Shown: in pieces, positions 1 to 64,000 of the stretch
How the letters are laid out: every line of letters starts with the position of its first letter
Position numbering within the stretch: position 1 is the first letter of the stretch
NCBI GenBank assembly: GCA_037367355.1
Contig: CM074699.1
Coordinates: 2,170,001-2,234,000 of the forward strand
Origin: Neoscytalidium dimidiatum
Taxonomy: Eukaryota > Ascomycota > Dothideomycetes > Botryosphaeriales > Botryosphaeriaceae
Length of the DNA stretch: 64,000 bases
Reading direction: 5' to 3'
The notes under the pieces: generated by a model
What the model saw: only the letters and a program-made list of their open reading frames with translations
The model's database searches: none
Told to the model about the DNA's origin: nothing
Position numbers and translations under genes: made by a program

Positions 1-818
1 CACCCAACCGCCCAGATAACCTCCCTGTTCCTCGGCAGCTTCAGGCAGCTACTTTCTCGTGGAATTTCCCGAGGAAGTGGGAGCTGATAGCACTGCACGT
101 AGCACAGAGTCCAACTCAATCCCTCGAGACACTTCTTAAAAAGGACGAACGTCCGAGAGGGTCACCATCGCGAAGAGCGCGCTCAGCCATCATCCAGAAA
201 CATGGAGTTCGTATCTACCTGCTTCAACACCTCCCTTATCCAACTGTCGATCCTTCATACGTACGCATCGCGCATTTTCGCCCAATGTCAACAATCTTCC
301 CTCCCAATTCATCCAATGTCCAACAACAAGAGGAAAAAAAAATTATAAAGCCAAGTACCTCCAAAATGTGTTACGTAGCCGTCCTTAGCGTCATTTGGAT
401 GATTCAACGCCTGATACCCGCCTCAATAAATTCGGTCAACCCAATAGATAGAAACGAGAAAAGAAGATTATTACATCCAACCAACTGACCCCCCGCTTCG
501 CCCCAAGTTTGTGATATACTTCTGCTTCGTTTGCTTCGTTGCCCGGCCGTCACTGAGTTCGTATGCGCCTGCGCGGTTGCCAAGTGCTGCGTGAACATTC
601 GCTACTCCGTTCCAATATGGTAAACAGTGAACATGAAGAGATAAAAAAAAATAGTCCGTCCAATTGGGATAGACTAAGAAATGCACCATGCAAGCAACTA
701 GAGAATCGACAAATAATACCCACCGTAAAGTAAACTTAAAGAGATAGTGTAGTAAGTGAAAAGTTCCAATATCAATACAGTGAATGAGAAGCGGAAGCAT
801 GGGAAGGAATCAAACGTC
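1..818. other. Non-coding stretch, no gene seen
   Basis: Only short unrelated open frames occur here, with no splice-linked coding signal on either strand. It lies downstream of the stop codon of the minus-strand gene that ends at 819, so part of it is probably that gene's 3' untranslated region. Confidence 0.6.
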
Positions 819-3800
819 TCACACGGCCGTAGCGGGAACCTGGGGCGTATGTCTCACGTCTGAGCCATGCATCTGTGGAAAGTATGAGTTCGCACTCGGC
901 TTCGGCGCGTAGCTCTTCGGCGGCACGCGCGGCGCCTGCTCTTCCGCTTCCCCCTTCTCCTCAGTGACGGATTCGACACTGGTCTTCCCACTCTGCAGCG
1001 GGTTCTTCTTGTTCGCCGTGCTATAGTAGCGCTGAATGCTCGACCGTTTCTTGGACCGCGTGGCAGCCGAAGCGGCGGCGAAGGGATTGGGCGGAAGCTG
1101 CTTGTCCGGGCTTGAAATCTCCTGTGGAACAGGTGACCAAGCAGGCGAGATGGACGGCGAGACCGTAGCGGAGGAGACAGCGGATGAAGATTGCGAGCGC
1201 GAGTGAGAAGGAAGCTGGAGATGGTTCATCGCCTGTTGAGTTTGCGAGCGAACGTGGATTTTCATCCGTGGGGGTTGTTCATGATTCTGCTCTTGTGCAC
1301 GCGGGTGTTGCACACTCAGGCTACGGGGTAGTTGACGCTGTTCTTGACTCTGACTCTGACTGCGTAATCCTTCGCGACGCTCGCGCCACATTTTTGACGT
1401 CTGCTCCCAATCGCGGGTTTGGATGCGTAGGCTGGGTGGCAACTCGCGTTCCCTCCTCTCCTGCTCCCTTCTTGCGTCAGCAAGAGCAAGATCATCCTCT
1501 AGCTCGACGACCATCTTTTCCTCTGCAGTACGCGGTCGCAGGTCTTCTGTGTGCCTGCGGTGGATCATTCTCATTGACGGATCATGCTCATTCTCCTTGT
1601 CCTCTTCCTCAACGGGGATCTTCTCCTCCCTAATGTCGAAAGTCGCCGCCCTAGCCAGAGGTGGAGCGGTGGTCTGTGAGAATGACTTGATTAGCAGACC
1701 ACGGCGGTACGGCCTGTAAGTAGGCTTATTCGCAGTTCTCTCCGGTCCGGGTGGTAGCGGTTTGTCACGTTCGTTGAGGTCGGTGGTACTACTGTTGTTG
1801 CTGTCGTAACCATGCGAAGAGGCCGTAGGCGTCACACTCTGCGGGCGTGAGAAATTGCGAACCGAGGAGTTGGAGACCGAACGTTCCTGTCTCTGCTCCT
1901 GTTTCGCCTGATGCTGATGCCTTTGGTCTTGGTAACTGACGGGACGGGGACGATTGCGGACTTTGCTGATGTGGAGGGAATTCAATACCTGATTCTGTTC
2001 CCATTGCTGCTGATGCTGCACTTCCTCTGGCTCAATTTGACGGTGTTCCGGCTCCTTGGGAGAAGAAATACTGGCACAGTCCCGACTCCGTACGCGCGCG
2101 TACTCGGAAGCTGTCGCGGCGTCCATGTTCTGGGCTTTTTTGGTCGGGGGAATCATATTTGTGCTGAAATGATGTGGCTGAACTGCCGAAGAGGCCGACA
2201 CATGCGGCTTGACAGCCATGGAAGAGAGAGCGATATCGTATGGCGAACTACCTAACGACTGGGTAACAGTGCCGAAGTCGGAGATAGTTGGCATAGTAGA
2301 CTGACCATTCGACTCCTGCGGGGTGGGCTTTGGTGGAGGAGTCGGAGTGGCTTCCCTGCTACTCTTATCGGTTTCATCTTTCTGAGCTGAGGCATCCTTG
2401 GTCTTGCGGCGGAAGCTGAGCGCGTACTTGAGTGGAGAAGGAGAGCGTGTGCTCTTGGAAGTGCGCTTCTTCTTGCTGTTCTGCTGCGGTAGTGATGAGA
2501 TCGTATCTCTTGCCTCCTCCGCTGGTGCGGGCGACGGGAACCGGATAGAAACACCAGACTGATCCACAAGACTAGTCTGTGAGACGCATGTATGCTCCAA
2601 GTGGTCCATTCCTGGCGAGTCTTCAATTCTCTTCGAGAAGCCTGCAGAGAGCTCACTGGGTACGTCTGGGATGCTTCCGGTCTCGACAGCTTTGACATTC
2701 TGTACCGTGGGATTTGCCACTGTTGATTTCCGCTTCTGCAGTTTTTTCCTAGCAGGCTGCGACTCATTCTTCTCTGACGATTTCTGCTCAATCGCCGAAT
2801 CGTGACGCGTAGGCTTCGGCGGCTCAGAGTCCTGCTCTTCTGCGGGTTCGGGTGTCCCCGGAGTTGGTGAGGGAGTTGGTGAGGTCAATGCCCTCAGAGA
2901 CAGCCGCTTCCATGATTTCGAGCGCCTCAGAGACTTTCTCCATTCAGCCTTCGTCTCTGCTTTAGCCTCTACTTTCGCTTCCGCTGTCGCTTTCTGCTTA
3001 ACGTCTTCCTTGTCATCCTTAGCCTCCTCCTGCGGCGGAGGAGGCAGGGCGAGCATTCCTCTTATTGTGTACAGACTTTGCACGTCTGTAGTGTCAGCAC
3101 ATTCGTCCATGCTCCGACCGTGTTGTCTCGAAATGGGCGCGGACGACACGGCTTCGGTGGCTTCGTAGTCGTGGGTATCTTCCTTTTGCGTAGGACGGGC
3201 CGCAATGCGAGCTTGTTGGCTGTCCTGCAGCTTCGAGTGCCGCACTGCTTTGAGGCTAGCCCCTGATGAGTATCCCGAATCGGAATGAGAGGCCTGCGCA
3301 GGCCGCTGCAGCTTACCGTTCGCGAGACTTTTCTTGAAGCTCGTGCCCGGCGCTGCTTCGGACGGCTGCTCTACGGGGATCTTCTCGTCATACGACGACG
3401 TGACGGTAGCCGAAGTTCCATCAAGTATGCGCAGAGTTTCTGCCCTGTACATGTCCGTATCATGGTAGCAGTCATAGCCATCATCAACGACATCCTCTGG
3501 AGGTCGGGGAGACGGGGTGGCACGGCTGAAAGGACTTTCGCCATATGGTGAGCTTTGTAGTTCGGCAATATATTCCTCGGCGGAGAGCTTCGACAACTTC
3601 CTAGCAGGACGGCGACCGTTGTCGCTATCGTCGGCCACCTGGTCCAAAGGAGCATTAAGCATCAACTCGCTGGGCATCCGCGATCTTCGCATCTTCTTCG
3701 GGATTTCCGTGGACTGAGCATCGAGCTCAGCATATCCAGAAGACGGGCCGAAAGTCTGGAAGCGACGAGGGGGTGGGCGGGTGAAAGTCTCATCTTCTGT

Positions 3801-4850
3801 ATCATCATGGTCCTCCGTGCCGAAGATGAAGTACTCATCCTGGTGCATTTCGGGAAGAGAACCTCTCCGCTCAAGTTGGCGGGAGATAATGCTTGGTGCC
3901 GGGGACGGAGCTCCGTTGGTGATCATAAGTCTGCCGATCTTATTGCTTAAGGTGGCATAGTCCATGTCTCCAGGAGTTTGGGCACGGTGGTCTGCCTTGT
4001 TGTCCGTTGGAACATCCAATGAGGCAATCCTAGCCAGGGGAGAGGGACCCAGTTCCTCCATCTTCCAGAAGTGGGGCTCTTCTTCGACCGGAGAAGCTGA
4101 CCGTGCAACTGGTGCATCATCTTGCTTGCGGAGGACGTCAAGTGGATTGCGAGTGGCCAGTCCAGGCACGGCCATGGACCGGCGGCGGACCAACCTTGGG
4201 GGAGCCTGATTGTTTGTATCCACAGGGACAGGCTCATCCCTGGTAGGAAGAAGGGCCTTGTCTACAGTGGAGTCTCGCATTAGCACTTAACGGCAGGCGG
4301 AGTGAAGTCACCGCAGGGACGTACGCAAAGCCACAAGCTGCTCGGGGGTTGCCGTCTTCTTGAGCTCTTGCAGAATGTCAATGGCAGCCTCGATGTCAAT
4401 AGTGCGCTTGTCGGGCACCAGCGACGTTCTGGACGCCGCGAAGGCCGAGGAAGACTGCATGGTGGGAGTGCGTTGGGCGCCTGCTTCGGAGAGAATGGAA
4501 CCGGAACGCGAAAGAAGGGTCAAACGATCGTTGATATTTGCAGCCAAGTCTTCTAGGATCGAGTCGCCATGATCGCTGGGAGCGGTGGCCTCTCGGTGGA
4601 ACAGGGCTTCTTCCTCGTGGGGCCCAAACAGTTGCATGCGGATCTGTTGGCGGGCCTCCTGCTTGCTGCGGAAAGAGCCGCCGGAGGTCCACACAACGTC
4701 GTCGACGTCGAAGTTGGAGGTCTTGGAGGATTGGGACGAGCCGGACAGAGGGCCGATTTTGGGCGAGGGCGTGTGGTTATAGGTGCGGGGTTTTGTGAGC
4801 CGATGCGACTCCCGCTGAGTAGCGGACTCAGAAGAGTAGGCGTTGCCCAT
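819..4850 (-). CDS. Large disordered Ser/Pro/Arg-rich protein with N-myristoylation-type N-terminus
   Basis: Two exons, 4850-4325 and 4261-819, about 1322 aa. The 63-bp intron 4262-4324 starts GTACGT and ends CTGTAG, with GCTAAT as branch site. It joins two open frames so that QLVAL runs into HKALLPTRDEP. I chose the start at 4850 because it gives MGNAYSSES, which matches the N-myristoyl transferase pattern M-G-x-x-x-S; the frame stays open 42 codons further upstream, but that stretch looks like leader. A short helical segment (DIEAAIDILQELKK) near residues 150-170 is the only ordered-looking part. The remainder is low-complexity, rich in Ser, Pro, Arg, Gln and Lys, with many RRxS-type sites that could be phosphorylated. 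No enzyme domain is recognisable. Family knowledge suggests a membrane-tethered scaffold, but the function is unknown. Confidence 0.8.
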
Positions 4851-7800
4851 GGCGATGGCTGGGCGGCGGGAGTCGCTTGCTCGGGGGGGTGGCGGGTTGT
4901 GAGTGGCTGGCTGCAGGGGAGCTACTCGACGGTGAACTCTAACGCATATATCAGGCGAAGAACCGGTGCATGACACGCGCGCGCATGCAAGGCTGGCAGT
5001 CCCAAGACTAAGAAGAGCACGGAGTCAGTCCGAGGCAGCGTCGATCGGAAGTCGGGACTGGGTGCGTGCTGGCCCAGGAGCTCGAGCTCAAGCATTCGCC
5101 CTGTGCGGTAATCCGTACAATACGCAGAGCTGCTGCACGCGTGGGGCGCCCAGCTCACGGCGTGGCTTCCAGTGGGCTGGCGGGGGCGGGCTCAACGCAG
5201 TGACGCCGTCGACTGCGCTGCCATTGCGCCAGTTGCACAGAAAAGCTCCGGCGCGGAGCTGGGAGGAGAGAGGAAAGGGCGGAGGAGGAATCGAGCGGGC
5301 CGGGCGGGGAGCAGCGTGCTTTGGAGCATCTGCTGCAAAAGCCAACAGAGCAGAGCAGCAGCGCAGAGCTCGGTGCAGAGTGCAGAGCCGGTGCAGAGTG
5401 CAGAGCCGGTGCTGTAGCAGTGGGCCTCTAGCTCCCAGGCGCCCGTGTGTAAACAAGGCCGGCGCCGCCGCTAGGCCTTGTGCAGCCTAGACACCGCCCC
5501 GGACGCGCCCTCAAACTTGGAATCCACCCGCCGCCATCGCCTGCTCGCGAAGCTATCGTCGATCAAGCGTCTCCGTCCGCAGGCTTCACCCTTCATCTCG
5601 CCCACGCGCCACCTGCGCCATTGATCCAGACCTCGCATGTTGCATTCTCTCCGCTCCGGCAAAAGACACGCCGGGCAAGAACGCGTCATGCCGCTCCTCG
5701 CGTACCACCTGAAAACCAGGTCCATCCGCCCACACCATGCGTGCAGAAAGCGCAATCTTGGTCCCCCCGCTGCGCTGCCACACCCTGACTGGTGGCTGCT
5801 GTCCGGCGGGTGTTTCATGAGAGCCGGCACCGGGCCCAGTCGTCCGAGCAGCGCCCTGCAACCGACCTCGCCGCCAACATTACAGCAAAACCTAGCCATA
5901 CCGCTTCACCTTACATCTTACACTCCTTGATCCCCCCCCTGACGGCGTCTTGCTTCCGTCCGCTACAGGTGCGGAGTCTCTCAGCGGGCCGTCCGCTGCG
6001 CGTCTGCGACAAGCTCTCGCATCAACGCCGGGGATCGCGGACACTGATAGAGCGTGATGTCGCAATCACGGCGTGGCAGGGGCTCCCCAGCCGCCGCGTG
6101 CAACGGCTTTGGAGGCCGTTTCCTGGGCCAGCTGAACCACACAATCCGCCTGCAGCCTACACTCCGCGACTGTGGCTGTGACGGGGCTGGCCGGACTTGG
6201 TTCCTGTTCCTTTTGCTTGCCGCCACCTAGCCACACCTGGACCTAGCTAGCATGTGATCGAGCAACTCTTATTGCCACATGCTCTTTCCCGCAGGCCGCC
6301 CTCGAACATCCCGCTCGTCCTCAATGCCTTCTTGACGTCTTCATCCGCATTGTTTCAAAAATCCGCGCAAGTTAGAGGATTGCCGAAACATGCATGTCAA
6401 AATTATCGTTAGATGACATCAGCGGCAGCGCCAGCCCTTATCGCAAGCTCACTCGCAGCAGAAACAGCGCTGAGCTTTGTCTTAAAGGTCATCAAAACTC
6501 GCACGTCCTTACGCGTCTCTCCCGCAGTCCGCTCGCTCGCCGCTGTCCTTGTCAGCCTCAACCCCGCGTCCTACTGCATTAGGAACCATGGTTCGCCTCT
6601 CATAAGCACGACCTGGCAAATCAGATGTCCGCTGAAATTCCCGTTGCCCGGGAAAGAGTAGTGAAACTTGATCGTTAGCCACGTACCAACCATACCTTCA
6701 GCTCTTCTAGCTGCGTGATCTCGCCGCTTAGAATCAAGACTTGTTGCGCGTTGGTCGGCCGAAGGTCGGCACACATAAGAACAGGGTGTGACGAGAGTTA
6801 CCGCGCCGGACGCCGACCGATGCCCGAAAACTCCGTACAAAGATTTGTCGGTAGCTAGGAAACGGTAGTCAACATGTGTCTACGAATATTTTTTTCTTGA
6901 CCGGTAGTGAACGGGGATGCGGCTAACACGGCGAATGACGACATAATCGCGGTGGGCTTTAACGGCTAGTGCGTCTGAGATCTGCTGTTCCGAATTCCTA
7001 ACACGCGAGGCAAAAAGAAAGGAGAGGCCTGAGCGTCCGTATCCCCTCATCATCGTGAGATGATGCTGGAGCAAGGTATACTTCCAGAACGTTTCCAGCC
7101 GTTATCCGATGGCCCCGGAGCGGTCTATCTTATTCGGCGAAATCCGCCGAAAGGAAGCGCGAAACTCTGACCACTCTCCCGATGTGGCCTTGATCGATTG
7201 TCGACGTGGCCGAAGTGGGTGCGAAGACTGCTGACGAGCTGCTTGCCATTGGGGTGTTTAGCTTTGTGATTGGTCAAGCCAAGCGGGAAGTATGCGACGC
7301 ACTGACAGTTGCATGACAAGCAGTCGTGAAGGACGGTGTATCTTTTGTCAGCCCTTTAGTCCTCCAAATACAACCCGAGGGATTCAAGGCCCACGTTGCG
7401 ATATCCGCATGATATTGTGTGCGTAGTCGTATCGATGGTGGCGCAGCCACTAGCCTGTAGTATCGCATAGGCTTGGAAACATTGGCATACGGTTCTGTGG
7501 TCAACAGCTCTCCGTGTGAGGGACTTTGGGGCCCAAAAAGTGGCAAGAATGGGTAGGTGGCTGGCTCTGTTTGACCCTCTACCCTTCAGCACTACACGAT
7601 CGGTTGACCCAATTGGATCAGTGGGAAAGCGCTCAACCGGACTTTTCGCGAAATTACCTGGAAGGGTTTCTCAATTACCCGAGCCGACACTTGATTGCCT
7701 GTGGTTTATGTGGCGGTGATTCCCAAAGGCAGCAGCATGCCGCCTCCAGCTCACAATATCCGAGGGAAATGGACTTCTGTCTTCAATCGCCGACTGATCC

Positions 7801-9195
7801 TTGGCGTCTCGGTAAAGCGATATGACCAAAGTAATTTCACCCTAAACATCTACGTTTCTGCCGAAATTTGGCGTCCCTTCCGTAATATGTGCCTATACCA
7901 CGCACAGCTATACAGAGTCTTGAGCGCTCCTCATGCTTATCATTGACAGGAACGCACCGTGGGTACTTTCTTTCGGCCCTGATTTCCGGGCCCAATTTCG
8001 TCGGTTTAGCACCCTCGCATTGTTCAGCTCACGGCACAAGCGGCGATACCTCAGCCTTCGGTCTTCTTGGCTTCGCTCAGTAGCGTTCCGCCGTCCTGTT
8101 CCCAACCGATCAGTCTTTAGATCCGGGCCCTGCCGGATGAATTGTGGAGGTAATTTGTGGTTTTGTAGGTTGGTCAACAGCCTTTGGAAGGGCAACGCTA
8201 CGCGTGAAGCTTCATACATATAGGCATTATATACGCTATTAAGGAAAAACAGATGTTTGTTTCCCAAGGCAGAGGAGAAATTTCGGGCCGTCAGTGCGTG
8301 ACCCCAGTACAAATATGCATACAGACTACTGCTACTTCTCTATGCTATACAATGCTCGTACACAGCCAGCGGGTGTCGCGCTTGCATCTCCTCTTCATTT
8401 CCGATAGGAGTGCCGGTAACTACAAAACTGAAAAAAGGATAAGCAAGGATAAGAGACGTGTCGTGAAGCTGAAGGGCAAATGTCATGAGAAAGCTATGTA
8501 ATACAAGCGGATATGGTCAGTGTTGTTCCTGGGACATGCTGCGTAACTCCGGATATTTCTTGTCCTCCCTATTTTTCCCCTACTCCAGTCGATTTATCTC
8601 GCTACGGATAGCCTATGGTTGATTTGATTTGATATCCACGAGGTGAGATACTTCAAATGCAGGATCAGCTCATTCGCGCAGTTCCACAAGGCTAATGGGT
8701 GCAAGTAGTGGTGAGAGTGGTTAAGTGGTTGACGGTGCCGCCAAGACGCGCGGGTCGGCGCGTCGGCGCGTAATGAGCGCGCTGCTGCTTTTCCACTGCG
8801 TCGCTGTCGACTGCGACAAGCTCCCGTCAAACTTCCAACCTCTGCTGCTGCGCGACACAAGCCAGTACCTCCCCAATGTCGCGCAACTCTCGCACAGCCT
8901 TCAATGCAGCGTCAACCCCGGTCTCTCCAGCAGTCGCGCCTCGCTTTATGAATGCCTCACGACCAGCTTCTGTGCTCCTTGCCTCCGTCTGAATTACTGG
9001 CTCTGTGACCTCAACCTCCAGCAGTCAATCTCGCGACGCGCGAACAGCAAGCTTCTGACACACAGGCGTGAAATCGCACTACGCGTCACGACACAAGCAC
9101 TCCTCGAGCTGATTCTGCACAACCTCTACAATCTTCCGATCTAGGTCGACTCCGCAGCCTCGCCTGCCACGTCGCGAGCTCGTCGCCAACACACC
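4851..9195. other. 4.3 kb gene-free interval between divergent genes
   Basis: This is the longest stretch without a supportable gene. It starts GC-rich (about 4.9-6.3 kb) and then becomes mixed. Open frames of 60-140 codons occur on both strands, but none has a recognisable domain, consistent splice sites or a convincing start. A direct repeat of 18 bp in two copies lies at 5373-5408. The last 300 bp before 9196 are probably promoter and 5' untranslated region of the glycosylase gene. No transposon termini or transposase fragments are recognisable. Confidence 0.5.
5373..5408. repeat. 18-bp tandem repeat, two copies
   Basis: The unit gtgcagagtgcagagccg occurs twice head to tail and the first four bases start a third copy. 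It lies in the GC-rich non-coding region upstream of the 4850 start. Confidence 0.8.
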
Positions 9196-12100
9196 ATGGG
9201 GCGCCATGATAAAAATACCGACAAACCACGTATGAAAAAGCTTAGCAAGCTCGACACATCTTCCTCTGCGTCACAACCCCGCCGTCCCGCGTCTTACTCT
9301 TCTCTGTCCTTCACCTCCGATACGCAAGCACACATTGCACCTAATACACCTAGCAAGTCTACCTCTTTTGCGTCCAAATCTTCCGTGCGGCGGTCATCCT
9401 TCTCAGCCGATACGCCAATCGCGTCGAATCTCCCCCCAATTCTTCAAGCGTCGCTCTATAAGCCGAGTGTCAGACGATATGCACATGATTTGTTAAACAG
9501 CGGACAGCTGGATGACATAGCCCTCGTTCATGCTGTAAGGGCTTTTGCGGAAAGCAGGGGCTTGGTTGACAGTGTAGTTGAGGAGTGTGTGACAGAGGTA
9601 AAAGCTGAACTGGCAAAGAGACGGCCTCCGGAGATTACCGCTCCAGCGCCTACACTTAAGAGGAAACGCTCGTCGTCTATTTCTCGAGACCCCCGCAGCG
9701 CTACACCAATATCTCAGAATCATACTCAAAAATTTTCTCCTGGAGGCACTCCGCTCGCGAAACCATCCCTGGGATCAACCTTTCGCCAACAGAAGCGGCG
9801 GTGGGACCAGCACAAGGCCATTGTCGACGCACATAAACTGCCAATTGACAGTCATAGAGCCCATAGTCAGCCACGAGAGACTGAGCTGTCAACGCACTCT
9901 GATTCAGCCGGCCGCCTGAATAATGCCCTGTTTGAACGCCATGCTGGAAGTACCTCCGTGGCAATCCAGACTGAAGAGACTGCGGCTTCCGATGATTCAG
10001 CAGATAGATCAAGTGTGGAATCCGAGGAATCCGAGGAATCCGAGGAATCCGAGGAACAGACTAGCAAGAAACGAAAGCTCTCGCATGACAATGTGAACGG
10101 AGAAGAGCATAAGGCATTCGAGCTCGATTCTTCGCCTCCTCAGTCGCCTCAGTCTGAGCACTTCACATCAGACGACGATGAAGAGGAGAAAGCTGGTGTT
10201 CCTGACCACGCCCAGGATTCAGAAGCTCAATCTGAGTCGGATCCCGGATCGGAACAGGACTCAGAGGTGGAAGCAGAATCCACTCGGAATTTCAACCGAG
10301 CTGATCACATTCCGAATGTGGTATCCAAGCAGCCAGAGACACGATTACGCCGCACCCCTCAGCATTTTGAAGTTGGAACGAAAGCCCCTAGCTGGCAAGA
10401 AGGAGTCGCCATCTCTCAAAGGTTGATCCAAAGTCTTGCGCCCCAGCCGCAGGATACCTCATCCGTTCAGGTTCCTACCACCCAGCCTCAAGAAGACTCG
10501 AAGTCGGACTCTGGATCCAGTTCACGCTCCAGCTCCAGTTCTGATTCCGAGTCCGAGTCCGAGTCTGTTTCTGATGCGGGCTCAGTGTCAGACTCGGAGA
10601 AACCACAAAGTCAAAGGCCCGACGGTGATGCTCAACATACCGCTACTCTAGGCTCGAGCCTTGGCAGATTCTCCGACCCCGTTGCGCCTCAGCCCGAGGA
10701 ATCTTCTTCCACAACAAGTCCTAGCTCAGATACAGACTCAGCTCCTGATCCGGACTCGAGCTCAGAAGAGTCTTCAGATTCAGAGTCTATTTCAAAATCC
10801 GAGCCTCATGCTGCTTCAGAGCCAGCCGCTGACAAGTCTTCAAGTCCCATGTCTTCTTCCAAATCTGAGCGTAAGCCTCGCACCACTTTGAAATCGGCTT
10901 CAGAGACGTCAACAGGTTCCCCGTCTTCTTCCACTTTCAAGCACAAGCTGCCTACCAAATCGGTGCTGGCCTTAGACAGGTCTTCAAGTCCGGCACCATA
11001 TTCCAAATCAGAGCACCGTCCAGATGCGGAGTTGGCTTCAGAAAAGTCTTCAAGTCCAATGTCTATCATAAACTCTAAGCTCTTTGTAAATGCAGACTCA
11101 ACCTTGAAACAGTCTCTAAATCCTGCGAAACAGCAGTTGGAAAAGACAAGTCCCCCTTCAGACGCCAGGTCTAGTCCTGCTGTGAGTCCGCAAGTAAAGC
11201 TGGAAGAGGATCCAAGCCCAAAAGGGCCTGTTGGACATTTCGTGTGCGTCCGAATTGAAACGGCTCCCAAAAGCTTTGTGAGCAAGGGGCCTCTCTGCGA
11301 TTTGGTACAAACCAGAGATAGTGCTCCGCCTGAGGTAGAATCATCTTCGAGACGAACCCATGTTGCCACCCAAAACAAAGGCGGAACCCCTGAAGACGAG
11401 CAGATGCTGGGTGTCGAAGACGAATTGAAATCGGAGAACCATGAGTTTCTAGATGACGCCTCCTTGGACGAAAATGAGGCTCCCCGATCAGATTATCCTG
11501 TTTCTTTAGGTGATGACAACGGTAACGATGAGGACATGCCAGATGACGATGTATCAGAGCCAGATGAAGATGAGACTGAGAATGACGCTTCAGAGGAAGA
11601 TGAACCAGGCTCCCCGATCAGATTATCCTGTTTCTTTAGGTGATGACAACGGTAACGATGAGGACATGCCAGATGACGATGTATCAGAGCCAGATGAAGA
11701 TGAGACTGAGAATGACGCTTCAGAGGAAGATGAACCGCCCCCACGAAAGACGTACATTGTTTCTTTCGACAAGAATGAGGATGCTGATGAGAACACTGAT
11801 GAGGACGCCGATGAGGATGCCGATGAGGATGCCGATGAGGACGCCGATGAGGATGCCGCGGATGACATCCCAGAGGATGTCACAAAAGATCCATCGCGAA
11901 AACGTCGTGGGACCTCTGAAGATTATCCATGGATCTCTGACAGGAAAATCGGACGAGAAGCATCGGAGAGGTCAACCATTTCAAGTGCTCGCAAGAATAT
12001 ATCAGCGAAAGTCGATCAGGCCGAATCTCCGAAAAATGGTACCCGACCAGCTGCTACATCTGCTCTACATCTCCCTTCCACTCCACCGATAGCCGAAGTA

Positions 12101-13858
12101 GTGCATGAACAACAAGCTTCCGACACTGAGAGTAGAGCAACCTCTTACGATCAGGAGCCTAAGGGATTCTTCGGGCCTGATGGTCGTCTCTCCTCCCAAA
12201 AACGCCGCACTGGTTTGCGTTCACAGCACTTTTCCCCGCCCCCAAGCTCCCAGAAGTCAAAACGCCCACCAGCTGGAACAGTTTCGAGCCTGCCTTTCCC
12301 CTCTGTCAAAGCTCCCCGCTTCGGTCTGATACAAGAAGAACTCGCGCACAAGCCTTTCCAACTCCTCATCGCCGTCATTTTCCTCAACAAGACTAAGGGC
12401 ACCCATGCTATTCCGAAGTTCCGCGAATTCGTTGCTCGCTATCCAACACCGGACGAGCTCGCACACGCGAATTTACTTGATGTCATCTCGATGATCCGCA
12501 CGCTCGGCTTGTACAATACGCGCGCAAATACGCTCATCGAATTCGCCAAGCGCTGGCTGAACGACCCGCCCCAATTCGATCGGCGCTATCGCACCATTAA
12601 TTACCCCTTCAAGGGCGCGCAGAGAGACATCAAGCCCGGCGAGATCCTGGACGATGCGGACCCGAGGTTGGCAGCGTTCGAAGTGGGGCATCTGCCTGGG
12701 GTCGGCGCATACGCGCTGGATAGCTGGCGGGTCTTCTGCCGCGATGTGCTGAGAGGCGTGGCGCTGGATTGGAATGGTTCGGGCGTTGGGGATGAAGGGT
12801 TCGAGCCGGAGTGGAAGAGAGTCAGGCCGAGTGATAAGGAGTTGAGGGCGTTTTTGAGGTGGATGTGGCTGAGGGAAGGCTGGGTCTGGGATCCGGATAC
12901 GGGAAAGAAGAGGCTGGCGAAGAGTGAGGAGGTGACGGATGCTGTGGAGCATTGGAGGTGGGATCAAGAGGCAGGGGAGGAGGTGTGGGTGGACAGGACA
13001 GCAGTAGGTGGGAAAGATGTTGGCGAAGATGATCCAGACGAGGCGGAGGCATCATCCGTACAGGAGAACGGTTATCGCGGCTCGGTTGAGGATGATGAAG
13101 ATGCTGGCTCCTCGGCCGATGACGAAGCAGAGAAAGACGAAAGGTCTTCTGCTTCTTCTCAACAAGTCGAAATGGTCGACGATGAGTACGAAAGCAGTGA
13201 TCCAGTCGCCACTCAGCTCGCCCGTGAGGTAAGCCTGTCGCAAGCCCGCTCCAAGTTACAGGTTCCTGCTACCCAGCCTCATGGCTCTGCTTCCCCGGCA
13301 AGCGTTGCTGCCGTCGTGGGTGACGACGACCAAGAGGATAATGCAACCACGGAAAAAGCAACGGATAGCGAGGACGATGATGATAAGAACGGTCCGAACT
13401 CTTATCTAGAGGGCGTCGCACAGTTATACAGGCGAGCAGAGAAGAAGGCGAAATGGTATTTTTCGGGGACCGTAGAGGAGACGCCGCCGCCGGAAAGCCC
13501 TGGAGCCAGACCGACGAGTGAGGCTCGGGAAACATATGAGGACTCGGAGCCAATCGAGTATTGTAGCGACGATGAGGGTGATGACAACGAAGACGGAGAT
13601 GTGGAAATGGGGGAGGCTGAGAGCGTGGTTGGTGGTGTCCGAGAGGCAAGTCCTGAGCTTTGAGAACCTTATTTATACTACTATCTTCCACGGATCTCGT
13701 CTTCGACTGATTCGTGTATCCGAAATTTTTAGGCCTTGGATGATGAGGAACTGGATGCGATTGTCAACAAAGTTTTGGGGGACATGAACATAGTCACCCC
13801 GCGACGAGATGCCGACGAGGCAGGGGAAGGGAAGGGAAAGGGTTGTGTAGTCATGTAA
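9196..13858 (+). CDS. MBD4-like HhH-GPD DNA glycosylase with giant acidic N-terminal region
   Basis: Proposed exons are 9196-11509, 11640-13645 and 13733-13858 (about 1481 aa). The first roughly 990 residues are disordered, Ser/Asp/Glu-rich, with ESE and DEDA repeats. Around residues 1007-1190 sits a helix-hairpin-helix glycosylase domain: it begins KPFQLLIAVIFLNKT, has the hairpin LPGVGAYALDSW near 1123, and SDKEL with the candidate catalytic Asp near 1170, followed by FLRWMW. This matches the order in vertebrate MBD4 (G/T and G/U mismatch repair), but no methyl-CpG-binding domain is visible. The reading frame is broken by a perfect 130-bp tandem duplication; without splicing, translation stops at 11643 before the catalytic domain. 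Removing 11510-11639 restores it. A GC-AG intron (13646-13732, GCAAGT...TTTTTAG) would replace the stop at 13661-13663 by an in-phase exon ending GKGCVVM. If that intron is not used, the protein ends at 13663. The domain call is strong; both introns are inferred. Confidence 0.8.
10021..10056 (+). repeat. Four 9-bp repeats coding for ESE units
   Basis: The unit tccgaggaa is present four times without change inside the glycosylase gene and encodes an acidic Ser-Glu-Glu run. It is in frame and could vary in length between strains. Confidence 0.9.
11477..11736 (+). repeat. Perfect 130-bp tandem duplication inside the glycosylase gene
   Basis: Bases 11477-11606 are repeated exactly as 11607-11736. 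The period of 130 is not a multiple of three, so the second copy shifts the frame. Each copy contains tttctttag followed by gtgatg (junctions after 11509 and 11639), that is, a pyrimidine-rich AG next to GT. Splicing 11510-11639 would erase one whole copy and restore the frame. Confidence 0.95.
11798..11857 (+). repeat. Five 12-bp repeats coding for DEDA units
   Basis: Near-identical units gatgagga(c/t)gcc encode repeated Asp-Glu-Asp-Ala directly after the 130-bp duplication. Together they mark this part of the gene as prone to replication slippage. Confidence 0.9.
13646..13732 (+). other. Proposed GC-AG intron near the end of the glycosylase gene
   Basis: The donor is GAG|GCAAGT, the consensus of the rare GC donor class. 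CTGAT stands about 20 bp before the acceptor TTTTTAG. Both junctions fall between codons of the same frame. The downstream 41-codon exon is open, acidic like the preceding protein, and ends in TAA at 13856-13858. Confidence 0.55.
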
Positions 13859-14225
13859 TGAGACAGATGGCACAAAAGAGGGGGTTGATTATTCGTCAGG
13901 GCTATGAGTAGGTGGCAAGTGGAGTAACGGCTCTACTTGTGTAATGGAGGCATGCAAGGAAATATTCAAATAGGGGCCAACACCAAGTTTTGGATAGCAG
14001 TCCCGGAAGCAGGCACTCCCCTTGTTCAGTCTACGTAATATGATTCAGTCTATGCCACATCGACCTTCCCAGAAGGCTTCAATAATAGGAGAAAATTACA
14101 GCTCCGTGATGACTCAGTATAGCAGCAAATGGCCAGCCGTACAGGTTCAATTACACGGTAAGCTTGCACCTTTTGGGCAATCGATATGGCTACGCACGCT
14201 CCGCTCTCTACTTTTCCGACGATTA
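13859..14225. other. Non-coding gap between convergent genes
   Basis: This 367-bp stretch separates the 3' ends of the glycosylase gene and the 7-TM gene. I see no coding signal; it should hold both 3' untranslated regions. Confidence 0.6.
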
Positions 14226-15631
14226 CTACCAATTTCTCAGATTCAACCAATGAACCACTCTTCTTTGTGCGCCCACTGCACGCGTTCTATCTCTTACCAA
14301 ATGAGAGCTATCTTCGGCTTGATAATTCTTATCTGAATGCCTCACAGGCGCTACTTCACTTCCTGTGGCCTTCCCTTCTTTACCGTTTTTAGGCTGTTCA
14401 GCACCCCTCTGTCCTCCTTCCTCCTCCACCCCGCTCGCGACGTCCACAGCGTCCTCCCCGCTGCTGCTCCCCGTCGTCCCCCCCAGGTCATCGATGGTGC
14501 GCGCCTTGCTCTTCGCGTGGTCGGTGCGGAGGCGACCGATGTTGATGACGTCGGTCCCTCCTCCCACTCCCGTCGGATAGCCTGTTCCTGTGCTGTAGAA
14601 GTTGCCACTGGGGTCGTCATCGCAGTTCATGCCGAGCGAGGCGCGCACGACCTTAGCGATCAGGTCGGCGAGCGACATCTCGATCGAGAGCTCGAGGACG
14701 TAGGCGAGCGGGTGGAATTGCACGTAGACGAAGAGGTTCTTGAAGAACATGGAGAGGATGATGGCGATCTGTTCGTTATTCTTCCCCTCCCCGCTTCGGG
14801 AGGAGGAAGCGTGGGGCAGATCAGTTACCGGGCTACTTACATGTCTGGACTGCGGGGGGAGGGGGGGAGAAAAAAAAAAAAGGAAGAAGAACTCACGTCC
14901 ATGAATATGGAGACGATGGCCATAGCGACGTTGGTATGGAAGAGTGCCGTATATTTGTGCAGGCCGTTGGCAATGAGATCGCGGCGGACCATGTGGAGGA
15001 AGTAAAAGTTGAGAGCGGCGTCGATGAGTAGGAAGAGCACCTTCTCGACCCGGTCCCAGATGTGATTGACGTGCACGTACGTCTCCGAGCGCTGCAGCTG
15101 CGCCGGCATCCAGATGCAAAAAACACTGACGTTGATGATGCCCACGTAGAGGCCGACGACCCACTTCATATTGCGCACACGGCGTTTGTCCGGGGCCAGC
15201 AGCCCGACGCGGTTGACGATGATTTGCAGGATCACTTGGATCTGGATGACCCAGAGTACGAGGACGAAGAAGTAAAATTCGAAGCTGTAGGTGCCCCAAG
15301 TCAGTTTGAAACTCTCGATTGAGCCTCTTCGACACTGTCTTGTACCAACGAGATTCTTTCCGTACGCTCACCTTGGTGGAATATAGCTCATCGTGTAAAA
15401 CCAGCTTATGAAACTGATGATGACGCTCGCAATCAATTCGGCCCATATCATGAAGACGTAGGAAGATATGCGCTTGGTACGTCTCCTCGTGTGTAGAGTC
15501 TGCTTGATGGCCGTGCCGGAGGCGAATATAGCCCATCCCAAAGTTATACCCCACACGATGCTTACAACAGCAATCTCAGAGGGGGACACTTCGTATCTCT
15601 TCCACCACGATGGGACGAGAGTGCCCGTCAT
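14226..15631 (-). CDS. Seven-transmembrane fungal integral membrane protein of unknown function
   Basis: Exons 15631-15372, 15284-14897 and 14768-14226 give about 396 aa. Intron 15285-15371 has GTGAGC...CTACAG with CTGAC branch; intron 14769-14896 has GTGAGT...AACAG. Seven hydrophobic segments can be followed, from VSIVWGITLGWAIF through the last helix at FVYVQFHPLAYVLELS. The stretch HKYTALFHTN before helix 6 and EMSLADLIAKVVR after helix 7 resemble a family widespread in ascomycetes and known only as hypothetical membrane proteins with a GPCR-like topology. The cytoplasmic tail after about residue 280 is disordered and rich in Gly, Glu and Lys. I see no G-protein motif or enzyme signature. 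A further small intron in the tail cannot be excluded, so the last residues are uncertain. Confidence 0.78.
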
Positions 15632-17581
15632 TGTGTCGGAGTATCAGCAGCTCGACAGATGTTCGGATGGGGTCCAACTGGGAAGGAGAAGAGAAACGCG
15701 GAGGACTGCAGAGGGGCCGCTACTATAGCTGCTATACGGGACATGGAAAGAATGTTGTCTTAAACCTAAGACAATCTTACCGTAGTGGCGATGAGAGCTC
15801 GCGAGTACCGCCGCTCGCGTCAAGAATTGCAGCTTGATGCGAAATAACATCAAGCGAACGGGGGTGCAGAGGGTTGACCTACCAGGGTATTTGATGGTTG
15901 ATTATAGAGACGCCATGTCAGCAGCATCATTGTTCAACGGCAAGATAGGATGAGGCGCAGCACATACCTCGAAATGAAACCAGTCCCGCATATAAATGAA
16001 GTATTGACTTCCAAGCACGAGGATCAAGCTTTACAAGTGCAGCTTGGATACCTATTGGCACTTGGCATAATGTCTTTTATGTCCGAAACAGTAGTTGGTA
16101 ACGCTTTGGTTTCATAGCCTTCGGTGCGTAGAACGGGAGGGGGCAAGAGTATCAGTGCTTGCGCTCAATGAAAGTAGGATGATGATTTTATAATATAAAA
16201 GTTCTGCTCTGGCACATTAAATTTGGGGTATCAGTGGGCTGATAGAGAAGAAAAAACGGTGCAGATAGAGGAAATGCACGACGAACTCTAGCGATGAATC
16301 GGTGGCACAAGCCTCGGGTCAACCTCTTCATGCGGTCTATTCCTTTTTTTTTTTTTCCCATTAGCTACATCATCGCGCCGTTCACAGGGCACGATCTGTA
16401 GAATATTATTTTAAGGGAATTTCTGAAACTTTCGCCGACTCCCTTGTCTGTTTTCCGATCTGCCTTTGATACAAGCTATCAAGAACAATTGTACATGAAG
16501 TATTGTCGAGTCAGCACCCCTCATAGTACCTATGGCGTTATAATATGGCGTTACAAAAGAGAAGGAAGAAACCCCTGACCTCAAAATTCTAGCTCTTGTC
16601 GACGAACCAAAAAAGAAAAAAGAGAGGAGTGGGGGAAGGAAGGGGGGGGGATTTAATCTAATGACAAGACCGAAAAAAAAAAGACGATCCCCGACGATTG
16701 AAGGCTAATCAAGCACCCAATTAGTGACTCGGCACATAGTTTTATTCATTGCGTTCTTTCAAACGTCTCATGGCATACTCTAGCTTCGAGTTGAGAGTTG
16801 GTGCCAAGACGTGCCTGTAAGTAAGGTTCAGGGCGAAGAAGCAGTGAGGAAGGTCGATCTCTTAAGACTTCCGTTCCCGGCAGGTGGGACGAGCGGAGAA
16901 ACAAAAGTGCGCCTGAACAACGATGGAACGACGGCTGAGTGGTGCGCCGATGACGCTGCATTGGCAGAGCTGCAAGTGACATCATCACCTCACGGGGTAA
17001 TTTCAGACGCAGGAGGTAGCGGGCATTCCCTGGCAGCAGTCGTCATGGCAGCTGAAAACAACTGGGTTTAGCGTCATGAGAGAGCAAAAACGCAAAATAA
17101 AATAAAATAGAGAGTGTAGACGAATGAGTCGCTGGCAGACTATTCTGTGCATGGGCCTCGGAGCAAAAGGTAAGAATGGAACCTGCTCATTATTATCCAG
17201 AGTCGAGCAGTGCTGCGTCCTGGCGCCGAGTTGTTGTTGACGAAAGCTACTGCACTTCCCATGGTTGCACCGCTAAGAATCTTCGATTCCAGGACTTCAC
17301 CTTCCATTTATTTTACTACTTCGATTGTGGGAGTAGCTCAGACGTGGGCAAAGTGTGCGGCCGCCAAATAATCAAAACGAGTAGAACGACTTCGTAGGAA
17401 ATGAAATTTTGTTATATACAAGTTCCCTACCTGAGTATGTAGATTCAGTTCTTTTGGAGGGATTTCCAGTTACTATGATAACTCTGTGTTATACCAAAGA
17501 GCTGACGCCGTGTAATGCTAAACTACAAGAGATGCGCCGAGAGGTTTGATCGATTTTATTTCCCCTTCTCTTGTCCTGAGC
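15632..17581. other. Non-coding interval, AT-richer, with homopolymer runs
   Basis: About 1.95 kb without a supportable gene. It contains poly-T and poly-A/G runs near 16345, 16610-16680 and 17090. Short open frames near 16746-17071 looked briefly like spliced exons but the linking intron would be only 24 bp, so I rejected them. It should include the promoter of the 7-TM gene and the 3' end of the next minus-strand gene. Confidence 0.5.
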
Positions 17582-18066
17582 CTACGTTAGCGCGGTGTGT
17601 TGGGGATGACAATAGAGTACGGTCCTACTACCGTAGTGCGCAGCATTCCACGCCTTCTCAGCAGCTGCGGGGACTGAGGCCTGCAGGCGGTACGAGTAAG
17701 CGGGTGTACCAAAGCCGTGGGTTTCCGAACGTACCTCTCCCGGCCTTTGAGAAGCAATACTCTCCTGGAATGCTTTGGAAGTCACGTCTGCAGCTATCAG
17801 CCTGCGGATTACCGTAGCTGAGCAGGTGGCATACCTGTTGGCCCCTGTCGCGGTGACTCAACATTGTTTGGATCGCCTCTTTTGGTGGCCGCAGCCGGGG
17901 TGTGAGTTGGAGCTCCTCCACCAGCAGACCACCTGTCTCCGATGTTTTGGGCGCCAGGAGTCTCAAAGACATTGCTCTTGTTGCCACTGAACTTTGGCAC
18001 GAGGTACAGGACGCCTACGGTTGCGCCAACTGCCCAAACAGCCTTGTTTCTGAGAAACTTGGCCAT
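17582..18066 (-). CDS. Small membrane-anchored protein, probably mitochondrial, unknown function
   Basis: Exons 18066-17835, 17787-17735 and 17680-17582 give about 127 aa. Intron 17788-17834 has GTATGC...GCTGCAG with a CTGAT branch. Intron 17681-17734 has GTACGT...CTGCAG and is 54 bp with no stop codon, so retaining it would only add 18 residues. The start at 18066 gives MAKFLRNKAVWAVGATVG, a short basic end followed by one hydrophobic segment, typical of inner-membrane anchored proteins. After it come SGNKSNVFETPGAQNI and a Gly/Pro/Thr-rich tail with ASQRPGE. Similar small ascomycete proteins exist but none has a role that I know. The last exon could be shortened by a further splice, so the C-terminus is uncertain. 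Confidence 0.65.
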
Positions 18067-18837
18067 GTTGAGGAATGATGAGGTTTCGGAAGGTGGATGA
18101 GCAGCAAGGTGCTGAAGGGTTGTCGCAGGTTCTGTGAGTGAACTAATTAGCACGGCAAGTATAATGATAATATAGGAGCAAAGGACACGAAACCCACCCG
18201 GGGAGCTGGAAAGAGATGAGAAGATTAGACGGAAGTGAAATTTGGACAGAAACGAAGCGCATTTGCTGCGAGCGTGCCGCTGATATCATTCTTCCTGCGA
18301 GGGATGCATGGTGCATGCCATTGCACAGCGCTACTTCCACACGTCATACACACGAGTAGCGCATCGCACCGCACCGCGGTCAGTAATGGAAGCGATGCCA
18401 GCTAACCGGGTTCGACAGAGAGGCGGGTGGATCCCAAACGTCGGTCGGCAAAGCAGTTCCATCTACGCGAGGCGCGCTGCTGCCTCAACGCCGGAAGAGG
18501 CAGAGCACATCGATGTGTTTTGCTTTCTGCCTTCGTCCCGGCAGCCGCTGATCCCTGCCGACGCTCGCGGGCCGGAGAGACGAGCACTAATCGGCCCGGA
18601 GAAACCGTGGCACCGGTAGGGCTGGATCGGGAAATTGGGGAGGTGGACATGTGTCGTCAATTGCGCACCGGAAAGCCGCAGCCCTCGCATCTCGTCCCGC
18701 ATCCTTCGACCTCGCCCATCCGCTCTTTCTCCCGCGCAACTGCACCGCCCACCCGAGTCTCTCGTTCTGCATGCGCTGTTCCGCTCGCGCAACCCCCTGG
18801 CCCGGCGTGGTGAAATAGGAGGAGACAAGCAGCAGCC
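18067..18837. other. Divergent promoter region
   Basis: This 771-bp interval lies between the starts of the small membrane protein (-) and the EXS protein (+). Open frames on both strands overlap each other and have no recognisable domain. I see no clear TATA box. Confidence 0.5.
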
Positions 18838-20268
18838 ATGGACGGAGATCCGCACGTCGAGCCCGAGCTGGACTCGTTTACGCGCTGGCTTCCTCTGCCC
18901 TACCGTGTTGCCTTGATAATAGTCCTGGGTTGGTTGTGAGCGCTGGCAACAATTTGGCCCGTCCTGTTTATGCTGATTCCACCTGCAGGTGTCTGGGCAT
19001 GGGGAGCCAATCTCCACTATCTGTACCTGATTCGCATTGTATGTCGCCCTCTGCTCCCAACACATCGCGCAATGCGCCTCCCATGCTCATGATGTATACA
19101 GGATGTCCCGTCCTTGATTCGATACCCAGCACGCCCCTCAGCGACCCATCCGCCCCACCATCTCTCGACCTACCGCCTCGCGACGCTACTCACTATCCCG
19201 CTCGCTCTCTCCCTGCTCCTCTTCTGGCTCACCACCCATGGTGATCCCGCGCGTGTCGTGGATTGGGAGATATTGCCGAACCTGTACTTGGTCGTAATGG
19301 TCCTTTGTATAGTGCTCCCGTGGCATTCGCTGTCGCGGTCAGGCCGGTTCCGCTTCATGTCCACGCTCAAGCGCATCAGCGTCGGGGGCATCGCAGAGGC
19401 GCAGGACGGGAAATTCGGCGACATCCTCATGGCCGATGCGCTGACATCGTACGCCAAGGTGCTGGGCGACCTGTTCGTCACGCTCTGCATGATGTTCTCC
19501 TCGACCAGGCACTCGACCGGCAAACCTGAGCGCAGCTGTGGCGGCACCTTCTGGGTCCCCTTCATCATCGCAATTCCCAGTTTGATCCGGCTGCGCCAGT
19601 GTCTGATCGAATATCTGCGCGTGCGCCGCAGCAACGCCCGCAGCGGGACCGTCGGCGCTCATGGCTGGGGCGGTCAGCATCTGGCCAACGCCCTCAAGTA
19701 CTCCAGCGCCTTTCCTGTCATCATCCTCAGTGCCATGCAGCGCGGTTACGATCCGGCCAACTTCGGCATGTCCGAAGCGGGCCTCTTTCGCCTCTGGCTT
19801 GTTGCTGTGCTGGCCAATTCTTTCTACTCCTTCTACTGGGACGTCGCCAAGGATTGGGATCTCACACTCTTCTCCGCCGAGCGCAGCAACCCTGAGCATC
19901 CCTGGGGCTTGCGCCGTCACCGTTACTTTCACGCCAAGGAGATGTATTATACGGCCATCGTTGTCGACTTCTTCCTCAGATGCACCTGGAGCATCAAGCT
20001 CAGCCCGCATCTCGATCACTTCAATGATCTGGAAGGCGGGATTTTCATGATGCAGTTTTTGGAGGTGTTTAGGAGATGGATCTGGATTTTCTTCAGAGTT
20101 GAAACCGAGTGGGGTAAGTGCTGTTCACAAATGCCTAACTTTGAGAGAGACGAACGAGACTGACGTTGGCAAATCATAGTTCGTAATAATCGCGGCCCGG
20201 CGCCTGATGACATTCTTCTTGGCGATTTCCACCATCAGAATGGTCACAAATTCGATGACGAGGACTAG
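18838..20268 (+). CDS. erd1: EXS-domain protein, Erd1-like (Golgi retention/phosphate handling)
   Basis: Exons 18838-18928, 18989-19038, 19102-20113 and 20180-20268 give about 413 aa. Introns of 60, 63 and 66 bp end in CTGCAG, ATACAG and CATAG. The joined protein reads ...VLGVWAWGANLHYLYL, then DVPSLIRYP, which fits the N-terminus of the Erd1 family. The EXS region covers most of the rest, with LPWHSLSRSGRFRFM, the FGDILMADALTSY stretch, SFYSFYWDVAKDWDLT and DFFLRCTWSIKLSPH. Several hydrophobic helices are present. Yeast Erd1 acts in the Golgi, where it is needed to retain ER proteins and recycle glycosyltransferases and phosphate. The C-terminal tail is short, charged and ends in FDDED. Its downstream neighbour, in the opposite direction, is the ER protein RAMP4; I infer only proximity. 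Confidence 0.88.
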
Positions 20269-20935
20269 CAAGTGTATTGGGCGGCATTTATCTTCTGCTG
20301 TGTGAAAATTTGCATAGGGGACGAGGAGTCCCTTCTGGCGTCTGGATGGATTTGTCTTTATAGAGGTGTTTTTTTCGTGTTGTGATACCAGGGGTGTGGA
20401 TACCAAGTAGTCGGGTGAGAGGACCATTTGTTTTCCCCCACCGGGCGGGCAAGGCTGTATTCTCAAATACCACGCATGCAATTTTATCAATGGTGCGTCG
20501 TTGAGGCGTAGACTTGAGCAATTGATGCTCTCCAGAACTTTTGATATCCCGCACTACCGACTACGGTCGATACGAGGAATCTATGTGAAAAGAAAAAAAA
20601 AACAAAGAAAAAGGAATCACCCTTTGCTTGAATGGCCCGAGACTCCGCTGATCCTAAGAAAAGAAAAAAAAAAAACAGAATACACACTGAAAAAGGAATG
20701 AATGATCCCGCCGTAACCTTCGACGTGGTTAATTCCAGCAGGTGGAACGAACGCTAATATCCACTCGTTCGCGATCTTTTCCTTTCCTTAGGGTATCGAA
20801 AGCTCTCTCTCTCTCTTCCTCTCTCTCTCCCTCACTCGACCGCTATCGTCTTCCCGTTCTTCGAACTCGAGACTTCGCTGTGCACCGCCACCTACTAAAG
20901 GATTGCTTTATAGAACGCCAGGGGTTGGCCTGCGT
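20269..20935. other. Non-coding gap between convergent genes
   Basis: No coding signal is seen in this 667-bp gap. It holds the 3' ends of the EXS gene and the RAMP4 gene and has A-rich runs near 20590 and 20660 and a CT-rich tract near 20805-20835. Confidence 0.6.
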
Positions 20936-21418
20936 TTAGAAGAACAGGCGCAGGAGCTCGAAGATGACGCCGCCGCAGAGGATGAAGGCGAGGACGGCTA
21001 TGAGACGAGGATGTCAGCATACAGTGTTTTCCGTGGCCGAAACATGTGTACGCTAGGATACGGGCCGCAGTATCTTCCTAAGGTGGGATGGTGAAGTGGG
21101 AGTGACGGTAGGGAATCGCAGCGCGCATACCAATCCAACCCTTGCTGATCGGGCTCTTGTGCGCCTCCTGCTTCTTCACGGCCGCCTGCGGTTTGCCGCG
21201 CTTGGCAGCCTCGGACTTGGCGAAGCGCTCGTTGGCGAGGCGCTGCTGCGGGGTTTGGGCCTGTGAAGTGCGAAGCGGCGCGCGACGTCAGCGGGTGTTG
21301 GCTGTGGAGGGAAGGGCTGGAAGATCGGAGGGATTGGTGCGGGGGGTGGGGAAAGAGGAAGGGATTATTGGGATGTAGAGGCCATGCGGACGGTGTGGTG
21401 TATGTGCGCGCGTACCAT
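20936..21418 (-). CDS. ysy6: Stress-associated ER protein RAMP4/SERP1 (yeast Ysy6)
   Basis: Exons 21418-21416, 21260-21131 and 20997-20936 give 64 aa. The first coding exon is the ATG alone: ATG|GTACGC, then a 155-bp intron ending CTTCACAG, then GCC CAA ACC. The second intron (20998-21130) has GTATGC...CTCATAG. The product begins MAQTPQQRLANERFAKSEA, continues with a Lys-rich linker to HKSPISKGWI, and ends in a single hydrophobic helix AVLAFILCGGVIFELLRLFF. This is the RAMP4 layout: a cytosolic basic part and a tail anchor in the ER membrane. RAMP4 sits at the Sec61 translocon and stabilises membrane proteins under stress. Length and motif agree with the family, so the call is strong despite the tiny exons. 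Confidence 0.92.
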
Positions 21419-21884
21419 TGTGGTCGGAGGAGCTGGGGTAATTAGTTTGTGCTGGTGTTGCTTGGTGGTGGGGAGAGGGTGCGGCGAGGGCGCGCGGAAG
21501 TGGCTTCAAGGGAGCTGCGGTGGTTCGCGAGTGGGCCTGAAAGTTTCGGAGCCGTAGTCTCGCAGACAAGGTGTTTCAATGCGTCTCGGTGGTTTTCAAA
21601 TAACTCAAATAGTGCGGGTGGCGGTGGTTTTCGCGCAGGTCGCGGTCGATTAATGTGGCTACGTTGATCTTGGATGCGGAGATAGAGAGTCGACGGGGGA
21701 GCTTCAATTCCCGCGAACGCACCATTTTATTGCAGCTCCGCCAAAGACCACGTTGCCTGACAATCGCGCGCCCCTTCTTCGCCAACCGCGACCGAAACGC
21801 CAACATCTCGCCAGTCATCTTGGAGGAGTCATCTCTTCCATTGCAAGGCTGCCTGGAGGGTATCCAGATAGTTGGAAGACTCCC
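21419..21884. other. Divergent promoter region
   Basis: This 466-bp stretch separates the starts of the RAMP4 gene (-) and the small mitochondrial protein gene (+). No recognisable motif or coding signal stands out. Confidence 0.5.
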
Positions 21885-22517
21885 ATGATCGGCACCTCCG
21901 CCGCCGCAGGGTCGCGCATCATGGCCAGCCTGTCGTCCCGTCGCACCACCGCCACCCTCGTCGCTGCAGCCACTAGAGGTGCGCCGCGGATTGCTGTTGG
22001 GCCTCGCAGGAAGTTCGCTTCGTACCAACCTCCGAATCCTCCTAAGCAGGAGAAATCTTCCACGTATACCAATACCCAAGTAAGCTGGCCTGACCCGGCG
22101 ACTTCATGACCGCACACACTCTCAGGCCTGTGTCATCCAAGGAAGTCGTCCATATACAATTCTATGGCGATCCTTTGAATCAAAGACGAGGAGCGGTTGC
22201 TGATATGTTCTTGCTTGCTCGCGCTACAGAGAGCTTTCTACCGCGATTTCGGTGCCCCGGTCGCAAAGGTCTTCCTCGGCGCGCTCGTCACTTATCAAGC
22301 GCTTTACTGGGGCTGGCTAAAGCTCGAGAGCTTGGAGACTAAGGAAGAGAAGAACGGTGTGTAGCCCATCTGCGTGCTAGGAAATGTTCCTACTTTTGCA
22401 AGATGTATACTGCGGTAAAGACTGGTCTGACGATATCCGGCATATATAGCGGAGATCGCATCATTAGAGGCCCAAGTAAGAGATCTGGCCAAGGACGGAA
22501 AGAAGGAGAGTAAGTGA
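21885..22517 (+). CDS. Small mitochondrial membrane protein, unknown function
   Basis: Exons 21885-22079, 22230-22356 and 22450-22517 give about 129 aa. Introns are 150 bp (GTAAGC...CTACAG, with CTGAT 27 bp upstream) and 93 bp (GTGTGT...TATATAG). The N-terminus is Arg/Ser/Ala-rich without acidic residues and passes RRKFASYQPP, as expected for a mitochondrial presequence. A second ATG at 21921 would also leave a good presequence. After it comes QRAFYRDFGAPVAKVFL, one hydrophobic helix around GALVTYQALYWGWL, and a charged helical tail rich in Glu and Lys ending in KKESK. I infer a single-pass inner-membrane protein. I cannot place it in a named complex. Confidence 0.72.
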
Positions 22518-23573
22518 ATTCACGGCGACTGCTCAAGCGGCAGCGGCAGCGTCAGCCATTGGCCGCGGCGACGCATTTGAAGGCCGCAGGAAGAACGCAA
22601 TGTTTGTTTTCCTGGACCGCGGGTGTACGCCGATGGAGCACGCAGAGCTGCGCCCGAACGTTTTGATGGAACAGATGCTATACCCGAGACCTTCCCGAGC
22701 GGAAAAGAGAGGCATCCATGATACATAGCGCCACCCAGTAGCCAGACTCGCCGTAAGCAAGGCCCCACTGATGCCATTTCGCCGGCGAAGCCGAGTCACC
22801 TGGTGCAACCACCATTACTCAGTATCAATCACGTCAGGGATGGACGCGGATCTTGCTGCGGTAGGACGCTCTAGAATCCCAACATCTTTTGTTTCGGAGA
22901 GTTCACAGACTCCTTTGGGGCTCTGTATTATGCCGAATCGGAGCCAGAGCGCTGCGATAAGACAAACACCATGTAGTCTCATGACATTGTGCATCCAATT
23001 ATCTGCCGAGTTGGACCCATGTGAAATTTTCGGTTAATGCCTGACTGCTTCCCCGAATTCCCGCAACACGTCGAAAGGTATCGAGCAGCTTTCTAGGATG
23101 GGTCTCAAATCGCTGCACTGAATGATCTTGCGAATGGCAGTCGAGGTACTGTTATAATTCTGGACGCACTGGGAGACTTATAATAGTTACGCGTTGTACA
23201 AATGTATCAGTATCATTCCCAATATGCAATCATGTCGTGGCCGATGAGATATCTAACTAGAGTATGTCCCTCACAACTGGCGAATGATGGCTCGACGTGC
23301 CTCGAGACCATCCGAGACTATGCTTAATCGTACCTCAAACCTGACTTTGGCTCACAGGGAACAGTCTCGTTCATGAAAAGCTTCAATGCGAGCAACATTC
23401 GGGAATGAGAAAGACGATCATGTTGGGACCAAGGATCTTAACCTCATTTATTACACCGTTTGCCGGCTTCTATCATGCAATTGAGTCCATGCCCTTGGTG
23501 CGCAGAGGCGGGGCAAGAAAACGCCTGCCGCGATATCCCTAATCGTAACGAGAATATGCACAACAACGGCGTT
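22518..23573. other. Non-coding gap between convergent genes
   Basis: About 1.06 kb with only overlapping short open frames. Nothing recognisable is seen on either strand. Confidence 0.55.
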
Positions 23574-24924
23574 TTAAAGCTTCTGGTACTCCAGCTTGCC
23601 CTCCAGCTTCTTCGTCTCCGCCATTTTCCGCACCGCCTTGTTGAAGTCGTCCTGATTGATAGCGTCGCGGTAGTCCTTGATGGCGAATAGACCGCTGAAG
23701 TCGAATTAGTCAAGCTCTGGTAGATGGTAAATCAAGATGAGTGACACTTACGCCTCAGTGACGACGTTTCGCAAGTCAGCACCGTTGAAGCCGTCGCTCA
23801 TCTTCACAATACTCTCGAAGTCGATCTCTCCCTCCGTCTGGACACTGCCAGCATGGATTTTCAAGATCTCTAACCGACCAACCTCGTTAGGCAAGGCAAT
23901 CTCGATCTTCCTGTCCAAACGACCGGCACGCAGAAGGGCGGGATCCAGAGTGTCCGGGCGGTTGGTAGCCATGATGATCTTAGTCTTGCCCAAGTAATCG
24001 AAACCGTCCAGCTGGTTGAGCAGCTCCATCAACGTCCGCTGAATCTCTCGATCTGCCGATGTGCCCTCCGAAAATCTTCTTCCACCGATGGCGTCGATTT
24101 CGTCCATGAAGATGATGCAGGGTTCGTGCTCCTTGGCGTAGCCGAACATCTCACGGATCAGGCGGGCAGATTCACCAATGTACTTGTCAACGATGGCAGA
24201 GGAAACAACTGCGTAATGTTAGTTGGTGATAGAACGTCTGGGCGTGGTTTATACATACCTTTCAGGAAGTTCGTCTCCAGGCTGCTCGCCACCGCACGCG
24301 CCAGCAATGTCTTTCCCGTACCGGGAGGCCCGTAGAGCAAGACACCCTTCGGCGGCTTGATACCTACTCTCAGGAAAAGCTCGGGGTTCTTTAGCGGCAG
24401 CTCGATGACCTCACGCAGCTCTCTGATCTGTTCGTTCAAACCACCAATACCGCCGAAGCTGACCTGGCCGGGGTCCTCCAACGACATGTTGTAGACGAGC
24501 GGGTCGACCTCTCTCGGAAGCATGCGCATGATTGTTAGGGTGGTCATGTCCAAAGCTACGCGAGTGCCCTGCTTCAGCTTCGCCTTGTCGACCTTGGAGC
24601 GGCAGCCGACGACATAGCGCGGGCCCGACGATGCTTTGACGATGACTGCCATCGCATTAGCCTGGCTGGGCATGAGAATGCATCAAGCAGGTGGCGATAC
24701 GTACATCTCTCCTCATCTAACTGCTTCAGAACCTCTCCTATTATCTGGCCGACGCTCTGCAGAGCCTTGATGTTCTCCTCGGACACGTCGTAGTCGCGCT
24801 GGAGACCCTTGATCTCGAGCCGCAGCGCCTTGAGTTTGGCCTCCCATTCCCGCGACTCCAACAGTTTGGCCTTGTACTCCTCGAGGGCGTGCTCGCGCTC
24901 CGGGTCAAGACCGGTGCCACTCAT
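23574..24924 (-). CDS. RPT4: 26S proteasome regulatory AAA-ATPase subunit Rpt4
   Basis: Exons 24924-24705, 24645-24259, 24208-23752 and 23694-23574 give 394 aa. Introns are 59, 50, 57 and 57-bp class, with clean CTAAC/CTAAT branch sites. The first junction uses the acceptor GATGGCAG so that DEER runs into [14 protein letters not shown] as in yeast Rpt4. The order is an N-terminal coiled coil (residues 8-70), an OB-like domain ([14 protein letters not shown] to VALD), Walker A GPPGTGKT at 179-186, Walker [13 protein letters not shown], the sensor segment [16 protein letters not shown] and the RAGRLDRK arginine finger. The C-terminus is KLEYQKL and lacks the HbYX motif, as expected for Rpt4. 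The subunit works in the hexameric base of the 19S particle, unfolding ubiquitinated substrates. Its start lies 829 bp from the enolase start on the opposite strand. Confidence 0.95.
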
Positions 24925-27245
<2,321 letters not shown>

Positions 27246-28293
27246 ATGCGAGGTACAAGGTTACGAATTTCCTAATAGCAACGAGCTAAAAAGATATGCT
27301 TGAACAATGATACTCCCAATTGCATTTAAAAAAAAAGAAGTTGCCCCGAATGAATTTTGCTTCTTGCAGCGTGGTGTTACAACAATCGGAACGCTCCGAG
27401 GCGTACCCTCATGGAATGAATGATTGAAGATGCACACAATACGCTCGCTGAATGTATATTGCTGTTTTGAATGTGTATCGTTGCTCAAACAGTCAATGAA
27501 GACTTTCCAAGTATTCCTCTGTCCTAACCTGGCTACAGATAACTACTAATAGCATGATCAGTCTCACCTGCAGCCCCTGGTTGTAGCGTGTCGCCTTTGT
27601 CCACAGCAGCCTGATCGTTCAAACTGCCTTTGGAATTCTTGGCGCTTGAGAGCAGCATTGCCATGAAAAGCCAAGGCAGAAAGGTGTTGCGTTCGTCAGG
27701 GCAATACCACAAGTCTCCTGATGCTAAGCTTCGCAGTGCTCATGCAAAACGAATGGTAAATGCTCTACTGGATCTGCTCTGGCTGCATGCATGGGGCAAA
27801 TAGCGACCGCTTCCTCGGAGTTAACAAGAATCTAAACCCGCCCCCTGGAAGGAGACTTGCCTGAAAATCATGGTATGCAATACATGAAACCTCAGAAGGC
27901 AATGAGCTAACGAACATTTTCTCAAAGTCCGCTCAGTTGTCTAGGTCTTCCCTGGCGACCACAGCATTCCTATTAATTGATGTCTTGGTTGTGACACGTC
28001 AAATTATTATACCAAGACACCAAACATTCCGACTTCAGAAACCTCGAGTATCAACAACCGAATGCGGATATATAGTATGATCTTCGATAATGCCCCCCAG
28101 TCTCCATCCACTCTCCTTAAACCGCTTGTTGACTTCACTCACCTGCTTCTGTCACTATCTCCAATCGTTACAGTTCTGACGTCGCTCATTCGCGAAAAGC
28201 ATCCTCTACTCTTTCATCCTTACCACAACGCTTCAAAAATTGCATCGCGCGATCTTGGCACTCGTTATCGGCCTACCATCCGTGTCCACGGCC
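27246..28293. other. Non-coding interval between two plus-strand genes
   Basis: The region is AT-richer and contains no open frame worth reporting. It should include the enolase 3' untranslated region and the promoter of the GPI protein. TATATA-like sequence occurs at 28068-28074. Confidence 0.55.
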
Positions 28294-29226
28294 ATGAAGG
28301 CAGCAGGGCTTGCTTTTATGGCAGCAGCAGCCGCCGGTGTATCAGCGCAGAGCGCCTCCGGCTTGCTTACACCAAGTTACATCACTGTCATTACCTATGA
28401 GCCATGCTCATCGTCGTCGACACCGCCGCCAGTCGTTACCGAAGTCGTTACAACGTGCACGGATAAGTTGAGTTCCAGCAGCAGTCCCTCTCCTTTGCCA
28501 ACTATTCAGACCACGATTTACACCACGACATTTGTGACCATTTGTCCGACCGGCGGCTTGACTTCGACCGCCTACACTATTACAGAAACCCACACCGGTA
28601 GTCTCCAACCCGCCTCCACAGCAACCGGCTCCGTGCCATCCGGCTTTACAACTTCCCTTACCGTGTGCAGCTCTTGCGGGCCTACTGGAGGCCCATCTAC
28701 GGTCGTTCTCACCGTTCCATGCACAGACTCCACTTCACGCCTGACAAGCGTATCGGTCCTTCCAACGTTCGTCTCAACTCCGTCCGGCTCTTCTGGCCCA
28801 GTCCCATCATCTTCCGGTGTCAGTGGCGTCACCAACTCGCCGAGCACGTCGCTCGGCACCCACACCGGTAGCGCATCCATTATTCCGGACAGCACCGTCG
28901 TCATCACCGTCTGCCCCGGTTCCTTGTCCGGTGGTTGCACCCACACGACGTCTATCATCACGGGCTCTTCCCCGAACGACAGCGCCATCACCGCCACGGC
29001 CACCGGCAGTGGAGGTATCCCGACGACGACGATCGCGAACTGTCCCGGCGGTGGGATGTGCTCACCATCTGTCTCCGGCACGGTTGCGCCGACAGGAGCT
29101 TCATCCAGCGTGCCGGCGGCATCGAGCCCTTCGGCACGGCCTTCGACGGGCGGAGCTACTACACTCAGAGGCTTTGACTGGCTTGGTCCGGTTGTTGTTG
29201 CGGCGGCTGGGGCTGTGCTCTTGTAA
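28294..29226 (+). CDS. Ser/Thr-rich GPI-anchored cell wall protein
   Basis: A single exon of 310 aa if the ATG at 28294 is used; an in-frame ATG at 28240 is possible. I prefer 28294 because it starts directly with a signal peptide, MKAAGLAFMAAAAAGVSA followed by QS. The mature part is Ser, Thr, Pro, Gly and Val-rich, with repeated TVITV/TTTIT-like stretches and evenly spaced Cys-containing modules such as VITYEPCSS, VTICPTGG, VITVCPGS and TIANCPGGG. The end has a small-residue omega region (STGGATT) and a hydrophobic tail LGPVVVAAAGAVLL that stops without charges, as expected for a GPI signal. It is likely O-mannosylated and bound to plasma membrane or cell wall. Ligand or enzymatic domains are not seen. 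Confidence 0.82.
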   Translation: MKAAGLAFMAAAAAGVSAQSASGLLTPSYITVITYEPCSSSSTPPPVVTEVVTTCTDKLSSSSSPSPLPTIQTTIYTTTFVTICPTGGLTSTAYTITETHTGSLQPASTATGSVPSGFTTSLTVCSSCGPTGGPSTVVLTVPCTDSTSRLTSVSVLPTFVSTPSGSSGPVPSSSGVSGVTNSPSTSLGTHTGSASIIPDSTVVITVCPGSLSGGCTHTTSIITGSSPNDSAITATATGSGGIPTTTIANCPGGGMCSPSVSGTVAPTGASSSVPAASSPSARPSTGGATTLRGFDWLGPVVVAAAGAVLL

Positions 29227-30840
29227 GGGGAGGTCGTGGCTGTGAACTAATGATATACGGCATGCGCTTGATGCGGGTAAGTGGCTCGACTCATACTTGT
29301 TTTGATGCACCATATTAACTTAACCCTTGTCAAAAGGTTTGTCTGGGTCTATCACGTAGTGCAGCTTATTGCTGTTGTTTCTCTCTTCGTTTCCATTCGA
29401 CCCCTACAGCTTGTTCAATCTTTGAATTTCATTGTTTCTTTTTTTTTCTTAAGAAAAAAAAGCCCCCTCACCCTCTCACTCGCCTCCCTCCCTGTTCTAC
29501 CTTGGCACGATTACAGTCTTTCAATTCTCGCTTCTTTTATGTTCACATCTCTTGTCGCTCTTCGCTTGGGTACGCATCACCACACGTGGATTCCAAGTTA
29601 AACTTCAGAAAAAGAATACCACACACTGCCGTGTGCCTATTGCTTTTCGGGCTCAGAGTGCTGGATCGTAGCAATGTTTGTTCGATCGGGTTGCGGCTGG
29701 AATGGCGGACCTAGTCGTAATTCTAATTACAGAACGCAGGTTCTTAATGGAGAAGGGAATGAGTGTGGGTCTCTTGGGGGGAATAGGAAGTGACTCGGGG
29801 TGGAGTCGAAGGACTCTGGACGTAGGGGTATCTGAATCAAATCGGAACATCAATACCATTCACCATCACTGGAGTATTCGCGTCTCTCATTGTTCGAGTT
29901 GAATGCTCGTTCAAAGCACCTATCCGTGCCTCTTAAATCGTAAGTCACCTCTCTCAATATGGGGGTTCAAGACAATGTCTTTGTGGTGAACCACGCCACG
30001 CCTTTGTCTCAAGCCGAAGGACAACGAGGCGGCTTGAAGATCAATGATCCGAGTGTCTTTATCCACAACGTGCTACTTTGTCCCCCATTCTTCAAACAGA
30101 CAACGAGGCTCTGAGACTGTACAAGAATATGCTACAGGTCTCTGGCTCGAGGCTTAGACAGCCATAATACTCGAGTGATTTAGTGTTTGCCATCTCTATA
30201 TGAACGCTGTCACTAGTGGGTATTTATCCATCCACCCTTGATTCCACATAAACACCCTCGCGTTGTAGAAACACAAAATCTTACTGGTTAAGAGACAAAG
30301 TCACCAATCAAACGATAAGCAGAAATCCACTCAATACCACCACACTCTTGCCCATACTGCCCATACACGATACTACATACTACACCCGTAGCAACACACA
30401 CACACACACACACACACAGCACATGCTTAAAGAAAAAGAAGAAGAAGGACTAGAGCCATAACTCCCCGCCAATATGAGAGAAACCATGCGCATAACCCTT
30501 CGCAACCGCGAGCGCCGGACCCGGGCAACAGCCACATCCTCCTCCCCGTCCCCAATCCGCACAAGGCCTACCAACCGTCCGGCCAACATCACGACCACCT
30601 TCCCGCCATCGCCACCGCCATCGACCAACAGCGGCACCAACAGCAGAGCCAGCAGCCCTCTCTGCCGCAAGCCCGTCGGCATCAACAACAACGACAACGA
30701 CAACGCCGATTCCGAAGAAGAAGAAGAAGAAGAAGAGACCTTCTCCCCCCCCACCCCCACCAAAAGACTCCACGCGCTCGGGCGCACCGCTGCTCTTCAC
30801 GCCTTACACGTCCACATCTTCGACGTCTGCGGGCCAGAAG
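29227..30840. other. Non-coding interval with a CA microsatellite
   Basis: About 1.6 kb. Up to about 30470 no coding signal is seen. From 30474 a frame open in a different phase from the following gene could encode an N-terminal extension (see findings). A T/A-rich palindrome-like run stands near 29440-29460. Confidence 0.5.
30394..30418. repeat. (AC)n microsatellite
   Basis: About twelve uninterrupted AC units. They lie some 450 bp upstream of the 30841 start, probably in promoter or 5' untranslated sequence. Confidence 0.9.
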
Positions 30841-32868
30841 ATGACGAAAGCGACCAACGGCGCCGACAAGCCGTACCGCCTCCCGTGCGACCCGGCGGCC
30901 GGATTTTCGGGCCGCGCGGCGTGGACGGCCGCGGAGGACTCGTATCTGGCGAAGTACGCGGCGAGGCACGGGGAGCGGGTGGCGGCGCCGCCGTCGGGGG
31001 GGAGGCCGAGGAGGAAGAGGTGGGCGGAGATGTATAGGGAGGCGGGGCCGGGGGATGGGGAGGTGCTGGGGAGGTTGGCGCGCAAAGGGTGGAGGGAGTG
31101 GCAGGAGAGGAGGATGAGGGAGCAGAGGGGAGAGGTGGAGGTGGAGGAGAGGAAGAGGGCAGAGCATTCGAGGAGGAAGAATGAGAGGTTGGTGCGGTGG
31201 TTGGAGAGGGGAGGTTTAGGAGAGGAAGGGGGCAAGGCGCTGGGGGAGTTGGCCGGATTGAAGGCTGTCGACGCTGGGGATCGCGGAGACAAGAGGTTAG
31301 GTCGTGGTGAGGTGAAGAGGCCTCGCCAGCATCCGTCCTTGAGCCAGCGTCGCCGGAGATCGCACTCCGTTACTGTCAGTGAACCTGGCGGCGCGGGAAA
31401 CGCGCTCTACAGAGGTTACACCAAGCATACCGCGTATGCGCACGATGGAACGAAACAAGATGACCTCGACATATTCGTCTCGAAGGTTGCGGACAAGTTT
31501 TCGCAATGGGGCAAGGAGGTCTCCGAGCATGTGGAGGAGGCCAAGGTGAAGAAACGGGCGGAGCGGCAGCGCAAGACTCGTGAAGACATCAAGAAAACGA
31601 TTTCAGCACCCATGCCTGTCGAAGAAGACGTTATCATCGCCTGCGATTCGTTCCAATCAAGAAGCAGCAAACCGAGCGTTGAATCTTCCTCCATGCGCCC
31701 TAGTTTCGGCAGCGATAACTCCAGCCGGCCGCTACTGGGCAAGACCAAGACCCTCAAGTTCATGGCGGAAGGTATGGGGAATCGTAAGAATGGATTCGAC
31801 GTTCCTTTCTGGCCAAAGGGAAAGAAGGAAAAGTCATCGCCTGCGTCGTCGGCACAAAGCTCACCTCACAACGCGAAATATACATTCTGCATGGACGCAG
31901 AGTACGAACGACGCGGCACGCAGATTGGGCAATTCATGGACGCAGAACTGGCTGCAGCACCCTGGAATCAGAAAGTCAACAAGTCCAACCCCTTTTCGGC
32001 TACCCATAAGAGGACGAACTCGACAGATAGGAACAGGAAGAGCGGCAGTAGCAGTAGTAAGAGCTCGCCGATCAGTAACAGCTTCTTTGGTAAGTTGATA
32101 CCATCACCAACCACTCTGTTCACTAGCGGCAGTCACCAGCACTCACAGGAGCCGCAGCGGCGTGGGTCCGACGAAAGCTTCTTTGGCTGCGTGGGTATAA
32201 CTGAGGACGAAGAGCGCGAGGCTCAGCACATCAATTGGCACGCGCATGACGAGCGTCAGCTTAAGGACCTTGACTTCCGCGCTCCGCCCACACCACCCGA
32301 CGACGTTCGCGAGCGGTTCGATCGCGAGAACCCGGACTTCGGAGAATTCACCCAGAATGGGGGCCAGACACGGCGCACTGGGAGTGTCGACGGTGGTGAG
32401 CATGATGACGACGGTGAGGATGACAATTATCCCATGAACAAAGTCAACTTTCGTCATCCGTCGGCACAAGCGCGGGCGAATGGTAGGACGGTAGTGACAC
32501 CAGCGCTGAGGAATGCACAGCACCGCCCGAATGTCTCGGATGCGGTGGGAGGTAGGCACAGCGTTGTTACGGAACTTATCGATCAGCGTAAGCAGCGTAA
32601 TGGCGGCCACTTAGCGATTGGGCCAGTCGACGACAGTCGTGTCTCCTGGTGGGACTCATCTTTGCCTGCGCAGGCGATGACGTCGAAGGGCAAAGGTAAG
32701 ATGCGTGACAACGAGGTCATCACCGTAAGGCGAGAATCGGAAAAGGTGAGCGAAGCGAAAGACACGACTGAAGCCGAGACGCTAAGGTGTTGGATAGGAT
32801 ATAGGAACGACCTAAGAGAGACGAGAGACTGGAGGCATCATCCTCCGGAGGAAGGAAGGCATTTTTGA
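30841..32868 (+). CDS. Basic Ser-rich protein with helical charged N-terminal region, unknown function
   Basis: A continuous frame of 675 codons from the ATG at 30841. Residues 20-130 are rich in Arg, Glu and Trp: FSGRAAWTAAEDSYLAKYA resembles the first helix of a SANT/Myb-type fold and is followed by WAEMYREAG and long charged helices with ERKRAEHSRRKNERLVRWL. Residues 200-260 contain a second helical part with DLDIFVSKVADKFSQWGKEV. The rest is disordered with poly-Ser and basic patches, and contains HINWHAHDERQLKDLDFRAP, where the peptide is acidic-amphipathic. I recognise no family. The in-frame region upstream stays open to about 30496 but has no ATG, so the true start may lie further upstream behind a splice or a frameshift. 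The G-rich bias of 30950-31260 is unlike the neighbours. Confidence 0.62.
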   Translation: MTKATNGADKPYRLPCDPAAGFSGRAAWTAAEDSYLAKYAARHGERVAAPPSGGRPRRKRWAEMYREAGPGDGEVLGRLARKGWREWQERRMREQRGEVEVEERKRAEHSRRKNERLVRWLERGGLGEEGGKALGELAGLKAVDAGDRGDKRLGRGEVKRPRQHPSLSQRRRRSHSVTVSEPGGAGNALYRGYTKHTAYAHDGTKQDDLDIFVSKVADKFSQWGKEVSEHVEEAKVKKRAERQRKTREDIKKTISAPMPVEEDVIIACDSFQSRSSKPSVESSSMRPSFGSDNSSRPLLGKTKTLKFMAEGMGNRKNGFDVPFWPKGKKEKSSPASSAQSSPHNAKYTFCMDAEYERRGTQIGQFMDAELAAAPWNQKVNKSNPFSATHKRTNSTDRNRKSGSSSSKSSPISNSFFGKLIPSPTTLFTSGSHQHSQEPQRRGSDESFFGCVGITEDEEREAQHINWHAHDERQLKDLDFRAPPTPPDDVRERFDRENPDFGEFTQNGGQTRRTGSVDGGEHDDDGEDDNYPMNKVNFRHPSAQARANGRTVVTPALRNAQHRPNVSDAVGGRHSVVTELIDQRKQRNGGHLAIGPVDDSRVSWWDSSLPAQAMTSKGKGKMRDNEVITVRRESEKVSEAKDTTEAETLRCWIGYRNDLRETRDWRHHPPEEGRHF

Positions 32869-35055
32869 TGTGGGTAGTATCAAAGCTAGACGAGAAGTCG
32901 TTGGGAAGCGTAGCCTTTGTTACAGAGCATGGCCCTTGTCCCTTTTTTTTTTTTTTCTTATTTCGCTGTCGCATTTGTAGATTTGCTGCTTGAGAACGGA
33001 CGTGAGTACAACAATGCGCACCCCACTTAATCCTAATGTCCTCGGTGTCAAGTATAGATTTGATGGTGAACGATTGATGTGAGACAAACGAGGCAGTTCT
33101 CAATGATCAGACCGCAAGACCGGCCCCCGAATGAGGCTGAAGCTGGTCTGGTGCAAGGGATATAGAGCAAGGTGGCAAGAGGGTAGAAATAGCGACGGAC
33201 GACAAGCTGAAGGGAGTGTAGATCCAACCATGTGTTCTGAGAGGCAAGCATAGACGGGATCTGATCTGCAGCACGGAGGTCTGAGGGTGACGATAAGCGG
33301 GAGGAGCGTCTGACATGCATGTTTCGGCGCACCGGCACGTCGTAGAGGCACCATGCGGTGCTCTGGTAACAATGCGGTAGCGGGTTTGGGCTGAGAGGGT
33401 GAGCATGCAGGAACGCAGGCAGAACGTTCGGCGAAGCTGGGCAACGTAGCCTGAGGGGGCCAGACGGAGGGAGGAACGGCGATGAAGTAGGGGCAGGCGA
33501 GGCCCACGGGCGCTGGAAGGATGTCGCGATGGAGCGGTGGCTTGCTCAGAATAGGAGCGGCAGCGGCAGCGGCAGCGGCAGCGGGAAGGGTCGCGCTAGC
33601 AGGTCGGCTAGAAAGGATGCCGTGGGTGTACCTAATAATGTATGTGTACGTGCAAGTAGCGAAGAGGCAGAGAGCGTTGCAAGGAAGCGACTCGGGCGAG
33701 AGTGGCGAGGGCGGCAACAGGCTAGCGCGGTGCCGGCTAAACAGAGGGCGCACGCGACGGGCGAAACACGCGGCAGGCAGGCAAGCAGGAAACACGGCCG
33801 ATTGAGCTGTCCGTCTTTTTGAGTTGCGACTCTGCGACTCTGCGACTCTGCGACGGAGCGCTCGGAGGCCACTGAGCGCCGGCGGCGGGCCAGTCAGGCC
33901 ATGTTAAGTGTTCGTCGGACGGCCGCGTCGCCAGGCGCCAGACCAGGGCGGGCCAGGCTGGCGTGTGCGTGTGCAGGGAGGGTTGTTGGATGAGTGGTAG
34001 AAGTCGTGGACAGCAGACGGTGGGGGGTGGAGAACGCGGCGACAGGGCACCGCCAGGGCGACAGGGCCTGATCTGCAGTTGCCGCTCTGATTCGACGCGC
34101 CCGCATCGCGCCTGCCCGGTGCCAAGTTTGCGTCCAGCCAATGGGCGGCCCGATCACGCACGGCGACCCCTGCCGCGTGTCCGGCCCGTGCTCCTCGCCC
34201 TCCGAGCTCAGCGCTACACTCGCCCTCGCTATTGGACTGACCCTCCACGGCGCTTATGGCCGCTCAACACGCTCGCCCGCGGGCGCCTGCCCGCTGCCCT
34301 CGAGCCACTGCTGCGCTGCCCGCTTCTCCTGCCGCCTCTGCACCACCCTCTCCTCGAATTCCTCAAATTCGCCCGTGGCAGCTGTCCTGTCGCCCGCGAG
34401 AAGGTACCCTCCAGCCCGCGCCGCTACCGCCAGATATACCCCATCGCCCACGCCTCCCCGCTGCTGACGCCTACAGCCCGCGTGCATTGGGCCGTCAGCA
34501 ACACGAGTCCGGGGTACGCCAGCCCACTGCTGTTGCTCTGGATTCACTGCAGCTGGCATGATTGCTAACCGCTCCTGCAGCCCAGCCCATCCACCCGGGC
34601 GTCTATTTCTGGCCATCATCACCACCGCTGCACCTATCAGCGCCCGCAGCTGCCCCAGCGCCAGCCCGCCCTACTTGAGCCTGTAAGTGCCCGCCCGCCA
34701 TCCCGGCGCCCTCTCGTGCCTCTGTCTCCCCACCCTTTCTTTCTTGCGTGCTCCCGCCAGCTCCAAGCGCTCGCTCGAAGCCTGCCCAATCTGCGTGCTG
34801 CCTCGCGAAGCGCCCGCCTAGACAAAAGGCCCTGCCCTGTCCGCCACTGCGCCCTTTTCTTCATCTCTTTTCTCTGGCAGCTGGCCTCCCCGTATTTCCG
34901 TGCTCTTCCTCCACTTCGTCTTTTTCCTTTGCGTCCAGCTCGAGCTTCGCGAAGCGGGTCTGATCGAAGCTGCTTGCTGCTCTCTCGTCTCATCCTCTCT
35001 TCTGCACGCGCATGCTTCTCTCACGTCATCCCCGCACCTTGCCCATCTGAGAGAC
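32869..35055. other. GC-rich interval without a supportable gene
   Basis: About 2.2 kb with long but overlapping open frames on both strands (for example 33100-33795 minus and 33963-34568 plus). None has domains, plausible composition or splice support. It includes a (GGCAGC)n-like run near 33556-33583, three copies of GCGACTCT near 33827-33852, and a very CT/GC-rich tract from about 34300 to 35050 that looks like promoter and 5' leader of the 4-TM gene. Confidence 0.5.
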
Positions 35056-36801
35056 ATGTCAGCCAACGACAAACCAATCCCCACAGTGACCGTCACGGCC
35101 GGTCGTCGCCCTTCGACAGACTCGTTCGCCACCTCGCTGAAAACTCCCCGGACTGCCCGCTTTGCCGAAGCTACTTCCGTACATTCGCCCCTCGAGCCAA
35201 CTCGCTCGCCCTTTGCCGATCCGCCCACAAACCACTACGCTCCCCAGCCTCAGCCTGCCGACGTTGGCTTTGGCTATCTGAACAACCGCACCTCCGGCCA
35301 CGAGTCCTACTCCGGCGTGGAGATGGAGGAGACCGACAGAAGATATCTGCCCCCGCCCACCCCCAAGAGCCCTCTGAAGAGTGCCCTCAAGTCGCCTGGC
35401 GCCCCGCCGCGCAATTTCGAGAGTGTCCTGAGCCCTACCTTCAGGGAAGAGCAGATTCTGGAGAAGCATGAGGAGGATACCGAGCAGGAGCAGCAGAAGG
35501 ATCTGGTAAGCGACGCTGCGTACATTTCCCACCAAAGAAAACCCGTCTAACCGCGCTTCAGAAAGTTAAATTCCGCGTGCGGGTCGCCAAGCTTCTCCTC
35601 CGCGGCGTTAACTTCAGCTGCAGTCTCATCGTCGTCTCGATGTTGGCTGCTACCTTCACCATTTTCAATGCCACTAAGAACCTGCCGCCCCGCAGCAACC
35701 TCCCGCCATGGGCCGAAAACACCAAGACCTGGCCCCAGATTCTGCTCCTCGTTATCGCCTGCATCTCGCTTGCCATGTCCATCGTGATTCTCGCCGCCTA
35801 CTGGAGAGGAGGTCATAAGAGAGCGGAAAAGGTCGCCGTCTACTACACCACCTTCGCCGTTGCATTCTTCATCTTCAGCATCGTCATGTGGGCTGTGGGT
35901 GCCGCCGTGTTGAACTCGAGCAAAGTCAATGGAAACGGCCAAGACATGTGGGGCTGGGCATGCAAGGATAACAAACGTCGCGATCTTTTCGAAGCCGAAG
36001 TCCAGTACGCTTTGATCTGCCGACTTCAGGTAAGCGTTCCTTTTCATCTGCCTTGACATCGAGATGCTAACGCTAGCGCCACAGGACTGGTCCCTCGTAT
36101 GCTGCATCATTGAGGTTGTTGTCGAGACCCTCACCATCATCGTCTACGGCATCGTCTTCTACCGTTTCTGGTCCAAGCGCAAGCTCCGAAGGTCCATGGC
36201 CGTGCGTGACCGTGCTCGCTCCGATCTGTACCTCGCCCAGCTTCGCTCGCAGTCTGCTCCCAACACCCCTGGCTTCGGCCCGCCACCGCTCACTCCCGGT
36301 GATGGCTGGAAAGCTCCGCCAGGCCATCCCCGTTATGTCGACCCTCTGTCTGCCGCCGAGAACGGCAACGCCCACCACGAAAGCCAGGAGAGCGTCCAGT
36401 ACCCGCGTGGATTCGCCGAGCCCAAGCCGTTCCAGCTGCAGCCGCCCCCGATCAAGGTCACGGGTGCCACTCCCAAGTTGCAGCAGGACGGCTTCGACAA
36501 TGCGCCTGCATCTCCACCTCAGGTTAATGTAGCAGAAATCAGCCCGCCATCCAGCAGACACCCGAGCCCGCCCACCGATGTCAACTTCCGTCAGCCTTCG
36601 CCACCACAGCCTATGAGCCCGAGCTTCGCTCCGCCACAGCAACAAGAACGTGTCCAGGAACACGTGCCCGCTGCGCCTGGCGAGCAGCAGTACGAAGCTG
36701 TTCCGATCCCAGGCGCATACGGCTCGCCCATGACTAGTCCGAGCTACCCACCGCAGCAGCACGGCTTCGATTTCGGGCTGCAGCAGCCTCACCGCCAATA
36801 A
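35056..36801 (+). CDS. Four-transmembrane fungal protein with disordered termini
   Basis: Exons 35056-35505, 35562-36029 and 36085-36801 give 544 aa. Introns are 56 bp (GTAAGC...GCTTCAG, branch CTAAC) and 55 bp (GTAAGC...GCCACAG, branch CTAAC), both between codons. The first 150 residues are disordered and Pro/Ser-rich, with PPPTPKSPLKSALKSPGAPP. Four hydrophobic helices follow: NFSCSLIVVSMLAATFTIF, ILLLVIACISLAMSIVILAA, YTTFAVAFFIFSIVMWAVGA and SLVCCIIEVVVETLTIIVYG. The layout of four helices with a loop containing DMWGWACKDN between helices 3 and 4 is reminiscent of MARVEL-like fungal proteins. The C-terminal 200 residues are Pro/Gln-rich. I infer a plasma-membrane or endomembrane protein and do not assign a function. 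Confidence 0.85.
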
Positions 36802-37630
36802 ATTGGACCCGGTGTTTAGAGCGTGGCTAAGACGTTTGAAGAATATTTGATATCCTCAAGTTTGGCATTTTTAACAATTGTATATCTGGCATAAACCGGT
36901 TGTTCTCGAACTGGAAGAAACGGAGCGATCCCCACTTTTTTTTTCTAACTTATTCTTGTCTCTCGTTTTTTGAGATATCCTGGCACCACGCACGAAATGT
37001 TCTCAAAGCATTAACAGCGTTGTTCCATGAGATTTTTCATCTCCGCATTTTCTGGAAATCTTTTATCTCTTTATGGTTGTGGGTTTGATACCTCGGGTTG
37101 GGCGGAGTTTTTAATTATCGATATGGACGACGACGGGAAAGTCGATCGATTTTGCGGACGCATATATGTCTGTCGCTGATACCTAAGTTGGATTGGTCTT
37201 TTGAGTTTTCTGGTCAGTTAGTGTGCGTCTCTGTGAGATGATGAGAAGAATGACGAGAGAGAAAACGTAATATGAAAGGATTCAGACTGCATCAATACAA
37301 CTTCTTTGATCTGTGAGATATGAGACGAGCATTACTGGTAATTTCTGGGAGCAGAGAGGGGAAACTACCATGTAATCGTGGTCTCGTGATGCCGATTGGA
37401 AAATGCGAAAGGGGGAGTCGCCACGACATAGTTCCGTTGCGAAGAAAGGGTCGGAACTTTTTCTAGTGAGTAGGGGGGGAAGTCATTTTATAAATATAAT
37501 ACATTACTTATTATTAACCCAAGAGGAAACCACCGGCCCGCTGCTCAATATCTGGGTATCAACATTCAGAACTCAGCAACTTCCGTCCCAAAAATGGACC
37601 TGTCGATATCAAGAACACAATCGATTACGA
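36802..37630. other. Non-coding gap between convergent genes
   Basis: The 829-bp stretch is AT-rich and carries only short open frames. It should contain both 3' untranslated regions. Confidence 0.6.
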
Positions 37631-39235
37631 ATTAGTTCATCCTCTTTTCTCCTCCCTTTCCTTCTCTGCCAACACCCTTTTATAGTCCTGCCCACAATCA
37701 GTCAATTGCTCGTATTCTCTTCTCTTTTCGGTTTAAAAACTCTCCTTCCATCCCACCCACCGGAAGAAGAGTCCATGAAGAGAGAAAAAGGGGAGGAACA
37801 AGGAAAGAAAGGGAAAGGAAAGACGAATCACTCACATCGCAAGCCCTCCTGACGCCCTCGCTCAAACCCACGCGCGGGACGTACCCCAACACCTCCCGCG
37901 CCCTCGCCCCGTCCACGTACCGCACCCCGACCGCGTCCTCCACCGCGCCCCGCGACAACGTCCAGTCCTTGCCGCAGTCACCACCACCACCAATCAAGCG
38001 CAGCGCCGCAGCCATCCCGTCCGCCGCGCTGCCCAGCACCCGCGCGACGGCGGCCGGCACGCGCAGCTCGGCGGGTGGGTGATGCCCAAAGCGTGCCCAG
38101 ACGGCGCGGCAGAAGTCGCGGAAGGGGACGGGCTGGGCGTTGGTGATGAAGATGGGGGAGCCGGCTGCGGAAAGCGAAGAGGAAGAAGAGTCGGACTGGA
38201 CGGAAAGGAGGTTCCTGGTGGCGAGCACGTGGGCGTCGGCGGCGTTGGTGACGTAGGTGAAGTCGTAGAGGTTGAGGCCCGTGCCGAGGGTGATGGTCGT
38301 GGCGAGCGGGGTGGTGGTGAGCGCGTGGATGGCGGGGATGAGGTTGACGTCGCCGGGGCCGAAGAGGACGGAGGGCCGGAGGCAGGTGGTGAGGAAGGGG
38401 TGGGTGGGGTGCGGGTCGTTGGCCGTGAGGACGAGGTGTTCGGCGTGGGTCTGTGGGTGTAGGTTGGTGTCAGTTGGTGGAGGGGAGGAGTGTTGGAGGA
38501 TGGATGGAATGGTATAGTCTGTGGAGCTTTATGTAATAATTTTTTTTTTTGGCTCTTTTGAAAGTACACGTACGACGATTGAAGAGGGATGGAAGAAGCA
38601 GTTCAAGCGTGCATGATGATGTGAAGTAACATTTGGACGTATATGAATTCAGAAATGTTACAAGCAGCCAGATTGGACCGGAGGATGTCGATCCTCATCC
38701 TACCAGTGCGCAAACATAGAATAACATGGATAATGGTGAAAAGCCATTCACCTACCTTAGACTCTCCATAGACCCACCTTCTCACTCGCACATCCTCGAT
38801 CTCTTCTCTCGCATTCGGCCGCTCTCGGCTCAAATCGTCGCCAACGACGGTGCTGCTACTCGTATACACGAAGGCGCGCGCCGTCCCCACCGCCTTCGCT
38901 GCCTTCAACACGTTCCGCGTCCCCTCGACGTTGACGCTGAACACGTGGTCCCGCTCGCGCTGCGTGTACCGCGCCGCGCCTGCGGGTACGATGCCGGCAC
39001 TGTGCACGACGGCGGTGGGGCGTGCGGACGAGAAAGCGCGCTCGACGGCGTCGGCGTCACGTATATCGGTGCGGATGTAAGTGAGATTTGGGTGGGAGGT
39101 GCTGGGAGGAGTGGGGCTGATGTCTAGGACGGTGTAGGTGTGAGAGGGGTATTCGGTCAGGAAAGCGGAAACGATGGCGCGGCCGAGGAAGCCGGAACCG
39201 CCAGTGATGAGAATGTGCTGGCGATTGTGATCCAT
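37631..39235 (-). CDS. 3-beta-hydroxysteroid dehydrogenase/isomerase-type extended SDR (Erg26-like)
   Basis: Exons 39235-38756, 38450-37836 and 37687-37631 give about 383 aa. The first intron (38451-38755) is 305 bp, long for this window; the second (37688-37835) has GTGAGT...GGGCAG with a CTGAT branch. The start at 39235 gives MDHNRQHILITGGSGFLG, the Rossmann TGxxGxxG of extended SDR enzymes. HSAGIVPAG and VNVEGTRNVLKAA follow, then the catalytic Y-x-x-x-K (YGESK, K160) exactly at the end of exon 1. LRPSVLFGPGDVNLIPAI and NAADAHVLATRNLL match 3-beta-HSD family proteins, which oxidise sterol C3 alcohols with NAD(P). Yeast Erg26 acts in ergosterol C4 demethylation, but filamentous fungi carry several paralogues, so the substrate here is open. 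The last exon (19 codons) is the least certain. Confidence 0.82.
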
Positions 39236-39620
39236 TGAGGACGGGGCATTGGGTTGGAGGAAGCTGTTTGTTGGAGTTGGACTTGGAATAGGATGGGATT
39301 GGATGAGGTGGGGGAGATCAAGATGCCTGTTCGAGCATGTAGCAGGACGAGACAACAGCGCGGCCGACGGAGAGGTGCTCAACACCATGACGTCATGTAC
39401 CATAGATGGCACACGGACCATGTGCTATAATCCATGGTGGGATGAGATGGAAGGATAGAGAGGTTGATCTGAAAGGATCATTCTGGCGCTCGCCGGCATG
39501 ACAAAATCAAAATTTTCTCCGGCTTCGGTCAGAGGAGACATGACCACACGTGCCATGAGATAGTGTCCCAGTTTATCGACGTGGCCCAGCTTTCAATCCG
39601 GACGGCGAAATCCAACCAAG
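39236..39620. other. Short divergent promoter region
   Basis: A 385-bp interval between the starts of the SDR gene and the NAT9 gene. No TATA box is evident. Confidence 0.55.
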
Positions 39621-40472
39621 ATGAAAATAAATGAGCACACAGGTAAGCCGTCTCAGACCTCACAAGCCTCCCCGAACGCTAACTCCATCCCACCAGCGCT
39701 CCTCACCCCTCGCGTCCTCCTCGTCCCGTACAGCGCCCACCACGTCCCGACCTACCATGAATGGATGCAAGACCCGGCTATCCGCGAGGCCACGGCCTCG
39801 GAGCCGCTGTCCCTCGACGAGGAGTACGCGATGCAGCGCAGCTGGCGCGACGACGGCGACAAGCTCACCTTCATCGTCTGCGTGCCGCCGGATGACCGAC
39901 TCTCAACGAAGATCCGAGCCACCTTCCATGACGCCCCCGCACGCATGGTCGGCGACGTGAACCTCTTCCTCGTGCCGGACGACGAGGACGAGGATGACGA
40001 AGACGAGTCTCCCTTGCAAAACGGCGTGAACGGCGCCGCACTGCCACCACCACGCAGGAATGTCAACCTCAACGTCGTCGGCGAGCTCGAGATCATGATC
40101 GCCTCTGCCGTGCACCAGAACCGCGGCCTCGGCGCCGCCGTGCTGTCCGCCTTCCTTGTCTACATCCGGCGGCACCTGGACGGCATCCTCGCCGAGTGTG
40201 CGGCCTCGGCGACGACGAATGCTGCGGATGGCGCTGAGAAGCCGGTGCCGGTGGCGACGCTGAAGCACCTCCGCGTCAGGATCGGCGCGACGAATGCGCG
40301 GAGTCTGCGCTTGTTCGAGAAGGCCGGATTCGTGCGCGTGAGCGAGACGCCAAATTTCTTTGGGGAGCTGGAGCTGAGGAAGGGATTGCAGGAGGGGGTG
40401 GAGTGGCCGGGCCAGAGCGTGGAGGAAATTGGGGTTGTGGAGTTAGAGTATGAGATGGTGAAGGAGACGTAG
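39621..40472 (+). CDS. GNAT acetyltransferase of the NAT9 family
   Basis: Exons 39621-39642 and 39697-40472 give 265 aa. The 54-bp intron 39643-39696 (GTAAGC, GCTAAC, CACCAG) contains no stop and is a multiple of three, so a continuous frame exists even unspliced; splicing gives MKINEHTALLTPRVLLVPYS, which fits NAT9 proteins. YHEWMQDPAIREATASEPLS and EEYAMQRSW are the family signature near residues 30-60. The acetyl-CoA-binding part has ELEIMIASAVHQNRGLGAAVL (Q-x-x-G-x-G/A type loop) and the C-terminal TNARSLRLFEKAGFVRVSE. An acidic Asp/Glu-rich insertion lies around residue 110. NAT9 proteins are putative N-acetyltransferases; in animals they have been linked to microtubule stability. The fungal substrate is unknown. 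Confidence 0.9.
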   Translation: MKINEHTGKPSQTSQASPNANSIPPALLTPRVLLVPYSAHHVPTYHEWMQDPAIREATASEPLSLDEEYAMQRSWRDDGDKLTFIVCVPPDDRLSTKIRATFHDAPARMVGDVNLFLVPDDEDEDDEDESPLQNGVNGAALPPPRRNVNLNVVGELEIMIASAVHQNRGLGAAVLSAFLVYIRRHLDGILAECAASATTNAADGAEKPVPVATLKHLRVRIGATNARSLRLFEKAGFVRVSETPNFFGELELRKGLQEGVEWPGQSVEEIGVVELEYEMVKET

Positions 40473-40934
40473 TTGAAGACGGACTTGCAATGGAGCTGGG
40501 GCAGTTTCTCTTTCCACGTGTTGATCATTCATGCTACATGAGAAAGAGGTTCCGCCGCGCAAATTACCTGTTTTGACGTTTGGTCTAAGGGTTCGTTCGT
40601 CCTTGATAGCACTATCTTGAGCTTTCATCTCTAGTCGCGAGAAAGCATGAAGAAAGGCGCCAAGGTACTTATGGGGGCTAGAGTGTCCAGATGAAGAAGA
40701 GCTTGATTCATTATATTAAAGTCGGGCTACTGTGGAACGAAAGTCCGTTAAAATTTAGGCCGCTAGAGAAAGGACCTCATAGAGACAAAGTATAGAACAG
40801 AATACAAAGTCCCAACCAATGCCCATCCATACTACCATAGGCCCAGTTCCACTCATACACTTCGTCGCGTTCTAGATCATACAAAGCCCCCCCTCGTGTT
40901 CAACGTATCATGAAAGATATCGCAGGTCGGCCTC
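40473..40934. other. Non-coding gap between convergent genes
   Basis: The 462-bp gap shows no coding signal and should hold the 3' ends of the NAT9 gene and the mevalonate kinase gene. Confidence 0.6.
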
Positions 40935-42653
40935 TCAAGGCCTCCAAAACTTCCATCCTTCTCGGTACCGGGCTATACCTTCTCCGTCAGGCAACGAGAT
41001 ATTCACACCGACCAGCTTTTCGATGCCCTCATTGCCCTCAGCCTTCAAAAACTTTTCCTGGTCGATTTCCTCTCCGCCCTCTTCGCCCGACTCGTTGTGT
41101 AGGACAGCAGGCCACAGCACGCCCACGCCATCTCCTGCAAGTGTCGTCTCGAACTTCTCAAAGCCCTCATTCTCCAGCTTCTTCTCCAAGTCAAGTAGCG
41201 TTTGCGACTTCCTCCCCGCTTTTAGATCAAAGCCACCGGCAGCGTTGGCCGAGTTGTGGCGCGAAACAGGGCGGCTGCTAGCTTCAGGCTTCAGGATGGT
41301 GATGGCACAGCCGCCGCCGCCGGCACCGGTGAGCTTGGTCCAGCCGATGCCGGCGTGGTCGATGAGCGCGCGGATCCGCTCCAATTTCGGGTGGGAAACT
41401 CCCAGCGAAACCAACAGGCCGTGGTTGATGGTGATCAGCTCGCCCAGATGCTGGAGCGACGCTGGATCCTTAGGGTCAAAGCCTTCCGAGGAGATGAGCT
41501 GGTGGGCCGACTCGGTCACGTTGCTGATAGCGTTGAGCAGGTGTTCTGCGATGACCGGGTGGGAGTCCTTCAGATGCTGCACTTTGGCGACTTCGACGGC
41601 CGTGCTGCGCGATTGCCGTGTGTTGACCAGCAACAGAGGAAGCTCTGGGAAATCACGCAGAGGAGTGACGGATGGGGGCTTGCTGTAGTCCTTCCTCTGG
41701 AACAGAACAGCTTTGCCTCCGCTCGAGACTGTGTTGTCGACACCTGAAGGGTTGCCATGGATGCACATCTCGCCAACAAAAGCCCACCTGTTGATGCGCT
41801 CAATCTGCTTCTCGGATTCCTCCGAGTCTTGGTCTGGGTGAGGACCGCTCAGGGCTCGGATTTGGAGCAATAGCGCGGCGGCCAGGCATACCGCTATGCT
41901 GGCACTGCTTCCCAAGCCAGCGCCGATGGGGATGGTGGAGCGGAGAGTGTAGATGCAGGGAGCGGACTGTTGGGAGCCGAGCGAGAGAAACAGATAGAGG
42001 AATGCGGAGGCGGAGGCTTGGTGGATCTTGCGGATGTGCTCGGGCTGGTCGGGGGACACAGTCTTGATGTGAGGCTGCAGGGACTCGACGAAGTCGGGGT
42101 CCAGGGAGGTGACGAGGGAATTGTAGTTTTTCTTCTTGCCGGGAGTGGAAAAGACGGCCCAGGGCAGGTCGTCGATGTTCCAGGTGTGGTTCAGGTCGAT
42201 GTCAGGGAAGCGGAGGGAGACGGTGCGTTTCGACTTGGAGAGAAATGTGACGAGGAGGTAGGAGCGGAGGGATATTGCTGCAGCGATTGCAGCCTAGGGG
42301 CGGGTCAGCGTGAAGCAGGGCACCAAGGGAGAGCAGCCGACCTTGCCGTGAACTACAGCGTGCTCGCCGTAGACAATGACCTTGCCTGGCGCCGAGACCA
42401 TGAAAGGAGGCATGAGCGGGGACGAGTTCTTGCGGCGCGGCACAGGCTTTGCGGAGCCATTGGTGGCGGAGGCGCTGGTGGGAGGAGAATCCATGACGTG
42501 GAGAGAGGCGGGCGTGTGGAGGTCGACTGCAGTGCTGGAGGAGGAGGAGGAGGAGGAGGAGGAGGAGGAGGAGGCGTCGCTGTCGTGGTCGTGGTGGGAA
42601 GCGGCGTAGTTGTTGGGATGGGCAGGCAGGAGGCTTTCAAGCGCGGCGCTCAT
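40935..42653 (-). CDS. ERG12: Mevalonate kinase
   Basis: Exons 42653-42342 and 42293-40935 give about 556 aa. The 48-bp intron has an unusual donor, AAG|GTCGGC, but a good CTGAC branch and CCCCTAG acceptor, and protein continuity (VVHGK to AAIAAAISLRSYLL) leaves no doubt. The enzyme phosphorylates mevalonate with ATP in the isoprenoid/ergosterol pathway. GHMP-kinase motifs are present: motif 1 APGKVIVYGEHAVVHGK near 88-104, the glycine/serine loop PIGAGLGSSAS near 226, and motif 3 KLTGAGGGGCAITILKPEAS. The fungal N-terminal extension of about 80 residues carries a run of 13 serines encoded by a GAG/GGA repeat on the plus strand. An insertion of about 30 residues follows motif 3. An upstream in-frame ATG at 42704 would add 17 residues. 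Confidence 0.95.
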
Positions 42654-43610
42654 GGTCGCGGCGGACGGCGGCGGACGCGATTGCTTGCTGCGAAACAAAG
42701 TCACGGCGGGGGTGGACCAGGAAGAGACGGGGGACTTGTAGCTTCAGCGGGCAGGCTACCAGCTAGATAGCGGTGGGTCCCTTGCTCGCACCCTGAGGGC
42801 GGTGTGGGAGCTGACAGCGGGCGTGCGCAGTATTGCGGCGGCGCTGAGTCGCCAGAAAATCTGGGGTTTGCGCTGTTTCTGGAGGCAAGGCTGCGTCAAC
42901 GGCCCCGTCGCCGCAGGCCAAGCTCCCAGGTACAGCCCAGTGAGCTCTCTCCTCAACCGACGCCAACCAACGCCAACACCCGCCTTGCATGCCCTACCAC
43001 GCCATCCTGCGCCTGCCACCTTGCACCTTGCACCTGCTGCCTGTCTCGGGCTGACCTGCCTGCACGCGCGTTGCAGCATCCACCCCCAGCTTCTCAGCCG
43101 TACTCCGTTCTGCGCCGCACAAATCCTCTAGGTGCCTCCTTCACATCTCCCACCGCGCAATCAGCCAATCATAGCGGATGTGTTTGTCCATTACGATATA
43201 GAATGTCGACCTTCCTGATACGGACCGGCCTGTTTGCTAGACGGGCCCAGCTGGGTGGAGCTGGGACTGATGGCCGCAAGGGCGATGTAGGAACGGTGCA
43301 GCCGGTGGTTGGAGTGCCTGGGCTGGCCAGACGCCGCCCACTTGCCAGCCCTGAGACGACGACTGATGACTGATGACTGTCACCTGTCTCGCGCGCAGCT
43401 TGCCAGTGGCTGGCCTGGGGTTGAGCCCGACGCGGCGAAGCTGCACACGTGCGCGCCGACCGACTAGCCCTGCCGGCTGCCCTGCCACCGGCCATGACTT
43501 TTGCGCGGTGCCGGACTTGAAGCTCTGACGTCCTCGCGTCCCGAAAGCTTTCCGAGGGTCGCTCTCAGCTTTTCCGCTCGTCGCCAGCTCGCCGGACACT
43601 TGCAATCGCA
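42654..43610. other. Divergent promoter region
   Basis: About 0.96 kb between the starts of the mevalonate kinase and ATP11 genes, GC-rich, with overlapping open frames that have no recognisable domains. Confidence 0.5.
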
Positions 43611-44619
43611 ATGGCTTCGTTTCGCGCCCCGGCCTTCCGCCGCCTGGTGACTCGGCCGCTGCCCACGCCCGCTGTTGCCCATAGGCGGTGGGCCCGTGTC
43701 CATGATGTCCGCTACCTCGCCACCCACGGCGCTCAGGAACGCGTCCTCGCAAAGTACAAGGACAAGCTCGACCGCAAAGCCAAAGAGTAGCTTTCCCACT
43801 TCTGGCCACCGTGATGGACCTCTGCTGATTTGTAGCAGGCAGGGCGTCAAAGACCTCGATGAGCTCAAAGCAGTGTACAAGGAAAAGATCGATACGGTGC
43901 GGAAAGAAGCCGCCTCTGTACCCGGGTCCGAGGAGGTATTGAAGGCCATTGAGAAGTCGGCACCATCTACTCCTCCGCCGTTCACCCCGCCGCCTACTCC
44001 CTCAGCTCAAGCTGCCCCAAAGTCACCCGCCGATTCGAAGCTGCCGCCGGGTGTGAAGACACTATCATCGTTTATAGATGTTGAGAAGACGCTCGAGTTG
44101 CCGGAAAAGGAAATTGAGATGTTGTGGAGGTTACGACACGCCCGCAATCCGCAATCGCTGTGCGCCACTATGAGGAGTCACAGCTGGGACACGATATACA
44201 AGAACGCGCGGAGGCACCCCCAATTCGTTCTGCCCATTCCTCGCCAGAGCGATGACGGACAAGGTGCCGAGATTCACTTCATGCAGTGGACCTTCCCAGC
44301 CGACCACTGCGCCACCGTCCTGTTCACCCACCTCGCCGAGTATCAACTGCGCAATGAATTTGCCACGCCTCACACCACTGTGTCATTTCACTCTGAGATG
44401 GCCGGGTCCAAGGGCCTGGTGTTGGTGCAAGGGAATGTAATCGACAACCGTGGCGTGTCGGTCGACGAGGGCAAGTGGCTATTGATGTGCCTGCAGAAGT
44501 TCTACGGTCTGCAGGCCGAGGAAGCCGGAAGCAACCGCAAGAAGTTGCTGGAGATGTTCAGCCGCGGCGATGGCGGCTTTAAGGTTGAGGAGCTGTTGGA
44601 TGAGGCCGAAAAGATTTAG
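43611..44619 (+). CDS. ATP11: Mitochondrial F1-ATPase assembly factor Atp11
   Basis: Exons 43611-43786 and 43839-44619 give 318 aa, the length of yeast Atp11. The 52-bp intron starts GTAGCT and ends TGTAGCAG, with a CTGAT branch; unspliced reading stops immediately at the TAG of the donor. The N-terminus MASFRAPAFRRLVTRPLPTP is Arg-rich and lacks acids, a mitochondrial presequence, and includes HDVRYLATHG. A helical part (ERVLAKYKDKLDRKAKE, VKDLDELKAVYKEKIDTV) and a Pro-rich linker precede the core domain, with LSSFIDVEKTLELP, IEMLWRLRHA, FVLPIPR, MQWTFP and a C-terminal WLLMCLQKFYG. Atp11 chaperones the F1 beta subunit in the matrix before assembly with alpha. Confidence 0.95.
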
Positions 44620-44851
44620 AGTAATTGAGTGGTGCTGGATCACGCTCTTGTACATTATCGGATGGTGGGTCGAGGCAAGGCATAGGGAGGAAGGGCCCGT
44701 TCCGCCCTTGGTCGGGAGGAAGATATTAGACTCCCTGCAGTTCATACATGCTGCAAAATAAGGACGCCTGGATACCATATGCGGATTCCACACTCCGAAA
44801 ACACTTTGGCAATCCCGGAAAACGTGATCACCATAATCTTTTGTAGGCATG

Positions 44852-45807
44852 TTAAGAAGGTCTAGCCAGACGTCGCCCTGTCCTACCTTCTTCACCCAGA
44901 CCTCTTCGACGCTTCAAGGTAGATGATTCGTCGACAGCATCTGTGAGTCGTTTTTTTTTTTTTTTTTGGCCTAAGGTTTGCGTCCTACCATTAAAAAGCG
45001 TTGCAAGTTCGGCTTCAATCTGTCCGGGCTTTGATGTCAGCTCACTCATTTCAATGTCAATAACTGCGGTGAGCCTCGACCTGGTCAGATGATGCATTTC
45101 CTTTCGAGGAACGCCTCGTTGCTGGCTTCTCTACGGAAAGGGTCAGAGCTGGATGCAACACCTTCCAATCGCGGAGGAAGTACCAACCGCCAACGCTTGC
45201 TTGTTCAACCGCGAGATGATTCGGTCTTTCGCGGCGACGTCCTTCAATCGCGAGCACGACTGTTAGCTGGTAGCGCCGAGCAGAACAGGACAGAGCTGAA
45301 CTGAACCAAGACAGTGCGTAGTTATGATGCCCAGGCAATTGTTGTTCATTTACCTCTGGTTGATATATCTCACGTTGCGCAAGGTTTGCTCCGATCGTTC
45401 TGACGCCCTAACGTCCTTCCTGGTCTTACTGAGGCTAGCCTCGCCCTTGCCGAGCCCTTATTTAAGGAGCCGGACATCCCGGTTCCATGGAGTTTCCAGC
45501 AGTAGATCGGGCCAGAAGCCCAGTTTGGCAGGTGGATTGATAGGACGAAGATTAGGATGAAATCACTGCTGCTCGTTGACGGTATCAGCTGAGCAGGTTA
45601 ACGTTGGAATCTGGCTGGTCGATTGCACTTCTCAAGTCCGACCTGACTTTGTTCGTCGAGGAACTCCAGCCATCTGCGGAAGAGGAGACGGATGTGGGTT
45701 TGCTCGGCTGGAGAGTTCTTCGAACTAAGGAATAGGTGCGACTTGGCGAGCTGCGCGCGTAGCCGGTCGCAGTAGAGGTCGACGCTCATCATGTAGTAGG
45801 GTTCCAT
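44852..45807 (-). CDS. Small coiled-coil protein, reconstructed multi-exon gene
   Basis: Proposed exons are 45807-45629, 45434-45374, 45259-45184, 45063-44989 and 44940-44852 (about 159 aa). The last three are well supported: GTACTT...CACCGCAG with CTGAC branch, and a 48-bp intron GTAGGA...ACTCACAG that contains a run of 17 A, each restoring phase. Joined, they read RLKDVAAKDRIISRLNKQAL, then EMSELTSKPGQIEAELATLF, then a basic tail with LKRRRG. The first exon codes MEPYYMMSVDLYCDRLRAQL and a helical stretch with FRRWLEFLDEQSQ. The link from exon 1 to exon 3 is uncertain: I use GTGCAA as donor and GCTAG as acceptor for exon 2, which ends at a good GTGAGA donor. The protein is mostly helical and probably a coiled-coil partner. 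No family is recognised. Confidence 0.5.
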
Positions 45808-46252
45808 GCCTCAACTGTACAGTGACATTGTGGAAGTTGAATGCCTGCCTCGTGTCACTTGTGGACGATGCGACAGCACCGTGGCTCCAGCTGCGCTCGA
45901 TAGCAATCAGTCTGGCTAGGGCGGAAGTCAGAAACGAGCGACGAACCTGCAGTAGCTGCTGATCAAATGGCGTTTGAGATACGGACCGCGCCGATCAGAC
46001 ACTCTCCGGTCCCTTGCCGGGGTGACGTAACCAACGTCCGACTTCTCCGCACGCTTGTGTGCTTGTCTGCAACAAGCTCATCCCCTCTCCGCACTTAAGC
46101 TTCCGTCCGCTTCCCTGTCACCCACTGCAGTGTTTCATCCAAATTCCCGCTATATAAACCCAATATGCCCGCTCGTGCCGCGCCCCTTGAAAACAAAACG
46201 TTTGTTCCCTTGCCGTCCACCACTGACTTAATCTCTTGCATGTGTGCCCATC
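45808..46252. other. Divergent promoter region with a TATA box
   Basis: A 445-bp interval between the coiled-coil gene (-) and the GPI protein gene (+). The TATATAAA at 46151 belongs to the plus-strand gene. Confidence 0.55.
46151..46158 (+). promoter_or_regulatory. TATA box of the second GPI-protein gene
   Basis: TATATAAA lies 95 bp before the last base preceding the ATG at 46253, in a suitable position for a core promoter. Confidence 0.6.
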
Positions 46253-47438
46253 ATGCCGCGGACATGCTACCGCCTTTTCGTGATAATCGCACTTGTGGCT
46301 CTTGTCGCTTCGACTGCTGTGCTTGAGGAGCGTGAACTAAGTAACGAACAAGTCGTGAGTATACTTTACGAGTTCATTCGTCCACTAGCAGCGCTCCAAT
46401 CTCGACGCATGCTCTCCACGTTACCACAATCAACCCATTATGTCTTGTCATAACTTATCAATCAAATTACTATGAATTACCACCAATCTACCGCATGAGA
46501 CGGCCCACCTTCCTTCGATGTTCTCACATCATCGACCCCGGATCAAAAACCACTAACACCCCCCATCCCAGCCCGCGCAACCCCTCGTCGTCCCACCCCT
46601 CCACGAAAACCTCCGCTATGCCGGCAAGAGGAAGAAGAAGCGCTCCCCCTCCCCGCTCAACAACATCCCTTACCTCCTCCCCCGCCTCTCCACCCTCGAC
46701 GAAACCGAGCGATCCGTCCAAAACCCAGGTACCGGCGGCACCAACGACCCGAACAGCAACAGCAACAGCAACCAAGAACACAACGACAACATCCAAACCA
46801 CCGACCCGGACGCCACAACCCCGGCCTCCGGCAGTGACCAGACGACGGACCAGAACACCAACAACGAAGGCAGCACCAACGAGTCCGGCTCCGTCTACAC
46901 CCTCTCCGGCACCTACACCGCCGACACCAGCTTCACGACGCCCATCGCGACGGGGACCGTGCACACGGGCGGCCTGGGCGGCGGTAGCAGTTCGACCAGC
47001 GCCGCGGCGGGGGCGGCGGCGACGACCACCACCACCACCACCACCACCGGCGTGCTGGGGCCGAATACCACGGGCAGCGCGCCGAGCGGTGGGAACGTCG
47101 TGCCGGAGACGAGTAGCAGCAGCAGCAGCGGTGCGAGTGCGAGCGCAACTGCGAGCAGGGGAACGACGGCGAGTGCGAGTGTGAGTAGGAGCGCGACTGC
47201 GAGCGGGACGGGCGCGAGCGTGAGTGTGAGTAGCACCACCACGGCGAGTGTCAGCAGCGGTACCACGGGTGCTTCTGCTTCTGTTTCTGCTTCTGCTGTC
47301 AGTAGTGGGACGAATGCTAATTCGGCCGGCGTGTCGGCACAGTCGTCGCAGGGAGCCGCTCCGGCGGAAAAGAGCGTCGATGTTGGACGGCTGTTGGGGT
47401 TGGTGGGAATGGGTATTGGGTGGGTGCTTTGGATTTGA
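46253..47438 (+). CDS. Ser/Thr-rich secreted, probably GPI-anchored protein
   Basis: Exons 46253-46354 and 46572-47438 give 322 aa. The 217-bp intron has GTGAGT and ends CATCCCAG after CTAAC, in phase between codons. The N-terminus MPRTCYRLFVIIALVALVAS is a signal peptide. The start of the mature part is charged (ELSNEQV, then LHENLRYAGKRKKKRS), which is unusual for wall proteins, followed by Asn/Asp/Gln/Thr-rich sequence with NSNSNSN. From about residue 160 the protein becomes a Ser/Thr/Ala/Gly stalk with a run of nine Thr encoded by ACC repeats. The end is GRLLGLVGMGIGWVLWI after a Ser/Gly/Ala-rich region, fitting a GPI-attachment signal. No catalytic domain is visible. An RKKK-rich stretch could be a Kex2-type processing site. 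Confidence 0.72.
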
Positions 47439-47450
47439 CGGAAGACGTGC

Positions 47451-47485
<35 letters not shown>

Positions 47486-48172
47486 GCGGGAGGGGGAAAA
47501 AAGGAAGATGGGTGTTGTATAGGCTCACTGCTGCTTGGATGAAGGAAAAAAAGAGTTATGAGTCTTTGAAAATTGAGAACCGTACCGGATGGAATCGACT
47601 GTCGGTTCGAGTATACTGACGAGGCAATCAAGGTGAGCGTAACCAACCTCGTCCGATACCGTCGCTTTGCTCAGAACATAGTTTGACGCCCGCATTTACA
47701 CCTTCACGTTCATACAGTTGCGAATTCTTCGTTTATGTCGTCCAATATCCTATATCTTTTACTCCAGACTATGAGTCCATAATAGCGTCCGGAGATCCAG
47801 AATCGCATAAACTCTCCGTAAATTTTAAGTGTGCGTGGCCTATCTAGCCCTCCTTACCACCGGTGGTCGGAATCTTTTGAGCCCTTCGGGGTTCATTGAA
47901 GCCCGATACTTTACTTACCAGGAGCGGAAGCCCTCCTTCCAGCCCGTTCCTTGTAAACCCCTTTGCGCTCCCATCTAAAGCCCAATTAGCACATTCCGAG
48001 TGCAGCCAAATATCCTAAATCTCCCGAAAAGCAAGAGGAAGCTGGGTATGTCAAGATGAGTAGAAGGAAGCAATACGCCACCCTCACCAGGAATATATCC
48101 ACCGTAAATCCAAAGTCGATCTTCTTCCCCCACCACGACCCGCACGGGAGCACCCATTCAGGGACGTCTTCC
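47439..48172. other. Non-coding gap between convergent genes
   Basis: The 734-bp gap contains the GT microsatellite. A short minus-strand frame at 47975-48157 reads like protein at its start (VRVVVGEEDRLWIYGGYIPG) but has no linked exon, so I leave it out. Confidence 0.5.
47453..47484. repeat. (GT)16 microsatellite
   Basis: Sixteen GT units without interruption, starting 14 bp after the stop codon of the GPI-protein gene, so inside its 3' untranslated region. Confidence 0.95.
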
Positions 48173-50894
48173 TTATGGCGCCCACCGACTCCGCCCCATT
48201 AGCGCCTTGAGCCGCTCCGGGCTTTCGGTTGGCGCATTGCTTCCAATAACACTAACGTTGTAGTCGTCTTCCTCCTCGAGATCGTCGTACCTCTTTAGTT
48301 CGCGTCCTCGGTACGGTAAGCATGCCGCCTCGACTCTCTCCTGGATGCGAGGAAGCAGATCCTTACAGGAAAGTGACGAAGAGCTAACTTCCTCCTGCTG
48401 GAGCACGGATGACGATGTGGTCGTGGGTGCGAGCACGATAGCAGGTGAGGAGGCAGAGGACGTGGGAGGCTTCTTGTAGACGACCCCAGCAACAGCATCA
48501 GCCTCGTCGCGGTCGTCAGTAGAACCGTCGTAGTTGAGGAAAGTGTCGTTATGATTGGTGGTAGAGGAACGGCGAGGATCATCACGGTCATACTCCCCGT
48601 CAGTCATGTCAACTTCGAGATCGTGTTCATCCGAGGCAAGGTAGAGGCCGACGCGACGATTTGGAAAGCATGAAGGAGAGCTCGGTCTGGGGGTTTCCTT
48701 GCCTTCACTCGCGTTGAATGATGCGGTGGGTTCTTTGCTGTGTTGTGTAGGACTGAGTGGAGGAGAAACGGTCTTGGAGGTCTCGAGGTCGCTGCTGCCG
48801 GCGATGTAGCCCTCGTCCTCCTCCTTCTCCAACTCGGCATCGGGGATCGTAGTGGTGAGACTGGATGCGCAGGGAGATCCAGAACCATCAGTAGCAATCC
48901 TCTCGGTGTCCTTGCAGACTTCGCTACTCCTCTTAACATGGCCGCTGGCGTCACGAGTGATCAGGTTCCCACTCGAGGCCTCGTCCTTCTGAGTAGCCAT
49001 CTCCTCCTCTCCTTCCTCCTTCTCTTCCCCCAACTCTGGTAGATTACTTCCTCTCTCATAGCTCAAACCCACGTTTCTGAATATGGGACTCTTCACCCAC
49101 GTCTTGTATGCAATGATTGCGTCCCTCACGTCTAAGAACGTGACCCTGATAGCCCCATCCTCCAAAAACTCCGGTGAGCCTTGTAAGAGGCCAACATCAT
49201 CGTCACTGCTATTCATGCCCTTCACTGTAGCGTACGGACAGCTCTCAATCTGGTACTTCAGATTCTCCGGCACGCGCAACGCTGCGCCCGCTTCCTCGAT
49301 CATGAGTCGCCTCGACGCGCCCATCTTCCAGACCTCCTCACCAACCGACCGTTCAATTGGCTTGCTCTCCTCCTCGCGCTGGACGGCCTTAACCGCCCTG
49401 CCTGAGAGTTCAATCGGCATGGTGCTCATCGTGGACGCCACGAACGCCGCAGCTATGTCGCCACGCGCGAACTCGAGCGTCACAGTGACGGTGACGGACG
49501 TCTCGATCGGGGAGACGACGCGGACGACGCGGCGGGGCGGGGTCACGGAGAGGACGAAGAAGTCGCCGATCTGCTTCATCAGGAGTGGCAGCACCGTTGC
49601 AGGCGGGATGTTGGTGAGGTCGACGTGGCGACGGTTGTGCAGGGCGGTCTTGAAGAAGGGCCAGTGGGGTTGGGCGTGGATGCTCTTCTGCAGACCGGCG
49701 GGTACGCAGTGCGCGAGGATGGGAGCATTGGGAGGATAGCCCTTGCGCGTTGTATTATGATTCCTCTCATCTGTATTTGGAGCCTGGTCATCATAGAGGT
49801 CTTCGCTGAAGCTTGCGAAACCGGTTGGAGGAAGGTTTTGGACGGACGAGGAGACGACGTGCTCACTGAAAGAAGGGACAGCTGGCACGTCGAGGTCGCG
49901 ATATGAGCGTAGCTTAGGATCGATAGCCGGAGGACGAGGACGGAAGTGTGGAGGGAAGTACGGCGGGGTTGGAGGCCAGTGCTGGTGAGGGAGCGGAGGG
50001 ACATAGTAGTACGGACGAGGGTTCGGGGGCGGACGACCGTGAGAACGAGGACCTCTGGCGAGCTCCCTCTCAAAGCGTCCGTATCGTTCAGGCTCGTTAC
50101 AAGGGTGAATGGTGGAGAGGTTGTTCACTTCCGCGGAAGGGTGAACGGGCTGTGGGGCATCGGCCTAGTAGATACAGGGTTAAGGTCAACCATGGGGGAT
50201 CTTATGTGAGTGCGCTCACCCTGCATTCCTGTGACTGGGGAGGATCCATGGTCTCTTTAGCAGCAGCTTCATATTTGACCCCAATAAGAGGGTCCTCAAC
50301 AGCAGCAGATTCGAAATACCTCTTCACCTGCGGCTTCCCACGAGTACCACTGGGCTTTGGTATTGCCTTGTCCTCAACTACCCGGAGCCACTCTGGCTCT
50401 GGAACACCAGTTCGCAGAGACTTCTCAGCATCTTTCTTGGCCTCTAGTGGAGTTGCAACTGGACCTGTCATGAATCTCGAGCCATAAGTCTGAGTTTCAG
50501 CCTTCAAATCTTTATCCGCCTTCTCATAGCGCATTGTATTCTCCATCTCCACGGGAGAAGCACAGACCGCACCGCCGAGGATCTTGTTATGCCGGATAGC
50601 GTGTGTTTTGAGCTCCAAGTCATGGCGCTTCTGTTTCTGCTCCAACTGAAGATCCTTGAGCTTCAGCTCGAGCTCCCTGGTCCTCTGTTCAAACACGTCC
50701 AAACGCTGTTGAAGCAACTCAGTCTCGGGGTCCGCCTGGCTGCGCGGTCTATGCTGCGCGGCGAGGAGCTCAAGGAGGTAGGAGTTGGTCAGCTCGATGC
50801 GTCGGCGGTCTTCACGCTCAGTGTGCAAGTGAGCCTGGAGCTCGCCCATGCGAAAGGCGGCGGCCAGATCATGAGGGCTTTCATAGGGGTTCAT
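48173..50894 (-). CDS. RRM-like protein with N-terminal coiled coil and disordered tail
   Basis: Exons 50894-50220 and 50164-48173 give 888 aa. The 55-bp intron has AGG|GTGAGC and CTACTAG and joins QECR to ADAPQPVHPSAEV. Residues 1-110 are helical and Gln/Glu/Leu-rich (RLDVFEQRTRELELKLKDLQ), a coiled coil. A Pro/Tyr-rich stretch around 240-300 precedes a folded part at roughly 370-600: DFFVLSVTPPRRVVRVV, VTVTVTLEFARGDIAAAFVAS, then EDGAIRVTFLDVRDAIIAYK, which is close to the beta-alpha-beta pattern of Mei2-type RRM domains (GAIRVTF...DVRDA). RNA binding is therefore an inference. The C-terminal 290 residues are acidic, Ser/Glu/Asp-rich and disordered, ending in a short basic LMGRSRWAP. Confidence 0.72.
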
Positions 50895-51898
50895 TGTGGC
50901 GGTTGTGGGGTATATGAAGTAATTGACCTGAATGTGATATGGATGTTATGTGAGGTGAATCTGGGATACTACTATCATGAGTTATGATCAGTCAAATTAG
51001 GTCACCGTGTAGACGGATTTGCGTGGAGCAGGCAGGCTTGGATAATCTTACTTGATTGTTAAGCTGTTGAGATGATCGATCTGCGAACAATACCCTACAC
51101 AGGGTCTAACGGTGATAGCTAATGCACCTGAGGTCACTAAGCTTAACCCCAGGGCACACAGACCTGCTGTGAGAGTGTTTTGCAGTCTCTAGTCTGTGGT
51201 GGATAAGAGGTGGGTGATGGTGGTTGAAAGAAGCGGAAGATTCCAAAGCTGGTTAGTGTGAGTGGACGAAAGATGGCTGGGGTTCGGAGTTTCACGTTCA
51301 TTAACATCGAACATCAGGGTCTTCGATGTACAGTTGACTGAATAGGCAGGCATCAGCTGCATTCAAGAGATGACACAGGTTAAAGTAATCTATTTGGCCC
51401 TGTGATCGTTTTTGTCAGGTGTGATTTCAGATACGCAAGACCCGGTCATGATTTTGGGCATTATTTCACAAACACCTCGCCACGTGTACGTTGTGATGGT
51501 GCGAACACCTGTAGTTTAGTATGCAGACCTAACCGTTCCATTCGATGATTCATACCGGCTCTAGGCACATTTTGCAGCCGAATCTAGACTGGGCTGTTTC
51601 ACAAATGATGAAGGCTACAGGAGATCTGCTGTCATACGGTCGGAATGGCGGTTACGTTGAACTGCTCAATGTATAATAAGAAACAAGACAAATCTGCTAT
51701 CATATTGCAGGCACAGCTCCTCACTCAAACATGCGTCTCTTGTTGATCGATACAATCCTTGCCATTCCACTCTTTCAGTTCCTCAATTTTCACAATCATT
51801 AAGTCTCATACAAGAAAGAAGATAGGTGGATCGGCACAGCCACGAATTTTTTCCCTTCAATCCGGATTACTTACCAATATCACTTCCCTCATCTCTCT
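50895..51898. other. Non-coding interval between two minus-strand genes
   Basis: About 1 kb, AT-rich, without open frames longer than about 75 codons. It is probably the promoter of the RRM-like gene and the 3' end of the Zn2Cys6 gene. Confidence 0.6.
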
Positions 51899-54543
51899 TC
51901 ACCCAAAGAACTCTCCTCTGACTTCACATTCCCACGGCCTCCCGGTCAACCAAACGCGCTCTACCAGCTCCCTCGCCCTCTGGACCTGACTCATACCGAA
52001 CCCTTCCACAGCGTTCAGTCTTTCCAGCAACCGCTCCCTCTGCTCTGGTTCCTGCGCCTCGCAACCCGCCGTGAACATCGGGAACAGCAGACACGCGCCT
52101 GCACTGCCATCCGGCCTCACGCGCTCGAGAGTGCTGAAAATCTCCCGAACCGCATTTTGCACCTCAGCATCAGAAGAAGGCCGGCCTAGAACGCGGCGCA
52201 GGAGGTGCAGCAGGCCCGCCCAGTGGAACGCCTCGTTCGTGGCGTAGATTTCGCTTTCGTCCCACAGCAGCTCTTTGGCTTCTTCAGGCGGGAGACTGTT
52301 GGTGGAGCGATCGCCGTGCGTGCACCCCTTGTACACGACATTCTCGAAGCCGTTGCGGAGGTCGACGCGGAGTTTCTCGGCCTGCTCGACGATGTCGGCC
52401 GGGGGACGCCAGTCATCGCGGACCTTCCCACTGGCCTCGTCAATGCGGAGAGGCTCGCATTGTTTTGCCAGCTCAGCGATGCGGGCGAGGCAGCCGACGA
52501 AGCGGTTCGTGAAGCCGAGTAGGCAGTCGATTTGTCCGTCACGGACGGCGTCTTCGTCCTCGCCGAGAGCGAGATAGCCGGAGTTCAGAGGCGTGTCATT
52601 CTTGCTACCGCTGAGGCTGCCGACGACATCGAGATAAGCAAACCAGCGGCTGAGGAAGTAAGCGACCTTGTCTCTGCGATTGAGTGATTGTAAGCCACCA
52701 CGTGCAATGATCATCTGTCGGGCTAACTTCAGATGAGACTGCCAGGATATTGGTACTTCAAAGGCATTGGGCGAGATGATCTCCAATGACGCAAGCATGA
52801 TGGCGGTACAGAGATTTGAGTCTGATATCTGCTCTGCAGTCTCGAGAGCGCGCCGAAGCTTCGGGAAAACATCCTGTACCCAAACAGCTATACGATTGGC
52901 TGGCTCGGGGTGGCAGAGCAGGCGTGCTCTATGGCTCGCAGAAAAGGCCAGAAGAAGTCCCAAAAGGTCGTCATCAGTAACAGCCAGCTGTGGAAGGATG
53001 CTCCGAAAAGGATTCTGCTCGCAGTCATGTGGAACAAGTATGCGAGCAGTATGGTTCAGAAAGTGATGGAAGTACAAGAGGTTCATGGGATTCTCGAGGA
53101 GCAAGGACGGCAACGGCTCGAAGGATTTCGGTATCTTGATCGGCACGGGTTTAGCATAGTATCCGTCGGCCTCAAACGCAATGCTCTTCTGTCGGCCGTG
53201 CGATTCATCCGCACGGTCTGATGAGAAGTAGTTCGGACCACTGTAAGACACCGGCGGGCTGAATAGAGCGATTGCACCGCTGTCATCGTTCCGTGGCGTG
53301 TCCAGATCTGGCTGGCCAATGTCATACCCGTAAGTAGTAGTCCCTGTGCTAACATCCGAGTTCGGGTAATGCGGAGTACGTTCTCTTGCCGATGGTCCAG
53401 GCTGACTGCTGTCAATGAGCAGATCATTGACAGAAAGGCGTCGAGGGTCTGGCGAAGGCTGATAGGGCACAGGTAAAGATCTGGAGCCCGATTTCAGCGT
53501 GCTCTCCTCCGATGCAACGGAAGAACCTGGTGTCAGCGGAGTTCCTACGAAGGAGCTGTAAGGCGTGGCCGGAGGAATGGAGTAAGGCGACGGAGCATCT
53601 GTTGCTCCGTTGGCTGCATTTGGCGGCTCCGCAATGTATGAATGCCTGACTGAGCTCGGGAACGACTGCGCGATGGGCGAATCGTTCGCCGGACTCAGCC
53701 GTATTCGTTTCGTTCGATGCTCGACGGAAGCGGTGACGGGGGAACTGATAGAGGGGTTCATCCGCAGCGGCGGCAGCATCGGAGATCCGGTCCCCTGCTC
53801 GGCCAGCGAGCTGCCGGCGAAGAGACTCTCGGCACTCGATGGTGATGGATAATCAGAACTTATGCGACTCTGCACACTCTGTATTCTGGGGTCTACGGGC
53901 ACGACTGGCGAGCCTCGCGGGGCCACGGACGCGCTATGACCGCCATACTGGTACTGATAGCCACCATTGTTCCTGCCAGATAAGCCAGCCTGGTCCTGTA
54001 TCCTCGCGGATGCGCTTATCACGGTTGGGAGGGCTGGCGCGGAGATGGTAGCGGCAGCCGAGACGGCGGTGGCAGAGCGCGAAGGCGCATAGTCGGCAGT
54101 GGAGGCAAGAGCGGCGAAGTGATCGAAGGTCGGGAATTGGATGGGGGAGGCGGAGAAGGTATTGGCGGGCTGGTTGTCGTCTTGAGACCTCTTGGAGCGG
54201 CCGCCCCAATTCAGGCGGATCGAGTAGTCGCATGTCTCGCCCTGGCGCTCGCAGTTCAGGCACCGGGGCTTCTCCTCGCCGCTGCACCAACGTCGTCAAC
54301 GATGCCTCGTCCTCTCATTTATTCGCGCACACAGCCCCGCGGACGCGGCGCTGGGGAATCTGGGGGAGGGGCTTGCGTACCACTTAACCTTGCGGGCTTT
54401 ACAGGGCCTATGTATCCGCGCGAACAGGGCGGCGTCAGCATAAATGGCGCACGTATTTGAGAGCTTTTGGTAGAGGATCACCAGCAGCCGTTCCGACTTC
54501 GCTTCTTTGGCTCGGGCGCGCCGTCCTTCTTAGGGCGCGGCAT
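51899..54543 (-). CDS. Zn2Cys6 transcription factor with fungal_trans_2-type domain
   Basis: Exons 54543-54482, 54407-54381 and 54281-51899 give 823 aa. The zinc cluster is spread over three exons: C20, then C23 and the basic KARKVK in a 27-nt exon, then C30 completed by the third exon. Both introns interrupt a TG|n codon. The result, GCWPCKARKVKCGEEKPRC, gives the canonical C-x2-C-x6-C-x6-C-x2-C-x6-C at 20-47, ending in ERQGETC. The N-terminus MPRPKKDGAPEPKKRSRNG is a likely nuclear signal. Residues 100-380 are disordered, Ser/Pro-rich. The second half is helical and carries LLGLLLAFSASHRARLL, NLCTAIMLASLEIISP and SWQSHLKLARQMIIARGG, matching the fungal_trans_2 regulatory domain. It is a DNA-binding regulator of unknown target. 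The protein ends in CEVRGEFFG. Confidence 0.9.
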
Positions 54544-55326
54544 ATTGGGCGGTGCAGCAGCTGCGTCGAGGGCCCGGCGTGCTGCTCGTGCGGAGGCGGC
54601 TCATCAGGGCGTGCTGCCTTCGGGTCGGACGTCCAGGCGGCGGAGGAGTCGGTTGGAGGTCAGTCGCAGTCGCAGTCGCAGTCGCGGTCGCAGTCGCGGT
54701 TGCAGTAGCATGTGCACGCTGCCCTTCTCTGGCAGTGGCCGGGCGGCGAGCGCTTCGCAGTGTGAGTGGGGGGGACAAGGAAGACGCCAGCCGCTTGGGG
54801 GCAAAGGCAGGGCTGCCGGCGTGCTGAGGACCATTGAACCCGCCCGGGATGGCGATAAGGCCCGGAGGCTGACAGCGACGCTACTTAGGTATACAAGGCC
54901 CAGCACGCCCGCCGCAGCTACAGCTCCACTCAACAGTTCGCATCTTGCCCTCTATCGCGTCCAGCACGGGGCGTTCGCAGCTCTGGCCTGCCCGAAGCGG
55001 AGACGAAGGTGGACGGCAGCTATCCCGTTGCGGCAATGGGCGGGCCGTAGATGGCAGCTGGTGGTGCAGGCCGGGCCGGCGCTGAAGGCTGGCTGGCTGG
55101 CTGACTGGCTGAGGGGAGCTGGGCTCGGTGGACTCGGTGCGTTGCGAGCGCGTGCGCGAGCGCGGGGGCCCATTCGTCGGCGAGCGGCTGCCAGACTTCG
55201 CCGACCCTGGCGTCATCATTGACAGGCACCAAAAAACATTGAGCTACGCTTTGGCACACCAACCTTTTTCCAACGTTCTGTCTTCGTCCCGTCTTTCCAC
55301 TGTCATTTCTGCAGAAAGCGCGAAAC
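54544..55326. other. Divergent promoter region with 6-bp repeats
   Basis: A GC-rich 783-bp interval. A run of CAGTCG/CGGTCG units lies at about 54661-54702, and several nested open frames have no recognisable domain. Confidence 0.5.
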
Positions 55327-56375
55327 ATGGCCGCCAGAAAACTCCAGGACGCCGCCGTCAGAGAAGGCCACAAGCTCGCGTCAAAGCATCCGCTGCAGCG
55401 CCTCGAGAGTCCATCACGCGGCGCTTCCGCGCTTCTCCATGTAACTTGTCATCATCCTCAGGACCACCTGCTCCTATTCTGACATACCCGCCTTCAAAAG
55501 CTCCTCGGCTGCGGCAGTTTCGCATATTCATTTTACTAGTAAGCTCCCCCTCACGCTTCCGGAACCGTCATGCTCTTCCCCCCCTCTCTCTCCTGTCGCC
55601 TTCCCGGATATCCGCGGATGATGGGTTTTTACTGCCTCAGGCTCAGGAAAAGGCCAACCTCAATCCTCCAAAGCGAGCAGTAAACAATCCTTATAAAATA
55701 TACCACTATCCTGCACGAAGTGGACAAGAAACGAAAACACATGCTCACACCTTCTCTCCCAGCCTGATCTTCAACCCCAACCCTATTAACGAAGCCTGGG
55801 GCTGGCACCTCCAATTCCTGACCTGCTGCGGCCTGTCCGTCGCAACCCTGACCTACATCATCGCCCTCCTCGCGGACGTAACCCTCTCGCCTACCCTCTA
55901 CCGCCTCAAAAACCTGCTCGCCCTGACCTCGGCGCCCCTCGAATGCTGCATCTCCGTCCTCTACTGGACGATCAAAGCCATCGACCCGCGCCTCCTGCAG
56001 CACCCGGACCTGCCCGACCTCGAACTCCTCGCAGACCTCTCCTTCCACCTCAACCCAGCCCTCCTGCTCGCCGTCGACCTCCTCTTCTTCTCGCCGCCCT
56101 GGACGCTGACCGCGGCCCCGGCCCTGGGTGTCTCCGGCCTGATCGCCGTCGCCTACTGGTTCTGGGTCGAGGCGTGCTTCGCGCACAACGGCTTCTACCC
56201 CTACCCGCTTTTCGCCCACCTCGACACGCTCGGGCGCGTCGTCCTGTTCGCCGGCGCCGCCGCCATCATGGCCGTCAGCACCCTCGCCCTCAAGAAGGTG
56301 TACGAGGCCGTCAACGGCCCCGTCGCCGCCAAGCGGATGGCCAGCGGCGTCGAGGACGTCAAGAAGGAGATTTGA
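55327..56375 (+). CDS. AIG1/FAR-17a (ADTRP-like) integral membrane protein
   Basis: Exons 55327-55440, 55501-55538 and 55763-56375 give 254 aa. Introns are 60 bp (GTAACT...CAAAAG) and 224 bp (GTAAGC...TCCCAG). The joins fit the family: ...LQRLESPSRGASALLH, then LLGCGSFAYSFYY, then LIFNPNPINEAWGWHLQFLT. Six hydrophobic helices follow, including LSVATLTYIIALLADVTL, APLECCISVLYWTIKAI, FHLNPALLLAVDLLFFSPPW and a last helix before a basic tail ending in VEDVKKEI. Human AIG1 and ADTRP are transmembrane hydrolases of branched fatty-acid esters that use Thr and His; the conserved His candidates here are in AWGWHLQF and SFHLNPA. Function in fungi is inferred from the family only. The small middle exon (38 nt) is the least sure part. 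Confidence 0.82.
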
Positions 56376-57517
56376 ATGAGAATCTCATTTTTTTTCTTCA
56401 TTGTTTCGGGAGCTGGTCTACGCTTGGTGGATTGCAGTGGGGGAAGGTACGAGGAAGGAATAGGTTTTGCAACATTGGATGTGCGTAGTTGGAAGGGTCG
56501 AGGCCCTGCGAATCGACACGACGGTTGGGAGAGATGGAAGGTGATGGGCGGAGTGGTCACGAAAGGGTTCAAATGGAGGGAGCTGAGGTGGTTGAACATT
56601 CCATCGGCATTGTTTACTCTTGTTTTTACTAATAGACTACCTGTCGGAGATGCTAGAAGAGATACAGAGTTGCGAGAATAAATTAAATGTTGCATTCACA
56701 ATACGTGTGCCTGACGGATCACTGCTCTTCACGGTCAGGATATTCAAACCAGAATTGTGAGCAAATGCTATCTCGGATTCGCTCAGCTCATCCTACGGTT
56801 ATGTACTTTCCTCTCCTGTACTGCCACAGACGAGCTAGCGGCTGTAGCTATGTACCGTCCGTTGAACCATGTGCTAAAACGCAAAAAGAGAAAAAGGCAG
56901 CCCATTTACCGACCCTATCACTTCCCAGAAATGCTACTCCGAATATCGATACCGCTCGATAAAAAGCAAATGCAAGCCATACTGTGAATTATAAGGCACC
57001 CTCGACTCCCCCATAAATTGTTGGATACCAGATAGAGAGCCATCTAAACCATGACGCATGAACACCAGGGGAAAAAAATTGTGACTTGAGAGAGAGTGGA
57101 AGCACTGAACCGAACGGCACTTTGACTCCACTGCCACGCCCCACCAGAAGCCTCGAGCATCGGGGCTGACCGGGAACCTGAAGCTCTTCACGTTCAGCAA
57201 AGATGAGCTTGTTGTTCGTCTTGACATGCTCCATGGCACTGATGTTGTAGAGCAGTACCGTCACTTTTTCAACCCGGGGACTTGTGGACCTTGAAAATGG
57301 AGCGAAGAAATTTACTCTCAGAAAGAAAAAGGGTGCCAGTCAGTAAGAAGACTTTTGAAGCTTCGACACGCTTTCAGCGGAAGAAAGGGAACGGTGGCGC
57401 GAGATTAGAGTCATGAGAGCCCTAAGTAAGAACGTCGCCTTCAACACAGCCTTGGAAGGCTGTGTTGAAGGCTAGAGAGCTGTGTAATTGCGTGGGACTG
57501 ATCCGGGAGTAGGTCGA
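56376..57517. other. Non-coding gap between convergent genes
   Basis: About 1.14 kb without coding signal. It contains the 17-bp inverted repeat at 57437-57472 near the 3' end of the minus-strand gene. Confidence 0.6.
57437..57472. repeat. Perfect 17-bp inverted repeat with 2-bp centre
   Basis: gccttcaacacagcctt is followed by gg and then by its exact reverse complement. As RNA it would fold into a stem of 15 pairs with a 6-nt loop. It starts 45 bp beyond the stop of the zinc-finger-like gene (minus strand), so it is likely transcribed in that 3' untranslated region. Confidence 0.85.
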
Positions 57518-59208
57518 TCAATTGGTAGGAGTAGTTGGGGCCGTGATGGTCCGTTCGTCATCTTCATCCACTTGGGCTTTCATATCCGCGCCTTCGACTT
57601 CGAACGTGCCCGAGTTGAGTAGCGTATTAGAGTGCGAGTCGATCCATGGATTGTTCGAAGTGAAGGGAGTACCAAGGATACCATTCATATCTGATTGGGC
57701 ATGGAATGGCTGGAATGGATGCGGTTGGTAGGACATGTTGTTCTCGAGGTACGGAGCCGGCATATGATAGTTGAACCCAAAGCCAAGAGGGTCGAAGGCG
57801 GGCTGGAAAGAGTGCATTGGCTGACCCATGTGCGGCAAACCAATTCCTTGGGGGAAATCCTGCATAGAGAAGGGCTGGCCAAGCTGTTGCTGAAGCTGAC
57901 CCAGTTGTTGCTGCGGCTGACCAATGGGTTGCGGGGTCAGATTAAATGCCATGTGCGACTGTTGTTGAGACTGTCGAGGTGTGAACTCGGCCGTAAGGGT
58001 GGACATGCTAGTGGGACGACCAAAAGGCTCCCTCTCTTCTTCTTCCCTGTAGACCTCGAAGGTTCGCTTGCGTTTGCGGCTGGGCCCCAAGCTATGCTCC
58101 TGTTCAAGTCGGTCATGCTGAAGGGCAGTCCGCTGTTCTTCCTCATCTGCTAAGATCAGGTCGTTGTCGTTGGGCTTCTTGGGAGATTTGTTGATGTTGC
58201 GTCGCTGACCACGGGCGGGCAGACGGGATGAATGACGGACATTCGGGATAAGCTCCATCAAAGGAGGGCGATCATGGAAGTCCCTGGCAGGCGAGGGATC
58301 CAGCTTTACAGGTGAGCTGTCCGTAACGGAACCGGATATTGGCCTCTCCTTGTGGAAGGTGCCGCACGTAGTCCAAATGTGCTCGGTTGCCTCGACTTCG
58401 CGACTGTTCAGCTCAAGCTGCTCAACGACTGAGACGTCCTTCTTCTGGTTTCTCTTCCGTTTCATCTCTGGCGTAGCGGAGTCAAAGATGTCCATGCCAG
58501 GCCAGTAGATGCCCTTCAGCTTGGAAGCTTCGCTGACTGTGGTAGCATCAGCGGCCTCATACGCATCCTTGTTCGCGACTGTAGACACTGTCGTGGGAGG
58601 GGTCATTGCGTGAGAGATCTCCGATTTCTCAGTGAAGACGTCGGAGTCGTCGATCAGACCGGGGTTGCTGAGCGAGCCTGAAGTTGTCGTATAAGGGCTG
58701 GGCCAAGCACTCTGCTGCTGTCCCAGCGGCAGCGGGTAGGGACGTCCCATGAACTGAGGAGACGGCGAGGGAGTGGGCTCGTTTTTGATAAGTTGGTCTG
58801 CTAGACGCGGGTCGAGGGTGTTGGCAGACACAGCTTGACGGCGAAGCAAGTCGGGTGGAGCATTTTCGCCCTGCCGCCTAGCGTCTTCAATACGCTCAGC
58901 ATGGCTCACAATAGCATTGAGGGTTGACAATACTTACTCGCGGACCGTGTCCTCGTCCGACGCTTGTCCTTCAGGTTCATGCGGTCCGACATCAGGTGCT
59001 CAATGCCCCACTCCGTGTACCAGGTGTTGTAGGCATCGACCTGCTCGCGGGCGTCATCCTCACTCGCGGACCTGATCTGCACCTTGTAGTAGTGCGAAAG
59101 ATGGCCCTTACTGGCAATGTGGGTGAGAAGGTGAGAAACATCGGAAAACATAGGCCTCTTGGGGCAAATGCTGCAGTGTAGAGGAATGTTGGGCGTGTAG
59201 GAGGCCAT
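57518..59208 (-). CDS. Zinc-finger-like protein with long disordered region
   Basis: Exons 59208-58938 and 58884-57518 give 545 aa. The 53-bp intron has GCGA|GTAAGT and uses GTATTGAAG as acceptor to restore phase, giving RSAN; the branch site GCTGAG is poor and the acceptor not fully certain. The N-terminus MASYTPNIPLHCSICPKRPM leads to a C-x2-C ... H-x-H-type motif (CSICP, then SHLLTHIASKGHLSHYYKV), a C2H2-like finger typical of ascomycete nuclear proteins. A helical part follows: YNTWYTEWGIEHLM and MNLKDKRRTRTRS. The rest is disordered, with LADQLIKNEPTPSPS, a basic GPSRKRKRTFEVY that may be a nuclear signal, and Gln/Pro-rich repeats of GQPQQQLGQL type near the end. Function unknown; nuclear role inferred. 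Confidence 0.75.
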
Positions 59209-59926
59209 GGCGGGCGACGCTGTGGTGAGGAAGCAACGGAGCAAGTGAGCTAGCAGAAAGGACAGTACAATCAGGACGGACGACCACCGACTGGAAGAGA
59301 AAGGAAGGGCTGGGGGTGGTGAGGAGAGGAAGAAAGAGGAGACGAAAGGCTTGAAGATGGTGAGACGAAGAAGAAGCCGTCACGCATAGACCATTGCGGC
59401 TTCTGCGAGATGGTTGAGGAGAGAGCAGCTTCCTCAGGCGCGGCGAGCTTTATGCCCTGATCGGCGCCGGCTGCACTGGGATGCCGCCAGGCCACAGGCC
59501 AGTCACGATGCTCGCCGCTCGCCGCTCGCCGCTAGATGCCAATGGGCCGGGGCCGCCAGCCCTCGTCACATATTACAGAAGTGCAGACGAGGACGCCGGG
59601 CGCAGGAACGGAAGTTTTTGCATTGCTAAGCACGGGAGGAACTCTGCTGCTCGCCGCAGCCCGCCGCGGCCCGTACGCCAGGCGCGCCAGCCAATAGGTA
59701 ATGTATACATGCATGCATATCGCTGGAGATTGTTGACCTCGCTCTTGTAGTTTGACTGTGAGCGCGAGTGTTATGAGGTTCTGCAGCACTTGCTCTGCGC
59801 TTGCCTTGTATCCCACTTCTCATGACAGGGAAAAATGGGTTATTAGATTGCAAGCGCCACCTGTGCGCGGCCGCTGTGAAGGCACAGAATACCGTACGCA
59901 TCCGCAGGACTGAATCACTGCTCTCC
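59209..59926. other. Non-coding interval between two minus-strand genes
   Basis: A GC-rich 718-bp stretch with the 7-bp unit CGCTCGC repeated near 59514-59533. No gene is seen. Confidence 0.55.
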
Positions 59927-61170
59927 TCACTGCCGCCTCAAGACGCGCTCCGTGACGCTTTTGGGCATGCAACTATAGACCCAGGTCAGCTGTGTATACA
60001 CTTCATTGCCGCTGCTGCAAGACTTACTATACAGGGTCGACTTCTTGCAGCCCTGGAAACTTGACCAGGCTCAGCCCTGCGAGGCCGAAAACAGTGTGGA
60101 AGACGTCCACCATGTCGCCCGGCCGGTCTGCGAAGCCGCCCAACTCCGGGTCCTGCAGATGTCAGCGGCTACCGTAGCGGCGCTGCAGTTTGTATCTTAC
60201 CTGGCATCTCAAGATGAACGCAGCAAGCTTGCTGTCGTCGATCCAGTGCAGCCTGTCAATCATTGCTAAAGCACTCATAACCCACCAGCTGTAGCACACG
60301 TCCTCGTCCTTCTCCGGCCTACCATTCAAGCCGCCATTCGGCAGCTGTCTCTCGCTCAGCCATGCGCCCAGCTTGTCTCTATCCACAAGGTCTAGCCGTC
60401 CCGCAATCGTCAACGCTCCGACGCAAGTGAATACCTGGCCCGAGTGCGACTCTGCCCCGGGGGATGTGCCGTAACCACCATCGAAGTTCGCGCATGCTTG
60501 TATATGCTCTACAGCTCTGTTGACGTCGACCAGGTGCATCATATGGAGGAGAGAAAGGGCATTGAACGCGCCGTAGAGGAAACGAGTGTCGGTCTCGCCC
60601 CAGCGATCACCCGCGAAGGTTCCACTCCCGCGTTGGAGTCCGGCGATGACTATACAAAGGGTCAGAGGAGAGCTTCGGAGAGGCATGCCCTGGGGATTTC
60701 TAAAGGTTGCATACAGCGACCAATTTTCTCCCGGCCTCCGGGAACGCGCTGTTCCAGCTCCTCAAAGCCATCCAGCGTTGCCAGGATTTGCACGGCGCTG
60801 ACAGTGTACAGCATATGCGCATCATGTCCAGGAGCCGCGCCGAAGCCTCCGTCCTCATGTAGACATGCAAGGACGAAATCGAGTACCTCGTTGCGGGGCA
60901 GCGCGTCCGGGTGGCCGAGCAGGTGCAACGCAGTAAGCCCCCAGTAGAGCCCGTTCAGTCGTAGGTGTTCTGTTAGCCAATATTCAAGCTCATCTTTGCG
61001 CTGGGAGGAGATCGTTAGTTACAGCTGTCAGCTGCATGAATCTGCCCATAGACACGCACAGTGTCGAGGCTTTGAATATATTTGACATGCTTGTCGACGT
61101 GCAGCTGCAGCTCTTCAGCAGGCTGCTCACCCTTCGCGCCGCCCCGCCCGGGCCCGGATACGAGTGACAT
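59927..61170 (-). CDS. BET2: Rab geranylgeranyltransferase beta subunit (Bet2)
   Basis: Exons 61170-61060, 61000-60715, 60649-60201, 60152-60028 and 59972-59927 give 338 aa. All introns are 48-65 bp, with CTAAC or CTGAC branches; for the second I use GTATGC so that EKIGRFIAGLQ is formed, as in homologues. The subunit carries the active site that adds geranylgeranyl groups to C-terminal cysteines of Rab/Ypt GTPases together with the alpha subunit Bet4 and the escort protein. The prenyltransferase repeats are visible: [79 protein letters not shown] and [21 protein letters not shown]. The Zn ligands are D and C in DVCYSWW and H in [14 protein letters not shown]. The last exon reads [14 protein letters not shown] after DPVY. 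Confidence 0.94.
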
Positions 61171-62394
61171 GATGCTGGCTTGCAGGTGTTCACGGCCCGG
61201 TGCTGATGCTTCCCGAAGAAGGTTGCGTGGTAAGGATTTGGAGCCTGCGGTGAAGTGCGGTGGGGGTTGTGGGTCCTGCTGCTTGTACGGCGTGCTGAAG
61301 AGGCCAAAGCGTCACCCGCCGTGCAGGCCGACCATCATGCTACACTCCTAGCATATTTCTCTATTAACAATTTGCTCATGATTTCCATCGGTTAATGTGA
61401 AGATTGCATTAAATTCTGTGTCGAGACCGCATGCTACTTCTCTGAACAACTTTCCAACAATACAGTATTGCATCCTAACTATGATCTCCTGGCATGCCGT
61501 CCGTCTTCCCAGCCGTACAGCTTTCCATATTGATGATAATCTAGGAGTTCCATTTGATTCTACACGGTCGCGCGACTCTGCTGTCAGTGGTCACGTATTT
61601 TGTACATCCTACATCAATCCCACATTTAGAACCAGGAGGAGTAGCGCAACGGCCTGCGTCGATGGCGAGGCCAACAGTTTTTGTATGCTCACTACTCAAA
61701 AAGTTGTGATCGAGGATTTCGGAAAGGACGCGTTGAAGTTAAGTACCGGATGCCATTGCTCAAACGAGCCCGATTGTAGCCATCCAATCGACTTTAATAC
61801 AAGATTCGATGAGACAAAGAAGAGAAAAGGAAGGCAGAACATGTCCTTAACCACCAAGGGCTGCCTCAAAATACGAACCCAGTGTCGTTATGGACAGTAT
61901 GTATTATGCGCCAAGCCCTCGCTCTGACCGAGGAAGGACAACGATTCAATCCATCAGAATGTGAAGATCAAAAGAAATTCGCCTCGTTGCTGAGCTCGTG
62001 GCAACGATAGCCGCCCTATGATATGCTGGAAGCAAAGCAGAAGAAAATCAAAACCCGCTGTGGTCAATTGGCTTAGGGGAATCGCAAGAGAAAGGAGAAA
62101 TGAAAAGGAATCTCCGCCGAGGAGCCCAAATGCTGGCTCTAGAAATCAGAAACTCGCCAAACAAACGCTTGAAAAGCTTTTTATACTACATTGCGCGAAG
62201 TTGAAGAACGCCAAGTGCTCCTGTGACCTGAACCTGACTTGGCTTAGAACCGTGTGTGGGAAAACCCGCCCACTTGATCCTCTTTAACTCCGTACTACCA
62301 ACGAACATGACCGGTCATCAACTGTTGCTTTCGACAAAAGAAAATTCGTCGCTATGTGCGTGTGGTTGGCGTGAAGGGAACGTCGCGGCGCTTC
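61171..62394. other. Interval between two minus-strand genes, no gene seen
   Basis: About 1.2 kb. A plus-strand open frame of 176 codons at 61397-61927 has mixed composition and no domain, so I do not call it. The region should include the Bet2 promoter and the 3' end of the BAR-SH3 gene. Confidence 0.5.
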
Positions 62395-64000
62395 TCACTC
62401 AGAGAAGATGCGGGCGAAATGCTTCTCCCAGATCCAGCCAATCGTGCCGGATGGGTCATCCTGGTTCCGAGCAAGCCACAGCTCGCCTCGCATACCGAGG
62501 ACATCAAAAACCTGCGAAAAACATCAGCATTGCCACAGCTGTAACCTGTTTGGATTATCTCACCTCTCCTGGAACGTAGACCAAGTATGGAAATCCGGCC
62601 TCGCGTCGATCATGGGCAATGTTGAACTCAAACAAGCTCGCAGCCAGGAACAAGACCTTCTCTTCGCTCACATCCTGTTCGAGAGCCTCATCCCTGGTGT
62701 CAGTGGGTGAATCTGACATTGGCATTGCGGATGAGAAGATGGAGGACGACCGCGTGTGCTGAGTCTGAGACGAAAATGCCGATTGACCCGACGAACGGCC
62801 CTGGTCCGGCGCATCCAAGCTGATGCGAGTCTGGGAAGAAGATGGATCCGGGGTGCGTCCAGCGGATGTTGCTGGTCGTTGAGGAAAATAGCCAGCGCCA
62901 GGTGCTTGCGCTGAGAGTGAATGGGGGGTCGAGGGACCGCGGCTTGACATAGTCGAGCCAGCGCGCACTCTTCCCGGAGCAGTCGGAGAGGGCATTGTTG
63001 GTGACATTTGAGGAGGATCCATGATGAGGGGAGTGTTGCCCGGCTCCACAGAAGAATAATTGCCGCTCTGCCGTTGAGAGCCAGGAGTTGGCGATGTGAT
63101 TATGATGGACTGATCGCTGTTGATCGATTGCGTACGCTTAGAGCTTGCGAACGTTGAAGGGCGCTTCAGCGAGTAATCGTCTGTCATGAAAGTCGTCGCG
63201 GGAGAGAACGCAGCTGCCTCCTTGACGGCGCGGATGACATTTTCGATACGTTCGAGCTCCTCTCTCGCGCGGCCGTAGTCTGCTTCGAATGTAGTGCTGA
63301 TGGCGTGTAGCTCGAGGACCTTGCGGTCAACCTGCTCTCCCTGACCCAATGCCTTCTCCAGATTGAGACTCAACACCTGGTACCATCGCCTCTGAGAGTC
63401 GATGAGATTCTTCTGGCAGGCCTCAATCAAGGTCTTAGTCTTCGCATAGAGCTTGGGCAAGTCGTCTTTCAAAGCCCCATTGATTGCAACAAATTCGTCG
63501 CCAATCTCCTTCAGCTTGCTATCGATCTTACCGCCACTCTCCTTAAGGAGCTTGTACTTTGCATAATCTGGCAAGCGCTTCTTTCGCTTCTGCATAAGTT
63601 TTTGCGGTTTGCCATGTAGCTCCCAAAGGATTGCTATGGGCTTGATGACGGTCTTGCGAACTTCATCTTTCTGAGAGGTGTATCAATATCTTGCATTTGC
63701 ATGACTGGGGTAGACACTTACGTGAGACCCAAGAGCGTAAGCGGTAATCTCCCTGATTATCACCATATACTGGCGCCATTTGCTCTCAATTTCAGGGTGC
63801 TCCGGTAGACTGACATCGAGCCAATTCTCCAACTCAGTTGCTAGAGAGTTGTTCTGATGAATCATCTTGTCAACGTCCTCAAGGTATTTCTCAACATCCC
63901 TCATGACTATTTGCAGCTGGAAGAAATGCCCGCCGAACTTTTGGGAGATGGCGTCATACTCAGGATCTTCGACTGTCTCAGAAAGCCCGACTTGCTGCTT
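62395..64000 (-). CDS. BAR-SH3 adaptor protein (Hob1/Rvs167-like), 5' part beyond the window
   Basis: Exons seen: 64000-63722 (continues beyond the window), 63670-62564 and 62511-62395; 501 codons here including the stop. Introns are 51 bp (GTAAGT...CTCTCAG) and 52 bp (GTGAGA...TTCGCAG). The first part is a BAR-type helical domain: KFGGHFFQLQIVMRDVEKYL, LENWLDVSLPEHPEIESKWR, then MQKRKKRLPDYAKYK and LPKLYAKTKTLIEACQKNL. A disordered Ser/Pro linker of about 170 residues follows. The C-terminus is an SH3 domain: KVLFLAASLFEFN, YVPGEVFDVL, GELWLARN and TIGWIWEKHFARI. This layout is that of fission yeast Hob1 and budding yeast Rvs167, which bend membrane and act with actin in endocytosis. The start codon lies outside the window. 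Confidence 0.88.

Follow-up and report, generated by a model that had tools for sequence, protein, structure and literature searches.

The window, a stretch of 64,000 nucleotides, carries on its plus strand a gene for an MBD4-type HhH-GPD DNA glycosylase (positions 9196 to 13663) of a fungus related to the Botryosphaeriaceae; its reading frame is broken by a tandem duplication. Sequence comparison revealed that a 130-nt unit (copy 1, 11477–11606, plus strand) is followed head to tail by an identical copy (copy 2, 11607–11736, plus strand), with 130 of 130 positions matching, as reported in an earlier note on this DNA. The bases flanking the copies are unlike (G at 11476 versus C at 11606; A at 11477 versus G at 11737). 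Thus, the unit has a single register, with no one-base slide, and the junction is devoid of microhomology. A search of the 43.76-Mb assembly (40 contigs) located the unit nowhere else, and an exact tandem copy of this length is far beyond chance.

As 130 is not divisible by three, translation begun at the normal start runs into a TGA, and the N-terminal part of the protein is cut off from the catalytic domain. The duplication splits a frame that comprises 1445 codons when one copy is left out into two overlapping ORFs, both on the plus strand. The first ORF (815 aa, 9196–11643) encodes the acidic and serine-rich N-terminal part and ends at the TGA at 11641–11643, located 34 nt into copy 2. The second ORF (716 aa, 11513–13663) is open from the ATG at 11513 to the end and contains the catalytic domain. 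Residues 1–31 of this ORF are copy 1 translated in a foreign frame. The frameshift to an 815-aa product lacking the catalytic domain, also described in the earlier note, was therefore confirmed. Rfam and tRNA scans of the whole window were empty.

HhH-GPD was the sole domain found by Pfam. The match to PF00730 (12366–12583, plus strand; positions 1–67 of the 108 of the profile) is intact and located in the 716-aa ORF; the 815-aa ORF gave no Pfam match, and no MBD domain was detected by Pfam in either ORF. The 15 best of 27 matches to PDB sequences were MBD4 proteins (best E-value of 2.6e-21). The domain therefore appears to be most similar to MBD4, with its conserved residues kept, the glycosylase function being putative. 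Of the 50 columns that are conserved in 95% or more of 211 homologues, none was changed (0 of 50; mean of 0.41 for the homologues), and the catalytic domain seems free of decay. The domain matched only itself in the genome at an E-value of 0.001. Four further HhH-GPD loci were found, the best by E-value being 36% identical over 39 aa, and by this comparison the gene has no close paralogue.

The six closest relatives (P0001, P0002, Diplodia corticola, Lasiodiplodia theobromae, D. seriata, and D. intermedia) were 62–64% identical over 80–97% of the 501 residues searched. The C-terminal ending ASPEL is found here and in five of the six, P0005 ending in ASLEL. As the six relatives all end at this place, a candidate GC-AG intron near 13650, at the 3' terminus of the gene, was dropped. 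In all six, FVCV, a motif upstream of the site, and RRGTSE, a motif downstream of it, belong to one protein, indicating that the ancestral frame ran through the duplication site. None of the six contains a tandem repeat with a period of 30–69 aa above 35% identity, and they thus represent the single-copy state at the above level of identity, the linker itself aligning poorly. No close sister species was found among the homologues searched, and the homology search with the N-terminal ORF gave no match at an E-value of 0.001.

The part of the glycosylase gene that holds the unit encodes an acidic linker prone to repeats. An in-frame 12-nt array of seven units, detected by the repeat scan (11775–11858, plus strand), adjoins the duplication, and gaps are present at its place in the six closest relatives. 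Elsewhere in the gene, the N-terminal part contains a perfect 9-nt in-frame array of 4.4 copies (10017–10056; SEE repeats), and a 23-nt repeat, 91% identical and reading QVP[TA]TQP, is shared by the N-terminal part (10468–10490) and the C-terminal tail (13259–13281).

Tandem arrays with periods of 20–2000 and identity of at least 90% were searched in 314 kb, comprising the window, 200 kb of C1, and 50 kb of C2. The 130-nt duplication was the only array with a period greater than 72 nt. Periods of at least 40 were detected at two further places, both inside long open frames and with all periods multiples of three. One is a perfect 60-nt tandem duplication (C1:1115966–1116085; two copies), which leaves a minus-strand open frame of 718 codons unbroken. 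The other is a long in-frame 12-nt array (C1, about 1103107–1103260; EPTY repeats; detected at periods of 48, 60, and 72) within a 577-codon open frame.

The behavior of these arrays bears on the possibility that the genome has one copy and an intact gene, the second copy resulting from an assembly or consensus error. We regard such an error as unlikely. A duplicated stretch of consensus would produce identical copies, and the intact downstream frame and fully conserved domain would be expected of a working gene. However, the other exact tandem arrays of the 314-kb sample keep the frame, and the small number and length of the contigs (40, two of them of 4.87 and 4.76 Mb) suggest that the assembly was obtained from long reads, which easily span 260 nt. 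The duplication is probably real DNA.

The duplication is also likely to be recent. The absence of change at 130 sites bounds the divergence of the copies to about 2.3% only (rule of three), so that youth is likely but unproven; full identity is not a proof, as gene conversion could hold the copies alike. Fill-in end joining or slippage in the repeat-prone stretch may have generated the duplication, two origins that the sequence cannot tell apart. Most simply, the duplication is one more expansion of the linker, in this case out of frame. The head of the unit (11477–11530; APRSDYPVSL) resembles the segment just after copy 2 (11737–11790; PPRKTYIVSF), 129 nt apart in frame. Scores as high were obtained in 67 of 2000 codon shuffles for the head, and in 17 of 2000 for the whole unit. 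This likeness is only suggestive of an older, diverged 129-nt linker repeat behind the duplication.

The earlier note proposed that the duplication is a newborn intron. Each copy holds TTTCTTTAG/GTGATG, and the note was right that removal of 11510–11639 restores the frame exactly; by arithmetic only, 1445 open codons then result. Near the site, 96 GT-AG pairs of 35–400 nt, the proposed one included, keep the frame open to the end. Splice signals were scored with a model built from 25 introns of the genome chosen for CTRAY, GTRNG, and a length of 42–90 nt, the weights for position +5 and the branch site being set by hand; such models rest on few introns and are poor predictors of efficiency. 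Within the searched limits, the model introns were 47–88 nt long (median 56–59).

The proposed donor, GTGATG (11510–11515, plus strand), had a score of –0.11, and a better-scoring donor near the site, GTAACG (11522–11527, plus strand), had a score of 3.63, both below the scores of all 25 model introns. No CTRAY branch site was found within reach of the acceptor at 11639, the best match being CCGAT, with a score of 2.17; selection for CTRAY ensured that no model intron scored below 7.12. The acceptor (11626–11639, plus strand), which has a pyrimidine run and ends in CTGTTTCTTTAG, was at the 28th percentile of the 25 model introns and is the only normal splice signal at the site. Its pyrimidine run corresponds to the codons V-S-L within the motif APRSDYPVSL. 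The caution expressed in the earlier note on the donor and branch site was thus justified, and the acceptor, which it had called strong, is normal to good, with a higher score than the best AGGT site had in about 91% of the random windows. The total score of the proposed pair was 7.3, that of the best variant 11.99, and that of the weakest model intron 16.6. The proposed pair ranked 10th among the 43 frame-restoring pairs scored with the model, within limits other than those used for the 96 pairs.

The donors used in this genome were analyzed in groups of candidates sharing an acceptor, defined by a CTRAY branch site and flanking open, codon-biased frames. A GTRNG donor was present in 25 of the 32 groups, versus 6.1 expected, the other classes being at or below expectation. 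A looser variant of the analysis gave 22 of 30 groups versus 5.7. An ORF-based search returned 2043 donors, mostly background, with an excess in GTRNG, and only GTRNGT was enriched (1.6 times) in a test of the whole sample without coding filters. A first iterative splice model, which drifted into background (819 'introns' with a weak donor preference), was discarded, and a search that was unbiased as to the donor and applied strict coding scores yielded 32 pairs, too few for use.

Genome-wide word counts provided an independent check on the 25-intron model. On both strands, donors were counted 25–50 nt before CTAAC followed by CAG. Because reversed controls differ from the patterns in base composition, word counts from the 314 kb were used to rescale them; expectations were also computed directly from the word frequencies in that sample. 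GTAAGT was found 411 times (24–29 expected) and GTGAGT 261 times (23–35 expected), about 7–17 times expectation. The counts of the two donors at the site were 69 for GTGATG (55–78 expected) and 22 for GTAACG (19–23 expected). With CTGAC as the branch word, the 156 occurrences of GTGATG represented a seeming twofold excess over the uncorrected reversed control (76) and fell below expectation after correction for composition (193–218). The raw reversed controls for CTAAC were 109 for GTAAGT, 66 for GTGAGT, 62 for GTGATG, and 134 for GTAACG; GTAACG was found 59 times with the reversed branch word CAATC. The counts of GTGATG and GTAACG thus show no excess, indicating that the donors at the site are not detectably used in the species.

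The length of the putative intron was considered separately. GTRNG donors at 121–160 nt numbered 14 versus 6.0 expected, indicating that longer introns may exist. GTAAGT followed by CTAAC and CAG at 104–142 nt was found 58 times, twice the word expectation (29) and below the raw reversed control (108), indicating that introns of such length are few.

The splice site is ordinary among random coding windows. In 20,000 random 130-nt windows drawn from 27 long ORFs, AGGT occurred in 34%, and a site scoring at least as high as that of the duplication was found in 7.1% of all windows and in 21% of those with AGGT. When any frame-restoring pair was considered, 32% of 2,000 windows equaled or exceeded the best pair found here within the same limits (11.8). 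The unusual element is the acceptor, matched or beaten in 9% of the AGGT windows.

Together, these results make it improbable that the spliceosome removes 11510–11639, or a similar segment beginning at the 11522 donor, and that the glycosylase is still made. Exact restoration of the frame, the AGGT in the unit, the normal acceptor, and the intact, single catalytic domain are all consistent with such splicing, and introns of similar length do exist in this genome according to the GTRNG and GTAAGT counts, although the reversed control at 104–142 nt exceeds the GTAAGT count. Tandem duplication is a known source of introns, PMC3443670 listing 188 events and PMC4974935 describing cases, and weak sites are possible in new introns, as described for Drosophila in PMC2809761. 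However, neither donor is detectably used genome-wide, the branch match is only CCGAT, the scores of the proposed pair and of its best variant are below that of the weakest model intron, and 7% of random windows do as well, or 32% when any frame-restoring pair is counted. It is likewise quite doubtful that the locus is an intron caught at birth, in which an AGGT exon duplication is tolerated and a fraction of the transcripts is spliced from a kind of donor that the species hardly uses.

Tandem copies can recombine. The locus might be a switching gene, turned off and on by recombination between the copies, or a split gene, in which the catalytic half (the 716-aa ORF or a shorter one) is produced from an internal start. 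The 716-aa ORF, open from its ATG to the end, would allow the latter, and among the matches listed some homologues from other genomes have a length of no more than about 395–500 aa, indicating that a long N-terminal part is dispensable in some cases. Against this possibility, the 31 residues that follow the start codon at 11513 belong to a foreign frame, and a split or switching gene appears very improbable.

We conclude that the locus probably carries a recent frame-breaking duplication that is not usefully spliced and generates a null or split allele. The 130-nt duplication would have recently arisen in the acidic, repeat-prone linker of the MBD4-type glycosylase gene, and translation from the normal start would halt at the TGA after 34 nt of copy 2. 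The spliceosome would most likely remove neither copy usefully, since the fungus uses other kinds of donors and branch sites than those present here. With the frame broken and the duplication probably unspliced, the allele would be null, or at best a split gene with the catalytic half produced only via an internal start or transcript. The null allele, mentioned as an alternative in the earlier note, thus fits better than its preferred newborn intron, which is disfavored by the donor counts, the branch site, and the comparison with random windows. Against the conclusion of a null or split allele, selection against a null might be expected for a gene with a fully conserved domain and no close paralogue; the lack of decay would be accounted for if the event were very recent, if the catalytic half still worked, if the assembly were wrong at this site, or if some transcripts were spliced. 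The good acceptor, and the G+C content of the unit (0.47), which is close to that of the model introns (0.49), also count against it.

If the duplication is spliced, it would be an intron gain by tandem duplication at zero divergence, whose missing signals are predictable from strict donor and branch rules. An intron at birth would enable selection on the donor and branch site to be watched from the first step. If it is unspliced, it would be a useful negative, showing that in a genome of this kind an intron cannot be predicted from a duplicated AGGT by itself, since AGGT is common in coding sequence. The locus would then also provide a naturally occurring loss or split allele for a repair enzyme of the MBD4 type.

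The small tandem duplications generated by end joining in PMC8355091 are, like this one, short, exact, and head to tail, here with no junction microhomology; those described there are from mouse and human cells, with units mostly below 100 bp. For the present unit, such an origin is an inference. The gene resembles MBD4-type glycosylases in all 50 conserved columns, in its best PDB matches, and in sharing the C-terminal ending of five of six relatives, and differs from them in the frame broken upstream of the domain and in the lack of an MBD domain detectable by Pfam. That AGGT duplication can give rise to introns is well established, with examples in ATP2A1 (Hellsten et al., 2011), fission yeast (24-bp AGGT repeats), and potato RdRp (PMC4974935; PMC3443670). 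A spliced case here would therefore join a known kind, although an unusually young one. In the description of PMC4974935, the ATP2A1 duplication had a polypyrimidine tract and a branch point, and most splice signals of the potato RdRp intron were inherited from an old intron. The present locus offers an AGGT exon duplication, single-copy relatives, frame restoration by arithmetic, and an acceptor with a pyrimidine tract; it offers neither a donor of the kind used in the species nor a branch site in reach of the acceptor. Thus, it differs from the three systems in a donor and a branch site that are not of the kinds of its genome, and in that its splicing is putative, and it resembles them in the head-to-tail duplication of an exon piece with AGGT, from which the omission of one copy leaves the protein unchanged.
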